Shown here piece after piece: positions 1 to 51,527 of a stretch of 51,527 nt of DNA. The number at the start of each line of letters is the position of its first letter. The stretch's first letter is position 1. The stretch is from Ignavibacteria bacterium. Lineage in GTDB: Bacteria > Bacteroidota > Ignavibacteria > Kapaibacteriales > UBA2268. The stretch lies in assembly GCA_012518115.1 (NCBI GenBank), contig JAAYTD010000022.1, positions 1 to 51,527 on the forward strand, written 5' to 3'. Under the pieces are notes generated by a model. It searched no databases. It had not been told where the DNA came from and saw only the letters and a list, made by a program, of their open reading frames with translations. The position numbers and the translations under genes were made by a program.

Positions 1-738
1 GCTCCTATTAATTATGCTCATAAACTTGTGAAGAAGCTAGCTGATGTTCGTAAGAATACACAAGATATGCCATATTTACGTCCCGATTCAAAATCGCAAG
101 TTACAATAGAGTATTCACCTGATAATAAAATTATACGAATAGATACAGTTGTAATTTCAACTCAACATGATCCTGAAGTTTCTCAAGAAAAGATCAAAGA
201 AGACTGTATTAACTATGTTATAAAAAAAGTAATTCCATCGGAACTAATTGACGAAAAAACAAAATTTTATGTAAATCCAACAGGTCGTTTTGTTATAGGT
301 GGTCCTCATGGTGATACAGGTTTGACAGGCAGAAAAATTATTGTAGATACTTATGGCGGGAAAGCTCCACATGGTGGCGGTGCTTTTTCAGGTAAAGATC
401 CTACCAAAGTAGATAGAAGTGGCGCTTATATGGCAAGATATTTAGCAAAAAATATCGTAGCGGCGGAGCTAGTTCCCGAATGTACTATTCAACTTTCCTA
501 TGCTATTGGTATTCCAGAACCTATTTCTATATTTGTAGATATTCCTAATAAAGATTTAAGTTGGGAAATAAGTAAATTAATCAGTGATAATATAGATTTA
601 ACTCCACGAGGAATAATAGATCATCTAGGACTTAGAAAACCAATTTTCAGACAAACTTCTAATTATGGCCATTTTGGTCGTTCTGAATTTTCTTGGGAAA
701 AGTTAGATTTAGTTGAAATGTTTAAGAAATTAAAATAA
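1..738 (+). CDS. metK: S-adenosylmethionine synthetase, 5'-truncated by the window edge
   Basis: Makes S-adenosylmethionine from methionine and ATP in the cytoplasm. The frame is open from base 1 and reads [10 protein letters not shown], which matches the family well inside the protein, so about the first third of the gene lies outside the window; 245 residues are visible. The conserved blocks are present in order: [23 protein letters not shown] (nucleotide-binding loop), [16 protein letters not shown] and DRSGAYMAR, followed by the normal C-terminal region. The GTG at base 28 is an internal codon, not the start. A strong terminator follows directly, so transcription does not appear to continue into gcvT. 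The identification is secure. Confidence 0.97.
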
Positions 739-757
739 ATTATTTTTTAGAAAGTAT

Positions 758-814
758 AGGATTTTTTTACTTCGTAGCTTAGATAAACAAGGTGAAGTAG
801 AAAAATCCTTTTTT
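758..814 (+). terminator. Intrinsic terminator of metK
   Basis: A 16-bp stem (arms 758-773 and 794-809, one G-U pair) with a 20-nt loop is followed by a run of T. It starts 20 bases after the metK stop codon. Confidence 0.85.
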
Positions 815-815
815 A

Positions 816-866
816 AAATTTCCCTTTGGGACGAAGGGGTGGCAAACAAAGTTTGACGGGGTAGTT
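816..866 (-). repeat. Module A intergenic repeat, copy 1 (inverted)
   Basis: The reverse complement reads AACTACCCCGTCAAAC, then TTTGCCACCCCTTCGTCCC, then AAAGGGAAATT. This is the same unit of about 50 bp seen at 8036, 9769, 11586, 11809, 22651, 25468, 25609 and (inverted) 30297. It lies between the metK terminator and the gcvT promoter. The rest of the 739-1068 gap holds no gene. Confidence 0.85.
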
Positions 867-995
867 ATTAAACCACTTTCGTCTGTTATCGCAGGCACTC
901 CTTCATAGGAGGAAAATTTGCTGGTAAATTACTATTCAATTTGGTATAAATAATAATACAAAAAAAATAAACTGCTACACAATCAAGGTTTTTAC

Positions 996-1026
996 TTTGA
1001 ATAGTGAAAAAAAAATTGTATTTTTG
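996..1026 (+). promoter_or_regulatory. Bacteroidota-type promoter of gcvT
   Basis: TTTG (996-999), a 19-base spacer, then TATTTTTG (1019-1026). This is an exact match to the -33 TTTG / -7 TAnnTTTG promoter described for Bacteroidota. It sits 42 bases before the gcvT start. Confidence 0.75.
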
Positions 1027-1068
1027 TAAATTATTTAAAAATTTTCAATTTAACAATAGGGACAAAAA

Positions 1069-2157
1069 ATGAAAATAACTCGTTTTAATTCAATTCATAA
1101 AAAACTTAATGCAAAATTAGTAGAATTTGCAGGTTTTGAAATGCCTATACAATATAAGGGTGGCATAATACACGAACATAATGTTGTCAGAGAAAAAGTC
1201 GGCGTTTTTGATGTTTCTCATATGGGCGAATTTGAGGTAAGAGGTGCAGACGCTCTACCTTTTTTGCAGTATTTAACCTTAAATGATGTTTCAAAATTAT
1301 CTGAAGGGCATATCCAATATTCTGCAATGTGCTTTGAAGATGGTGGTATAGTTGATGATTTCTTAGTTTATCATATGGGCGACTACTATATGCTTGTAGT
1401 TAATGGAGCTAATATCGATAAAGATTGGGAATGGGTAAATAAAATAGCTAAGAAGTTTGATGTTCAGCTAAAAGATACATCTGATGAATATAATTTACTA
1501 GCTGTTCAAGGTCCAGAATCATTAAAGACTATACAAAAATTAACAGATACAAATTTAAGTGAAATTGAGTCTTATCACTTCAAAATAGGCAAGGTTGCAG
1601 GAATTGAAACAATCATTTCGCGTACAGGCTATACAGGTGAACTTGGTTTTGAACTTTATTTCAAGGGCAATGAAGCAGATGCAGAAAAAGTTTGGAATGA
1701 ACTTTTCAAGGCAGGCGAAGAATTTGGTATTGAACCTGCTGGCTTAGGAGCTCGTGATACATTACGAATGGAAAAAGGTTATTGCCTTTACGGAAATGAT
1801 ATAGATGAAACAACAAATCCTATTGAAGCTGGACTTGGTTGGATAACTAAATTTAATAAAGGTGAGTTTGTAGCAAGTGAAGTTTTAGCAAAAATTAAAG
1901 CGGACAAACCATCAAGGAATTTAGTTGGAATTTTAACTAATGTTGAAAGATTTATTCCACGACATGGTTATAAAATTTTTAGCGGCGAAAAAGAAATAGG
2001 AGTTGTAACTAGTGGAAATATATCGCCAAGTCTAAATAAACCTATTGCAATAGGATATGTTGCAGCAGAATTTAAAGCGCCCGGTACTGACATAGAAATT
2101 GAAGCACGTGGAAAAAAATTCCCAGCTACTGTAACAAAGATGCCTTTCTTAGCGTAA
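1069..2157 (+). CDS. gcvT: Glycine cleavage system T protein (aminomethyltransferase)
   Basis: Transfers the methylene group from the aminomethyl arm of the H protein to tetrahydrofolate, releasing ammonia, in the glycine cleavage complex. The protein has 362 residues, the usual length. Recognisable blocks are the N-terminal HNVVREKVGVFDVSHMGEF, VDDFLVYHM, RTGYTGELGFELY and AGLGARDTLRMEKGYCLYG, and a C-terminal barrel domain ending GKKFPATVTKMPF. The start is ATG after CAATAGGGACAAAAA. No gcvH or gcvP is present nearby, so the other subunits must be encoded elsewhere. It has its own promoter and a downstream hairpin terminator. Confidence 0.96.
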   Translation: MKITRFNSIHKKLNAKLVEFAGFEMPIQYKGGIIHEHNVVREKVGVFDVSHMGEFEVRGADALPFLQYLTLNDVSKLSEGHIQYSAMCFEDGGIVDDFLVYHMGDYYMLVVNGANIDKDWEWVNKIAKKFDVQLKDTSDEYNLLAVQGPESLKTIQKLTDTNLSEIESYHFKIGKVAGIETIISRTGYTGELGFELYFKGNEADAEKVWNELFKAGEEFGIEPAGLGARDTLRMEKGYCLYGNDIDETTNPIEAGLGWITKFNKGEFVASEVLAKIKADKPSRNLVGILTNVERFIPRHGYKIFSGEKEIGVVTSGNISPSLNKPIAIGYVAAEFKAPGTDIEIEARGKKFPATVTKMPFLA

Positions 2158-2209
2158 TATAGGGACACTTTGTATTTTTTTCATAAGATACACCTCTTTT
2201 AATTAGTTG

Positions 2210-2243
2210 GCCAGCGTTCTTTCGGGATCGCTGGCATTTATTT
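2210..2243 (+). terminator. Intrinsic terminator of gcvT
   Basis: A perfect 7-bp stem GCCAGCG/CGCTGGC (2210-2216 and 2229-2235) with a 12-base loop is followed by ATTTATTTAT. It lies between gcvT and the FmdB-type gene. Confidence 0.65.
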
Positions 2244-2270
2244 ATAATTCAAGTAACATATAATAAAACA

Positions 2271-2564
2271 ATGCCAATATACGAATATAAATGCGAAGAA
2301 ACTAATAATGTATATGAAGTGCAGCAAAGTATTAAGGCTGAACCTTTAGAATACTGTACATTAGAAAATTGTGCTTGTAATGGAAAAAGTAAAGTTCATA
2401 GACTTATTAGTAAAAATGTCGGTCTCATTTTTAATGGTTCTGGTTTCTATCAAACAGATTATAAAAATTCAGAAAACAAAGAAAACAATCATCAACATCA
2501 TCAGGCAGCTTGTAGTTGTTGTCAAGCGGCAAACACATGTCCTGCTTCACCTAATAATAATTAG
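2271..2564 (+). CDS. FmdB-family zinc-ribbon protein
   Basis: A 97-residue protein beginning MPIYEYKCEE, the signature start of the FmdB/CxxC_CxxC_SSSS zinc-ribbon family, whose biochemical role is unclear (FmdB was named as a putative regulator). The metal site is not textbook: Cys8 is followed by a CTLENCAC segment instead of a clean CxxC pair. The family-typical region that follows, HRLISKNVGLIFNGSGFYQTD, is well conserved. The tail is rich in His and Cys (HQHHQAACSCCQAANTC) and could bind metal. The stop lies 3 bases before hslV, so the two genes are probably co-transcribed. Confidence 0.85.
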   Translation: MPIYEYKCEETNNVYEVQQSIKAEPLEYCTLENCACNGKSKVHRLISKNVGLIFNGSGFYQTDYKNSENKENNHQHHQAACSCCQAANTCPASPNNN

Positions 2565-2567
2565 AAT

Positions 2568-3107
2568 ATGAAAAATAAAATACGTGCAACAACAGTAATA
2601 GGAGTTTTGCGGGACGGAAAAGCGGCACTCGGTTCTGATGGACAAGTTACATTAGGGCAATCTATTGTAATGAAAGGGAATGCAAAAAAAATACGCAAAA
2701 TTTATAACAATCAAATTTTAGTCGGATTTGCCGGAGCGACAGCAGACGCTTTTACTCTGTTACAAAGATTTGAAGAAAAAGTTGAAGCAAATCGTGGAAA
2801 TTTAGCTAAATCTTCTATCGAAATGGCAAAAGATTGGCGAACAGATAGATATCTAAGAAGATTAGAAGCTATGCTCGCAGTAATGAATACTAAAGAAATG
2901 TACTTGCTTAGTGGAACAGGTGATGTTATTGAACCTGAAGAAGGAATTATAACTATTGGTTCCGGTGGACCTTATGCACTAGCAGCCGCACAAGCTTTAG
3001 TTAGAAATACAAGTCTTTCAGCAAGAGAGATTGTAGAAAAATCGCTTAATATAGCAGGTAATATATGTATATTTACAAATACTAACTTGACAATTGAAGA
3101 ATTGTAA
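2568..3107 (+). CDS. hslV: ATP-dependent protease proteolytic subunit HslV
   Basis: The threonine-protease subunit of the HslUV (ClpQY) complex, which degrades unfolded and regulatory proteins in the cytoplasm. The chain starts MKNKIRA and then TTVIGV, so a 7-residue propeptide would be removed to expose the catalytic Thr8. Family motifs follow: [49 protein letters not shown] and [16 protein letters not shown], ending at INITE-like TIEEL as in E. coli HslV. The length of 179 residues is normal. hslU usually lies next to hslV, but no hslU lies next to it here. A terminator follows 45 bases after the stop. Confidence 0.96.
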
Positions 3108-3152
3108 TTTCGTTGCAAATACTCAACGAGCGGGTGATAAGAATAAATGTTG

Positions 3153-3177
3153 GGGCGTATTGAATACGCCCTTTTTT
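3153..3177 (+). terminator. Intrinsic terminator of the fmdB-like/hslV unit
   Basis: A perfect stem GGGCGTAT/ATACGCCC with a TGA loop is followed by TTTTTT. Confidence 0.9.
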
Positions 3178-3190
3178 ATTGTCTTTTTTC

Positions 3191-3215
3191 GTTCATTGAG
3201 CCTACCGAAATGAAT
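3191..3215 (+). repeat. Module D imperfect palindrome, copy 1
   Basis: GTTCATTGAGCCTACCGAAA continuing into TGAAT. The arms TTCATT (3192-3197) and AATGAA (3209-3214) enclose GAGCCTACCGA. Related palindromes occur at 6264, 7991 and 25589. The remainder of 3216-3310 holds only the next promoter. Confidence 0.6.
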
Positions 3216-3272
3216 AAAGCCAAAAAAAATTCCCTTTTTTACAAAAAAGTTGTTTTTCTTTTGGTTTCTATT

Positions 3273-3280
3273 TATTTTTG
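3273..3280 (+). promoter_or_regulatory. Probable promoter (-7 box) of the small membrane protein gene
   Basis: TATTTTTG matches TAnnTTTG. An imperfect -33 element, GTTG at 3249-3252, lies 20 bases upstream. The gene starts 30 bases downstream. Confidence 0.5.
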
Positions 3281-3310
3281 TGAAATTATTTATTCTTAAA
3301 AAAATCTATT

Positions 3311-3748
3311 ATGATTTATCAGACATCTAAAATATGGGAAATAATATTTGTAGCGAACCTTGTAAGTACATTTTTGATATTTGCAATGTTTGTTTATAAT
3401 ACTTTGTTTTTAGATACTCATAACTATCTATTAATTAATACAGGATATTTAAACTTTTTTGTTATAGGTATAGTTTCTCTTATAGTAAGTAGTTTCGCTA
3501 TTAATCTACTAAATATCAAAGATACTAAAAGGAAATTAATAATTCCAAAAATTATTTATTCTTTATTACTCTTTGATGTAACTTTGTTAATTCAAACAGT
3601 AGCTTTAAAATATATATTAATTACTATATTTCCTTCCGATGTTACTATTTTGGATTTTATTCTATTGCTATCTAGTTTATTAAATACTTTGTTATTTGTA
3701 TTACTTGTATTTACAAGTGATTGGAGAGTAGTATTTCGTAGAGATTAA
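3311..3748 (+). CDS. Small integral membrane protein, unknown function
   Basis: A 145-residue protein that I do not recognise. It is almost wholly hydrophobic, with four predicted transmembrane segments: about residues 9-32, 39-60, 73-97 and 108-131. Short charged connectors (NIKDTKRK) lie between segments 2 and 3, and it ends in TSDWRVVFRRD, which by the positive-inside rule puts the C-terminus in the cytoplasm. The start is ATG after AAAAATCTATT, with no Shine-Dalgarno. It lies between the hslV terminator and the first leader cassette and seems to be transcribed alone. Confidence 0.7.
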   Translation: MIYQTSKIWEIIFVANLVSTFLIFAMFVYNTLFLDTHNYLLINTGYLNFFVIGIVSLIVSSFAINLLNIKDTKRKLIIPKIIYSLLLFDVTLLIQTVALKYILITIFPSDVTILDFILLLSSLLNTLLFVLLVFTSDWRVVFRRD

Positions 3749-3805
3749 GATATAAAAAGAAAAATATTTTTCATACAAAAGTTAGTTTTTCTTTTTGTTT
3801 TTCTT

Positions 3806-3888
3806 TATCTTTGTAATATCAAGTTTTCAATAAATGTAATATAACTTGATAAATTCTGCTTGAAACAGAAAAAGCGGAGTTTGTTTTT
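3806..3888 (+). promoter_or_regulatory. Shared 5' leader cassette, copy 1
   Basis: -7 box TATCTTTG (3806-3813), then stem-loop I with arms TCAAGTT (3819-3825) and AACTTGA (3843-3849). Element II follows: TCTGCTT (3855-3861) can pair with AAGCGGA (about 3872-3878, one G-U), and is followed by GTTTGTTTTT. The same order is found at 5230-5340 and 6329-6430. Given the promoter position, stem-loop I would form the very 5' end of the mRNA. Confidence 0.65.
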
Positions 3889-3914
3889 AAATAAATATAA
3901 AGGAGAAAACAAGT

Positions 3915-5099
3915 ATGAAAAACTTAATTAAAACAATTCTAACCATGACGCTAATGCTTTTGCTTACTACTCCAAGCCAAGCACAATTTGGTAAATTTCT
4001 TAATAAAGCAAAGGAAAAAGTAAAAGAGACTGTTAAGGAAAAAACAAAAGAAGAGGTTGAACATCAGGCTGATAAAGCTGTTAAAAAAACAGAAGCAAAA
4101 GTAACTGGAAGTCCTGAAGCAGCAGCGGCGGCAGAAGCAGCTGAGGATCTTCCAGAAATCTATTCTATAGCAAAAACTAGCTATGCTTATGGTCCTGATT
4201 CGCCACTCGAAGAAGTACTTTATCCTGAATTAGCATTTAGATTAAAAAAGTGCCTTGGTCATATAAAAGATGGTGAAGTTGAGTTGGCATCAACTACATG
4301 GAATTATAATGTTGTAAAAATTATGGGATTTGTAAAAAAAAGGGATTTGAATGAAGAACGATTAAAAGTTTGGGAAGATGAATTTAATAGGGTGGAAAAG
4401 ATTTATACTAAATTGATTAGAGGCGATGCACCCGAACCTACAGGAGACAAAAAGACTGATGCTTATAACTATATGGCTTATAATATAGAGAAAGCTAAAA
4501 AAGCTAGTGACCGAGATAAAATGAAAGAATTCTTTACCACTGCTGCTATGTCCCGCGAAATTTACATAAAAAACGATCGAATTTCAGAAAGTGATCCTAA
4601 GTATAAAGAAATATATGATGAACTAGTAGCTTTAAGAAAAAAATTAGAACCTTATGGATATGATAATTTGATTAAGGTTAATACCTTTGCAGAGTCTAAA
4701 GCTGAATGGAAAGATACATTTGAAAAAGAAGAGGCAAAACAATATAATTTGTTTTTTGAAGATAATTACACTGGAGCTGATGGTGATGAACTGAAAAAAT
4801 TAGCTGCAAATGCTGTAACTAAAAAATATAAGGCAACAAAAATTATACATTCTAACTTTAAACATGGTTGGTTTACAAATGAAGAACGTAGTGGGCAACG
4901 GGTAACAGGACACAACAAAAAATGTCGTGTTATGATTTATTTTATAGCAGATAAAAAATATTATAGCTGTGAAACAAGTTTTGTAATGCAAGCACCTGTA
5001 GGAAGTAATTTTACAAAAACTGAGTGGCCTGGATTAACTAAGCCTATAGAAGTTCCTGAAGAAATATTTAACAGGGAATTTAAAAAGTTTAAGAAATAG
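3915..5099 (+). CDS. Exported protein of unknown function, leader-cassette gene 1
   Basis: A 394-residue protein that I do not recognise. The signal peptide is about residues 1-23 (hydrophobic TLMLLLTT, cleavage near SQA/QFG). Next comes a Lys/Glu-rich amphipathic helix, FGKFLNKAKEKVKETVKEK onward to about residue 65, likely coiled coil or surface-associated, then an Ala/Glu linker. The mature body (about 80-270) is mostly helical and charged, and the C-terminal part (about 290-394) looks like a small beta-rich domain with RVMIYFIADKKYYSC. There is no lipobox and no T9SS domain, so the periplasm is the likely location. A Shine-Dalgarno AGGAG (3901-3905) supports this ATG. It ends at a strong terminator, as a one-gene unit. 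Confidence 0.8.
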   Translation: MKNLIKTILTMTLMLLLTTPSQAQFGKFLNKAKEKVKETVKEKTKEEVEHQADKAVKKTEAKVTGSPEAAAAAEAAEDLPEIYSIAKTSYAYGPDSPLEEVLYPELAFRLKKCLGHIKDGEVELASTTWNYNVVKIMGFVKKRDLNEERLKVWEDEFNRVEKIYTKLIRGDAPEPTGDKKTDAYNYMAYNIEKAKKASDRDKMKEFFTTAAMSREIYIKNDRISESDPKYKEIYDELVALRKKLEPYGYDNLIKVNTFAESKAEWKDTFEKEEAKQYNLFFEDNYTGADGDELKKLAANAVTKKYKATKIIHSNFKHGWFTNEERSGQRVTGHNKKCRVMIYFIADKKYYSCETSFVMQAPVGSNFTKTEWPGLTKPIEVPEEIFNREFKKFKK

Positions 5100-5112
5100 T
5101 TTTTCTAACTAG

Positions 5113-5144
5113 CTCCGCAAATGTATTTTTGCGGAGTTTTTTTT
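5113..5144 (+). terminator. Intrinsic terminator after cassette gene 1
   Basis: Stem CTCCGCAAA/TTTGCGGAG with loop TGTATT and eight T. It is almost identical, flanks included, to the terminator at 7955-7985. Confidence 0.93.
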
Positions 5145-5229
5145 ATCTTCAATTTATGCAAAAATCTCAACACGTTTGCATAATTTCTTTACTTTTTTAC
5201 TTTTTTCTTGTTTTTTAGAAAAAATACTT

Positions 5230-5340
5230 TTTGTTTTTACTTTTGCTATTATTATTTTTGTAATGTCAAGTTTGCTATAATATAACTTGATGCACTTCTG
5301 TTTAAAATTGGAAAGAAAAATTTGTTTTTTATAATAGTTT
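5230..5340 (+). promoter_or_regulatory. Shared 5' leader cassette, copy 2
   Basis: TTTG (5230-5233), 19 bases, then TATTTTTG (5253-5260): a perfect Bacteroidota promoter. Stem-loop I has arms TCAAGTT (5266-5272) and AACTTGA (5284-5290) with a shorter 11-base loop. Element II (ACTTCTG, then AAAGAAAAATTTG and TTTTTT) is present but its hairpin is degraded. The next hundred bases, to the start codon at 5445, are AT-rich with nothing else visible. Confidence 0.7.
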
Positions 5341-5444
5341 TTTTTAATTGATAGGAATATATGATTTGTTTTAATAATGCTTAAATATAACAGAATTTAT
5401 CTGTTTATAATTTTTTGTTAATCTAATATAGGAGATATCCTACA

Positions 5445-6206
5445 ATGAAAACGCTAAAAAGCAAAAAACAAATTTCTTTCTTAACTTTATGTTTTCTCCT
5501 TCCTTTCTTATTTATTTCTTGTGAGGACGATAATATAACGTCGCCATCAAATAATGGCAAGCAGCTATTATTTAATTCTTTGTTGTCGGATACAATTAAT
5601 GCCGATAATATTATGGCGCTTTTCAAGTTATCTTCAATGTACACAGGTTATTATTCTGTATTTAGTGAAGGTTCATTTGCGTGGGCATATTTAACAGATG
5701 GTGTGGATCTTGTTCCAGCTAATATCAAATGTAATGGTGAACTAATGCGAGATATGTCGCCGGATACTTCAGGTGGACAATATGAATTCTTTTCGCGAAA
5801 ACATGTTAATAATTATGAGTTTGTAATTCCTAATTATTTAGGACAGAAACTTATTGTTATTAATGAAACAGATGTTCCTACGCTTAAAGTTTTACAGTAC
5901 ACTAATGGGGACACTGTTTCTTTAACAAATGGTTTTACGTTAAATTATTCAGGTTATAATCCTGATATTCCGATAAACTTATGTATATATTTAGAAGGAC
6001 AGCAGCCTGTAAATAAAGAGCTAGTTGCTAATGGTTCTATAGAGTTCACACCCGATATGCTTAAGAAATTAGTTGGCAATAAAAGCAAAGTATGGCTAAA
6101 GTTGTCTCTAATACAAGATTCAAGTAAAATAGTAGATATTGGAAATAATAAACAAGCTTTTATTATAATTGAGACTATGACAGGTCTTGGTTTTGTAGTT
6201 AAGTAA
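5445..6206 (+). CDS. Lipoprotein of unknown function, leader-cassette gene 2
   Basis: A 253-residue protein that I do not recognise. The N-terminus MKTLKSKKQ is followed by a hydrophobic stretch and the lipobox LFISC at residues 23-27, giving a lipidated Cys27 followed by EDDN. The acidic residues after the Cys resemble the lipoprotein export signal that sends Bacteroidota lipoproteins to the cell surface (inference). The mature part looks beta-rich, with blocks such as FVIPNYLGQKLIVIN and GFTLNYSGYNPDIPINLCIYL, suggesting one or two beta-sandwich domains. A Shine-Dalgarno GGAG lies about 10 bases before the ATG. It is a single-gene unit between the second leader and the terminator at 6223. 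Confidence 0.8.
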   Translation: MKTLKSKKQISFLTLCFLLPFLFISCEDDNITSPSNNGKQLLFNSLLSDTINADNIMALFKLSSMYTGYYSVFSEGSFAWAYLTDGVDLVPANIKCNGELMRDMSPDTSGGQYEFFSRKHVNNYEFVIPNYLGQKLIVINETDVPTLKVLQYTNGDTVSLTNGFTLNYSGYNPDIPINLCIYLEGQQPVNKELVANGSIEFTPDMLKKLVGNKSKVWLKLSLIQDSSKIVDIGNNKQAFIIIETMTGLGFVVK

Positions 6207-6222
6207 TTTTTCGTTTGTTTTT

Positions 6223-6262
6223 GCTCCGCTCAACGACTAACAACGAGCGGAGCTATATTTTT
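6223..6262 (+). terminator. Intrinsic terminator after cassette gene 2
   Basis: Perfect 9-bp stem GCTCCGCTC/GAGCGGAGC (6223-6231 and 6245-6253) followed by TATATTTTT. The stem shares CTCCGC/GCGGAG with the terminators of cassette genes 1 and 3. Confidence 0.85.
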
Positions 6263-6263
6263 C

Positions 6264-6287
6264 GCTCATTGAACTTGTTGAAATGAA
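6264..6287 (+). repeat. Module D imperfect palindrome, copy 2
   Basis: GCTCATTGAACTTGTTGAAA then TGAAC; arms TCATT and AATGA. It lies directly after a terminator, as copy 1 does. Confidence 0.55.
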
Positions 6288-6328
6288 CAATTTACTTAAA
6301 ACTATTTGGGAAACTTTTTTAATGGCTT

Positions 6329-6430
6329 TTTGATAAAAAAGTTATTATTATATTTTTGTAATGTCAAGTTTTCAACAATTGTAATATAACTTGATGTACT
6401 TCTGCTCCAACCAGAAAAGCAGAGTTTTTT
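6329..6430 (+). promoter_or_regulatory. Shared 5' leader cassette, copy 3
   Basis: TTTG (6329-6332), 18 bases, TATTTTTG (6351-6358). Stem-loop I has arms TCAAGTT (6364-6370) and AACTTGA (6388-6394), extendable by G-U pairs. Element II is a clean terminator-like hairpin: TCTGCT/AGCAGA (6401-6406 and 6418-6423) followed by seven T. This is the best-preserved copy and could act as an attenuator. Confidence 0.72.
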
Positions 6431-6453
6431 TCACACTATTAAAATTAAATAAT

Positions 6454-7941
6454 ATGAAAAACTTACTTAAATTCAGTCTGTTAATCTTTTTTCTTTGTTT
6501 TTTTCCTTTAATTTCCGCTTCTAATGTTGATGGCACTGCTAAGCCTGTTATAAAATGCAGGATATTTATAGATAACTATATGACTTGTATAGGTTGTGTG
6601 GAGCCTACTAAGATGAAGAAGCTACAGAGTTTAGAACTTTCTAACTCGGTTCTTGATTTGCAAGTATTTTATTCGGGTAATGTTAATTCTAAAGATTATT
6701 TAGATGAGCTAAAGAAGAACTATGGTCTGAATACATCAACTTTTATTTATGATCCTAAAGGCTTTTATGCTAAGCACTATAATGTAGATTATTTTGCGAG
6801 TATAATTATTACAAATGCCGAAGATGAAGTTCTTTTGAAAGAAGAAATTATTGATATAAATAAATATATTAATTTTATAAAAGATTTAGATTCAAAAATA
6901 GATTTGCAAAAATTTTATGCTAGTAAGGTTAAGGGCTTGAAATTCTTAGAAAAAATAGTCTTAAAAGATAAAGAAAATAATACTTTTGAACTATCCACTT
7001 TTTTTAACTTCTTTTTTAGTGAAACTAACAATAAATATTTAATTCAAACTAAAAGCTTAGAAGAATTTTATATTTTTGATAGTACAGGAAAGTTATCACA
7101 AAAAATAATTAATGATTATGAAGATATATCTTATGGCAGAAAAGATAGAATTATGAATAGAGACTATTTATGTTTTATAGATGAGAATACCTTAGTTTGG
7201 TCAACAGTATTTATGTTTATGACTGATGGAAATCAAAACGCTGAAATGGATGTTGTAAGAAAAAATATATTACAGGATAAATTTGTGAAACACACTAAAA
7301 ATATTACTGCTGATTTAGCAGATAGAACAGCATTATATGGTGATTTTACAATGTTAAAAGATGGTCGTTTAATATTTAAGATATATCATTTTGATGATAT
7401 TTATTTAGATAGTACTTTTAAATTGTTAGCTCTTACTGATACAAATTATAATATAGTTAAGTACTTTGGCATTTCTGATACTTTAGCTAAGCATTATAGA
7501 CTTGGTAATATAATGAGTCTACCTTTTGTTGCTGAATATAATTCTGATATTTATTTTTTGCAAAACAATTCATTTTCTTTACAAAAATATGATAAGAATG
7601 GCGATTATCGTGAAACTATACATCTAGATTTACAAGCACATTATAAAATTTTCAAGAAAAGTTTTTCTGAGGAATTAGATAAACGTGAGTTTTTAGAATA
7701 TAATACGAATTATTATAGGACAATGGGTTTATTTATAGATAATGGTTTAATTTATGTATGGTATTGCAAGGGTGTGTCTGATCATTGCATAGATGTTCTT
7801 GATATGCAAGGCAATAGAGTTAAAGAAATTAAAATAGATTTGCCTTGTATGGTCAAGAGTATAAAAGACAACAAGATATTATTAACTAATTTATGGTGGA
7901 ATGACAAGAATGTTTCTTGTTATTGGTATGAAATAGAGTAG
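6454..7941 (+). CDS. Exported thioredoxin-like plus beta-propeller-like protein, leader-cassette gene 3
   Basis: A 495-residue protein. An upstream in-frame ATG at 6391 lies inside the leader stem, so the ATG at 6454, which opens directly on the signal peptide MKNLLKFSLLIFFLCFF (cleavage near ISA/SNV), is the likely start. Residues about 30-155 look like a thioredoxin fold: beta strand CRIFIDNYMTC, the dicysteine TCIGC, and later FASIIITNAEDEVLLKEEI. The remaining 330 residues show repeated units in which hydrophobic strands alternate with Asp/Gly turns (YIFDSTGKLSQKI, SLQKYDKNGDYRETI, IDVLDMQGNRVKEI), as in six-bladed NHL-like propeller proteins common in Bacteroidota. The domain calls are by pattern only. 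No T9SS domain is present. Confidence 0.75.
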   Translation: MKNLLKFSLLIFFLCFFPLISASNVDGTAKPVIKCRIFIDNYMTCIGCVEPTKMKKLQSLELSNSVLDLQVFYSGNVNSKDYLDELKKNYGLNTSTFIYDPKGFYAKHYNVDYFASIIITNAEDEVLLKEEIIDINKYINFIKDLDSKIDLQKFYASKVKGLKFLEKIVLKDKENNTFELSTFFNFFFSETNNKYLIQTKSLEEFYIFDSTGKLSQKIINDYEDISYGRKDRIMNRDYLCFIDENTLVWSTVFMFMTDGNQNAEMDVVRKNILQDKFVKHTKNITADLADRTALYGDFTMLKDGRLIFKIYHFDDIYLDSTFKLLALTDTNYNIVKYFGISDTLAKHYRLGNIMSLPFVAEYNSDIYFLQNNSFSLQKYDKNGDYRETIHLDLQAHYKIFKKSFSEELDKREFLEYNTNYYRTMGLFIDNGLIYVWYCKGVSDHCIDVLDMQGNRVKEIKIDLPCMVKSIKDNKILLTNLWWNDKNVSCYWYEIE

Positions 7942-7954
7942 TTTCTCTAGCTAG

Positions 7955-7985
7955 CTCCGCAAATGTATTTTTGCGGAGTTTTTTT
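7955..7985 (+). terminator. Intrinsic terminator after cassette gene 3
   Basis: Stem CTCCGCAAA/TTTGCGGAG followed by seven T. Including flanking bases, it matches the 5113-5144 terminator over nearly 40 bases. Confidence 0.93.
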
Positions 7986-7990
7986 ATTTT

Positions 7991-8088
7991 GTTCATTGAG
8001 TTTGTACTTCGACAGGCTCAGTAAGCATCGGAAATGACTACCCCGTCAGACTAGCGCTTGCCATCCCTTCTTTCCGAAAGGGAATTTT
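7991..8088 (+). repeat. Composite repeat: module D copy 3 joined to module A copy 2
   Basis: The D part (7991-8038) is a longer variant containing TTCGACAGGCTCAG between the outer arms TTCATT and AATGAC. Its last bases, GAC, are also the first bases of module A (8036-8088: GACTACCCCGTCAGAC through GAAAGGGAATTTT). The same D-A junction recurs at 25609. It sits between convergent genes. Confidence 0.75.
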
Positions 8089-8130
8089 AAATCATAGTTC
8101 AGACAATATAACCGAACAAGCTAAATAAAA

Positions 8131-8748
8131 TTAATTTTCTAATATAGTTGCTTTAGCGCGTGCATTAGTAGCGGAGAATATAAGATTAGCGAATTCATTT
8201 GCTTTAGAGATTGGAATATTAGCAATAATTTCTATTACATCGGAGTAATTTTCTTCAAAAGAGATAGCCCATTCGTCAACCATTCTTTTTACTATTGAAA
8301 TTTCTTCATATTTGCAATCAATTTTTACAGGTAATGTGCGATTTATAATTTTTCTTTCACAGATATTTAGTACTTCTTCAGTAGCATCGGAATAAGCGCG
8401 CACAAGTCCGCCAACGCCGAGTTTTGTTCCTCCGAAATATCGTGTAACAACGACAATTATATCAGAAAAATCAAATTTTTGTATAGCGAATAAGATAGGT
8501 TTCCCCGCTGAACCGTTTGGTTCGCCGTCATCGGCAGCACGGAAGGTATTGCGATCCCAACCGATTTGATATGCAAAGCAGTTATGAGTGGCATCAAAAA
8601 ATTCTGTGCGGATTTTAGCTAAAAATTCTTGTGCTTCTTCTATACTTTTTACTGAAGCGGCACTTGCAATAAATTTTGATGCTTTAATTTTAATTTCTGC
8701 TCGTTTTTCCTCTGCGATAGTTGAATAAAAATCTATGTTTTCTTGCAT
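8131..8748 (-). CDS. yigZ: YigZ/IMPACT (UPF0029) family protein
   Basis: A 205-residue protein of the IMPACT/YigZ family, related to eukaryotic IMPACT (a regulator of GCN2); the bacterial role is not settled. The N-terminal domain carries the family signature: KIKASKFIASAASVKS, ATHNCFAYQIG, DDGEPNGSAGKPIL and VVVTRYFGGTKLGVGGLVRAY. The C-terminal half is the ferredoxin-like DUF1949-type domain. The length is typical. It is followed on the same strand by no other gene and faces cassette gene 3. The upstream lipoprotein gene ends 26 bases before its start, so they may share a transcript. Confidence 0.93.
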   Translation of the reverse strand: MQENIDFYSTIAEEKRAEIKIKASKFIASAASVKSIEEAQEFLAKIRTEFFDATHNCFAYQIGWDRNTFRAADDGEPNGSAGKPILFAIQKFDFSDIIVVVTRYFGGTKLGVGGLVRAYSDATEEVLNICERKIINRTLPVKIDCKYEEISIVKRMVDEWAISFEENYSDVIEIIANIPISKANEFANLIFSATNARAKATILEN

Positions 8749-8774
8749 TTTTTGTTTTTGATAGTTATCGCTTT

Positions 8775-9194
8775 TTACTTAAATCGCGGATTACAGTAGT
8801 ATTTCATTCGTTCTATAAATTGTAATATCTCAGGTTCGTATATTTTTTGCTGTTCTTTAGAAAGCGCATAAACTTTGCGATTAGCATTTTGTTCTGTAAC
8901 ATAATAAGGAGTAATTTCCGAAAGAGAATCGGATTTATAAGAAATATGTAGCTGAAGAAATTCTAAAAACAAACCACTTGTTGTACCTGTATTTTGTAAT
9001 AATTTTGTAGCAACGATAGTATTATTGATGCTATCTAAATTTTCTACAGCATAGCCCATTTGAAAAGTAAGCGAACTTATAGCTTTGCTCCAAATTTCTT
9101 TCTGTTGCTCTCGACAATCATAATAATATTTTTGCGGTTTAGCAGAACAAGCGCTTAAAAGTATTGCAATAAAAATAGGAATAATGTGTTTCAT
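8775..9194 (-). CDS. Small lipoprotein of unknown function
   Basis: A 139-residue protein that I do not recognise. The signal peptide MKHIIPIFIAILLSAC ends in a clear lipobox (LLSAC, Cys16), so the mature protein is lipid-anchored. The body contains YYYDCREQQKEIWSKAISS and several short strands (TIVATKLLQNTG, LFLEFLQLHISYKSD), and may be one small alpha/beta domain. Its start is 4 bases after the stop of the S24-like gene, which implies co-transcription. Confidence 0.8.
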   Translation of the reverse strand: MKHIIPIFIAILLSACSAKPQKYYYDCREQQKEIWSKAISSLTFQMGYAVENLDSINNTIVATKLLQNTGTTSGLFLEFLQLHISYKSDSLSEITPYYVTEQNANRKVYALSKEQQKIYEPEILQFIERMKYYCNPRFK

Positions 9195-9198
9195 ACTT

Positions 9199-9615
9199 TT
9201 AAAGATTGTGTATTACGTGAGAAACTGTGCCAATAATTTTATAGTTTAACTCTTCTATTTGCATAGGCATAAAGACATTATGGCTATCATACAAATACAT
9301 TTCATCATCTATAAATTTACATTTTTTAATGAGCAATAAACTTTGTATTTGTACTAATACTAAAGAGTCATTTTTTAGCTCGCCATCCATATTCAAGATT
9401 AAAATATCATTATCATTTATCCCAAAATTACTATATTTTCCACCATTAACTTTAGCTACAAAAAATCTAGAGTCATTATTTAGTAAAAGTTTATTAAAAT
9501 CAATAGTTTCGGGAAAAAGCTCTTCTTGATAAACAGATTCGTCTGCTCTTATATGTATTTTTGAAGTTAACTTATCAAAGCATTTATCTGTTGCGTTGTT
9601 TCTAATTGTATTCAT
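9199..9615 (-). CDS. S24/UmuD-like protein lacking the catalytic serine
   Basis: A 138-residue protein whose residues about 45-138 follow the LexA/UmuD peptidase S24 fold: FFVAKVNGGKYSNFGINDND, then ILILNMDGELKNDSLVLVQI, then LLLIKKCKF. In active members the first block contains the nucleophile in GDSM. Here the aligned stretch reads GGKY, with Lys60 in the place of Ser, while the position of the general-base Lys (LIKKC, Lys97/98) is kept. The protein may therefore keep the fold but not self-cleave, or the alignment may be off by a few residues. No helix-turn-helix is visible in the short N-terminus and no umuC is adjacent. Related calls: UmuD-like, or an inactive LexA-type domain. Confidence 0.65.
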   Translation of the reverse strand: MNTIRNNATDKCFDKLTSKIHIRADESVYQEELFPETIDFNKLLLNNDSRFFVAKVNGGKYSNFGINDNDILILNMDGELKNDSLVLVQIQSLLLIKKCKFIDDEMYLYDSHNVFMPMQIEELNYKIIGTVSHVIHNL

Positions 9616-9768
9616 AAAATCATTCTCGTTAAAAAAATAAAATAATTTCTATGTCAATAATGCTTGTTGCAAATACCGAGCCAAAAAAATAATTTATACG
9701 AAATGATTGCGTGAAAGTTTTTAATTTGTAGGAAAATAAGGGACTTGAAAGATGAAGAAAAATTTATT

Positions 9769-9820
9769 AACTACCCCGTCAAACTTCGTTTGCCACCCCT
9801 TCGTCCCGAAGGGGAATTTT
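9769..9820 (+). repeat. Module A intergenic repeat, copy 3
   Basis: AACTACCCCGTCAAACTTCG, then TTTGCCACCCCTTCGTCCCG, then AAGGGGAATTTT: the most regular copy and a good consensus. The 9616-9946 gap also holds the minus-strand terminator at 9875 and no gene. Confidence 0.88.
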
Positions 9821-9874
9821 ATAATTCAATTTAGTATAACACCAAATTGAATAATAATTTATTCAAAATGCTAT

Positions 9875-9909
9875 AAAAAAATATCGTTTCCTTAGCAAAT
9901 AAGAAAACG
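9875..9909 (-). terminator. Intrinsic terminator of the T9SS propeller gene
   Basis: On the minus strand, arms CGTTTTCTT and AAGGAAACG (one G-U) enclose a 7-base loop and are followed by ATATTTTTTT. It starts 38 bases after the stop codon at 9947. Confidence 0.8.
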
Positions 9910-9946
9910 GTATTAACAGCGAGGTAAATGCTTATAAAAAAATTAT

Positions 9947-11377
9947 TTAGTTTGCTTTCACAAACTTATAAGTTTTAGAAGGATTATCAGCAGTTGAAAC
10001 TATAAGGAAATAAGTGCCTGAAGATAGGAAGCTTATATCTTGCATAATTTTACCTTCTATTACTTGGTAAGTTCTGTTTGATACTTCTATGCCACTACTA
10101 TTAAAAATGCTTACTGCTACATTTCCACATTCTAAATTATCTAATGTGATATTGTTGTTGCTTGGATTAGGATATAATAAGTCAGAGTGTTCTTCTCCCG
10201 CTATATTAGTTGTATTATCTGCAAATAAACGAATTGTATTCCAATTACTGCCGACTGCTATGTAACGTCTATCACTGCTGATTACAGGATGATGACTAAG
10301 ATATACGCCCACACCACCTATATAAAACGAACTTAATAATGCTTCTGACTCAGGTTTGCGAAAATCATATATACGAAGTAAATGACTGCCGTATTCGTAG
10401 ATATAGATGTAATTTCCGTCTTTAGAAAATTCAAAATAACGACCATCATGATTATAAGGCATATGCTTAAAGTTATTAACATATAAAGTCTCACCGCTAT
10501 CATAATCTATCATACAAACACGACTACGAAGATCACGAGCAAAAGCTAAACGATGCTCATCTATATAAACAGGATAACAACAATGAGGATAAATTTTGAT
10601 TATGCTATCTAATTCTACATCATAAACTAATACGTATGAATCCCCACGCTCAAGAGGCGGAATACTATAACGACGCGTATAACGTACTTCCATTAATATC
10701 TCATTGCGACGTGGATGAAATACTGCACTAATAACATTCATCTTTATGTTTTCAGGAACTATTTGTGAAATCTTGTCTCTTACTTTCGTAAAACTTGATA
10801 AATTATCATATCGCTTTATCATAATACCTGCTTCCTCTATTGTTGCACAAGTATATTGCATATCATAAGAAGAGGAAAAGCAAGCATCACCTATAAGCTG
10901 ATTAACTTTCTTAAATGTTGAAACGTCATAAAAAAACACATTGCTTTCTGTAGCTAAATTAAAAGTTATTAAATTCTTTCCATCTTTGGAAAATTCTTGA
11001 AAAAGTTCATTTTCAAAAACATGAATTACCTCACCTGTCTTTATATCAAGTAACTTAGTGCGATATCTTATACCATCACTAGGTTCCTTATAAGAATAAG
11101 ACACAACCACATATTTATCGTTGGGGCTTATAGCTATATCATCACTATTACCATCACCAATTATCTGTGCTTCTTCTTTGTGCTCCCAGAGCATAGTAGG
11201 CTCTGAAAATACAGAAACATTAAGTATGAAAAATAAAAAGAAGATAAATCTTGTTTTATTGCCACCTCCAAGCAAGAATAAGAAGTTTTTAATAAATTTG
11301 CTAAAACCTGTAGCTAACACCGCTACAGAAGTAGGGGAAAGAAACCCCATTAACCGTAATTTCGTACTCTGTACCAT
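9947..11377 (-). CDS. T9SS-targeted beta-propeller protein
   Basis: A 476-residue protein. The start is set at the ATG at 11377 because GAGGTG lies 4 bases before it; an in-frame TTG four codons upstream is less likely. There is an unusual N-terminal extension of about 40 residues before the signal-like segment FIFFLFFILNVSVF (about 44-57). Residues about 60-390 carry WD40/YVTN-like repeats (DDIAISPNDKYVVVSYS, LLDIKTGEVIHVF, VLVYDVELDSII, VISSDRRYIAVGS), suggesting a seven-bladed propeller. The last 75 residues are a type A T9SS sorting domain starting LLYPNPSNNNITLDN and ending SGTYFLIVSTADNPSKTYKF. The likely location is the cell surface or outside the cell. The binding partner is unknown. 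Confidence 0.85.
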   Translation of the reverse strand: MVQSTKLRLMGFLSPTSVAVLATGFSKFIKNFLFLLGGGNKTRFIFFLFFILNVSVFSEPTMLWEHKEEAQIIGDGNSDDIAISPNDKYVVVSYSYKEPSDGIRYRTKLLDIKTGEVIHVFENELFQEFSKDGKNLITFNLATESNVFFYDVSTFKKVNQLIGDACFSSSYDMQYTCATIEEAGIMIKRYDNLSSFTKVRDKISQIVPENIKMNVISAVFHPRRNEILMEVRYTRRYSIPPLERGDSYVLVYDVELDSIIKIYPHCCYPVYIDEHRLAFARDLRSRVCMIDYDSGETLYVNNFKHMPYNHDGRYFEFSKDGNYIYIYEYGSHLLRIYDFRKPESEALLSSFYIGGVGVYLSHHPVISSDRRYIAVGSNWNTIRLFADNTTNIAGEEHSDLLYPNPSNNNITLDNLECGNVAVSIFNSSGIEVSNRTYQVIEGKIMQDISFLSSGTYFLIVSTADNPSKTYKFVKAN

Positions 11378-11420
11378 ATTACACCTCAACTGTTATTGAG
11401 AGAAAAATAAAATTATATAT

Positions 11421-11450
11421 TTTTATATACATAAAATTATGTATATAAAA
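11421..11450. repeat. 14-bp inverted repeat upstream of the T9SS propeller gene
   Basis: TTTTATATACATAA, two bases, TTATGTATATAAAA: a perfect inverted repeat 44-73 bases before the start codon at 11377 on the minus strand. It could be an operator or a leader hairpin. Composition is all A/T except one pair. Confidence 0.5.
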
Positions 11451-11585
11451 TTAAACTATCAAATTAATTAGTTGAAAAATTGTATTTTTTTTTGTTTAAA
11501 CGTATATAAATAAAATTTATTGCAAGGATTATGAATAAAAATTCATAATATTTTAGGAAGATTAAAATTAGTAGAAAATTATATT

Positions 11586-11638
11586 AACTACCCTGTAAAG
11601 CTGACGTTTGCCAGACCTTCGTGCTGAAGGGGAATTTG
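11586..11638 (+). repeat. Module A intergenic repeat, copy 4 (divergent)
   Basis: AACTACCCTGTAAAGCTGAC, then GTTTGCCAGACCTTCGTGCT, then GAAGGGGAATTTG. It is more diverged than the other copies. Confidence 0.7.
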
Positions 11639-11710
11639 ACCTCTCCTAACCTCTCCAAAGGAGAGGAATTTTAAAACTCTCCTCTTTTGGAGGAGCCGAA
11701 GGAGGTTATG
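11639..11710 (+). repeat. Module C-like hairpins
   Basis: A perfect CCTCTCC-AAA-GGAGAGG hairpin (11650-11666) is followed by CTCCTC/GAGGAG (about 11680-11696) and CCGAAGGAGG. It resembles the CTCCTC/GAGGAG core of module C at 25420. The unit is directly attached to the end of module A copy 4. Confidence 0.55.
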
Positions 11711-11730
11711 AATTTAATATATCCTCAAAA

Positions 11731-11861
11731 ATCCCGTAGGGGTGACATTATTATAGCATTGCGAAATCCAAATGGTGAGAAAACCCCGTAGGGGTGACAT
11801 TTTTAATAGACTACCCCGCCAAGCTAGCGCTTGCCATCCCTTCGTGCCGAAGGGGAATTTG
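11731..11861 (+). repeat. Composite repeat B-B-A, copy 1
   Basis: Two module B units, TCCCGTAGGGGTGACATTA (11732) and CCCCGTAGGGGTGACATTT (11784), about 52 bases apart, then TTAATA leading into module A copy 5 (11809-11861). The same order and spacing recur at 22572-22703. Together with 11586-11710 it fills the gap before mtaB; no gene was seen in 11451-11970. Confidence 0.88.
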
Positions 11862-11970
11862 AAAAATCATAGTTCAGACAATAAGAACAAAAGATAAAAA
11901 AATATAATAATTATTTATAAAGTTACAAAAAAATAGTATTTTAGTATTTTTAGGAATTGAATGAAAAAGA

Positions 11971-13257
11971 ATGAAAATATACTTTATTAATCTTGGTTGT
12001 AAAGTTAATTTTGCGGAGCTTTCGCGTTTAAAAGATATTTTTGATAAACGTGGCTACAGTATTGATTGCAGCATTTTAGATGCAGATATTGTTTTGATTA
12101 ATACTTGTAGCGTAACAAAGCTAGCTGATGCAGACTCGCGACGTATTATTAGGATGGTTAGGCGTGAAAATCCTCAAGCATTTATCGGCGTTTTAGGTTG
12201 CTATGCTCAGTTGGAAGCTGATAAAATATTGGAACTTACAGGCGCTAGTGCTATTTTCGGAATAAACAGAAAATTTGAAATACCTGATATTATTGAAAAA
12301 TTAGTAAAAGAAGAACGGAGAGTGTCGCTTGTTGAAGAAATAGATAACACTAAATTTGATTTTGCTTTTTCTGCTGATAATGAAGCGCGCGCTCGTGCTT
12401 TTATGAAGCTACAAGACGGTTGTAATTTCAAATGTTCTTATTGTACGATACCACTAGCTAGGGGAAATTCGCGAAGTTTATCTTTTTCGGAAGTGTTGCC
12501 ACAAGTTGAAAAAATTGTTTCTGCGGGCTATAAGGAAATTGTTTTAACAGGAATTAATTTAAGTGATTACAGGTCAGATGATAAAAATTTTTATGACTTA
12601 ATTAAGTTGTTTGCCACGAGTGATTTTCCTGTTAGATTTAGAATTTCATCAATTGAGCCACAAATAATTAACGAGCAACTTGTAGAAATTATCGCAAATC
12701 ACGAAAAAATATGTCCGCATTTCCATATTCCTTTGCAAAGCGGAAGTAACGAGATTTTGAAGAAAATGAAGCGACGCTATAATGTTGGACAATTTCAAAA
12801 TAATATTGGATTAATAAAAAAATATATTCCTGAATCTTGTATTGGACTTGATGTTATTTCAGGTTTCCCGGGCGAAACAGAATCGTTATTTAGAGAAACT
12901 TATGAATTTATTCAAAGTTTAGATATTTCTTATTTGCATTGTTTTTCATATTCTAAACGTGATAATACTTTGGCGGCTGAGTTGGAAAATCAAGTTCCGA
13001 AACAAGAAAAACGGAGACGAACAAGAGAATTATCGGATTTATCAAAGTGGCAAACAGAAAAATATTATAAAAATAACATAGGAAAATGCTTAACATTTTT
13101 GCCTGAAAAATTTGATGTAACTAAAAATAAAGTTTTTGGACATACGGAAAATTATATCAATGTTTGTATTCCAGTAACTAAGCCTTTAGATAATATATTT
13201 TATACTGTAAAGCTAACTAGCTATGACGGGAAATATGCAATAGGTGAATTAATTTAA
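11971..13257 (+). CDS. mtaB: tRNA (t6A37) methylthiotransferase
   Basis: A radical SAM enzyme that adds a methylthio group to N6-threonylcarbamoyladenosine at position 37 of tRNAs decoding ANN codons. It has 428 residues. The N-terminal UPF0004 domain carries three cluster cysteines in LGCKVN (Cys10), NTCSVT (Cys46) and LGCYAQ (Cys77). The radical SAM motif is CNFKCSYC (Cys151, 155, 158), followed by ARGNSRSLSF. HIPLQSGSNEILKKMKRRY and DVISGFPGETE are typical of the family, and a TRAM-like tail follows. The LGCKVN form and the short N-terminus favour MtaB over MiaB or RimO. It is a single gene behind a repeat-rich gap. Confidence 0.93.
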   Translation: MKIYFINLGCKVNFAELSRLKDIFDKRGYSIDCSILDADIVLINTCSVTKLADADSRRIIRMVRRENPQAFIGVLGCYAQLEADKILELTGASAIFGINRKFEIPDIIEKLVKEERRVSLVEEIDNTKFDFAFSADNEARARAFMKLQDGCNFKCSYCTIPLARGNSRSLSFSEVLPQVEKIVSAGYKEIVLTGINLSDYRSDDKNFYDLIKLFATSDFPVRFRISSIEPQIINEQLVEIIANHEKICPHFHIPLQSGSNEILKKMKRRYNVGQFQNNIGLIKKYIPESCIGLDVISGFPGETESLFRETYEFIQSLDISYLHCFSYSKRDNTLAAELENQVPKQEKRRRTRELSDLSKWQTEKYYKNNIGKCLTFLPEKFDVTKNKVFGHTENYINVCIPVTKPLDNIFYTVKLTSYDGKYAIGELI

Positions 13258-13289
13258 AAAATATAATTTTTATCAATATTTTAATTCTT

Positions 13290-13320
13290 TTTGTTATTAT
13301 TCTTTTTTTTTGTATATTTG
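13290..13320 (+). promoter_or_regulatory. Bacteroidota-type promoter of ffh
   Basis: TTTG (13290-13293), a 19-base spacer and TATATTTG (13313-13320): an exact consensus match, 43 bases before the start codon. Confidence 0.78.
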
Positions 13321-13362
13321 TAGTCTTTATATTTCGCAAAATAGTAATATAATAATAGATTT

Positions 13363-14697
13363 ATGTTTGAAAACTTACAGGAAAAGTTAGAAGTTGCTCT
13401 GAAAAAGTTCAGAGGTCAAGCAAATATAACGGAAGAGAACACCGAAGAAGCTATGAAAGCAGTGCGTCGAGCTCTTCTTGATGCTGACGTAAATTTTCAA
13501 GTAGCTAAGGATTTCGTAGAAGCAGTAAAACAAAAAGCGTTAGGAACGGAAGTTAAAGGAAAAATAACTCCCGAACAGCTCATCGTTAAAATAGTTCACG
13601 AGGAATTAAAAGAAACGATGGGTAACAAAAATAGCGAGCTGATGTTTTCGCCGCAGCCACCAACAACTATCTTGGTTGCAGGTTTACAAGGTTCGGGTAA
13701 AACTACTTTTTGTGCTAAACTTGCGAAGAATTTACGAAAAAAAGGCAGACAACCTTTATTAGTAGCTTGTGATGTTCATAGACCAGCCGCTATTTTGCAA
13801 CTTAAACAGCTTGGCGACCAAATAAAAATACCTGTTTTTTCAGAAGAAAATAAATCAGCAGTTGAAATTGCAGAAAATTCTATAGCTTATGCGAAAAAAT
13901 TCGCTCGCGATATTGTTATAGTGGATACGGCGGGACGTTTGACTATAGACGAAGAAATGATGCGCGAAGTTAAAGAGATTTCAGAAGCAATTAAGCCAAC
14001 AGAAACATTGTTCGTTTGCGATGCGATGATAGGACAAGATTCTGTAAATACTGCAAAAGCTTTTCACGAACTACTATCATTAACAGGAGTAGTACTTACT
14101 AAACTTGATGGCGATACGCGCGGTGGTGCGGCATTGTCGGTTTTGAAAGTAGTAGGTAAACCTATTAAATTCGTCGGAACAGGCGAAAAAGTTGATGATA
14201 TTGAGCCGTTTCATCCTGAACGTATTGCTTCGCGTATTCTTGGAATGGGCGATATTCTTACGCTTGTTGAACGTGCTGAACGTGAAATGGACGAGAAAAA
14301 AGCCATTGAATTAGAAGAAAAAATAAAGAAAAATCAATATACTTTTGATGATTTTTTAGATCAACTAAGAACCATAAAGAAAATGGGCTCTATAAAAGAG
14401 TTGATAGGTATGTTGCCCGGAATGGATAAACACTTGAAAAACAGTCAAGTACCTATTGATAATTCAGCGTTTGTGAAAGTTGAAGCTATAGTTCAATCAA
14501 TGACAAAAGCGGAACGTTCTAATCCGAAAATTATCAATGGTTCGCGAAGACAAAGAATAGCAAGAGGAAGTGGAAATTCAATCCAAGAAGTGAACAAGTT
14601 TTTGAAACAATTTGAAGATATGCAAAAAATTATGAAAAGTGTAGCATTAGGAAAGAAACATCCGTTTTCAAGTAGTTTCCAAAGAATGTTCAAGTAA
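13363..14697 (+). CDS. ffh: Signal recognition particle protein Ffh
   Basis: The SRP54-type GTPase that binds signal sequences and 4.5S RNA and delivers ribosomes to FtsY at the membrane. It has 444 residues, the normal length. The N domain is about residues 1-95. The G domain has the P-loop GLQGSGKTT (107-115), DTAGR (188-192) and TKLDGDTRGGA (from 246). The M domain from about 300 contains FLDQLRTIKKMGSIKELIGM and the RNA-binding SRRQRIARGSG. It ends in a short SSSFQRMFK tail rather than a long Met-rich one. rpsP follows 107 bases later with no clear terminator between, so read-through is likely. Confidence 0.97.
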   Translation: MFENLQEKLEVALKKFRGQANITEENTEEAMKAVRRALLDADVNFQVAKDFVEAVKQKALGTEVKGKITPEQLIVKIVHEELKETMGNKNSELMFSPQPPTTILVAGLQGSGKTTFCAKLAKNLRKKGRQPLLVACDVHRPAAILQLKQLGDQIKIPVFSEENKSAVEIAENSIAYAKKFARDIVIVDTAGRLTIDEEMMREVKEISEAIKPTETLFVCDAMIGQDSVNTAKAFHELLSLTGVVLTKLDGDTRGGAALSVLKVVGKPIKFVGTGEKVDDIEPFHPERIASRILGMGDILTLVERAEREMDEKKAIELEEKIKKNQYTFDDFLDQLRTIKKMGSIKELIGMLPGMDKHLKNSQVPIDNSAFVKVEAIVQSMTKAERSNPKIINGSRRQRIARGSGNSIQEVNKFLKQFEDMQKIMKSVALGKKHPFSSSFQRMFK

Positions 14698-14751
14698 AAG
14701 TAAGATATAATTAATAATTTTATAAACATAAATAATTTAAATTAACACTTT

Positions 14752-14782
14752 TGAGGCAAACCTCACTTTTTGAGGACCCTCG
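14752..14782 (+). promoter_or_regulatory. Candidate leader element of rpsP with alternative pairings
   Basis: TGAGG (14752-14756), CCTCA (14761-14765), TGAGG (14771-14775) and CCTCG (14778-14782) follow each other. The second segment can pair with either the first or the third, and the third with the second or (poorly, because the loop is tight) the fourth. The element lies 22 bases before the rpsP start. Regulation, for example by S16 itself, is only a suggestion. Confidence 0.35.
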
Positions 14783-14804
14783 ATATTATCATTAAGGAAT
14801 AGAA

Positions 14805-15326
14805 ATGGTAAAATTAAGATTAAGAAGAAAAGGTAAAAAAGGTTACCCAGTCTATGATATCGTTGCGGTAGATGTTAGAGCTCGTCGTGACGGTGCTTTT
14901 ATAGAAAAAGTTGGATTTTATAATCCTAATACAGAAATAAGTACCTTTAATTTTAAACATGACAGAGCTATTTATTGGCTACGTACAGGTGCGCAACCGA
15001 CAAATATTGTTAGAAGGTTGCTTAGCTATGACGGTGTACTTTTACACAATGCGCTTCTTTATAAAGGTAAGTCGGAAAGCGAAATATCGGCTGAATTAGA
15101 AAAGCATCGCGAAATAGTAAAAGCTCGTTACATTCGTAGAAAGAAATTACGTGTAAAACGTGCTGAAAACAAAATAAAAGCTGAAGAAGAAGCTAAGAGA
15201 AAAGCTGAGGAAGAAGCTCAAGCTGCTGAAAAAGCTGCCGCTGAAGCTACTGAAGCTGCTGAAACTGAAGCTCCTGCTGAAGCTACTGAAGGAACTCCTG
15301 CAGAGGCAGAAGCAGCAACAGAGTAA
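14805..15326 (+). CDS. rpsP: Ribosomal protein S16 with long Ala/Glu-rich C-terminal extension
   Basis: A small-subunit ribosomal protein needed for 30S assembly. Residues 1-85 are canonical S16: MVKLRLRRKGKKGYPVYDIV, VDVRARRDGAFIEKVGFYNP, IYWLRTGAQPTNIVRRLL. After that, where most S16 proteins stop, the chain continues to 173 residues with a charged helix (RYIRRKKLRVKRAENKIKAE) and a low-complexity Ala/Glu/Thr tail. Such tails occur in Bacteroidota S16 proteins. The start has AAGGAAT 5 bases upstream. In many bacteria rimM and trmD follow rpsP; here fabG does. Confidence 0.95.
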   Translation: MVKLRLRRKGKKGYPVYDIVAVDVRARRDGAFIEKVGFYNPNTEISTFNFKHDRAIYWLRTGAQPTNIVRRLLSYDGVLLHNALLYKGKSESEISAELEKHREIVKARYIRRKKLRVKRAENKIKAEEEAKRKAEEEAQAAEKAAAEATEAAETEAPAEATEGTPAEAEAATE

Positions 15327-15351
15327 ATATTTTTTTTGTATAATTAAGAAA

Positions 15352-15377
15352 AAAAGAAACTTTTTTGTTTCTTTTAT
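15352..15377 (+). terminator. Probable terminator between rpsP and fabG
   Basis: Perfect 9-bp stem AAAAGAAAC/GTTTCTTTT with a T6 loop. The only U-tract is the 3' arm itself, so termination may be partial. Confidence 0.5.
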
Positions 15378-15391
15378 GTATTTTAACACTT

Positions 15392-16138
15392 ATGAAGAAT
15401 AAATTTTTAGATAAAGTTGCCGTTGTAACAGGCGGCTGTCGTGGAATAGGAAAAGCTATCGTTTTACGTTTGCTTTCAGAAGGTGCTAAAGTTTATGCTT
15501 TAGATTATAGCGTACCACAAAAAGATGAAGTTTTTATAGAAGATAAAGAACTTGCTAAAAACGTTGTAGTTATGCAATTAGATGTAACTAATGCAACCCA
15601 AGTTGAAGAAGTCTTTGAAAAAATTCAAAAAGAAAGTGGAAGAATAGATTTTCTTATAAATAATGCAGGAATTACGCGAGACGGATTGCTTATGCGTATG
15701 TCCGAAGATAATTGGGATGCTGTATTAGATACAAACTTAAAAGGCGTTTTTCTCTGTACAAAAGCTGCTGTAAAATATATGGTATCTCAAAGATATGGCA
15801 GAATTGTTAATATGGGCTCTGTTGTAGGCGTTATGGGTAATGCAGGACAAACAAATTACTCAGCTTCAAAAGCCGGGTTAATAGGATTTACAAAATCTGT
15901 TGCTAAAGAATTCGGATCTAGGAATATCCTCGTAAATTACGTAGCTCCGGGATTTGTTAAGACACCTATGACAGATGTTTTAACTGATGAGCAAAGAGAA
16001 GAATTTTTGAGAAATATACCGCTACGTCGCGCTGCTGATCCTACTGATATTGCAAATGTAGTTGCGTTCTTTTGCTCGGAAGATGCTAGCTATTTAACAG
16101 GGCAAGTTTTGCACATCGACGGCGGAATGGTTATGTAA
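15392..16138 (+). CDS. fabG: 3-oxoacyl-[acyl-carrier-protein] reductase
   Basis: Reduces 3-oxoacyl-ACP to 3-hydroxyacyl-ACP with NADPH in fatty acid elongation. It is a 248-residue short-chain dehydrogenase: the nucleotide loop TGGCRGIG (13-20), NNAG (90-93), and the catalytic Ser143 (GSVVGVMGNAG), Tyr156 and Lys160 in YSASKAG, with Asn115 upstream. The C-terminal region PGFVKTPMTD and GQVLHIDGGMVM are typical. The start is placed at the ATG at 15392, which opens directly on the family N-terminus MKNKFLDKVAVVTGG; the frame also extends upstream through the rpsP hairpin, which is unlikely to be coding. It forms a fatty acid cluster with acpP and fabF. Confidence 0.95.
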   Translation: MKNKFLDKVAVVTGGCRGIGKAIVLRLLSEGAKVYALDYSVPQKDEVFIEDKELAKNVVVMQLDVTNATQVEEVFEKIQKESGRIDFLINNAGITRDGLLMRMSEDNWDAVLDTNLKGVFLCTKAAVKYMVSQRYGRIVNMGSVVGVMGNAGQTNYSASKAGLIGFTKSVAKEFGSRNILVNYVAPGFVKTPMTDVLTDEQREEFLRNIPLRRAADPTDIANVVAFFCSEDASYLTGQVLHIDGGMVM

Positions 16139-16234
16139 AATTAGAAATAATTAAAAATAGAAATGTAATTTTACAGTAATATAAAATAAAATATTTTTTA
16201 AATAATTTAATAACAAATAACAAAGGAATAGAAC

Positions 16235-16477
16235 ATGGATATTAAAGAAATCATGGCAGGTGTCACAGATGTAGTTGTGAAAAAATTGGGAGTAGAAGAA
16301 TCTCAAGTAACTCCTGAAGCTTCATTTACGAAGGACTTAGGAGCCGATTCTCTTGACACAGTTGAATTAGTAATGGAGTTTGAAAAAGTTTTTGATATAA
16401 CTATTGAAGAAGAAGATCAAACTAAAGTTCAAACTGTAGGACAAGTAGTTCAATATATTAAAGAGAAAAAAGGATAA
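16235..16477 (+). CDS. acpP: Acyl carrier protein
   Basis: Carries growing acyl chains on a phosphopantetheine arm. It has 80 residues, with the classic DLGADSLDTVELVMEFE motif; Ser39 is the attachment site. The acidic helix II and the C-terminal VQTVGQVVQYIKEKK are standard. AAGGAAT lies 6 bases before the start. The gene sits 96 bases after fabG and before fabF, the usual fab order. A hairpin follows its stop codon, which may raise acpP mRNA relative to fabF. Confidence 0.97.
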   Translation: MDIKEIMAGVTDVVVKKLGVEESQVTPEASFTKDLGADSLDTVELVMEFEKVFDITIEEEDQTKVQTVGQVVQYIKEKKG

Positions 16478-16485
16478 CTTATTTT

Positions 16486-16530
16486 AATAGTTGGTAAAGT
16501 TAAATATGATTTTGCCAACTATTTTTATTA
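16486..16530 (+). terminator. Hairpin between acpP and fabF (terminator or attenuator)
   Basis: 13-bp stem AATAGTTGGTAAA/TTTGCCAACTATT (one G-U) followed by TTTATTATTT. As fabF lies just downstream, partial termination would make acpP transcripts more abundant than fabF. Confidence 0.65.
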
Positions 16531-16554
16531 TTTCAATAATTCGTAAATAAAAAT

Positions 16555-17817
16555 ATGGCTAACTATAATTATCCTAAAATTGTTGTAACTGGCATAGGAG
16601 CTATTACAGCTATAGGAAATAATGTAGATGAATTTTGGAACGGAATGCTAGCTGGGAAAAGCGGAGCAGCACCTATTACAACTTTTGATACTACTCATTT
16701 TGCTACAAAATTTGCTTGTGAAATTAAAGATCTAGATCTTTTGCAATTTTTGAACAGAAAAGAAGTGCAAAGAATGGATAGATTTACACAAATCGCTATT
16801 GCAGCTGCTCAAATGGCAATGGATGATTCAGAAATCAATTTAGATAAACTTGATAAAGAACGAGCAGGAGTTGTTGTAGGAAGTGGTATTGGTGGGATGA
16901 TGACTTTCCATCATCAAACTGAAGAACTTGTAAAGCGTGAAGGACGTCCCGATAGAATTTCGCCTTTTTTCATTCCAATGTTAATATCAGATATTACACC
17001 CGGTCACATAGCTATACGTTGGGGATTGAAAGGTCCTAACTACGGAACTGTATCAGCATGTGCTACTTCTTCTCACGCTATTGCAGATGCACTTATGCTT
17101 ATGCAAAGAGGTGATGCTGATTTTATGGTAGTTGGAGGCTCTGAAGCTGTTGTTGCGCCTATGGGAGTAGGTGGATTTAATGCTATGAAAGCTTTGTCCA
17201 CAAGAAACGATTCACCTGAAACAGCAAGCAGACCTTTTGATAAAGAAAGAGACGGATTTGTTATAGGTGAAGGTGCAGGTATTCTAATATTTGAAACTTT
17301 AGAACATGCTACAAACAGAGGAGCAAAAATATATGCTGAAGTTGCAGGATTTGGATTAACAGACGATGCTTATCATATTACGCAACCTGCAGAAGAAGGG
17401 GAAGGTGCTAAACGAGCAATGGCTTTAGCTATAAAAGATGCAGGATTGACAATTGAAGATATTGATTATATTAATGCACACGGTACTTCTACTTATTTTA
17501 ATGATAAGAACGAAACGATAGCTATTAAAAATTTGTTCGGAGAAGAAAGAGCAAGAAAAATTGCTATAAGTTCAACAAAATCTATGACAGGACACTTACT
17601 TGGTGCAGCAGGTGGAGTAGAAGCTATAGCTTCTGTTTTGGCTATTGAACATCAAACTGTGCCGCCTACAATTAATTTGATAAATCCCGATCCTGAATGC
17701 GATTTGAACTATACGCCGCTAAAACCTGTAAAACGTGAGATAAAGACGGTGTTAAGTAATAATTTTGGATTTGGAGGACATAATGCTTCAATTTGTTTCA
17801 AAAAATTTGAAGAATAA
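16555..17817 (+). CDS. fabF: 3-oxoacyl-[acyl-carrier-protein] synthase II
   Basis: Condenses acyl-ACP with malonyl-ACP in fatty acid elongation. It has 420 residues, normal for the family. The catalytic triad is visible: Cys169 in VSACATSSHA, His309 in NAHGTSTYFND, and His347 in TKSMTGHLLGAAGG with Lys342. It also has GVVVGSGIGGM, SRPFDKERDGFVIGEGAG and the closing FGFGGHNAS. No clear Shine-Dalgarno is present. It is the last gene of the fab cluster and is closed by the terminator at 17856; rnc, often next in other genomes, is absent. Confidence 0.97.
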   Translation: MANYNYPKIVVTGIGAITAIGNNVDEFWNGMLAGKSGAAPITTFDTTHFATKFACEIKDLDLLQFLNRKEVQRMDRFTQIAIAAAQMAMDDSEINLDKLDKERAGVVVGSGIGGMMTFHHQTEELVKREGRPDRISPFFIPMLISDITPGHIAIRWGLKGPNYGTVSACATSSHAIADALMLMQRGDADFMVVGGSEAVVAPMGVGGFNAMKALSTRNDSPETASRPFDKERDGFVIGEGAGILIFETLEHATNRGAKIYAEVAGFGLTDDAYHITQPAEEGEGAKRAMALAIKDAGLTIEDIDYINAHGTSTYFNDKNETIAIKNLFGEERARKIAISSTKSMTGHLLGAAGGVEAIASVLAIEHQTVPPTINLINPDPECDLNYTPLKPVKREIKTVLSNNFGFGGHNASICFKKFEE

Positions 17818-17855
17818 AACTATTACGAAATAATACTAAAATTTTTTATAAAAAA

Positions 17856-17886
17856 GAGCTGTCTTTTTTGGATAGTTCTTTTTTTT
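17856..17886 (+). terminator. Intrinsic terminator of fabF
   Basis: 8-bp stem GAGCTGTC/GATAGTTC with two G-U pairs and a TTTTTTG loop, followed by eight T. The following 220 bases to 18109 show no gene. Confidence 0.85.
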
Positions 17887-18109
17887 ATAAGTACTAAGAA
17901 AATTAAGTGTTGTGGATATTTTAACTTCACTTTTTTATCTTAATAAGTTGTAAAAATTAGTGGTTTGTAAATAAAGAATTCGACAAAAACGACTATAATA
18001 ATAAAACAAGTATTTTGCAATTAGAAAAAACATATATTTAGTAAATGAATACCGATGTTAATTCTTTTTGCTTTTTAGAAATTTTAACATATATAGAATT
18101 TATTTAGTT

Positions 18110-18874
18110 ATGTTTAGAGACAATATACAAACCACAATTAAAGTAAAAAAACGCTTACTTCAAGAATTACTTGAAAAATGGTATAATTTACAGTTTGATG
18201 TTAAGCGACAACTAATGTTTAGATACGATTTTTTATTTGGTGATTTAGAAGATGAAGTAGAAAATAAATACATTGAGAAAAGTATTTTAGAGATAAAAAA
18301 CAAAGTCTATTCAAGGCAATTGAATATGCCGAAAGAGGGACTTGAGAGTTTTTTAAATGATTTAAATAACCGTGCAAAAAAACGAAATCAAGAATTTGCT
18401 AAACGCATTTTGCCCGATAGACTATATATTTTACGACGTAACTATAAAGAAAATATAATTGATACTTCAAAAGGAGAAGAAGATATTAATTATTTATATA
18501 AACAACTTGTAAAGCGTCTTCATCCTGATATGGCAGATAATACAGATGAAAATAGGAATTTATGGGACAAGATGCAAAACAGTTATAAAGTTTATGATAT
18601 AGTGCGGTTAAAAATGCTTTTTTTACTTACTTGCTATGAAGTAGATAATGATTTGCAAGATAATAAAAAAGCAAGTGCATTTTTAGCTAAGTTAGAAAAA
18701 TATATAGAAATACAGCAAAATGATTTAAAGAACTTAAAAGAAGAAGAACCTTTCTGTTTTGCAGAAAAAATAGAAAATAAAGAGTGGATAAAAGAGCGTA
18801 AAAAAGAACTACAAGATAGATCTTTACAACTTTCTGTCAAAATTATAAAACAGCGAAACAAAACAGCTAGTTAG
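18110..18874 (+). CDS. J-domain-like protein
   Basis: A 254-residue protein. The ATG at 18110 is preferred over an in-frame TTG at 18068. The middle contains a J-domain core: helix INYLYKQLVKRL, the HPD tripeptide in LHPDMAD (about residues 140-146), then a third helix NLWDKMQNSYKVYDIVRLK. The J domain is internal and flanked by charged, helical, probably coiled-coil sequence (N-terminal KVKKRLLQELLEKW, C-terminal KLEKYIEIQQNDLKNLKEEE). No Gly/Phe or zinc-finger region is seen, so this is not DnaJ itself; it may recruit DnaK to a specific partner. It stands alone between fabF and dapF. Confidence 0.75.
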   Translation: MFRDNIQTTIKVKKRLLQELLEKWYNLQFDVKRQLMFRYDFLFGDLEDEVENKYIEKSILEIKNKVYSRQLNMPKEGLESFLNDLNNRAKKRNQEFAKRILPDRLYILRRNYKENIIDTSKGEEDINYLYKQLVKRLHPDMADNTDENRNLWDKMQNSYKVYDIVRLKMLFLLTCYEVDNDLQDNKKASAFLAKLEKYIEIQQNDLKNLKEEEPFCFAEKIENKEWIKERKKELQDRSLQLSVKIIKQRNKTAS

Positions 18875-18972
18875 AGTAAATATGTTTTCTGCAAGCACAA
18901 AAGACAGAAAAAAATCGGCTGAAAATATACACATAAAAACGAAATTGAACAAATTATAAATAGTATAAAAAA

Positions 18973-19794
18973 ATGAAATTAAATATCGATTATTTTTCTG
19001 GTGCAGGAAATTTATTTACTGCTGTAGATAATAAAAATTATAGATTAAAGAAAGATGATTTTGCTAAATTTGCAGAAATTTTGTCATCTGAAAATAGTGT
19101 AACTAAAGTGAAAACAGAGGGGATTGTTGTGTTAAATCCCGCTGAAAATGCTGATTTTGATGTATGGTTCTTTAATCCTGATGGAACTTCTGGAATGATG
19201 TGTGGAAACGGAGGACGATGTGCTATAAAATTTGCTTTGTTACAAAAATATTTGGCAGAAGACACAAAACAAGTTTCATTCTCTATGAACGATAAGCTTT
19301 ATAGCGGAACTCTAAATGAAAATGATATTACTATTTTTTTTCAAGCCCCTACAAAAATATCTAACTTGATTAAAATTACTATTAATGACAAAGAAATCGA
19401 AGGACGATATATAGATGTGGGAACAGATCATTTTGTTGTTAAGACTAATGAAATAAACGAAATAGATATAATTGATATAGGGAAAAAAATACGCTTTCAT
19501 CAAAAATTTGTACCATTTGGAGTAAATGCAAACTTTTATTCATTAATCGACGAAAGCACATTGCAAATAAGGACTTACGAACGCGGCGTTGAAGCTGAAA
19601 CCGCAGCCTGCGGAACAGGCGCTATAGCTACTGCTTTAACGTATCACACGATTAGCAACAAATCAAAAATAAAATTAATCCCAAAATCTTCCTCTATCTT
19701 AGAAGTAGAAATTTTCAAGGAAAATGATCATATCAAAAAAATTTCACTTAAAGGAATGGCTGAAAAAATAGGTGAAAATACGATTAGTATATAA
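18973..19794 (+). CDS. dapF: Diaminopimelate epimerase
   Basis: Interconverts LL- and meso-diaminopimelate for lysine and peptidoglycan synthesis. It has 273 residues. The two catalytic cysteines lie in the expected motifs: Cys77 in MMCGNGGRCA and Cys213 in ETAACGTGAIA. The N-terminal FSGAGNLF is a variant of the usual GxGNDF, with Leu replacing Asp; this substitution is worth noting but the rest of the protein is regular (FNPDGTSG, VPFGVNANF). Start ATG after TATAAAAAA, no Shine-Dalgarno. It converges on the tRNA-Gly gene. Confidence 0.94.
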   Translation: MKLNIDYFSGAGNLFTAVDNKNYRLKKDDFAKFAEILSSENSVTKVKTEGIVVLNPAENADFDVWFFNPDGTSGMMCGNGGRCAIKFALLQKYLAEDTKQVSFSMNDKLYSGTLNENDITIFFQAPTKISNLIKITINDKEIEGRYIDVGTDHFVVKTNEINEIDIIDIGKKIRFHQKFVPFGVNANFYSLIDESTLQIRTYERGVEAETAACGTGAIATALTYHTISNKSKIKLIPKSSSILEVEIFKENDHIKKISLKGMAEKIGENTISI

Positions 19795-19833
19795 AAAAAT
19801 GCCTTACTATCGGGGGAAATAGACAGCAAGGCA
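19793..19833 (-). terminator. Minus-strand terminator downstream of tRNA-Gly
   Basis: On the minus strand, TGCCTTGCTGTC pairs with GATAGTAAGGCA (12 bp, two G-U) around a TATTTCCCCC loop and is followed by seven T. It overlaps the last bases of dapF on the other strand. Confidence 0.85.
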
Positions 19834-19853
19834 TGCAGCATAAAGAGGAAGAA

Positions 19854-19872
19854 ACGAGATATTTCATCTCGT
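19854..19872 (-). terminator. First hairpin downstream of tRNA-Gly
   Basis: Perfect stem ACGAGAT/ATCTCGT with a 5-base loop, 3 bases after the tRNA 3' end on the minus strand, followed by TTCTTCCTCTTT. It may be a processing or first termination site ahead of the stronger hairpin at 19800-19833. Confidence 0.5.
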
Positions 19873-19874
19873 CG

Positions 19875-19947
19875 AGCGAAAAACGGGACTCGAACCCGCG
19901 ACCCCAACCTTGGCAAGGTTGTGCTCTACCAGCTGAGCTATTTTCGC
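19875..19947 (-). tRNA. tRNA-Gly (anticodon GCC)
   Basis: The minus strand folds as a full cloverleaf of 73 bases: acceptor GCGAAAA/TTTTCGC, D-arm AGCTCAGCTGGTAGAGC, anticodon stem CAACC/GGTTG with loop TTGCCAA (anticodon GCC), and T-arm GCGGGTTCGAGTCCCG. The discriminator base is T, as usual for bacterial tRNA-Gly. CCA is not encoded. Confidence 0.97.
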
Positions 19948-20141
19948 TTTATATCATTTTTCAATTTTTATATCTTCTACATCACAAAAATACAACTTTT
20001 TTCTTAATTTTCCAAATTCTTATATATATTTTTAATCAAAAACATTAATAAAAATAATAAGAAATAAATTTTACAAAGTGAATTTGTGAATACAAAACTA
20101 CGATATTTTTTGTTTAAATGCAAGTAAAATGTTTCTTGTGG

Positions 20142-20525
20142 TTATTTTTTGAGAGTGTAGGTCTGCATTTGCTTCCCACGATCACAAGTACGTGTTGCTA
20201 CAAGCGATGCAGTTTTTTTGTTATCTGTAATTTTTAGTTTTAATTTTTTAGTGCTTTTATTGTTGCTTGTTGTCCATTTTGTTGCAGATAGAATTTTTAA
20301 ACCATTACCATTAAACTGCGTTTTTTCTATTGGTAAATCACATCTTCTATGTGTATTTTGGTAATCGATTTGTAAAATAATCACATCACCTTTCTTATAC
20401 TTCTTGTTTTCAACTTTATTACCTTTAGAATCTACTATAGTAAATGTGAAACTACAAGCGAAAACCAAAGTACTTAACAAGAAAAATAAAGTAAAAAATA
20501 TTCCTACAAAAAATGTTCTTTTCAT
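20142..20525 (-). CDS. Small exported protein of unknown function
   Basis: A 127-residue protein that I do not recognise. A hydrophobic N-terminus (about residues 5-23, TFFVGIFFTLFFLLSTLVFA) ends at Cys24; VFAC is an imperfect lipobox, so it could be a lipoprotein or a cleaved secreted protein. The mature part looks like a single Ig-like beta-sandwich: SFTFTIVDSKGNKV, GDVIILQIDYQNT, KLKLKITDNKKTASLVATR. Two further Cys could pair. It is divergent from the acyl-CoA synthetase gene, and the 200 bases between hold only AT-rich promoter-like sequence. No gene was seen in 19948-20141. Confidence 0.75.
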   Translation of the reverse strand: MKRTFFVGIFFTLFFLLSTLVFACSFTFTIVDSKGNKVENKKYKKGDVIILQIDYQNTHRRCDLPIEKTQFNGNGLKILSATKWTTSNNKSTKKLKLKITDNKKTASLVATRTCDRGKQMQTYTLKK

Positions 20526-20726
20526 ATCATAATTTTCTCTATTAAATAGAAATTACGTAAAATTAAAATATAAAGTTTCTATTTTCCTTCAACTTATAAG
20601 TATATAGATAAAATAAATCAAATAAAACATATTTTTTGTAAATTTTTATCGTTAATGATATATGTATATTCAAAAAAAAATCTTATTTTGTTTTTTTTCT
20701 TATGTTAAAATTATTAAAGTGTAAAT

Positions 20727-22526
20727 ATGAACTTTTCTACTATTCCTGAATTGTATTATTCTGTTTGTAAGAAATGGAGTAATAAAATTGCTTATAATTA
20801 TTTAGTTGGAGAAAATTGGGAAGAAATTACTTATACTGATTTTTTAATTCAAGTTGAATGTTTTGCTTTAGGTTTAATGGAACTAGGTATTCATAAAGGC
20901 GACAGAATTGGTGTAATTTCTGAAAATCGTTTGGAATGGCTTGTAAGTGTTGCAGCTATATCACTGATAGGGGCAATTGATGTTCCGCTTTTTCCTAATT
21001 TAACTTCAAAACAAGAGGCGGATATTTTTGCTGATTGCCAAGCTACAGCTATAATTGTTTCGAATAGCTACCAATTGAATAAGGTCTTAGATTTTAAAGA
21101 TGATATTTCGTCTTTGCGTCACATAATCGTAATGAACGAAAAAATTGATGATAGTAATGTATATGTACATCGGATGTCCGAAATTTTACAACGCGGTTCA
21201 ACTATTAAAACTCCTGAGGAACGTCGCAGTTTATTACAAAATATTCGTGTAAAATTAAATAAAGAAGATATCGTTACTTTGATTTATACTAGTGGTACAA
21301 CGGGCGAACCTAAAGGCGTTATGCTTACTCATAAAAATTTAATAGCTAATGGAATAGGTTCAAAAGCGTCAATAATTTTGAGCGATAAGGACGAAGTTGT
21401 TTCATTCTTGCCTTTGTGTCATTGCTTTGAGCGTATGGTTTCTGCTTATGTTGTCTTTGCTGCTGGTGCAACGATTACGCTAGCGCCTTCTGTTGAAACT
21501 TTAGTGCCTATAATGCAAAAATTTCAGCCGACTTTTATGACCGTTGTGCCTAAATTCCTTGATACTGTTAAGAAAAAAATAATGAGTGCTATGGAAAAAG
21601 AATCAATTGCTAAACAAAAGATTTTTAATTGGGCAATAAATGTTGGTTCAAAATATGTGAGAAATAAATTAGCAGGGAAATCAAATCCATTGGTAAATAC
21701 ACAATATAATTTAGCATATAAATTAGTACTTAGTAAATTACGCGAAAAAGTAGGGAAAAATTTAGTTCAATTTATTTCAGGCGGTGCTGCATTGTCTGCT
21801 GAAACTACCGAATTTTTTGAAATGATAGGAATTCAATGTCTGCAAGGATACGGACTGACAGAAGCTTCGCCTGTAGTTTCAGTTTGTAGGTTGGGAGAAA
21901 ATGAAATCGGAACAATAGGAAAACCTTTGCCTAACCTTGAAATAAAAATCGCTGAAGATGGCGAGCTATTAATAAAAGGCGATAGCATAATGAAAGGATA
22001 TTGGAACAATGAAGAAGCTACAAACGATGTAATAGATAAAGATGGCTGGCTCTATAGTGGCGATATTGCAACTATGACTGAAAGGGGAAATTTGAAAATT
22101 ACTGATAGGAAAAAATATATACTCGTCAATAGCGGCGGGAAAAATATAGCTCCACAAGTTATAGAAAATGTTATCTCGCAAAGTAAATATATAGAACATT
22201 GTGTACTGATAGGAGATAACCGCGAATACTGTACAGCTCTTCTAACTCCAAATTATGAAGCTATTAGAAAACTTGCAGAAGGCTTCGGAATAGAATATAA
22301 CGAAGAAGAAGAATTGCTAAATAATAAAAAAATTATCGCTCATATAAAAAATGATATAGATTATTTGCAAAAAGATTTTTCTAAGTTTGAACGAATAAGA
22401 AAATTCCAATTTCTAAGTAAAGTCTTTAGCATAGAAGCAGGTGAATTAAGTCCTAAGTTAAGTGTAAAAAGGCACGTAGTTGAGAAAAAATATAGCGAAT
22501 TGATTGATTTAATGTATGGACAATAA
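20727..22526 (+). CDS. fadD: Long-chain acyl-CoA synthetase (AMP-forming)
   Basis: Activates fatty acids to acyl-CoA through an acyl-adenylate. It has 599 residues and belongs to the AMP-binding (ANL) superfamily. Motifs: the P-loop LIYTSGTTGEPKGVMLTH (about residues 189-206), FLPLCHCFERM, QGYGLTEASPVVS, DGWLYSGDIATM, and the hinge KITDRKKYILVNSGGKNIAP. The C-terminal part with an extended FSKFERIRKFQFLSKVF matches the FACS subfamily related to yeast/bacterial long-chain synthetases of about 600 residues. Chain-length specificity cannot be read. It is a single gene followed by composite repeats. The symbol is by function, not proven orthology. Confidence 0.9.
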   Translation: MNFSTIPELYYSVCKKWSNKIAYNYLVGENWEEITYTDFLIQVECFALGLMELGIHKGDRIGVISENRLEWLVSVAAISLIGAIDVPLFPNLTSKQEADIFADCQATAIIVSNSYQLNKVLDFKDDISSLRHIIVMNEKIDDSNVYVHRMSEILQRGSTIKTPEERRSLLQNIRVKLNKEDIVTLIYTSGTTGEPKGVMLTHKNLIANGIGSKASIILSDKDEVVSFLPLCHCFERMVSAYVVFAAGATITLAPSVETLVPIMQKFQPTFMTVVPKFLDTVKKKIMSAMEKESIAKQKIFNWAINVGSKYVRNKLAGKSNPLVNTQYNLAYKLVLSKLREKVGKNLVQFISGGAALSAETTEFFEMIGIQCLQGYGLTEASPVVSVCRLGENEIGTIGKPLPNLEIKIAEDGELLIKGDSIMKGYWNNEEATNDVIDKDGWLYSGDIATMTERGNLKITDRKKYILVNSGGKNIAPQVIENVISQSKYIEHCVLIGDNREYCTALLTPNYEAIRKLAEGFGIEYNEEEELLNNKKIIAHIKNDIDYLQKDFSKFERIRKFQFLSKVFSIEAGELSPKLSVKRHVVEKKYSELIDLMYGQ

Positions 22527-22571
22527 GACAAAATTGAATAATAATTTGCTCAAAACGTAGTTATCCTAATT

Positions 22572-22738
22572 AATCCCGTAGGGATGACATTATTATAGCA
22601 TTATGTAATACAAGTTTTGATAAAACCCGTAGGGGTGACATTTTTTAATAGACTATCCCGTCAAGCTAGCGCTTGCCACCCCTTTGTCCCAAAGGGGAAT
22701 TTGCTAACTTCGCTGAGGGGGAAAGTTCTCTTCTTGTA
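22572..22738 (+). repeat. Composite repeat B-B-A-C, copy 2
   Basis: Module B at 22574 (TCCCGTAGGGATGACATTA) and 22625 (ACCCGTAGGGGTGACATTT), then module A copy 6 (22651-22703), whose end GGGGAATTTGCTAACTTCGC runs into the start of module C. The B-B-A part matches 11731-11861. It lies between convergent fadD and cheW. The 327-base gap holds no gene. Confidence 0.88.
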
Positions 22739-22743
22739 AAGTT

Positions 22744-22772
22744 GTAGATGAGGGCAGAAAACCCTTATCTAC
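22744..22772. repeat. 11-bp hairpin in the fadD-cheW gap
   Basis: GTAGATGAGGG and CCCTTATCTAC (one G-U) enclose CAGAAAA. No U-tract follows on either strand, so it is not an obvious terminator. Confidence 0.5.
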
Positions 22773-22785
22773 TGATGCAAATTAC

Positions 22786-22818
22786 AAAAAAATCTCCTAT
22801 CATTTTTCTGAAAGGAGA
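22786..22818 (-). terminator. Intrinsic terminator of cheW
   Basis: On the minus strand, TCTCCT/AGGAGA with a 14-base loop is followed by seven T, 36 bases after the cheW stop codon. Confidence 0.7.
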
Positions 22819-22853
22819 ATATATAACTTTACACTTATTTTTTTGTATCTTAA

Positions 22854-23360
22854 CTAAACTTCAACTTCAGATTTAACTTCTAAAATTTTTGCAATATCTA
22901 ATAAGATAAGTAATCTTGATTCTAATTTTGCTATTGAAGTGATATAATCCGCATGTATTCCGCTTACCATAGCTGGTGGCGGTTCGGTTATAGAGTTACT
23001 TATGCGTATTACTTCACGAACTCCATCGACAAGTAATCCTACAGATAGATTTCCATATTCAATAAATATAATAACTTTTCCGTTATTGTTTTTATTTTGT
23101 GTTTTTTCTGACAATCCGAAACGTATATATAAATCAACTATTGGTATAACTCTACCACGCATGTTTACTACACCAACAACAAATGGTGGAGCATTCGGGA
23201 CACGAGTCATTTGTATAGTATTAATAATTTCTTTAACATTGAAGATATTAATACCAAACTCTTCTTCTCCAAGTTGAAAGCTAACGACTTGAAATGAGTT
23301 TTCATCGGTCATTGCTTCAGCTTTGCTTTTAATTTCTTCTAGATTTTCAATATCTGTCAT
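22854..23360 (-). CDS. cheW: Chemotaxis adaptor protein CheW
   Basis: A scaffold protein that couples chemoreceptors to the kinase CheA. It has 168 residues. After a short acidic N-terminus, the CheW domain runs from FQVVSFQLGEEEFGINIFNV through RVPNAPPFVVGVVNMRGRVI and PIVDLYIRFGL to LLVDGVREVIRI and LLILLDIAKIL, all in the family order. AGGAAC lies 6 bases before the ATG. No other chemotaxis gene is recognisable nearby, apart from two small unidentified frames just upstream on the same strand. Confidence 0.95.
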   Translation of the reverse strand: MTDIENLEEIKSKAEAMTDENSFQVVSFQLGEEEFGINIFNVKEIINTIQMTRVPNAPPFVVGVVNMRGRVIPIVDLYIRFGLSEKTQNKNNNGKVIIFIEYGNLSVGLLVDGVREVIRISNSITEPPPAMVSGIHADYITSIAKLESRLLILLDIAKILEVKSEVEV

Positions 23361-23430
23361 AGCTTGTTCCTAATTTATTGTTTAATATATTTTTTCAATA
23401 GTTTGTTAAAGCTAAACAATAGCTTATAAA

Positions 23431-23694
23431 TTACGAAAGCATTCTATTTGAATGATAAACAACTTGCGGTTCTTCCTCATTATTTTTTGTATTGTTTAGT
23501 GTAATACCGTTTTTTTTAATTAAAAGTTTATAATTTATTTCAGAGCATAGATTTATACTCTTGCTAATCTCATCAAATACATCTTCAGTTTTTTTGAAGT
23601 TAAATTTTGCAGAAAAAGTACTAACTAGTTTTTGTAAAATTTCCAAAATTGGATATATTTCTTTTTCTCTTCCATTTATCTTTGCGAGAGCCAA
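23431..23694 (-). CDS. Small unidentified frame upstream of cheW
   Basis: An 87-residue frame that I do not recognise. The only in-frame start is TTG at 23694. The body is helical and charged (LAKINGREKEIYPILEILQK, LVSTFSAKFNFKKTEDVFDE), with a hydrophilic tail rich in Asn and Glu. It ends 70 bases before cheW on the same strand. Removing 7 bases (23698-23704) would join it in frame to the 43-residue frame just upstream. It may therefore be the 3' half of a broken gene, or a second, coupled cistron. Confidence 0.45.
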   Translation of the reverse strand: MALAKINGREKEIYPILEILQKLVSTFSAKFNFKKTEDVFDEISKSINLCSEINYKLLIKKNGITLNNTKNNEEEPQVVYHSNRMLS

Positions 23695-23704
23695 ATTTAT
23701 CTAA

Positions 23705-23836
23705 TCATCTTAAATTAGTTAAATTATGTTTTTCAAAATTTTCGTCGTCGAGTAAATATAAAGCTTGTATTAATATTGCTTTTATTTTCGTCATTATTTC
23801 GGAAATATTGAGTTTATTTATTTCTAATAGTTTCAT
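23705..23836 (-). pseudogene. Small frame upstream, possible 5' half of the same gene
   Basis: From the ATG at 23836 it encodes 43 residues (MKLLEINKLNISEIMTKIKA, ending HNLTNLR and TGA at 23705). Protein-like sequence continues upstream in frame (FADNFLRTQNRAPNSAV) to a stop near 23930 without an ATG, which suggests a damaged N-terminus or a rare start codon such as the TTG at 23882. The next frame begins 10 bases after the TGA. Evidence for a pseudogene is only the missing starts and the adjacent frame break. Confidence 0.35.
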
Positions 23837-23991
23837 TACTGCACTATTAGGAGCTCTATTTTGTGTCCGCAAGAAATTATCGGCAAAATTTTCGTCAATT
23901 CTTGGAATATAAGTTATGTTATTTTATAATTATAAACCTATAAAATAATGAAAAAAAATGAAAATATGTGTATTTTAATGAAAATTCTTGT

Positions 23992-23999
23992 TATTTTTG
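23992..23999 (+). promoter_or_regulatory. Probable -7 box of the ABC-2 permease gene
   Basis: TATTTTTG matches TAnnTTTG, 41 bases before the start; no good -33 TTTG is seen. Confidence 0.45.
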
Positions 24000-24040
24000 T
24001 AGCTGATTTCTTATTTAATTAAAGTAATTATAAAAGATTT

Positions 24041-25354
24041 ATGAAAAATAAAAAACCAAGATCAAAAATATTGATAATTATAGAGCATGAATATATTAGT
24101 AAAATAAAAACAAAAGGTTTTATTATAGGAACAATAATTGCTCCTATAGCTCTTGCACTACTTATAGCTATTCCGGCGGCAGTAACATATTTCTCTATGG
24201 AAGCTGAGTCATCTGATGAAAAAATAGCTATAGTTGATAAAACGGGTGCAGAAATAGCAAAAAAACTAATAGAAGAAAATTCTAAACGATATATAGAATT
24301 AAGTGAAAGTGAAGATGTGATACAGGAAAAAATTCTTGCAAAAGAAATTGGTGGAGCTCTACTTCTTTCTGAAAATTCGCTTTCTGAAGGTAGCGCTAAA
24401 ATTTTTACAAGTGAAGAAACAGGACTTAAATTTGTTGACGACATTAAAAATAAAGTCAATAGCTTAATAAAAGATAGAAGATTGAAAGATGCAGGTATTT
24501 CTCAAGAAACTATAGACTTAGTTGATTCTTCCGTTAAATTTGAAACGGTAAAAGTAACAAAAGAAGGAGTAGAAGAAGATAATTCTGAAATAATGTCTTT
24601 CTTAAGCTATATTTTAGCTTTAGCAATGTATGGTCTTATGTTTCTATATGGCTCGCAAGTTATGCAAGGAGTTGTAGAAGAAAAAACAAATCGCGTTATA
24701 GAAATACTAGCTTCCTCTGCTAAACCTTTTGAAATTATGTTCGGCAAAGTTATAGGAATTGGTGCTGTCGGATTAACGCAAGTTCTATTTTGGATAATTT
24801 TAGCAGGTCTTTTAATGACAGGAATAGGATATTTTGCAGGTTCTGCTGTACTGTCAGAAAGTGTTGCTTCAAATCAAATGGTTGATTCTAATATGATGGA
24901 GCTAGCCTCGCAAAGTAGTTTCAGTTTACCAAGTATATCGCCTTGGTTAATTGTTTCTTTTGTTGTATATTTTTTGCTCGGCTACTTTCTCTATGCAACT
25001 CTTTTTGCGGCAATAGGCGCTACTGTTGATCAAATGCAAGATGCAAACAGTATATCTGGTCCAGTTTCTTTGCTGATAATAATTCCGATTTTGTTTATTC
25101 CTAATATTATGGTCAATCCTGAAGGGATATTAGCAGTAGTTTTGTCGCTAATTCCGTTCTTCACGCCTATATTGATGATAGCAAGATTAGCTTCTATAGC
25201 TGTTCCTCTTTGGCAAGTTATTTTATCGTATGTGCTGATGATTCTAACTTTCTTCTTATGTTTGAAATTTGCTGCAAAAATTTATAAAATAGCTATGCTG
25301 AAATATGGAAAGAAACCAACATTCAAAGATATTGTTGAATGGGTTAGAATGTAA
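24041..25354 (+). CDS. ABC-2 type transporter permease, NatB/YhaP-like
   Basis: A 437-residue membrane subunit of an ABC exporter. One transmembrane helix near residues 25-50 (FIIGTIIAPIALALLIAIPA) is followed by a large extracytoplasmic domain (about 52-180). A cluster of five or more helices comes at about 185-425, including FLSYILALAMYGLMFLYGSQ, the family motif GVVEEKTNRVIEILASSAKP, and WLIVSFVVYFLLGYFLYATL. This layout is that of the Na+-efflux-type NatB permeases. The substrate cannot be inferred. The ATPase partner gene, usually just upstream, is absent: cheW and its small neighbours lie there in the other orientation. Confidence 0.88.
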   Translation: MKNKKPRSKILIIIEHEYISKIKTKGFIIGTIIAPIALALLIAIPAAVTYFSMEAESSDEKIAIVDKTGAEIAKKLIEENSKRYIELSESEDVIQEKILAKEIGGALLLSENSLSEGSAKIFTSEETGLKFVDDIKNKVNSLIKDRRLKDAGISQETIDLVDSSVKFETVKVTKEGVEEDNSEIMSFLSYILALAMYGLMFLYGSQVMQGVVEEKTNRVIEILASSAKPFEIMFGKVIGIGAVGLTQVLFWIILAGLLMTGIGYFAGSAVLSESVASNQMVDSNMMELASQSSFSLPSISPWLIVSFVVYFLLGYFLYATLFAAIGATVDQMQDANSISGPVSLLIIIPILFIPNIMVNPEGILAVVLSLIPFFTPILMIARLASIAVPLWQVILSYVLMILTFFLCLKFAAKIYKIAMLKYGKKPTFKDIVEWVRM

Positions 25355-25385
25355 GTTTGGTAAAAAAATAGTATTTTTTAAAATT

Positions 25386-25678
25386 AAGGGGAATTTGCTA
25401 ACTTCACTGAACGGAAAAATTCTCCTCTTGAGAGGAGTACCTGCGAAGCAGGGGAGGTGTGGTAATAGACTACCCCGTCCGGCTTCGCCGTCCACCCCTT
25501 CTGAGAAGGGGAATTTACTAACTTCGCTGAACGGAAAATTCTCCTCTTGAGCGGAGTACCTGCGAAGCAGGGGAGGTGTGGTTATTTGGTCGTTGAGCGG
25601 AGCCGAAACGACTATCCCGTCAAGCTTCGTAGGGCGTGTCCGCGACACGCCCCGACATTCGTTCAAAGGGGAATTTTA
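25386..25678 (+). repeat. Repeat cluster: tail of A, C1-A7-C2-D4-A8
   Basis: Two direct copies of a unit of about 78 bp (25386-25463 and 25507-25583) contain GGGGAATTT, CTAACTTC, CTGAACGGAAAA and a CTCCTCTTGAG...GGAG hairpin, then ACCTGCGAAGCAGGGGAGGT. Module A copy 7 (25468-25517) lies between them. Module D copy 4 (25589-25612, arms GTCGTT/AACGAC) joins module A copy 8 (25609-25678), which contains a nested GGGCGTGTCC/GACACGCCC palindrome. Open frames across this stretch are repeat-derived, not genes. Confidence 0.85.
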
Positions 25679-25715
25679 AAAACATCCCATAAATCTTATT
25701 CCATACAAAAAATTC

Positions 25716-25747
25716 TTTGGAATTTGTATTTTTATTTTGTAGTTTTG
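25716..25747 (+). promoter_or_regulatory. Promoter of the 1250-residue secreted-protein operon
   Basis: TTTG (25716-25719), 20 bases, TAGTTTTG (25740-25747), matching TTTG/TAnnTTTG. A 5' UTR of about 70 bases follows. Confidence 0.6.
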
Positions 25748-25819
25748 TTATATAGTGGTAATGCGAACATAAAATAGTTCCAACAATATAAATTTTTTAC
25801 AACTAAAAAAGGGAACCTT

Positions 25820-28800
25820 ATGAGAGAGACTTTTTATTCAATGAAAAAGGTGCTGTATTTATTTTTTCTATGCACTTTTTTCTTATCTTTTGAGGTAGAA
25901 GCTGAAGAAGTCTTTAAGCCTTTAGGTGTTTCTGGTAGGAAAGACGTTAGTACTGCAGTTCAATTGCGGTTCCGTTCTCTTTATCCTCTAAATTTACCTG
26001 AAAGTATGCAGACATCTCCACATTGCAAAAATTCAGATGGCGAGTTAATCCGTCCACGCTTTTATTTGCTACTGACAGATAATTTACCTCTTCCTTCTGA
26101 TGTTTATTTTACTAATTACGTAGTTCCGTGCCGACTTTTTGTAGGCGATTCTAACTTGATAACGATAGTTCCGTTAGAGCCTTTGAAACACAACAGAAGC
26201 TACAGCGTTTGTTTTTATGAATTTCCACTTCTAAAACCTGACGTTAATGCTCCGAATGGCTTTAGCGACACAACTATTACCACAGAATTTATTGATCTTT
26301 TTACTACTATTGATTATCCAACACACGTTGTAAACACTTCTTTTCAAAAAACACAAGATATTGTTTGGACTAAAAATGAGAGTATAGATGTTTATTTTAA
26401 CAAAGCTATTCATCCTCGTTTAGATAAGCTAGCTGATATGTTCAAGCTATATAAAATTAATGGTTCTTCCTACAAAAAAGATAGCTTAGTTTTTGACGTT
26501 GAAGAAGTTCCAACGGATATAGCTTTAGTAGATGACAATAGAACTGTAAGAATATCTTTGCGTGATGTTTTTTATGAGTATGGCAAAAACTATTATTTAG
26601 ATACTCATTTAGAGCATTATTTAGGCGAAACTTCTTTCAATCGTAGCTATCCTTTCCGTGTTGCAGAGGGCGTAGTAGTTGATGTAGATCCTTACACTCC
26701 TAATGGAACTTTACCTTCTTATTGTATTAATGCAGGTTTTGGTGGTTATCGCAAGTATAATATGGGAGATACGGCGAGATTAGCTTTGCCTAACATAGCA
26801 TACACTTATTATTTAGCTGCTTGGGAATTGCCGGAAGGTTTGTCAGGTGATGTTCTTCACTCGGGCAAAGAGTTACGATTAATTTTTGATGAGAATAATT
26901 TTTTTAGTAATGCTAAAGCTAATCCTGCAATGAAGAATGCTGTTGGTTTGACTATAAAAGCGCGCTACGAGCTCAATCCTATAGATACTTTAGTTATTAG
27001 CATTGCGGAAAATTCTGCATTAGCTTCTATAGATTCTGCATACAAAAGTAGATTTATAGTAAAAAATTGTACAGAGAAATTATCAGACAGCGTTTTTACT
27101 TATTTTAGATATTCGTATGCACCTCTTATTGTTGAATATGATTTTTCTTCATTTTCTTCACAGTCAAAAGCTTTAGCTACTAATTTTTATGATATTAGTG
27201 GTTCATCTCTTGGCGATACGAGTGGTGCAGTAGTCTTACATAGAAATTTACCACCAACAGACAATAGTGGCGTCAGTTATAACTTACTAGCTTCTACTTC
27301 AACAGGTTCTATAGCTATTAACGTGTCTGGTAGCAACATAAAAAATGGCGGTACTGCCAAGATAGCTTGTAAAACGAAGATAGAAGAGCCTGTTGCTTGT
27401 AATTCTTATAGCTATAATGCTTGTTTTGTTTTAAGCGGTAACAAGGAAAGAGAATTTGAAGCTACAGTAAAAGCAAATCCTTGTGATTTACTTGTTGATA
27501 ATATTACAATAAATGGCAAGAGTTTAAAACTAGATCCTTCTAACAAGCTTACTAACACAGTAAGCGCTAGTGATCGCGAAGTACTATTCTCTGTATCTTT
27601 AAATAATACTGATTATGAGATTTATTCTATAGGCACAAAACTTGGCAATGATTATTGCAAGTTAGATAACAAGGCTGTTTGCAAACATTACGATGGAAAT
27701 GATATGTATAGAGATTATAATTTATCGGGCTTTTCATCTGTTGCAGGCAAACTAAAAGTTAGCCATGATGCTTGTCAGAACACTTTATATGTTTATGTTA
27801 GACGTAAGATAGTAAAATTTGATTTTGAATTTTATATTGATAATTCCCCAAGTAAAGCAAGAGAAGTTCCTGCTTTTGATGTTGCTCATTTGAAATTTTT
27901 TGATTTATCACCACTAAATTTGCATAATTACAAATTTAGTAAAGAGAATCCTACAGTACTTTATGATATTTACAGACGTTATGAACCTGATTATATGAAA
28001 GTATGGGATTATGGTCCTGAACATAAAACGGTTGAAATTCCATGCAGAGAAAAGAGTGCAGTTTATTATTTTTCGGGCGAAAGTTTTAAATTTTATCCAT
28101 ATTTTATGGAAAATTCAGGTTATAGTTTGTATTACTATGCTCAAGAACCTATTCATAAGAGCAATCGTGTTGGCGATACTATTTATATAACTAATCTACG
28201 TGCTGCGGATAAAAATATTATTGGTGTTGGAAAAAGCTTCAAATTAGATTTTATAGGAGTTGATAATTATACAGAAGATGCAAACAAAATGACAAATTAT
28301 TTTAGAGTATCTGAAACCACTAATAACAAAGAATATGAAGTATGGAATAGCGAGTTCTTATCAAATCCAGATAATGGTGCAGGATTACTTACTTTGTGTG
28401 GTGCTGATCCAATACATAATCACACAACAAGCCTTAGCTTTGTATTTTCTGAAGATTATGATATAAATAGTTTTGTAAAAAACGTTAGAATAGCTGATAA
28501 AAAATCAACTAGCAGAAATGTACGAGCTGATAGCTGTCAACTTGATAGATATCCTTTAGTTTATGATCCTACGTATTCATATTCTAGTAATTATAATGTT
28601 ATATCGCGACATAACAATACCATAGATGTAGAATTATTCAATACTAAGCCTTCTTATAATAATCCTAGAGGTTTTCATCAAATGTGTAACTTGCAATTAT
28701 TTGATATTATAATTGACAATACGGCTACCGGAGGTATACGATCTGCTAATGATAGTACAAAAACTTTATCTAATATAGATAAAACGAAAGAAAAGGTTTT

Positions 28801-29572
28801 TACTATTAGCACAGTTTCACCGTCTATATCAATATTAACGTATTATTTCGCTAATATAGACTATAAGGACAAAGGTGATCATAACGATGAGCCTAAAGTT
28901 TATGTGTATAATTTTACTATAGCAGATATAATAAATGAAATAACAAATAAACAATATTCTGTTTTAACAGATTTTTATCCAATAGTAGGTTATATAGCTA
29001 TGCCAATAGATCCGAATAAATTACACACACCTTATAAAAACAAATTTTTCGGTTATCGTTCAAGTAGACGACTTTTTAATAATCAACGGATTTTACATAC
29101 TTATCATTGGATAGATAAAGATGACCTTGATAATGATTGCGAAATTAATAGTGGTGCAATTGCTAAAAAATTATCAACGAAAGCTTATTCGTTAAATCAA
29201 AAAGCCGAGAAAACTAGTGCTTTTGCATTTAAAGATACGATGCAGGATATAATTACTAGTGAAGTAAAAAAAGAATTTGAAGGTAGCAGTTGTGCTAGTA
29301 ATGATCTAATGGGTTTTAATACTATGTATCTTACAAAATATCCTGATATAAAAAATCTTAATAGTATGTTTTCGTATTCTTGGTATAATGGTGAATTGGA
29401 AAAACAGAACTGGGAATTGTGGGGAGCTGGTGTTTTATACAAAAGTGTTGAACGCAAATCTTACAGTTCAAAATTTGAAGTATACAGAGATGCAACAAAG
29501 AGAATTATATTAATTCCTCAATCACCGAATTTTTTCACAGCAATAGAAATAACATTAGGAATAGGAGGCTAA
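25820..29572 (+). CDS. Very large secreted protein with Ig-like domains
   Basis: A 1250-residue protein of unknown function. A second ATG at 25841 would open directly on the signal peptide MKKVLYLFFLCTFFLSF (cleavage near VEA/EEVF), so either start is possible. The first 300 residues contain two segments like bacterial Ig-like (Big_5/SbsA) domains, for example FKPLGVSGRKDVSTAVQLRF and ESIDVYFNKAIHPRLDK. The rest is beta-rich, with many Tyr, Asn and about 20 Cys, suggesting disulfides outside the cell. The C-terminus (AIEITLGIGG) shows no T9SS sorting domain. The gene for a small T9SS protein begins 3 bases after the stop, so the two are co-translated and may work together. Confidence 0.8.
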   Translation: MRETFYSMKKVLYLFFLCTFFLSFEVEAEEVFKPLGVSGRKDVSTAVQLRFRSLYPLNLPESMQTSPHCKNSDGELIRPRFYLLLTDNLPLPSDVYFTNYVVPCRLFVGDSNLITIVPLEPLKHNRSYSVCFYEFPLLKPDVNAPNGFSDTTITTEFIDLFTTIDYPTHVVNTSFQKTQDIVWTKNESIDVYFNKAIHPRLDKLADMFKLYKINGSSYKKDSLVFDVEEVPTDIALVDDNRTVRISLRDVFYEYGKNYYLDTHLEHYLGETSFNRSYPFRVAEGVVVDVDPYTPNGTLPSYCINAGFGGYRKYNMGDTARLALPNIAYTYYLAAWELPEGLSGDVLHSGKELRLIFDENNFFSNAKANPAMKNAVGLTIKARYELNPIDTLVISIAENSALASIDSAYKSRFIVKNCTEKLSDSVFTYFRYSYAPLIVEYDFSSFSSQSKALATNFYDISGSSLGDTSGAVVLHRNLPPTDNSGVSYNLLASTSTGSIAINVSGSNIKNGGTAKIACKTKIEEPVACNSYSYNACFVLSGNKEREFEATVKANPCDLLVDNITINGKSLKLDPSNKLTNTVSASDREVLFSVSLNNTDYEIYSIGTKLGNDYCKLDNKAVCKHYDGNDMYRDYNLSGFSSVAGKLKVSHDACQNTLYVYVRRKIVKFDFEFYIDNSPSKAREVPAFDVAHLKFFDLSPLNLHNYKFSKENPTVLYDIYRRYEPDYMKVWDYGPEHKTVEIPCREKSAVYYFSGESFKFYPYFMENSGYSLYYYAQEPIHKSNRVGDTIYITNLRAADKNIIGVGKSFKLDFIGVDNYTEDANKMTNYFRVSETTNNKEYEVWNSEFLSNPDNGAGLLTLCGADPIHNHTTSLSFVFSEDYDINSFVKNVRIADKKSTSRNVRADSCQLDRYPLVYDPTYSYSSNYNVISRHNNTIDVELFNTKPSYNNPRGFHQMCNLQLFDIIIDNTATGGIRSANDSTKTLSNIDKTKEKVFTISTVSPSISILTYYFANIDYKDKGDHNDEPKVYVYNFTIADIINEITNKQYSVLTDFYPIVGYIAMPIDPNKLHTPYKNKFFGYRSSRRLFNNQRILHTYHWIDKDDLDNDCEINSGAIAKKLSTKAYSLNQKAEKTSAFAFKDTMQDIITSEVKKEFEGSSCASNDLMGFNTMYLTKYPDIKNLNSMFSYSWYNGELEKQNWELWGAGVLYKSVERKSYSSKFEVYRDATKRIILIPQSPNFFTAIEITLGIGG

Positions 29573-29575
29573 ACA

Positions 29576-30217
29576 ATGAAAAAGCAAATTATAATCATAT
29601 TGATGTTTTTATCAATAAGCGGTATAGCTGTTAGCAGTTATATTATTCCGTCGGGAGGTTTTGACGGCAAGGCATGGTATCGTGGAAGCGAGCAATATAT
29701 TTCTTGGACAACATATTTTATAGACACGACTAGAAACATAGATATTTTACTTTGGAATGCAGATTCATCAAGTTTTAGCACAATAGCTACGCATGTTCCT
29801 GCATCTGGTGGTTATTATTTTTGGACAATACCGAGTGAGCACGCCATAGGCAATCATTTTAGGGTTAAAGTAATGTATTCGGACAATTACAAACCTGATT
29901 TTAGCCTTATGAGCGCGGACTTTTTCTCAATTGAAGAAGCTATAAAAGATACTACGATTGAAATTCATCTTTTAGAACAAAATCCTAGTATTACTATTTA
30001 TCCTAATCCAGCAACAAATGAAATTCTTGTCGAAAGCAAGCATAAATTTTTTGCATTTGAAATTATATCTGTTGACGGGAAAATACTTAGAGTAGAAAAC
30101 TTTCCTTTTACTACACAGAAAACTATTAGCTTAGTGAACCTTGCTTCAGGTAAATATATACTTCGTGTAAAATTTTTCGGTTCTGCAGTTGTTGAACATT
30201 TAATTATAGTAAGATAA
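29576..30217 (+). CDS. Small T9SS protein with a Kre9/KNH-like (Ser-Thr-rich family) domain
   Basis: A 213-residue protein. A signal peptide (about 1-20) is followed by one domain, about residues 22-122, with the pattern of the Kre9/KNH family: GGFDGKAWYRGSEQYISWTT, then IDILLWNADS, VPASGGYYFWTIPS and NHFRVKVMYSDN. The last 75 residues are a type A T9SS sorting domain (ITIYPNPATNEILVESKHKF, SLVNLASGKYILRVKFF). GGAGG at the end of the preceding gene, 7 bases before the ATG, is a strong Shine-Dalgarno and indicates coupled translation. It may provide the sorting signal or an anchor for the large upstream protein, which has none; this is inference. Confidence 0.85.
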   Translation: MKKQIIIILMFLSISGIAVSSYIIPSGGFDGKAWYRGSEQYISWTTYFIDTTRNIDILLWNADSSSFSTIATHVPASGGYYFWTIPSEHAIGNHFRVKVMYSDNYKPDFSLMSADFFSIEEAIKDTTIEIHLLEQNPSITIYPNPATNEILVESKHKFFAFEIISVDGKILRVENFPFTTQKTISLVNLASGKYILRVKFFGSAVVEHLIIVR

Positions 30218-30296
30218 TTTTGTCTGCACTGTGATTTATGTGATTTGTATGATTATTATGATTTTTTAAATTCCACTTGCCTGAATGTTAGGCTGC

Positions 30297-30531
30297 AAAT
30301 TCCCCCTCGGGACGAAGGGGTGTCAAGCGCTAGCTTGACGGGGTAGTCTATTAAAAAAATTAACTACAAACCCCGTAGGGGTGAAATTATTATAGAAAAA
30401 TAATGCACAAAGAAAACAAACCCCGTAGGGGTGACACTAGCGCTTTCGTTACGGCTAATTAAAAATGTCACCCCTACGGGGTTTTATCAAAATTTGGCTT
30501 TTCATAATGCTATAATAATGTCATCCCTACG
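30297..30531. repeat. Composite repeat, inverted A9 with four B modules
   Basis: Module A copy 9 lies on the minus strand (30297-30351). It is followed by two plus-strand B units (30368, 30418) and two minus-strand B units (30461-30485, 30506-30531). The middle B units form a perfect 19-bp inverted repeat (30418-30436 and 30466-30484) with a 29-base loop. Read on the minus strand, 30531 down to about 30455 matches the B-B spacing at 22572. The element fills the gap between convergent genes; no gene was seen in 30218-30604. Confidence 0.85.
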
Positions 30532-30604
30532 TTCCTTGGTATTATGTATTAGTTCAACTTAGTTCAACAATTGCCGACTGCCTTTTGTCCCTTCAGTTTA
30601 CTTA

Positions 30605-31267
30605 TTAATTGCCTACATCACCGTGTTTTACTGTTGGCAATTGAATTTTATACTTAGTAACAACAAGTCTTATAAGTATTACAGTTGAAGCTGAAATAAT
30701 ACTTATTACAGCATGGTCAATATCGAGCCAATCGCATAATGCAAATACAAGCCCGCCGATAATACAAGCTACTGCATATATATCTCTACGTAATATAAGT
30801 GGCGTTTCGTTAATTAAAACATCTCTAATTAAACCTCCAACCGAGCCTGTAATCGTTCCCATAATTATGGCAACCCAAAACGGATAGTTTGCAACTAAAG
30901 TTTTTTCTATTCCAACCACTACAAATAATCCGAGACCGATAGCGTCGAATAAAAACAAAGTCTTATTCAGTCTGAAAATGAATTTTTTGAGAAAAAGAAA
31001 TGATAGCAAAGCTACAGCCGTAACTATTAAATAGGAACTATTTAACATCCAAAATGGTGTTACACCTAATAATAAATCGCGAGTTGTTCCACCACCAATA
31101 GCAGTAACAAGCCCGACAACATAAGCTCCAAACCAATCGAATTCTTTTTCGGCAGCTAGTCTTATTCCGCTTAAAGCAAATGCAAAAGTTCCTGCATGGT
31201 CTAACAATTCAACAAAATTATTTCTAATATAATCTAATAATGGTATTTCAAATAATATTTCAAACAT
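30605..31267 (-). CDS. TRIC/YicG-type cation channel family protein
   Basis: A 220-residue membrane protein made of two repeats of a three-helix unit plus one more helix, the layout of the bacterial TRIC (UPF0126, YicG) family. Each repeat carries its glycine-rich signature: IGGGTTRDLLLGVTPFWML in the first and SVGGLIRDVLINETPLILRR in the second. The helices are long and hydrophobic (LLDHAGTFAFALSGIRLA, LFLFDAIGLGLFVVVGIE). Members form trimeric K+/cation channels; the physiological role in bacteria is uncertain. TATATTTG at 31342-31349 (minus strand) gives it its own promoter. Confidence 0.92.
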   Translation of the reverse strand: MFEILFEIPLLDYIRNNFVELLDHAGTFAFALSGIRLAAEKEFDWFGAYVVGLVTAIGGGTTRDLLLGVTPFWMLNSSYLIVTAVALLSFLFLKKFIFRLNKTLFLFDAIGLGLFVVVGIEKTLVANYPFWVAIIMGTITGSVGGLIRDVLINETPLILRRDIYAVACIIGGLVFALCDWLDIDHAVISIISASTVILIRLVVTKYKIQLPTVKHGDVGN

Positions 31268-31341
31268 ATTTTTATAAATTTATTGTTTGTAAGTCTTTTT
31301 TATTATTGCGTCTTGAGTTCATTTTGCTGTTTAAAATTTTG

Positions 31342-31349
31342 CAAATATA
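31342..31349 (-). promoter_or_regulatory. Probable -7 box for the TRIC-family gene
   Basis: TATATTTG on the minus strand, with TTTG further upstream at non-ideal spacing. It lies in the 216-base gap between two minus-strand genes. Confidence 0.5.
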
Positions 31350-31483
31350 CAACAAACTTATGTCAAATAAAAAGACATTTAAATGTTTTATTCTACGTTT
31401 ATAATTTTGTTAAGTTTATGCAATTTGAAGGAAAAGTAAATTATAGCAACATTTGTTTCGTCCTAAAAAATGGATACTATTTC

Positions 31484-33988
31484 TTACCAAACTCCGTTAA
31501 TTGTTTCCTTACAGTTTTCACATTTTCCAGTAAAGTCTTTAGCTTCTATTTTGTAAGATTTTCTTGTAATTAAGGTTTTCCCACACTTTGGACAAACTGT
31601 ATTGCCTTCTTCATTATGAACGTTTCCAAGATAAACATATTTAATCCCTTTTGATTTGGCAATTTCAGCAGCTTGTACTACTGTTTCAACTGGTGTAGGA
31701 GGTACATTTTGCATTTTGTAGGCAGGGAAAAAACGACTGAAATGCAATGGAGTTTCAGAAAACCCATTTTCAACCAACCATTGGCACATTTCACTTATCA
31801 TTTTCATATCGTCGGTATGTTTTGGAATAATTAAATTTGTTATTTCTAACCAAATTTTGCTATCACGTAAAATTTTCAAATTATTTAAAATCGGCTTTAA
31901 ACTCGCAGTTGTAATATCTTTGTATATTGAATCATTAAAAGCTTTTAAGTCAATATTAGCAGCATCTAAATAGGGAATGAGCTCTTTCAAAGGTTCGGGA
32001 TTAATATGTCCGTTTGAAATAATTATGTTTTTTATTCCAGCTTCTTTGGCAAGTTTGGCAGTTTCAAGTACAAATTCGTAAAAAATTGTAGGTTCAGTAT
32101 AAGTGTAAGAAATTGATTCGCATTTATGCTGTTTTGCAGTAGCAACAACTTGTTCAGGAGTAGCTTCTATGTATTTTAATTGTAAAGGACTACTTTGAGA
32201 AATTTCTGAATTTTGGCAATTTTTACAATGTAAATTACAGCCTGCTGTTCCCACAGAAAAACTTGAAGAACCCGGCAAGAAATGATATAAAGGTTTTTTC
32301 TCAATTGGATCAATATTTATAGCAACTAAGTGTCCATAGCTTAAGCTAATTAATTCACCATTAATGTTTTGTCTGGTTTTACAAGTTCCAACATTACCTT
32401 CACTAATTATACATTCGTGTGGACACAAAGTACAGTTAATTCTACCGTCTTCTAATTTTTCGTAGTACTTAGCCCGTTTTTTACTCTTTTTTTTTATAAA
32501 ATCTTTTTCCTCAAAAACTATGGCTTCGTAAGTATAAATATCGGCATCTTTCCAGCCTGTATATCCTATTCCGGCTTTGTCGCGAGCGCAATGTCCTAAA
32601 AATTCTTCTAAGCTCCAGCCAGTAGATGTTGCAACTTGCGGTAAAAACGTGCCACCACGACCATTTTTTATAATGTAAATGCCATGTTTGCCAAGTTCAA
32701 TTTCGTCAATAGATTTGATTTTTTTAAATGGTGTTAAAACAGAAATTTCTATTTCAACTTCGTCTAATTCTTTTTCTGAAATTGGCGAAAAACGATAATC
32801 TTCTGTTGCAGCAGCTACAGCCATTTCTATTACAACTTGATAAAGCGGAATATTAGGTTCAAATCGTCCTATGCAACCACGTAAGTTTGATTTTTTATTG
32901 AAAGTTACAAAAGCACCACATTTTTCATTCAAAGTTTCTGAAAATTTTTTGTTAGAAACATCTAATTTCTTGTTTTCTTTAATTTTGGTTTCAGCACTCA
33001 ACCGAGCAAGGCGTAGCAGCTCAATTTTATCTTCATCGCTTAATAAAAAACTTGAATCATTTTTTTCTGTAATTGAAATTGCCCAATAGCCAACTACTTT
33101 ATCATCGCTGCCATAAGGCGAATCTCCGGAATTTTTGTATTGAATTTTATTAAAAGAATACTTTTGCTCTGTTAAATACATCAAAACTAAAACAGAATTC
33201 ACAGCACAACAACTTGTTGAAAGATTTTTAATTCCTGTTTGCGAATTTTTAACTTTTATTAATTCTTCGGGCTTGCCTGTAACAATAGCGTTTGCAGTTG
33301 ATAAATCAACATTTACAGCGTCATTATAGTTTGGATAATGAGAAAAATCTGTAGAGACTATAAAAATATTTTCTTCCGTCCAATATGGCTTAAGTGCTTC
33401 TGCTACGAGCTCTGCATTTTTTGCACCATCAAAACCGATAACAATAGGAACGATTTGGAAGTCGTTTTTTAAATGATATTGTAAAAATGGCAATTGTACT
33501 TCTATACTGTGTTCGGTTTTGTGAGCATCGGGAACGAAAGAGAAAATTTTGTTGCTTTTTATTAGCTCGTTGCAAATTTCAAGATTTACCTTTACTTCTC
33601 CAAGAGGTGTTTCGTAATTGCCTGCATTATATATAGATGCACCTTGAAAGTATGTAGTATGACTTGAGGCAATTATGAAAATGTTCTTATATTTTTTGTT
33701 TGGATTAATTTGATTTATTGCCGAAGCTGCAACTTCACCGCTAAAAACATAGCCTGCATGTGGCGATATAATAGCTCGGGCATCTTGTTGCCTTTTTTTT
33801 GCACTTGCAAAAAGAGTTTGCAAATCTTTTGTTAAATTTTCTTTAGTACCGGCATAAAATTGACCGGCAACAACAGCTTTACGATTCATAGTATTAGAGG
33901 GTTTTTTATTTTGCGTAAAAGAGTTTATTGGAAGAAAAAATAAAAATAAACAGAAAAAATAAATTATGGTTAAACTTTGCTTATTCAT
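31484..33988 (-). CDS. MEMO-AMMECR1-radical SAM triple fusion with N-terminal signal-like segment
   Basis: An 834-residue protein uniting all three parts of the AmmeMemoRadiSam system, usually separate genes. Residues 1-26 are a signal-peptide-like stretch (IIYFFCLFLFFLPINSFTQ). MEMO domain, about 35-307: SPHAGY (His77), IASSH (His110), TEHSIEVQLPFLQ, and STSCCAV with the cysteine at the metal-ligand position. AMMECR1 domain, about 316-495: LRGCIGRFEP and the C-terminal GWSLEEFLGHC. Radical SAM domain, about 505-834: CTLCPHEC, cluster motif GCNLHCKNC (Cys584, 588, 591), YTYTEPTIF and a zinc-ribbon tail with CPKC and CENC. The system's substrate is unknown. A start at Met34 would remove the signal segment, but the promoter box lies just 20 bases upstream of the long start. 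Confidence 0.93.
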   Translation of the reverse strand: MNKQSLTIIYFFCLFLFFLPINSFTQNKKPSNTMNRKAVVAGQFYAGTKENLTKDLQTLFASAKKRQQDARAIISPHAGYVFSGEVAASAINQINPNKKYKNIFIIASSHTTYFQGASIYNAGNYETPLGEVKVNLEICNELIKSNKIFSFVPDAHKTEHSIEVQLPFLQYHLKNDFQIVPIVIGFDGAKNAELVAEALKPYWTEENIFIVSTDFSHYPNYNDAVNVDLSTANAIVTGKPEELIKVKNSQTGIKNLSTSCCAVNSVLVLMYLTEQKYSFNKIQYKNSGDSPYGSDDKVVGYWAISITEKNDSSFLLSDEDKIELLRLARLSAETKIKENKKLDVSNKKFSETLNEKCGAFVTFNKKSNLRGCIGRFEPNIPLYQVVIEMAVAAATEDYRFSPISEKELDEVEIEISVLTPFKKIKSIDEIELGKHGIYIIKNGRGGTFLPQVATSTGWSLEEFLGHCARDKAGIGYTGWKDADIYTYEAIVFEEKDFIKKKSKKRAKYYEKLEDGRINCTLCPHECIISEGNVGTCKTRQNINGELISLSYGHLVAINIDPIEKKPLYHFLPGSSSFSVGTAGCNLHCKNCQNSEISQSSPLQLKYIEATPEQVVATAKQHKCESISYTYTEPTIFYEFVLETAKLAKEAGIKNIIISNGHINPEPLKELIPYLDAANIDLKAFNDSIYKDITTASLKPILNNLKILRDSKIWLEITNLIIPKHTDDMKMISEMCQWLVENGFSETPLHFSRFFPAYKMQNVPPTPVETVVQAAEIAKSKGIKYVYLGNVHNEEGNTVCPKCGKTLITRKSYKIEAKDFTGKCENCKETINGVW

Positions 33989-34007
33989 TTCAATTTGTTT
34001 TTTTATG

Positions 34008-34015
34008 CAAATATA
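34008..34015 (-). promoter_or_regulatory. Probable -7 box of the AmmeMemoRadiSam fusion gene
   Basis: TATATTTG on the minus strand, leaving a 5' UTR of only about 15 bases before the ATG at 33988. Confidence 0.5.
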
Positions 34016-34084
34016 ATAAAAATAATGTAATTAAAAAAATATCGCTGCTAGATAAAACTTTTTTATAAGATAATTAAATATTGA

Positions 34085-34108
34085 TAGCTAGGAGCTAGCT
34101 CCTAGCTA
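34085..34108. repeat. 24-bp perfect palindrome
   Basis: TAGCTAGGAGCT repeated as its own reverse complement with no spacer. It lies 5 bases after the stop of the YfhO-family gene (minus strand). No U-tract follows on the minus strand, so its role as a terminator is doubtful; on the plus strand CATTTTTATTC follows. Confidence 0.7.
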
Positions 34109-34113
34109 CATTT

Positions 34114-36456
34114 TTATTCTTCAGTCTTTTTTGTTATTTTATCTTTTTTCAAAAAAGTTGCAATTAATCCTAAAACAGAACAAATAAGAGTAATAATAGT
34201 AATAGTCTTTCCTGTAGCAAAAGCTTCGGAATAGTATTTCATTTCTATGTTGTTTTCGCCTGCGGGCACATATATCGCTCTGAAATTATAATTAGCTCTA
34301 TGTATTTTAGCTTCTTGCCCGTTTATTTTAGCCCTCCAAGCAGGATAGTAAATTTCGCTTAATACGAGCATAACTGGTGTATTTGACTTCGTTTTTAGTT
34401 TAAGTTCATTGTTTTTATATTCCGTAAATACAACTTGAGCATTAGTATCGCAATCTGTCGGCATATTATAATTTACTTGATCTTCTAATATGACAGTTTT
34501 TTTGAAATCAATATCATTGTTCATCATATAGTTTTCAATGTTATTACTATCAATTGTCTTTATTTCGTGAGCAAACCAAGCGCGCGGTAAGAAGTCGTTT
34601 TCTAATTCTCTGTCTCTATAATATACTTGTTGTCTTTGTTTATCAACTGTTATTTCATATTTAGTGTTCCATAGTTTATTTCTTTCTTCTCTTGTTTTGA
34701 AAGGTAGTTCGTATCTTTTCATAACAAGTGGGTTATATCCTTCAACAAGCATAATTCCGTTTACCAATCCTATGTTTCTCTGCATAGCGATAATTCCATA
34801 GTCTTTATGTCTCATACTGACACGGAACAAGTTGTTAGGATATTTAGGAGTAAATAGCGCTAGTTGTTCTTGATTTATTTTATATTTTTCAGCCGGATTT
34901 TCTGATGCTAAGTTGAAATCTCCGCCTGCAATATATAGATCAATGAAAGCTATTATGATTAGGATAGTTCCTGTTATATTTGTCATTTTTTTCTTGTGTT
35001 GCAACAACATTAAAGCAGCTATAATTAAAGTTAAAATTAAAGCTGTTGTAGCAAATTCAGATATTAGGCTTGCGTCTCCTACAACATTTGTAGGAGCAAA
35101 TGCTCCGCTTAGAACTATAATAACGCCTAAAAGAACAGTGGCTATAGTAGCAATTAACTTCGTCATTTCTTTGCTGTTTTTTTCTGTACTAGCTTCAGAT
35201 AATCTGTCGAAACCGAAGCCCGCCATAGCAGTAAAAGCAAAAGTAACGAAAAAAGTCATTCGTGAAGGAAATCGAAAGTTGCTAAAAAGTGGAAGGTTAT
35301 GAAAAATAGGGAGCAAGAAACCATTCTTTCCTAACGCAAATAAGAAACCGAAAATAGCAATTGTTAAGAAAAATAGTTTATGCGGATTTTTCTTCGGCAT
35401 AGCTATAAAAGCATATAATCCAAGCATAATAGCAACCAATCCAAAATAGAAACTTGTTTCCCAATAATAGTAATAAGGAGCTCTTATAGCTTTTTCACTT
35501 GCATCAGTTGTAGGCATTTGGAAAGATAATTTAGAATTTCTGTCGCCTTTCTCGTATCCGAACATTTTCGGCACTAGAGCAGTAAACAACTGTTTTATTT
35601 CTAAAGAACCTTCCGAAGCTTGTTCGTAAGTCATCTCACTTCTTAAAGTATTTTCCGTTAATTCCATTGTGTGCATATATTGAATTTGGAAAATACCAAT
35701 TGCTATAACGAAAACAAGTATTGTAGGCAACAATACTTTAACTATGTTTTGCTTTTCGCTACTTTTTATCTTTACTATAATATGCCATATAGCAAAAACA
35801 AATAAAAATAATCCTTCGTATAGCAGAATTTGCGGATGTCCTGAAAGTATAGACATTCCAAATATCAATCCACCTATTATGCCGTAGCGCAAGCTAGCTT
35901 CTGTTATTCCTCTGTAAAGCAACATTACAACTAAAGGAAACCAAGACAGATGAGCTAAAACCATAGGGTGAATAATATGTAAGACTAAATTAAAGGAAAA
36001 TGCGTAAGATACTGCCGAAATAATACTTCCTATTTGTGAAACTTTAAATGCACGCATTAAAGCATACATTGAGCATAAAGCTATAAAGAAATGTAGTATA
36101 TTTACATTTTGCATAACGGAAATAGGAACTAAGTTATCAGCTCCTACAAAAATAGAAAATATTCTATTAAGTGGATAAAAGAAACCAACTTGAATATCGG
36201 CTAAAAAAGGCATTCCTCCGAAAGCGAAAGGATTCCAAAATGGAAGTTCGTCTGCTTTCGCTGCAAAACTTTGCGTGGGATATACGTGTTCGACAAAATC
36301 TTCCCAGAAGAAAGAATTGCCGGAAATGATCTCCCAGAAAAAGACAAGAGTAATAGCTGCAAAAAACAGTCCTATTATCCAAAAAGGTAAATTGAAACTT
36401 TTAATATTAGCTAAAGTATTAGAACTGTCTGAGTTTTTCATATTATTTTTTTTCAT
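34114..36456 (-). CDS. YfhO-family multi-spanning membrane protein
   Basis: A 780-residue protein with a GT-C-like fold: about 12 transmembrane helices in residues 25-530 and a C-terminal extracytoplasmic domain. Family features: the first-loop FFWEDFVEHVYPTQSFAAKA and ELPFWNPFAFGGMPFLADIQ, and near the end the beta-sandwich signature LSEIYYPAWRAKINGQEAKI with NYNFRAIYVPAGENNIEMKY. YfhO proteins are implicated in glycosylation of cell-wall polymers in Firmicutes; here the likely role is transfer of sugar to a lipid or protein outside the membrane (inference). The ATG is 6 bases after the engB stop, so they are in one operon. Confidence 0.88.
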   Translation of the reverse strand: MKKNNMKNSDSSNTLANIKSFNLPFWIIGLFFAAITLVFFWEIISGNSFFWEDFVEHVYPTQSFAAKADELPFWNPFAFGGMPFLADIQVGFFYPLNRIFSIFVGADNLVPISVMQNVNILHFFIALCSMYALMRAFKVSQIGSIISAVSYAFSFNLVLHIIHPMVLAHLSWFPLVVMLLYRGITEASLRYGIIGGLIFGMSILSGHPQILLYEGLFLFVFAIWHIIVKIKSSEKQNIVKVLLPTILVFVIAIGIFQIQYMHTMELTENTLRSEMTYEQASEGSLEIKQLFTALVPKMFGYEKGDRNSKLSFQMPTTDASEKAIRAPYYYYWETSFYFGLVAIMLGLYAFIAMPKKNPHKLFFLTIAIFGFLFALGKNGFLLPIFHNLPLFSNFRFPSRMTFFVTFAFTAMAGFGFDRLSEASTEKNSKEMTKLIATIATVLLGVIIVLSGAFAPTNVVGDASLISEFATTALILTLIIAALMLLQHKKKMTNITGTILIIIAFIDLYIAGGDFNLASENPAEKYKINQEQLALFTPKYPNNLFRVSMRHKDYGIIAMQRNIGLVNGIMLVEGYNPLVMKRYELPFKTREERNKLWNTKYEITVDKQRQQVYYRDRELENDFLPRAWFAHEIKTIDSNNIENYMMNNDIDFKKTVILEDQVNYNMPTDCDTNAQVVFTEYKNNELKLKTKSNTPVMLVLSEIYYPAWRAKINGQEAKIHRANYNFRAIYVPAGENNIEMKYYSEAFATGKTITIITLICSVLGLIATFLKKDKITKKTEE

Positions 36457-36462
36457 AATTTG

Positions 36463-37047
36463 TTATATATTTTTTTTGATTATTCCTATAAGTTCGTTTC
36501 TGCCTAAATTTGAAACAGTAGAGTAAGGTAGGACTTCTATGCAATGATTGCAAAGTGATACAATATTTTCTATTTGTTCTTTTCGTGCTACTATATTTTT
36601 TTTAGAGATCTTATCGCATTTTGTTAAAATTATCAGATATTTTCTTCCGATATTTTCTAAGTTTTCGATAAGCTCTAAATCTATTGGCATAGGGTCATGT
36701 CTTCCGTCAATTAATATGCATACAAATTTCAAAGGTTTGCGTTCTTGAATATATATATTGTTCAGAATGGCCCATTTTTTGCGGTGTGATTTTCCTACAG
36801 CAGCATAACCATATCCTGGCATATCAACTAAAACCCATTTTTCTTGTACTAAAAAGAAGTTTATTTCGCGAGTTTTGCCCGGAGTCGAACTGATGCGTGC
36901 TAAATTCTTTCGCATAACGATACTATTTATTAGCGAAGATTTACCTACATTAGAGCGTCCGATAAAACCTACTTCAGGTAGATTTAGTTCAGGAAATTGG
37001 TCAGGAGCTACTGCTCCTTTTATAAAAGTAGCTTGTGGTGCTTGCAT
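36463..37047 (-). CDS. engB: Ribosome biogenesis GTPase EngB (YsxC/YihA)
   Basis: An essential GTPase involved in large-subunit assembly. It has 194 residues, typical. The G motifs are clear: G1 GRSNVGKSSLIN (about residues 30-41), G2 around SSTPGKTREINFF, G3 DMPGYG, G4 TKCDK and G5 near PYSTVSNLGRNEL. The N-terminal APDQFPELNLPEVGFIGRSN matches the family. It is the first gene of an operon with the YfhO-family gene; the intergenic region to 37220 is a divergent promoter region. Confidence 0.95.
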   Translation of the reverse strand: MQAPQATFIKGAVAPDQFPELNLPEVGFIGRSNVGKSSLINSIVMRKNLARISSTPGKTREINFFLVQEKWVLVDMPGYGYAAVGKSHRKKWAILNNIYIQERKPLKFVCILIDGRHDPMPIDLELIENLENIGRKYLIILTKCDKISKKNIVARKEQIENIVSLCNHCIEVLPYSTVSNLGRNELIGIIKKNI

Positions 37048-37154
37048 AAAAGTAATTTATTAAATTTTCATGACACTTTAAATACAAATATTGCTTTTTT
37101 TTTTGTAAGAAACAAAATTTTTTTTCTTTTTCCATTTTTTTTCCATTTTGGCAG

Positions 37155-37162
37155 TAAATTTG
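37155..37162 (+). promoter_or_regulatory. Probable -7 box of the ybaB-recR operon
   Basis: TAAATTTG matches TAnnTTTG. The upstream region is T-rich without a clear TTTG at the right distance. It lies 58 bases before the GTG start at 37221. Confidence 0.45.
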
Positions 37163-37220
37163 TAGAAAAAATGTTATATTAGTATATATTTTATAAAATT
37201 AAAAAAAAGGAACTTGAGTT

Positions 37221-38201
37221 GTGAGAAATATAGTTAATATTTTAATATTATTTTTTTTGTTTGCAAACTGTTTAAATGCACAAGAACCGAAATCAAGAAG
37301 TATACAAACTACATCTAAAGAAGAAAAAATAAATGTAAAAGCTATAGATGAAGATACAATTTCGCCTAAAGCTAAAAAAATAGATATAGATAATATCAAA
37401 AGAAAAGAAGCAAAAAATGAGATAGTAGCTAGTAAGACGTCAAATCCTGCTATTCGTTTACTTGCTGGTCAAAGTAGTGCTAACATTAAGGATGTTAATT
37501 TGGATAGTGGAATGCTAACTAGCGTGACACTAGAAATGGGATATCTCAAAAGGTTGCCTCTTACTTGTTCTTTTTTTACCAGAAGCGAAAAACATAATGA
37601 ATTTCAAACTAAATTGAAGAATGTAAATGTAGAAGAAGTAAGTTTTTATAATTTATTTTTTAATTATCAATTTGGCAATCAAAGCAATTGTGATGCACAT
37701 TATTTAAAAGCTGCTTATCTTTTAGGAGGTTCTTCTCTTGAAGGTGGAAGTTATAAGACAGGCAATATTGCTTTACTTAATGGTAGTGGTACTTTTTGGA
37801 CAGATTTAAATTTTGAAAATCCAACGTCAGTAACGTCACGTTTTGCGGACGGTGTTAGAATTGGCACTAAATATGCAAGCGATATTATGTTATTGAAATT
37901 AGGTGATATGGTTAGTTTGAATATAGGTGCTTCAAGATATGTTGTATATGAAAGATACTTGTTTTGGAAACATACGGGAAGTTCGCTATTAAAATCTTTG
38001 GCGGATTTAAGCTTAGATATGTTTATAGAAGAAATAAAAGATGCAAGTCCTTATGCTTATCCCGTTGTTAACTTCTTACTTAAGACAGCACTTGATTATG
38101 GTTTTTCGGAATTGCAGAGAAATAAAATGAATTGGCCATTTGCAACAGCACCTGCTTTTATAAGTGATGAATTTAGAGTTGGTTTAAGTTTTGAATTTTA
38201 A
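37221..38201 (+). CDS. Probable outer-membrane protein of unknown function
   Basis: A 326-residue protein that I do not recognise. The start is GTG with AAGGAAC upstream. A signal peptide (MRNIVNILILFFLFANCLNA, cleavage before QEPK) is followed by a Lys-rich linker (about 21-75) and a domain of alternating strands (VTLEMGYLKRLPLTCSFF, VSFYNLFFNYQFGNQSNC, LLKLGDMVSLNIGASRYVV). The last residues, FRVGLSFEF, with an aromatic C-terminus, resemble the closing strand of outer-membrane beta-barrels. It precedes ybaB by 23 bases, where dnaX is often found in other genomes. Confidence 0.72.
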   Translation: MRNIVNILILFFLFANCLNAQEPKSRSIQTTSKEEKINVKAIDEDTISPKAKKIDIDNIKRKEAKNEIVASKTSNPAIRLLAGQSSANIKDVNLDSGMLTSVTLEMGYLKRLPLTCSFFTRSEKHNEFQTKLKNVNVEEVSFYNLFFNYQFGNQSNCDAHYLKAAYLLGGSSLEGGSYKTGNIALLNGSGTFWTDLNFENPTSVTSRFADGVRIGTKYASDIMLLKLGDMVSLNIGASRYVVYERYLFWKHTGSSLLKSLADLSLDMFIEEIKDASPYAYPVVNFLLKTALDYGFSELQRNKMNWPFATAPAFISDEFRVGLSFEF

Positions 38202-38224
38202 TAGTTTTTTAGGTAGAATATTTA

Positions 38225-38545
38225 ATGAATATAGATATAACAAGTTTAATAGAGCAAGCTAAAAACTTGCAAAATGAGCTAGAGACTTCACGAAAGAAAA
38301 CGGAACAATTGACTACAACAGGAGAAGCTGGTGCCGGAATGGTTGAAGTTTCCATAAATGGCGCTAACCGTATTTTATCTGTAAAAATAGCAGACGAGCT
38401 TATAAATGTATCTGAAAAAAAGATGTTGGAAGATTTAATTGTAGCAGCAGTAAACAATGCTATAAAAAATATAAGTGAGATTACTATGAATGAGATGAAA
38501 AAAGTAACAAGTGTTTTTCCTAATTTTCCAAATATGAATATATAA
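38225..38545 (+). CDS. ybaB: YbaB/EbfC nucleoid-associated protein
   Basis: A small dimeric DNA-binding protein, often encoded next to recR. It has 106 residues: helix ITSLIEQAKNLQNELETSRK, the beta region TTGEAGAGMVEVSINGANRI, then LEDLIVAAVNNAIKNISEIT, and a short Phe/Pro/Asn tail. Length and order are typical for the family. It is 15 bases upstream of recR and surely co-transcribed with it. Confidence 0.92.
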   Translation: MNIDITSLIEQAKNLQNELETSRKKTEQLTTTGEAGAGMVEVSINGANRILSVKIADELINVSEKKMLEDLIVAAVNNAIKNISEITMNEMKKVTSVFPNFPNMNI

Positions 38546-38560
38546 CTAAAGAAATGTATT

Positions 38561-39154
38561 ATGCAAGCTGAATTTATTGAACGACTTGTTAGTATTTTTG
38601 CTACTCTGCCTACTATTGGCAGGAAGACGGCAAGACGTTTGGTTTATTATATCTTAAAGCAAGATGAAAGTTTCGTAAAACAATTTGCAGAAGCACTATT
38701 AGACTTAAAACAAAAAGTAAGCTATTGTCCTGAATGCTTTAATTATACTGATGTTACACCTTGTGTAATTTGCAGCTCTTCGAAAAGGGATTCTTCAATT
38801 ATTTGTGTTGTTTCTGATCCTAATGATGTTGTTGCAATCGAAAAAACAAATGATTTTCATGGGAAATATCATGTTTTACACGGTGTTTTAAATCCTTTAG
38901 AAGGAATAGATGCGAATGATTTGAAAATCAAAGAGCTAATAGCAAGGTTAAACAATAATGTTAAAGAAGTTATATTAGCTATTAATCCTAGCATTGAAGG
39001 TGAAGTTACGATACAATATTTAGCAAAAATAATGAAACAATTAGATGTAAATGTTAGTAGAATAGCAAATGGAATTCCAGTTGGCGCTTCCATAGAATAC
39101 ACAGATGAAGCTACTCTAGCGAGAGCTTTATCGGCACGAGTAGTTTTAAAATAA
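38561..39154 (+). CDS. recR: Recombination mediator protein RecR
   Basis: Works with RecF and RecO to load RecA onto SSB-coated gaps. It has 197 residues. The N-terminal helix-hairpin-helix region contains LPTIGRKTARRLVYYIL. A four-Cys zinc finger follows (CPECFNYTDVTPCVIC, residues about 57-72), then the Toprim domain (ICVVSDPNDVVAIEKTNDFH, ILAINPSIEGEVTIQYLA) and the C-terminal SRIANGIPVGASIEYTDEAT. All match the family. It is the last gene of the operon starting at 37221. Confidence 0.97.
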   Translation: MQAEFIERLVSIFATLPTIGRKTARRLVYYILKQDESFVKQFAEALLDLKQKVSYCPECFNYTDVTPCVICSSSKRDSSIICVVSDPNDVVAIEKTNDFHGKYHVLHGVLNPLEGIDANDLKIKELIARLNNNVKEVILAINPSIEGEVTIQYLAKIMKQLDVNVSRIANGIPVGASIEYTDEATLARALSARVVLK

Positions 39155-39258
39155 TTTTTGTAAAAAACAATATAGATAATCGATGAAATCTACTGAGAAT
39201 GTGTGTAAATAGTTTTACAGATTACCATAAAAATGCCGTTTTGTATTTTTATTTTGAC

Positions 39259-39282
39259 TTTTTTCCTTGTTTAAGGAAAAAA
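39259..39282. terminator. Possible bidirectional AT-rich terminator after recR
   Basis: TTTTTTCCTT-GTTT-AAGGAAAAAA: a perfect 10-bp stem 105 bases after recR. On the plus strand no U-tract follows, so it would work best against transcripts from the other strand. The 39155-39359 gap otherwise holds only the tRNA promoter. Confidence 0.35.
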
Positions 39283-39309
39283 ATAGTTGTCAAATTGCAT
39301 ATAAATTTT

Positions 39310-39317
39310 TATTTTTG
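39310..39317 (+). promoter_or_regulatory. Probable -7 box of tRNA-Arg
   Basis: TATTTTTG matches TAnnTTTG, 42 bases before the tRNA; an imperfect GTTG lies 20 bases upstream. Confidence 0.5.
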
Positions 39318-39359
39318 TACTTGTGGGTAGGTTGTTTTATTCTTCAAACGAATAAAAGA

Positions 39360-39433
39360 GCGCCCGTAGCTCAATAGGATAGAGCGTTGGATTCCGGTTC
39401 CAAAGGTTAGGGGTTCAACTCCCTTCGGGCGTG
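39360..39433 (+). tRNA. tRNA-Arg (anticodon CCG)
   Basis: A 74-base cloverleaf: acceptor GCGCCCG/CGGGCGT (first pair G-U), D-arm AGCTCAATAGGATAGAGC, anticodon stem TTGGA/TCCAA with loop TTCCGGT (anticodon CCG, reading CGG), T-arm AGGGGTTCAACTCCCT, discriminator G. CCA is not fully encoded (GCAAG follows). Confidence 0.95.
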
Positions 39434-39506
39434 CAAGTAATAGCAAGTAATAGCTTACTAACAAACATAATTAATTAAACAATTAAATTTTATAACATAT
39501 AAAAAC

Positions 39507-40232
39507 ATGAGTAATTTACAGGAAGAATTAGGAAATAAAACAACACCAGTGGGCAAAGTTCCTGCAAAAGGGTTTGCAGGAATAATAAATAACTTTGTTC
39601 AAAAGAATAGTAAAGTTATCATCATTGTAGCAATAGCTGTAATTGTAGCGGTAGGATTGATATTTTTGATAATGTCAAATAATGCAAAAAATGAAGTAAA
39701 TGCTTCAAAAGCTTTAGCTAGAATAGAACAGTATTATACGAAAGGAGAGTATGAAAATGCACTTAATGGCAATGATACTTTGCCAACAGTTAGAGGTGAG
39801 AAAGTAATAGGACTACTTCAAATTGTTAGTGAATACGGTTCAACTTCTGCTGGCGAAAGAGCGGCACTCTATGCTGCAGACGCATATTTTAATTTAGAGA
39901 AATATGATGATGCTAAAATTTATTATGAAAAAGCAGTTAAATCAAATATTGATGTTGTGCGTGTTGGTGGATTAGCAGGAGTAGCGGCTTGCGAGGAACT
40001 ATCTTCAAGATATAAAGAAGCAGCTGAATCTTACTCGAAAGCAGCAAAATTAATTCCTGAAGAAGAACAACGTTTAAGATATATGTATTTTGCTGGGCTT
40101 TGTAATGAAAAAGCAGGCAATAAAGATAAAGCTTTAGAAAGTTACAAAGACATTCTAAACTTAAATAAATACGGAGAGTTTAACAATTTAGCAAAAGCAG
40201 GAATTGTTAGACTTGGTGGTGAAATAGAATAA
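39507..40232 (+). CDS. Membrane-anchored TPR protein
   Basis: A 241-residue protein with a cytoplasmic N-terminus, one transmembrane helix (VIIIVAIAVIVAVGLIFLIM, about residues 37-56) and an exported TPR domain. At least three helix pairs are visible: ALYAADAYFNLEKYDDAKIY, ACEELSSRYKEAAESYSKAA and YFAGLCNEKAGNKDKALESY. The topology resembles YfgM-type inner-membrane TPR proteins, which assist exported proteins. The gene starts shortly after tRNA-Arg and ends 55 bases before the giant T9SS gene, so a role in handling exported proteins is plausible but unproven. Confidence 0.85.
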   Translation: MSNLQEELGNKTTPVGKVPAKGFAGIINNFVQKNSKVIIIVAIAVIVAVGLIFLIMSNNAKNEVNASKALARIEQYYTKGEYENALNGNDTLPTVRGEKVIGLLQIVSEYGSTSAGERAALYAADAYFNLEKYDDAKIYYEKAVKSNIDVVRVGGLAGVAACEELSSRYKEAAESYSKAAKLIPEEEQRLRYMYFAGLCNEKAGNKDKALESYKDILNLNKYGEFNNLAKAGIVRLGGEIE

Positions 40233-40287
40233 ATTTTTTTAGATAGAAATAATTATTAACAATTTATTAATATTTTTTGGAGGTAAC

Positions 40288-43200
40288 ATGAAACGATTTA
40301 TTCGTTTGTGTTTATTGACTGTGGTTTTGGGTGTGTTTGCACTGAATATTGGGCAAGCACAAAAACCTCAGAAATATGTTTCGGGAATTATCGGTGCCGA
40401 AGAGGTTATGGTATTCCTTAAAGATAACATATATGTCATAGACCAGGAACTTAATATTAAGGGAACTTTGATTATTGAGCCTGGTACTTTGATCCAGCTG
40501 TATGATAATGGTCGTATTATCGTAGCAGCTGGCGGTAGATTAATTGCGGATGGTTTTGCTCATGCAAAAAAAGCAGAGCCTGCAAATCCTAAAATTCTAT
40601 ATCCAGCTTCAGCAGGCGGATTAGAATATGCAGATTTACGTTATTTCCTCTATCCTTACTATTTAGGAAATTCACCTACAGCTCCTAAGACAGCTGGAAT
40701 TTCCAATGTAAAGAGCAGAGAAAGAACGGTACATCCGCTAAAAAATAATCACATATTTAATGTGGTTCTTGATGTAGCTAATAGAAGAATTGTCAATATT
40801 GCTGATCCTTACGATGCGAATTGGCCTACTGACAATATCAATGCAAGTGCATCAGGAGAATTTATTAGTTATTCTTATGTATCTAAAATAGGTGATGAAA
40901 ACCTAGTAATTGTTCCGTTTGAAACGGCAATTATGTTTTTAGCTGCAAGGTTAGATTTAGACCCAGCACTTAACCCTATTTTAAAGACTAGTCCTTGGAC
41001 AAGAGGAAACGGACAATCCGTAGATGTATTACCTGAAAAAATTACATTCAAAGGACAACCGCAAACTAACTTTTCACGTGAATGGGGACATATCGTTGTT
41101 ATGCCAGGCGCAAGAGCAGCTTTTTTCCGTAATTGTGCTTTTGAAAACTTCAAAAAAGATACTACGGTTGACAGAGTTGTATATTATAAGGATGAAAACT
41201 TAAATGAACTTCCTAATGCTTTAAACGCAGATGAATTAAAAGCGTTAAATAAAGTATTTTTGGAAATGTCAAACGGTGGTGGTGGTGCAATAACTACTTT
41301 CTCATCAAGAACATGGTTACTTGATTGCGAGTTCAAAAATAATTTTGCGCGTAATCGCGGTGGAGCTCTTCAAATTTTACAATCTCCAACAGATCACTAC
41401 TATGCAAACATGAGAATTGATGTAACAGATACTTTAGGTATGCCTCGTTACACTAACAATAAAAACTTGAAAGTTGTGGATCCAGATAGTGACTCTACTT
41501 CTGTAATGGCTCGCCATAGAGCTTATCCAGCTATTGATAATATTGATAGCAGAAACGCAGAGTGGTTCGGAAGTGATGTTGATAGAGTAGCATGGGATGA
41601 TGCACGTATAGCAGGTTTTTTAGGACGTTTTCGTAATTTAACTTTTGACAAAAACATGGTACGTGTTGCAGTTGTAGAACCTATGCAAGTAAATGGTAAA
41701 ACAATTGTACAAGACAACTTAGACAAATCACCTAAATTCCCATTGCCTTGGGGTAATAATGCTTATGGTGGAGCAGTTTATGTAGCTGGTCTTCCACATG
41801 AAGAATTTAGACAAGTTGAGTTTGGATTTGGTATTAATGACTCTATTAATATTGATGGCTACTATGTTAATCCTAACGGTTCAGGTGGTGTTGATAAAAT
41901 TAACTTTATTAATAACCAAGCAGTAAACTTACAAGATAGCAAAAGTACAAATGGTGCTAAAGGTGGTGCAATTTATGTAGGTTCAAATACTTCATTAATA
42001 GTTGCAGGTAACTTTGAAAATAATAGCACAGATGCAAAATTCTTAGTACACAAAGAATCTTCTTATGAAAACGGAACTAACTACTCATTAGGCGGTGCGA
42101 TTTATGCGAATAATTATTCCGCAGGTCGTCTCCAAGTAAGAGGTGGTGTAAATCGTGATAAGGTAACAAATTATACAGTATTTAAAAACAATAGAGCAGG
42201 TGCAGGTGGTGCGATCTATGTTGATAATAGTGCCGATGAAATTATGTCACCTGTAATTGGTGGAGATGATTATAAGGCTTATCATAATGATTTTGGATAC
42301 CGTATTAGATTTGAAGACAACCATGCTGTTGCTGCAGGTGGTGCAATCTATACAAAACGTAATATGAGAATCCAAGGTTCAGGTGGTATTCATAAAGATT
42401 ATATCTATAATCCTATTTATGCAGTGCAATTTGAAAATAATACTGCTTCTTTTGCAGGCGGTGCTTTGCATGTAGAAGTTCCTAATGCACAACATAATTT
42501 AGCTAGACCACACACAAGAGTAGTTAATATCATTAGAGCTGACTTTAATAATAATATAGTAGGTAAAAACGTAGATGAAAAATTAACAGGCGAAATACGT
42601 GGCGGTGGTGCTATCTATACTCTTTGGGCTGATTTGAACGTTGTTAAAGCTGTTCAAATAAATGAAAACAAAGTATATAATGGTAATGGTGGCGGTGTTG
42701 TTTGTGCAAATCCATTCTCTCCTAATAAGAGAATGTTCTTGACAGACCTCGATAGAGTTATCTATGCTCCAGCTGTTGACGCAGATGGCAAAAGACTTCC
42801 TTTAGGTGTTAAACCTGTAGCTGTTGGATACGTTTCCGTAAACGCTCCTTTTGTTTATGGTTCTAACTATCCAGAAGAAGTAGCAAACGAAGAAGGTATT
42901 AAAGAAGGTATCATTGCTTCAACAAGAATGCTTACAAGATTTACTAGTAATACTGCTACAATTAATGACAGTATAGCTAGCTATCAATTAGCTAACTTCG
43001 GTGCTACACAAGTTAGCAAAGGTTACGTTATGCCTGTGTCTGACTTTAATGACCAACATTGGTTTGATGCAGAAAATGGACTTTTAGCTGGAACTAGTGG
43101 TTATTTAGTGAAAGTAACTAAAGAAAACGGCGAATGGAAATGGGAAAATATTAATGCTGGTGACGATCATAGCTACACAGCAATGCACTTTACTTCACCT

Positions 43201-46200
43201 TTAACTGGATATTTAGCAGATAATTATGGAAATATAAAGAAAACAGATGATGGTGGCGCAACTTGGACAGAAGTATACACTACAAATGATGCTGTAGAAA
43301 GTATTAATGATATTAACTTTATCGGTTCTAACAAAGGTATAGCAGTTACTAAAAACGGCAACATTATTACAACTGATAACGGAACTGATTGGGTTAAATA
43401 TGCTAGCACACAAGTAGGCAATAATTTACGTGGTGCAGCTTGGGCAAGTAGTAGTGTTGGTTATGTCGTTGGTGATAAAGGTCTAGTGTTAAAGACAACT
43501 GATGGTGGTACAACTTGGAATTTACAAATAATACCTGGACTTACTACTGACTTAAATAGAGTTATATTTAAGAGTGCTAATGACGGCTATGCTATTGGAA
43601 AAGATGGTATATTGGCTGTTACAAATGACGGTGGTGCAAGTTGGGATATTTTAACAGGTCAAATTCCTGCAAGCGAAGAGTTGACAGCTATCCATTTCTA
43701 TGGACAACAATACGGCTATATCGCAAGCTCGACAGGCGAAATATATAAAACAGAAGACGGTGGTGCAAATTGGCAATCAATGGGTGTTGCTAATGGCAGA
43801 AGAATACTTTCTACTTACTTTGTAAATATGAATACAGGTTTTTCAACAGGTTATAATGCATCAGTTAAAAAGACAACAGATGCAGGTGAAACTTGGGAAA
43901 GTGTAATACCTGCTGATGCTGCTACTACAAGTGGAAGCCCACGCTTACATGCAAATATTTATACAATGCCTGAAAATGGTGTAGGACTTGGCGGTGCTTT
44001 ATTTATTATTGATGAACAAAAATTAGATAGAATCTATAGAACAGATAGTTTGAAGTTTAACCGTGTTAGAATTACAGATAACTTTGCTTTTACAGGCTCA
44101 GCTATCTATTCAGATAATTACGACCTTAAGCTTGTTATAAATCGTTCACTTATTGTTGGAAATAAAACAGATGATAGAAATGATATAGGTAGAGAACAAA
44201 ATGCAATCAATGGTCCATTTAATAGAGATCTAGCTTATAATGAGCAAAACTTAGCTTCAAGCGATTTAGTTGCTGCTACTATTTATGGAGAATTGCAAGG
44301 ACCTCTTCCTAACTCAATATTCTCAACTGCTGCTAACTCAATCTATAATAATAGTGCGAGATTCTTAATCAGATTACCTGATGCTCCTAATACAAAAGGT
44401 ATTATGGCAGGTCAAAACTTTGTTGGTTCAGGTGGTACAGATACTTTAAGAGGTAACTATTGGGGTAAAACAGAAGCTAATGTAATATTAAACGTATTAC
44501 ATAATATTTCTAATCATAGTGGAAGTGGATTGGTAAATTCTCAATTCGAAACTTTCTTTGTTGAATATGGCGATAATAACTACTTACCATATTATCATGT
44601 TCAAGATGCAACTGCTCCTATAGACTACCGTAAACAAGGTCCATTTGAATGGAATACAAGTGATTATGCTGGAGTTCGTGGAACTCAATATAACTACACT
44701 GCTATTGACTTAGATAATCAACCTAATGATGTAACAAAAGCAGCTGATCTAACAATTCCTGAAAAATATTTGTTCTCAGGTAGAATATATGACTTGTATG
44801 ATAAAGGTACAGATATTAAAACTGCAGATTATACAAAACGCAGAATGGTACCTATCGAAGATTTTGCAGTAGCAAATCCTGTGGTACTTAAAACTTATAT
44901 TGATGAAAATGACAATCGTACAGCGATTGAAAAGAAAACAAAATATGTTAAACGCTGGAAGAGAAATCCTGAGTTTGCTAATTCTATATTGCCAAATGGC
45001 AATCCTGAATTCCCTGAACTATTCGCTTTACAAGGCTTATGGAAACCAATGTATTCTAAAGAAACAGAAAAAGATAATATCCCAAGATACTATCATCCAT
45101 TGGCTATGCCATTGTATTTAGAAACACAAGCGGATCTAAGTGGCGATTATGTTAAATCGAACTGGGATTTGAAACATCAAACAGAAACAGTTTTCTTTAT
45201 TATCAATGAAACTACAACTGATTATATTAGAGTAACAATGAAGCAAGTACCTAATAAGAGTAATTCTGAAGTATGGGATAATGACCTATTTAGAGCTACT
45301 GTATTCTTTGTTCCTGATTCAACAAACCGTGGAGACGGACTTGCAAGAAGAAATAGAGAAAACTTACTTAACTTAGGTTCAAACGGTACTTTCCCATTCA
45401 ACTCTGATCCTGATGCAGGAGCAGGTGGTTCGGCTTCAGCTTCGTTGTTAAATAAACTAAGTCCAAGAGTTTCTGGTCTCGATAGCGCAGCACGTAATGA
45501 AGACTTTGCTGCTTTAACAGGTAGAAAATATTTTGCTCACTCAACTAATAATCCGCGAGATTATAGATTAGGTGGAATAGCTAATATTTATTCTAATAGA
45601 CCTGGAATGCCAGAAGATAATATCTTTGACGACGTAAAAGACAATAGCGAAAACACATACTTTGCAGGTGAAAGATTTGGTACTTTACCTGTGAATAAAG
45701 GTGATGTTATTCGTGTTGTATCTAGAAATGTATTATGGAAAGAAGGTGTTGAAAAAGCTTACGACGGCGGTTTAGTATTTATTATTACAGACGGTCCAGA
45801 ACCTCCAGTATTTACAGGAGATATAGTTACTTTAAGAACAGATTCATTAAATCCTTATATGAAAGGACGTGATGGCTCGTTCCCACCTATCTATAATAAA
45901 ATTAGACCTGATTTGACAGGTGCAATCCATGATACTGCAGTTTATAAACCTGAACTATTGAACAAAGTTTTTGTTCAAACTAACAGAACTTATCCTGTAG
46001 CAACAGGTACTTATTCTGACTCAAGATTACCTGATAATGTTCGTGGTACAGACAGTATCTTAACAATAACAGCTATAGATAGAAACTATTTCTATGATCC
46101 TAGAGTTGAGTTCTATAAAGACAAATATACAGATCTTACTTATACTTGGCATGTTGGAGATAATTCAGGATTGAAATATTGGTTAATGGCAGATACTATA

Positions 46201-48804
46201 AAAGCAGATCAACCTGTGAGAGATCTTGCAAGAGGTTATGTTGTTTTGAAAGGACAACCATTAAATCCTTATATAGTTCCTGGTGGCGAATCTGTAAAAG
46301 TTTCCGCTTTCAACTATCCTCCAGGTGTTTTAATGATAGATTCATTGAAAGCTGCTGGATTTACTGAAGATGTAATTTCAAGATATTATCAGACATTCCC
46401 TAAATATTTCAATACTCCGTTATATTTTGGAAATAATACTGATAATCCAACAGGTGAAGTGTTAGCAAGATTCTTGCAACAAGATACTCTTGGATTTGGA
46501 ATAAATACTTTCAGAAGTGTTGCAGATGATATTTATATCTTTGTAATGGATAGCGTTCCTCATTTTATAGCTTATGATGAAACAGGTGGAGCAACTCCAA
46601 GTACGTTCTATATTAAAGAAGACTTCCACAAAAATACAACTGTGGATGTACCTTATACTTGGACACACTTCCAAGCTGGTATTAACAGAGAAGGTAAAAT
46701 CAGAGTAAACTTGACTGATAAACTTAGAATGAGAATTGATGTTAATACAGATGACGAATTACAAGATGCAACAGCTGAAGAAAAAGGCTGGGACTTCCGC
46801 TATGGACGTACTGCTTACTCATTTGCTAATATAGCTAATAATGGTGGCGAAATAGTTATTGTTGATACCTTGTATAATAAAACAGGTGTAGATATTATCT
46901 CGCAATTAAAACCAATTTGGATGGATCCAGAATACTTTATGAGCTATGATGATCCAACAGTTGCAGATGATGATTTAGTAGACTTCCAATCAAGAGGACA
47001 AATAAACATAAGAATTGATAGACAAGAAGCTCTTGATCTGTTGAGATATCCTGTTCTTAATAGTCCTGATAGAGAAGTTTATAATACAGACACTGTATTT
47101 GCTTTAGTTGCAAATGACGGACATGGAGGTGTTTCTACAAAAATATATGACTTGTATATCAACTTCCAACCGACAATTATAACTGAAACATTACCAGATG
47201 CTACAGAAAACATAGAATATAATCCAAGTCTATTAGATACTGTAAATGCAAGAATAACTGTGTATGATGCAAATCCTAATCAAAAACATGAGTTTGAATT
47301 GCTTTATGAAGGTGTTCCTGTTGCATTAAATGAAGGTTCTGATATATTATATATCGATCCATTCTTTAAAGATGAAATGACAGAAATAGATTTAACGCCT
47401 TTGAAAACAACACCGACTTGGTTGAAAATTAATAAAGAAAGTGGTATCTTATACGGTACTCCAGATTTATTGAAAGATTTGAAGAACAACAAAGTTAATG
47501 CTACTGTTTTAGTAAAAGATGAAGACGGATTGTTTGCAATTAAAACTTTTGAAATAACAGTTAATCCTGTAAATAATCCTCCGAAAATTGCTATATCACC
47601 TATACTTGATTGTCTTGTTTCAGGACAAGAAATTAGTGAAGATGTAGTTGTTTATGACAGAGACTTACTAAGAGATGCAGATGCAAATAAATTAGAAAAA
47701 TTAACATTGACAGTAGAATATCCGTCAGCATTATCAATAGAACCTGCTGAAATAAACGGACCTTTGACAGAAGATTCTGTTGTTGTAAAATTAGTAAGCA
47801 ACGGTCCATTTGTTTTTGATCCTGCAGATGTTATTGATGGTAGAATTGATGTTGCTATAAAAGTTGTTGACAGAGCAGGTCTTAGTGAAACTTTAGTATT
47901 TAAGATTAGAGTTTCCGACGAAGTTGATTTCTTATCAGATGTTACAGTTATAAACTCAAGAAATTCTCAAAAAGTATTATCTTGGGGTACAGGTAGAAAT
48001 GCAACTACAGGTGACGGACTTGACGGACAAAATGTTGGTATTTTAGATGAGAACTACTGTGAGATAGAAATTCCTCATATTCCACCAAAAGATGTTTTTG
48101 ACGCTCGTTGGTCTATAACTTATACTAATGGTACTTATAGAAATATTTTCCCAACAGCTAAAGCAGGTACAGAAGCCGTTCTACATAGATATAAAGGAAC
48201 GTTCCAACCAGGTGGTGTTACAGGACAAACTTCAGCGTTCTATCCTGTTAAATTGAGATGGGATCCAAAAACTGTTCCGGCAATAGGTACCCAAGGTAAT
48301 CCTCAAGGTTCAACTTGGAAGATTATTGACGGTGGTACTAACGGTAATTACTTTACAGTTAATATGAACGATGTTACAAAACGTAATGTAAGTTCAGTTG
48401 CTAAATTCCAAGAAAATGCCGATGGAACAGTTGAAATTATCATTACTGATACTAGAATTACTTCATTCCATATCACACACGATTGGTATTCAGGTATCAA
48501 CATTGATAATGGTATTGAATCTACTTCTATTACATCAATTTCACCTAATCCGGTGGGATTAAACCAAGACAAAGTAAATATATCATTTGAAGTTGAAAAA
48601 GCAGGAAATGTATATATTGAAGTGTTTAATGAATTAGGTGAAAAAGTAGCTACAGTTGTTGATGAATACTTTAACGCAGGACGTTACGATGTTACATTTA
48701 CATTGAGAGACTTAAAAGGTTCGAAACTTTCAAGTGGTGCATATAGTGTAAGATTAACATCAGGTATGACTACAAGCCCAGCACAACTAAGAGTGTTAAA
48801 CTAA
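40288..48804 (+). CDS. Giant T9SS-secreted adhesin-like protein
   Basis: A 2838-residue surface or secreted protein. GGAGG 4 bases before the ATG is one of the best Shine-Dalgarno sites in the window. Signal peptide about 1-24 (ending GQA). From residue 40 a right-handed beta-helix begins (LNIKGTLIIEPGTLIQLYDN), with GGA(I/V/L) repeats like polymorphic outer-membrane proteins at about 325-805 (FKNNRAGAGGAIYVDN, FEDNHAVAAGGAIYTKR, FENNTASFAGGALHVE). A Ycf48/BNR-type propeller lies at about 915-1212 (KTDDGGATWTEVY, KTTDGGTTWNLQI, KTEDGGANWQSM), after which the helix resumes (GVGLGGALFII, FNRVRITDNFAFTGSAIYSD). About 1400-2280 is unassigned beta-rich sequence. About 2300-2430 is cadherin/He_PIG-like (LKINKESGILYGTPDLLKDL). 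The T9SS sorting domain starts at about 2750 (SISPNPVGLNQDKVNISFEV). Confidence 0.9.
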   Translation: MKRFIRLCLLTVVLGVFALNIGQAQKPQKYVSGIIGAEEVMVFLKDNIYVIDQELNIKGTLIIEPGTLIQLYDNGRIIVAAGGRLIADGFAHAKKAEPANPKILYPASAGGLEYADLRYFLYPYYLGNSPTAPKTAGISNVKSRERTVHPLKNNHIFNVVLDVANRRIVNIADPYDANWPTDNINASASGEFISYSYVSKIGDENLVIVPFETAIMFLAARLDLDPALNPILKTSPWTRGNGQSVDVLPEKITFKGQPQTNFSREWGHIVVMPGARAAFFRNCAFENFKKDTTVDRVVYYKDENLNELPNALNADELKALNKVFLEMSNGGGGAITTFSSRTWLLDCEFKNNFARNRGGALQILQSPTDHYYANMRIDVTDTLGMPRYTNNKNLKVVDPDSDSTSVMARHRAYPAIDNIDSRNAEWFGSDVDRVAWDDARIAGFLGRFRNLTFDKNMVRVAVVEPMQVNGKTIVQDNLDKSPKFPLPWGNNAYGGAVYVAGLPHEEFRQVEFGFGINDSINIDGYYVNPNGSGGVDKINFINNQAVNLQDSKSTNGAKGGAIYVGSNTSLIVAGNFENNSTDAKFLVHKESSYENGTNYSLGGAIYANNYSAGRLQVRGGVNRDKVTNYTVFKNNRAGAGGAIYVDNSADEIMSPVIGGDDYKAYHNDFGYRIRFEDNHAVAAGGAIYTKRNMRIQGSGGIHKDYIYNPIYAVQFENNTASFAGGALHVEVPNAQHNLARPHTRVVNIIRADFNNNIVGKNVDEKLTGEIRGGGAIYTLWADLNVVKAVQINENKVYNGNGGGVVCANPFSPNKRMFLTDLDRVIYAPAVDADGKRLPLGVKPVAVGYVSVNAPFVYGSNYPEEVANEEGIKEGIIASTRMLTRFTSNTATINDSIASYQLANFGATQVSKGYVMPVSDFNDQHWFDAENGLLAGTSGYLVKVTKENGEWKWENINAGDDHSYTAMHFTSPLTGYLADNYGNIKKTDDGGATWTEVYTTNDAVESINDINFIGSNKGIAVTKNGNIITTDNGTDWVKYASTQVGNNLRGAAWASSSVGYVVGDKGLVLKTTDGGTTWNLQIIPGLTTDLNRVIFKSANDGYAIGKDGILAVTNDGGASWDILTGQIPASEELTAIHFYGQQYGYIASSTGEIYKTEDGGANWQSMGVANGRRILSTYFVNMNTGFSTGYNASVKKTTDAGETWESVIPADAATTSGSPRLHANIYTMPENGVGLGGALFIIDEQKLDRIYRTDSLKFNRVRITDNFAFTGSAIYSDNYDLKLVINRSLIVGNKTDDRNDIGREQNAINGPFNRDLAYNEQNLASSDLVAATIYGELQGPLPNSIFSTAANSIYNNSARFLIRLPDAPNTKGIMAGQNFVGSGGTDTLRGNYWGKTEANVILNVLHNISNHSGSGLVNSQFETFFVEYGDNNYLPYYHVQDATAPIDYRKQGPFEWNTSDYAGVRGTQYNYTAIDLDNQPNDVTKAADLTIPEKYLFSGRIYDLYDKGTDIKTADYTKRRMVPIEDFAVANPVVLKTYIDENDNRTAIEKKTKYVKRWKRNPEFANSILPNGNPEFPELFALQGLWKPMYSKETEKDNIPRYYHPLAMPLYLETQADLSGDYVKSNWDLKHQTETVFFIINETTTDYIRVTMKQVPNKSNSEVWDNDLFRATVFFVPDSTNRGDGLARRNRENLLNLGSNGTFPFNSDPDAGAGGSASASLLNKLSPRVSGLDSAARNEDFAALTGRKYFAHSTNNPRDYRLGGIANIYSNRPGMPEDNIFDDVKDNSENTYFAGERFGTLPVNKGDVIRVVSRNVLWKEGVEKAYDGGLVFIITDGPEPPVFTGDIVTLRTDSLNPYMKGRDGSFPPIYNKIRPDLTGAIHDTAVYKPELLNKVFVQTNRTYPVATGTYSDSRLPDNVRGTDSILTITAIDRNYFYDPRVEFYKDKYTDLTYTWHVGDNSGLKYWLMADTIKADQPVRDLARGYVVLKGQPLNPYIVPGGESVKVSAFNYPPGVLMIDSLKAAGFTEDVISRYYQTFPKYFNTPLYFGNNTDNPTGEVLARFLQQDTLGFGINTFRSVADDIYIFVMDSVPHFIAYDETGGATPSTFYIKEDFHKNTTVDVPYTWTHFQAGINREGKIRVNLTDKLRMRIDVNTDDELQDATAEEKGWDFRYGRTAYSFANIANNGGEIVIVDTLYNKTGVDIISQLKPIWMDPEYFMSYDDPTVADDDLVDFQSRGQINIRIDRQEALDLLRYPVLNSPDREVYNTDTVFALVANDGHGGVSTKIYDLYINFQPTIITETLPDATENIEYNPSLLDTVNARITVYDANPNQKHEFELLYEGVPVALNEGSDILYIDPFFKDEMTEIDLTPLKTTPTWLKINKESGILYGTPDLLKDLKNNKVNATVLVKDEDGLFAIKTFEITVNPVNNPPKIAISPILDCLVSGQEISEDVVVYDRDLLRDADANKLEKLTLTVEYPSALSIEPAEINGPLTEDSVVVKLVSNGPFVFDPADVIDGRIDVAIKVVDRAGLSETLVFKIRVSDEVDFLSDVTVINSRNSQKVLSWGTGRNATTGDGLDGQNVGILDENYCEIEIPHIPPKDVFDARWSITYTNGTYRNIFPTAKAGTEAVLHRYKGTFQPGGVTGQTSAFYPVKLRWDPKTVPAIGTQGNPQGSTWKIIDGGTNGNYFTVNMNDVTKRNVSSVAKFQENADGTVEIIITDTRITSFHITHDWYSGINIDNGIESTSITSISPNPVGLNQDKVNISFEVEKAGNVYIEVFNELGEKVATVVDEYFNAGRYDVTFTLRDLKGSKLSSGAYSVRLTSGMTTSPAQLRVLN

Positions 48805-48817
48805 TTTTAATTTTGAT

Positions 48818-48845
48818 AACCGGCACTGATAAAAAGGTGCCGGTT
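48818..48845 (+). terminator. Hairpin between the two large T9SS genes
   Basis: Perfect 9-bp stem AACCGGCAC/GTGCCGGTT with a 10-base loop, 13 bases after the stop. Only AATAATG follows, so it may stabilise the 3' end or pause transcription instead of ending it. Confidence 0.5.
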
Positions 48846-48889
48846 AATAATGAGAAAAATATTTTATTATAAAAATGGAGAAATTCGTA

Positions 48890-51262
48890 ATGAAGAAAAA
48901 ATTCTTTCCTATACTAGGTGTTGCTGTACTTGTTTGTTCGCTTTTTACAGGACAACATATTAACGCCCAGATATATGGACAATTTGAAACAATAGATAGA
49001 TACAACTATCCGGGGACATTTAATATCCCTGCTTCGGAAAAAACAGCTATCCCCGAAGATAAATTTGTTTTGCCACCAAATAATCAGCCTGATATAGAAT
49101 TAAATGACGGTTATTATGAGTTACCACTTGGATTTACTTATAGATATAATGGGGCAGACTATGATAAAGTTTGGATATCCATTAATGGTTTTCTGACTTT
49201 TGATCAACCGCCTTCACTTGTTGAAATATCTAGGGATCCAACTGGATTGTTTCGCATAGATAACTCTACACCAAACAATGTAGTAGCGCCTTTCTGGGGT
49301 GACCATAAATATCGCGAAAAAGGTGCTATAAAAAATGGATTTGCTGAAACTACTATTAGTTATAAACCTGGTACTTATGAGATAGAAGACCCACTAGATC
49401 CAAGTGGACAAACTATCATTACTCGCAAAACAATGTTGATTGAATGGAAAAATTTGAACGTTTGTTATAACAATACTACAGAGGTAGATCCTGTAACTAA
49501 TGAACTTATACCTTTAAAAGGCAATGTGTATTCTTTCCAGGTTATTATATACCAAGGTGCAAATGATATCGATTCTAAACAAGGCGATATAGAATTTAGA
49601 TATGGTGAGTTCGGACCATTGCAAGAGCAAATAGCAGTTGATCCTGGTTTGAAAGCAGGTAATGCTCCAGCTGCTATTGGTTTTAAAGGAGCAGGATTTG
49701 GGTTAGGTAATAAAGCTGACTTCTTTAATGCTATTTATAATGGTGGTGAAGAACCTATTGATAGAAACTCACAAATGGTTTCAACAAAATTGTCTACAAT
49801 GAAACCGACTTCAGGAGATCCTAAATTGTCAGTAAGAGCATACGCTATATTTTCAATGAACGAAGCTGAACGTTGGGGTGATGGAGATGCTGACATGTCA
49901 AAAGCTCCGGGTGGAAGACACTTTAAAGTGAAAAACCTACAAAACATGTATGTTAATATCAATGATGCAAGAATAATAATGAAGTCCTTGGTTACTGGAA
50001 ACAAATTAGATTCAGCATATGGAAATGCTGCTTATCATGCTGATGTTCATCATGATGGAAGATATTATTATTTAGTTAAAAGGAATATGAACAATGCTAT
50101 GACCATTGTTACTGAAGGATATCAAGCAAGTGATATTAATGGTCCTATCTTTGATGATAATGGCCATCCTGTTATGAGTAAGGATACTTTCTTTATTAAA
50201 GCTGCAAAAGAAATCGGCGGTTTCGGCTTTTTGCCTTACTATGGACAAAATGATAATACTATGACAATTACTTTCCCAGGTGAAAATATACAAGGAGGTA
50301 CTATTACTATTCTTGATGCTGACAAACCTGAAAGTGATTATAAATTCTTAGTAGCAAGAATAAAAGATACAGACATACAATATGTAGAAGTAGATACTGT
50401 TTCTAATAGACTTAATATGGAAATTTCTTTGAAAAAAAGAGTTAATTGGCGCAATCAGAATATTACAGAAGAATTGCCTGTATTATTAACAAATTATCGC
50501 AAAGAATTACTATGGGAAGCTGATGAACAAGATGCTGCACTTATTATTAGCTATTTAGGTGCTAAAATTCCTCAATTACCTTGGATATATGATAATGTAT
50601 TTCATATAAAAGGAAAGATTGGTGCTGATGTAGCAAAAGCAGCAACTAATATCAAATTTGATAATATCGTTGTAACGGGAGTTAATACTTATAAAGTTCC
50701 TGTTTATATAAATGGAGTTGCTGATGGACCTATGTCAGCGAAATTTAAATTGAATAGCGATATCATTAATTTTGAATCTGCTGATCCCGATGTTTTTGTA
50801 GATTTCTCAAATGATACTAGAATCGCTGTTATTGCAGCTAGTGGTTCTTTTGATGAAAATTCTCCAATAGCTTATTTGACAATTTCTACCGATAATGATC
50901 AAATTTTAGCAAATGAAGTTAGATTTGATGGAAACAATGTTTCTAATGTGAAAAAACAATTGAAAACTAACTTAGCAGTTGCTGATTTTGATGTGTTAGC
51001 TCAAAACACACCAAATCCAGTTGTTAATTCTACTAACTTTACACTTAATATCCTTGAAGAAGGAAATTATTCGCTCGTAGTAGTTGATGTTTTCGGAAAT
51101 ATTGTTAAAACTATTGTTGATGCAAATATGAATCCAGGTACTTTCTCTTATACTTGGGATTGTAAAAATGAGAACGGTGAAAAAGTTGCTAATGGAACTT
51201 ATATTTATCGTTTGATTGGAAATGGACATACTCTAACAAAAAGTTTAGTTATTGCTAAATAA
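48890..51262 (+). CDS. T9SS-secreted multidomain surface protein
   Basis: A 790-residue protein. The ATG at 48890 is chosen over one at 48875 because GGAG lies 9 bases before it and it opens directly on the signal peptide MKKKFFPILGVAVLVCSLF (cleavage near INA/QIYG). Residues about 70-140 match a domain common in T9SS proteins: LPLGFTYRYNGADYDKVWIS, INGFLTFD, NNVVAPFWGD. At about 350-395 a dockerin-like piece appears (NINDARIIMKSLVTG and ADVHHDGRYYY), and at about 589-687 a cohesin-like beta-sandwich (YKVPVYINGVADGPMSAKFK, IAVIAASGSFDENSPIAYLT); both by pattern only. The C-terminus, from about 705, is a FlgD-like/T9SS domain (QNTPNPVVNSTNFTLNI, GEKVANGTYIYRLIGN). It is probably co-transcribed with the giant gene upstream. 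Confidence 0.87.
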   Translation: MKKKFFPILGVAVLVCSLFTGQHINAQIYGQFETIDRYNYPGTFNIPASEKTAIPEDKFVLPPNNQPDIELNDGYYELPLGFTYRYNGADYDKVWISINGFLTFDQPPSLVEISRDPTGLFRIDNSTPNNVVAPFWGDHKYREKGAIKNGFAETTISYKPGTYEIEDPLDPSGQTIITRKTMLIEWKNLNVCYNNTTEVDPVTNELIPLKGNVYSFQVIIYQGANDIDSKQGDIEFRYGEFGPLQEQIAVDPGLKAGNAPAAIGFKGAGFGLGNKADFFNAIYNGGEEPIDRNSQMVSTKLSTMKPTSGDPKLSVRAYAIFSMNEAERWGDGDADMSKAPGGRHFKVKNLQNMYVNINDARIIMKSLVTGNKLDSAYGNAAYHADVHHDGRYYYLVKRNMNNAMTIVTEGYQASDINGPIFDDNGHPVMSKDTFFIKAAKEIGGFGFLPYYGQNDNTMTITFPGENIQGGTITILDADKPESDYKFLVARIKDTDIQYVEVDTVSNRLNMEISLKKRVNWRNQNITEELPVLLTNYRKELLWEADEQDAALIISYLGAKIPQLPWIYDNVFHIKGKIGADVAKAATNIKFDNIVVTGVNTYKVPVYINGVADGPMSAKFKLNSDIINFESADPDVFVDFSNDTRIAVIAASGSFDENSPIAYLTISTDNDQILANEVRFDGNNVSNVKKQLKTNLAVADFDVLAQNTPNPVVNSTNFTLNILEEGNYSLVVVDVFGNIVKTIVDANMNPGTFSYTWDCKNENGEKVANGTYIYRLIGNGHTLTKSLVIAK

Positions 51263-51277
51263 TAATTTATCTTTTTA

Positions 51278-51527
51278 TGAGATATGTAAGTTTGACTATT
51301 ATAATAAGTTGGTTGCTACTTCTATGTAGCAACCAACAAATAGTCGCTAACGGTATATTAATTCCAAAATTAAGTCTGAATAAAACAGAAATAGATTATT
51401 GTAGTCAGAGTAATTCTTATAATGAATTTGTTCTTACCATTGATTTAGGAACAACTATTATACCGGCAGATTCTTTGTTCTTTGTAAATTTAGCTTTTGC
51501 TTATAATAAAGAAAAAGTTGTTATAGA
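51278..51527 (+). CDS. Exported protein, 3'-truncated by the window edge
   Basis: The frame opens at an ATG 15 bases after the preceding stop and runs off the window; 83 residues are visible. The N-terminus MRYVSLTIIISWLLLLCSNQ is a signal peptide (possible cleavage near VANG, or a lipobox-like LLLLC). The mature part begins GILIPKLSLNKTEIDYCSQS and looks like an Ig-like strand pattern (LTIDLGTTIIPADSLFFVNL). The close spacing puts it in the same operon as the T9SS gene upstream. The signal-peptide codons contain an 11-bp perfect inverted repeat. Confidence 0.7.
51309..51336 (+). repeat. 11-bp inverted repeat inside the start of the last gene
   Basis: TTGGTTGCTAC, six bases, GTAGCAACCAA: a strong hairpin 31 bases after the ATG. 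It could affect translation, or act as an intercistronic stop signal for the gene upstream; no U-tract follows. Confidence 0.6.

Follow-up and report, generated by a model that had tools for sequence, protein, structure and literature searches.

A seven-copy promoter-leader module of a Bacteroidota-type genome that may attenuate transcription

Three genes are encoded next to each other on the forward strand of the analysed window, i.e., the whole stretch of 51,527 nt of DNA. Gene 1 (3915..5099) codes for a signal-peptide protein of 394 amino acids, for which no family above the cut-off and no homologue among 39 relatives were found. Gene 2 (5445..6206) encodes a protein of 253 amino acids with a lipoprotein-like signal and without family match. 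The product of gene 3 (6454..7941) is an exported protein of 495 amino acids with a CIGC motif near its N-terminus; a fold search for this protein was set aside, since the predicted model was too poor (pLDDT 38). No similarity was found among the proteins of genes 1, 2, and 3.

The stop codon and terminator of gene 1 (5097..5143, + strand) are nearly identical to those of gene 3 (7939..7985, + strand), as the sequence-only reading of this region had already claimed. The two regions share 96% over 47 nt, and the match begins exactly at the TAG stop codon. This terminator form (CTCCGC...GCGGAGTTTTT) was found at only two sites in the genome, namely behind genes 1 and 3, with a near copy behind the paralogue of gene 3 on contig C5. 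Gene 2 is followed by a terminator-like hairpin (GCTCCGCT...AGCGGAGC, 6223..6253, + strand) with a loop unlike those of genes 1 and 3.

Each of the three genes is preceded by a promoter and a stem-loop (H1), formed by TCAAGTT...AACTTGA at 3819-3849, 5266-5290, and 6364-6394. The loop measures 17, 11, and 17 nt, respectively, and always ends in TAATAT. In leader 1 the hairpin comprises AUCAAGUU/AACUUGAU (3818..3850, + strand). The shared promoter and stem reported earlier are well founded, as the exact stem occurs three times in the window versus 0.02 expected, a number which was reached in none of 100 shuffles. The -7 box is TATCTTTG in leader 1 (3806..3813, + strand) and TATTTTTG in leaders 2 and 3, and its distance to the stem is 5 nt in each case. 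Genes 2 and 3 have an exact -33 TTTG (TTTG-19-TATTTTTG, 5230..5260, and TTTG-18-TATTTTTG, 6329..6358, both on the + strand), and gene 1 has a partial one, TTAG, located 20 nt upstream. The consensus boxes of Bacteroidota (TTTG, TAnnTTTG) were taken from PMC7366714, while the spacing of 18-20 nt is the value seen in these leaders. From this promoter geometry, transcription would start at the foot of H1, about 5 nt past the -7 box. The full -33/-7 pair, TTTG-(18-20 nt)-TAnnTTTG, occurs 8 times in the window versus 2.4 expected. A perfect 7-bp hairpin at the same distance follows 7 of the 129 TAnnTTTG sites in the window, three of these being the leaders described here; a hairpin behind the promoter is no general feature of promoters in this window.

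The block common to the three leaders aligns from the -7 box through H1 to a U-run. In leaders 1 and 3, the TTCTG...GAAAA element belongs to a longer hairpin (H2), UUCUGC...GC(A/G)GAG, in which it makes up the 5′ arm and the loop; the U-run follows this hairpin. Intrinsic-terminator-like hairpins of this kind are located at 3854..3888 in leader 1 (UUCUGC...GCGGAG and UUUGUUUUU, -12.2 kcal/mol, 26 nt before the ATG at 3915) and at 6400..6431 in leader 3 (UUCUGC...GCAGAG and U7, -6.6 kcal/mol, 22 nt before the ATG at 6454), both on the + strand. The H2 region of leader 2 (5296..5330, + strand) is degenerate and without a stable terminator (-1.7 kcal/mol), and the ATG at 5445 follows more than 100 nt further downstream. 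The same ordered set, which the sequence-only reading had assigned to all three genes, is therefore complete in leaders 1 and 3 and lacks the H2 hairpin in leader 2. That reading had also recognized the TTCTG...GAAAA element followed by T-runs, which is indeed present, and had missed the terminator-like hairpin directly before the start codon. A simple terminator scan, which accepts loops of up to 8 nt, passed over the leader hairpins owing to their longer loops.

A covariance model (R1) that was based solely on the three leaders of the window identified four further copies in the same genome with scores of 47-68 bits, which answers the genome search suggested beforehand. In a second search, a two-hairpin model built from all seven copies (R2) recovered these seven and otherwise one match with an E-value of 2.4. 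The 2.48 Mb genome thus contains seven copies in total, which supports the earlier supposition to the extent that a regulatory shell was copied independently of the protein. The first of the further copies, C5, is located upstream of the only paralogue of gene 3 in the genome (76%). Leader, start, and terminator are common to both genes, which apparently reflects a whole-gene duplication. Copy C6 precedes a gene for a secreted protein which is unrelated to the others. The remaining two, C42a and C42b, are arranged in tandem upstream of a gene encoding a class 3 (Firmicute-type) fructose-1,6-bisphosphatase (L136:1424-3382(-)). A search of six near relatives gave no match to this enzyme, and its gene is a candidate for horizontal acquisition. 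The C42a leader has no gene of its own and runs straight into the apparent 3′ half of a gene 3-type terminator (35/43 bases). In the alignment of all seven copies, conservation begins at the -7 box and stops at the U-run, and the flanks and the unrelated genes are not alignable.

H2 with its U-run is present in five of the seven copies (leaders 1 and 3, C5, C6, and C42a) with folding energies of -6.6 to -12.8 kcal/mol. A terminator-like hairpin with a U-run between promoter and start codon is one of the features of intrinsic-terminator attenuator leaders. The start codon follows about 16-26 nt past H2 in four of the five, the fifth being the gene-less C42a. H2 is missing in leader 2 and in C42b (-1.5 kcal/mol), and it is in just these two that more than 100 nt separate the leader from the start codon. 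A general signal for exported proteins, one of the functions considered at the outset, does not fit these data, as no more than seven copies exist in 2.48 Mb, two of them precede the gene of a cytosolic enzyme, fructose-1,6-bisphosphatase, and the leaders of gene 3 and C5, which belong to paralogous genes, do not count as independent cases.

Some further sequence features were observed around these copies. A tail of the form TTCATTGA(A/G)(C/T)TTGT is found after the terminators of genes 2 and 3 (6265-6278 and 7992-8005) and of C42a (on L136, in the stretch that separates its two leaders); taken by itself, the motif is no more frequent in the window than expected by chance. A separate interspersed repeat, approximately ACTACCCCGTCAAACTTCGTTTGCCACCCCTTCGTCCCGAAGGGGAATTTTA, has six copies in the window (847-865(-), 8037-8055(+), 9770-9788(+), 25469-25487(+), 25611-25629(+), and 30329-30347(-)) versus 0.02 expected, and relatives of it are also present behind the C5 and C6 genes. 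Behind the C6 leader, in the region L137:3305-5042, a second gene is weakly thioredoxin-like, with a Pfam E-value of 0.0016, which is below the cut-off. Together with the CIGC motif of gene 3, a redox role common to the genes of the leader would be possible.

Outside this genome, R1 did not detect the leader in 39 near genomes, where the top score was 35 bits, nor was it found in the same-genus genome G001. In a synteny comparison, the contig of the same-genus genome stops just after hslV. The R2 searches of 122 other genomes of the order and of a sample of 394 genomes of the phylum, both run with strict filters which lose weak matches, gave no convincing match. The best outside matches (G017, G079, and G188) were rejected, as they are at chance level for the number of genomes searched, and the module was not seen in the outside-match sequences that were inspected. 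Matches of a broad pattern scan of genome contigs were scattered over all phyla and taken as chance. A scan of the region with the Rfam covariance models gave no leader match at E-values up to 5, and nothing relevant was found in phages, plasmids, and viral contigs. The family is restricted to this genome among those searched; the expectation of copies in this or related genomes was confirmed by the four copies in the former and failed in the sampled relatives. The leader family is real, comprises seven copies, and is unmatched in Rfam, and from these features we infer its function.

In the seven-copy alignment, 91% of the H1 and H2 cells are paired in comparison to 30-47% with slid partners, counts which lean toward this structure due to one N inserted in two rows for the register of the H2 arm. 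For H1, 96% of the cells in this alignment are paired. Most substitutions in H1 and H2 are compatible with G-U pairing, and all of the support is one-sided, e.g., from C-G to U-G. Covariation of the stems had been proposed as a check; across the seven copies of this one genome, two-sided changes were found in no pair, and shuffles within columns score as well as the real pairing. The pair counts may therefore be called compatible with the structure, and are not proof of it.

Several regulatory mechanisms were considered for the leader. A conserved antiterminator was not found: the alternative pairing of UUCUG with CAGAA is paired in 83% of the cells, with a stability no better than that of shuffles. 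Sequestration of the start codon by the 5′ part of H1 was rejected, as the duplex energies are no better than those of shuffled starts (5-77% of the shuffles equalled them). A leader peptide was likewise discarded, since the ATG at the junction of -7 box and H1 is not kept (ATA in leader 1, ACG in C5). Control by a NusG paralogue was dismissed on the basis of a single PF02357 match in the genome, located beside a SecE-like gene. For ANTAR control, no PF03861 match was found at E ≤ 0.1, in a search whose control recovered the family weakly and in few genomes. Integron gene cassettes were excluded by eye, because TCAAGTT/AACTTGA and the neighboring bases do not fit attC-type boxes (RYYYAAC/GTTRRRY).

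The explanation which we tentatively prefer, with a probability of roughly 0.45, is a lineage-specific promoter-leader module, present in seven copies in one Bacteroidota-type genome, that attenuates transcription. A promoter of the sigma-ABfr type would start the RNA at the foot of H1. In the complete form, transcription would then meet H2 as an intrinsic terminator, with a distance of about 16-26 nt from the end of its U-run to the start codon. Termination at about 70 nt would be the fate of most transcripts, and the resulting short RNA would carry a protected hairpin at its 5′ end and a terminator at its 3′ end. The mRNA would be the read-through product, and the leader would damp or gate expression by transcription attenuation. 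In leaders 1 and 3, C5, and C6, the stretch from the U-run to the ATG is too short for another promoter. Either the gene is thus reached by read-through of H2, or its true start is located elsewhere, and attenuation accompanied by the release of a short RNA is the best reading. Constant damping of expression without regulation would be fully compatible with these observations. The shell, which consists of the leader and, in the case of genes 1, 3, and C5, of the terminator as well, may have spread via gene duplication and recombination between shells. Gene 3 would have been duplicated, and recombination between homologous flanks would swap the enclosed gene. An excision between leader and terminator could account for the shell without a gene at C42, and two copies would have lost H2. 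Gene 3 duplication combined with flank recombination is presumably the simplest account of shell sharing. It seems unlikely that the module is an as yet undescribed RNA regulator which arose in this lineage, with a promoter-hairpin-terminator cassette spreading between unrelated genes, attenuating each of them under one shared trans-acting signal and releasing a family of much alike RNAs of about 70 nt.

Among the competing explanations, the one that survives best, albeit somewhat improbable itself, takes the shells as functionally unremarkable. In this case an ordinary promoter and the first transcribed bases were carried along by recent duplication or recombination, and the hairpins hitch-hike. 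The sole datable pair, gene 3 and its C5 paralogue, agrees with this, as the values for the leader (82%), the spacer (84%), and the third positions of conserved codons (84%) are alike and the leader in this pair is not visibly slower than neutral sites. Furthermore, H1 of C5 contains two mismatches and is not predicted to form, while H2 of C5 is intact. The confidence in the attenuator reading is limited mainly because the leader diverges like neutral sites and H1 is broken in C5. The decay of H2 in leader 2 and C42b, the occurrence in only one of the genomes searched, and the likeness of genes 1 and 3 in their shell down to the stop codon also speak for unremarkable shells. However, the region from the -7 box to the U-run is alignable over all seven copies, in contrast to the flanks and unrelated genes, and the changes in H1 mainly keep the pairing.

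The terminated RNA of about 70 nt, with its 5′ hairpin, single-stranded middle, and terminator, might instead be what matters, the genes being passengers of a multi-copy trans-acting sRNA family. Promoter and intrinsic terminator make up the canonical layout of Bacteroides intergenic sRNAs (PMC7366714), several copies exist within one genome, and C42a is not followed by a gene of its own. Nevertheless, such a family is distinctly unlikely, since in four of the seven copies the distance to the start codon is about 16-26 nt, too little for a separate promoter, no conserved single-stranded seed is seen in the loops, which vary in length and sequence, and the 5′ part pairs with its own start regions no better than shuffles. 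H2, as a terminator-like hairpin placed immediately ahead of the start codon, is more suggestive of attenuation or a leader-derived sRNA than of stabilization of the 5′ end. A protective H1 at the first nucleotides, shielding the mRNA from 5′-dependent decay with a non-terminating H2, is very improbable, even though H1 starts about 5 nt past the -7 box in all copies and is highly paired, as H1 is broken in C5 and H2 with its U-run is left unexplained.

The predicted attenuating module can be compared with several known systems. With Bacteroides intergenic sRNAs such as GibS it has the sigma-ABfr-type promoter, the predicted short RNA, and the intrinsic terminator in common, and C42a fits this layout best, but most of the copies lead straight into a gene and a conserved seed was not seen. 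ANTAR targets consist of two successive small hairpins, the second of which overlaps a terminator. The module resembles EutV-type leaders in this arrangement, whereas its H1 loop is variable with 11-21 nt and no ANTAR protein was found in the genome. UpxY acts on premature termination within the 5′ leader (PMC7819879). This termination, predicted here, is the feature common to leaders of UpxY, LoaP, and RfaH, but the present genome has a single NusG and the leaders precede single genes instead of long operons. Leader attenuators controlled by proteins or riboswitches are alike in the promoter, the 5′ structure, the terminator-like hairpin, and the start codon soon after, while the module described here has no recognizable aptamer, leader peptide, conserved antiterminator, or Rfam match, and it precedes unrelated genes in one genome only. 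Regulatory RNAs are usually spotted by their deep conservation, whereas here whole, decayed, and gene-less copies coexist within a small family. If the module works, it offers a view of the birth of a leader regulon and of its recruitment of unrelated genes.
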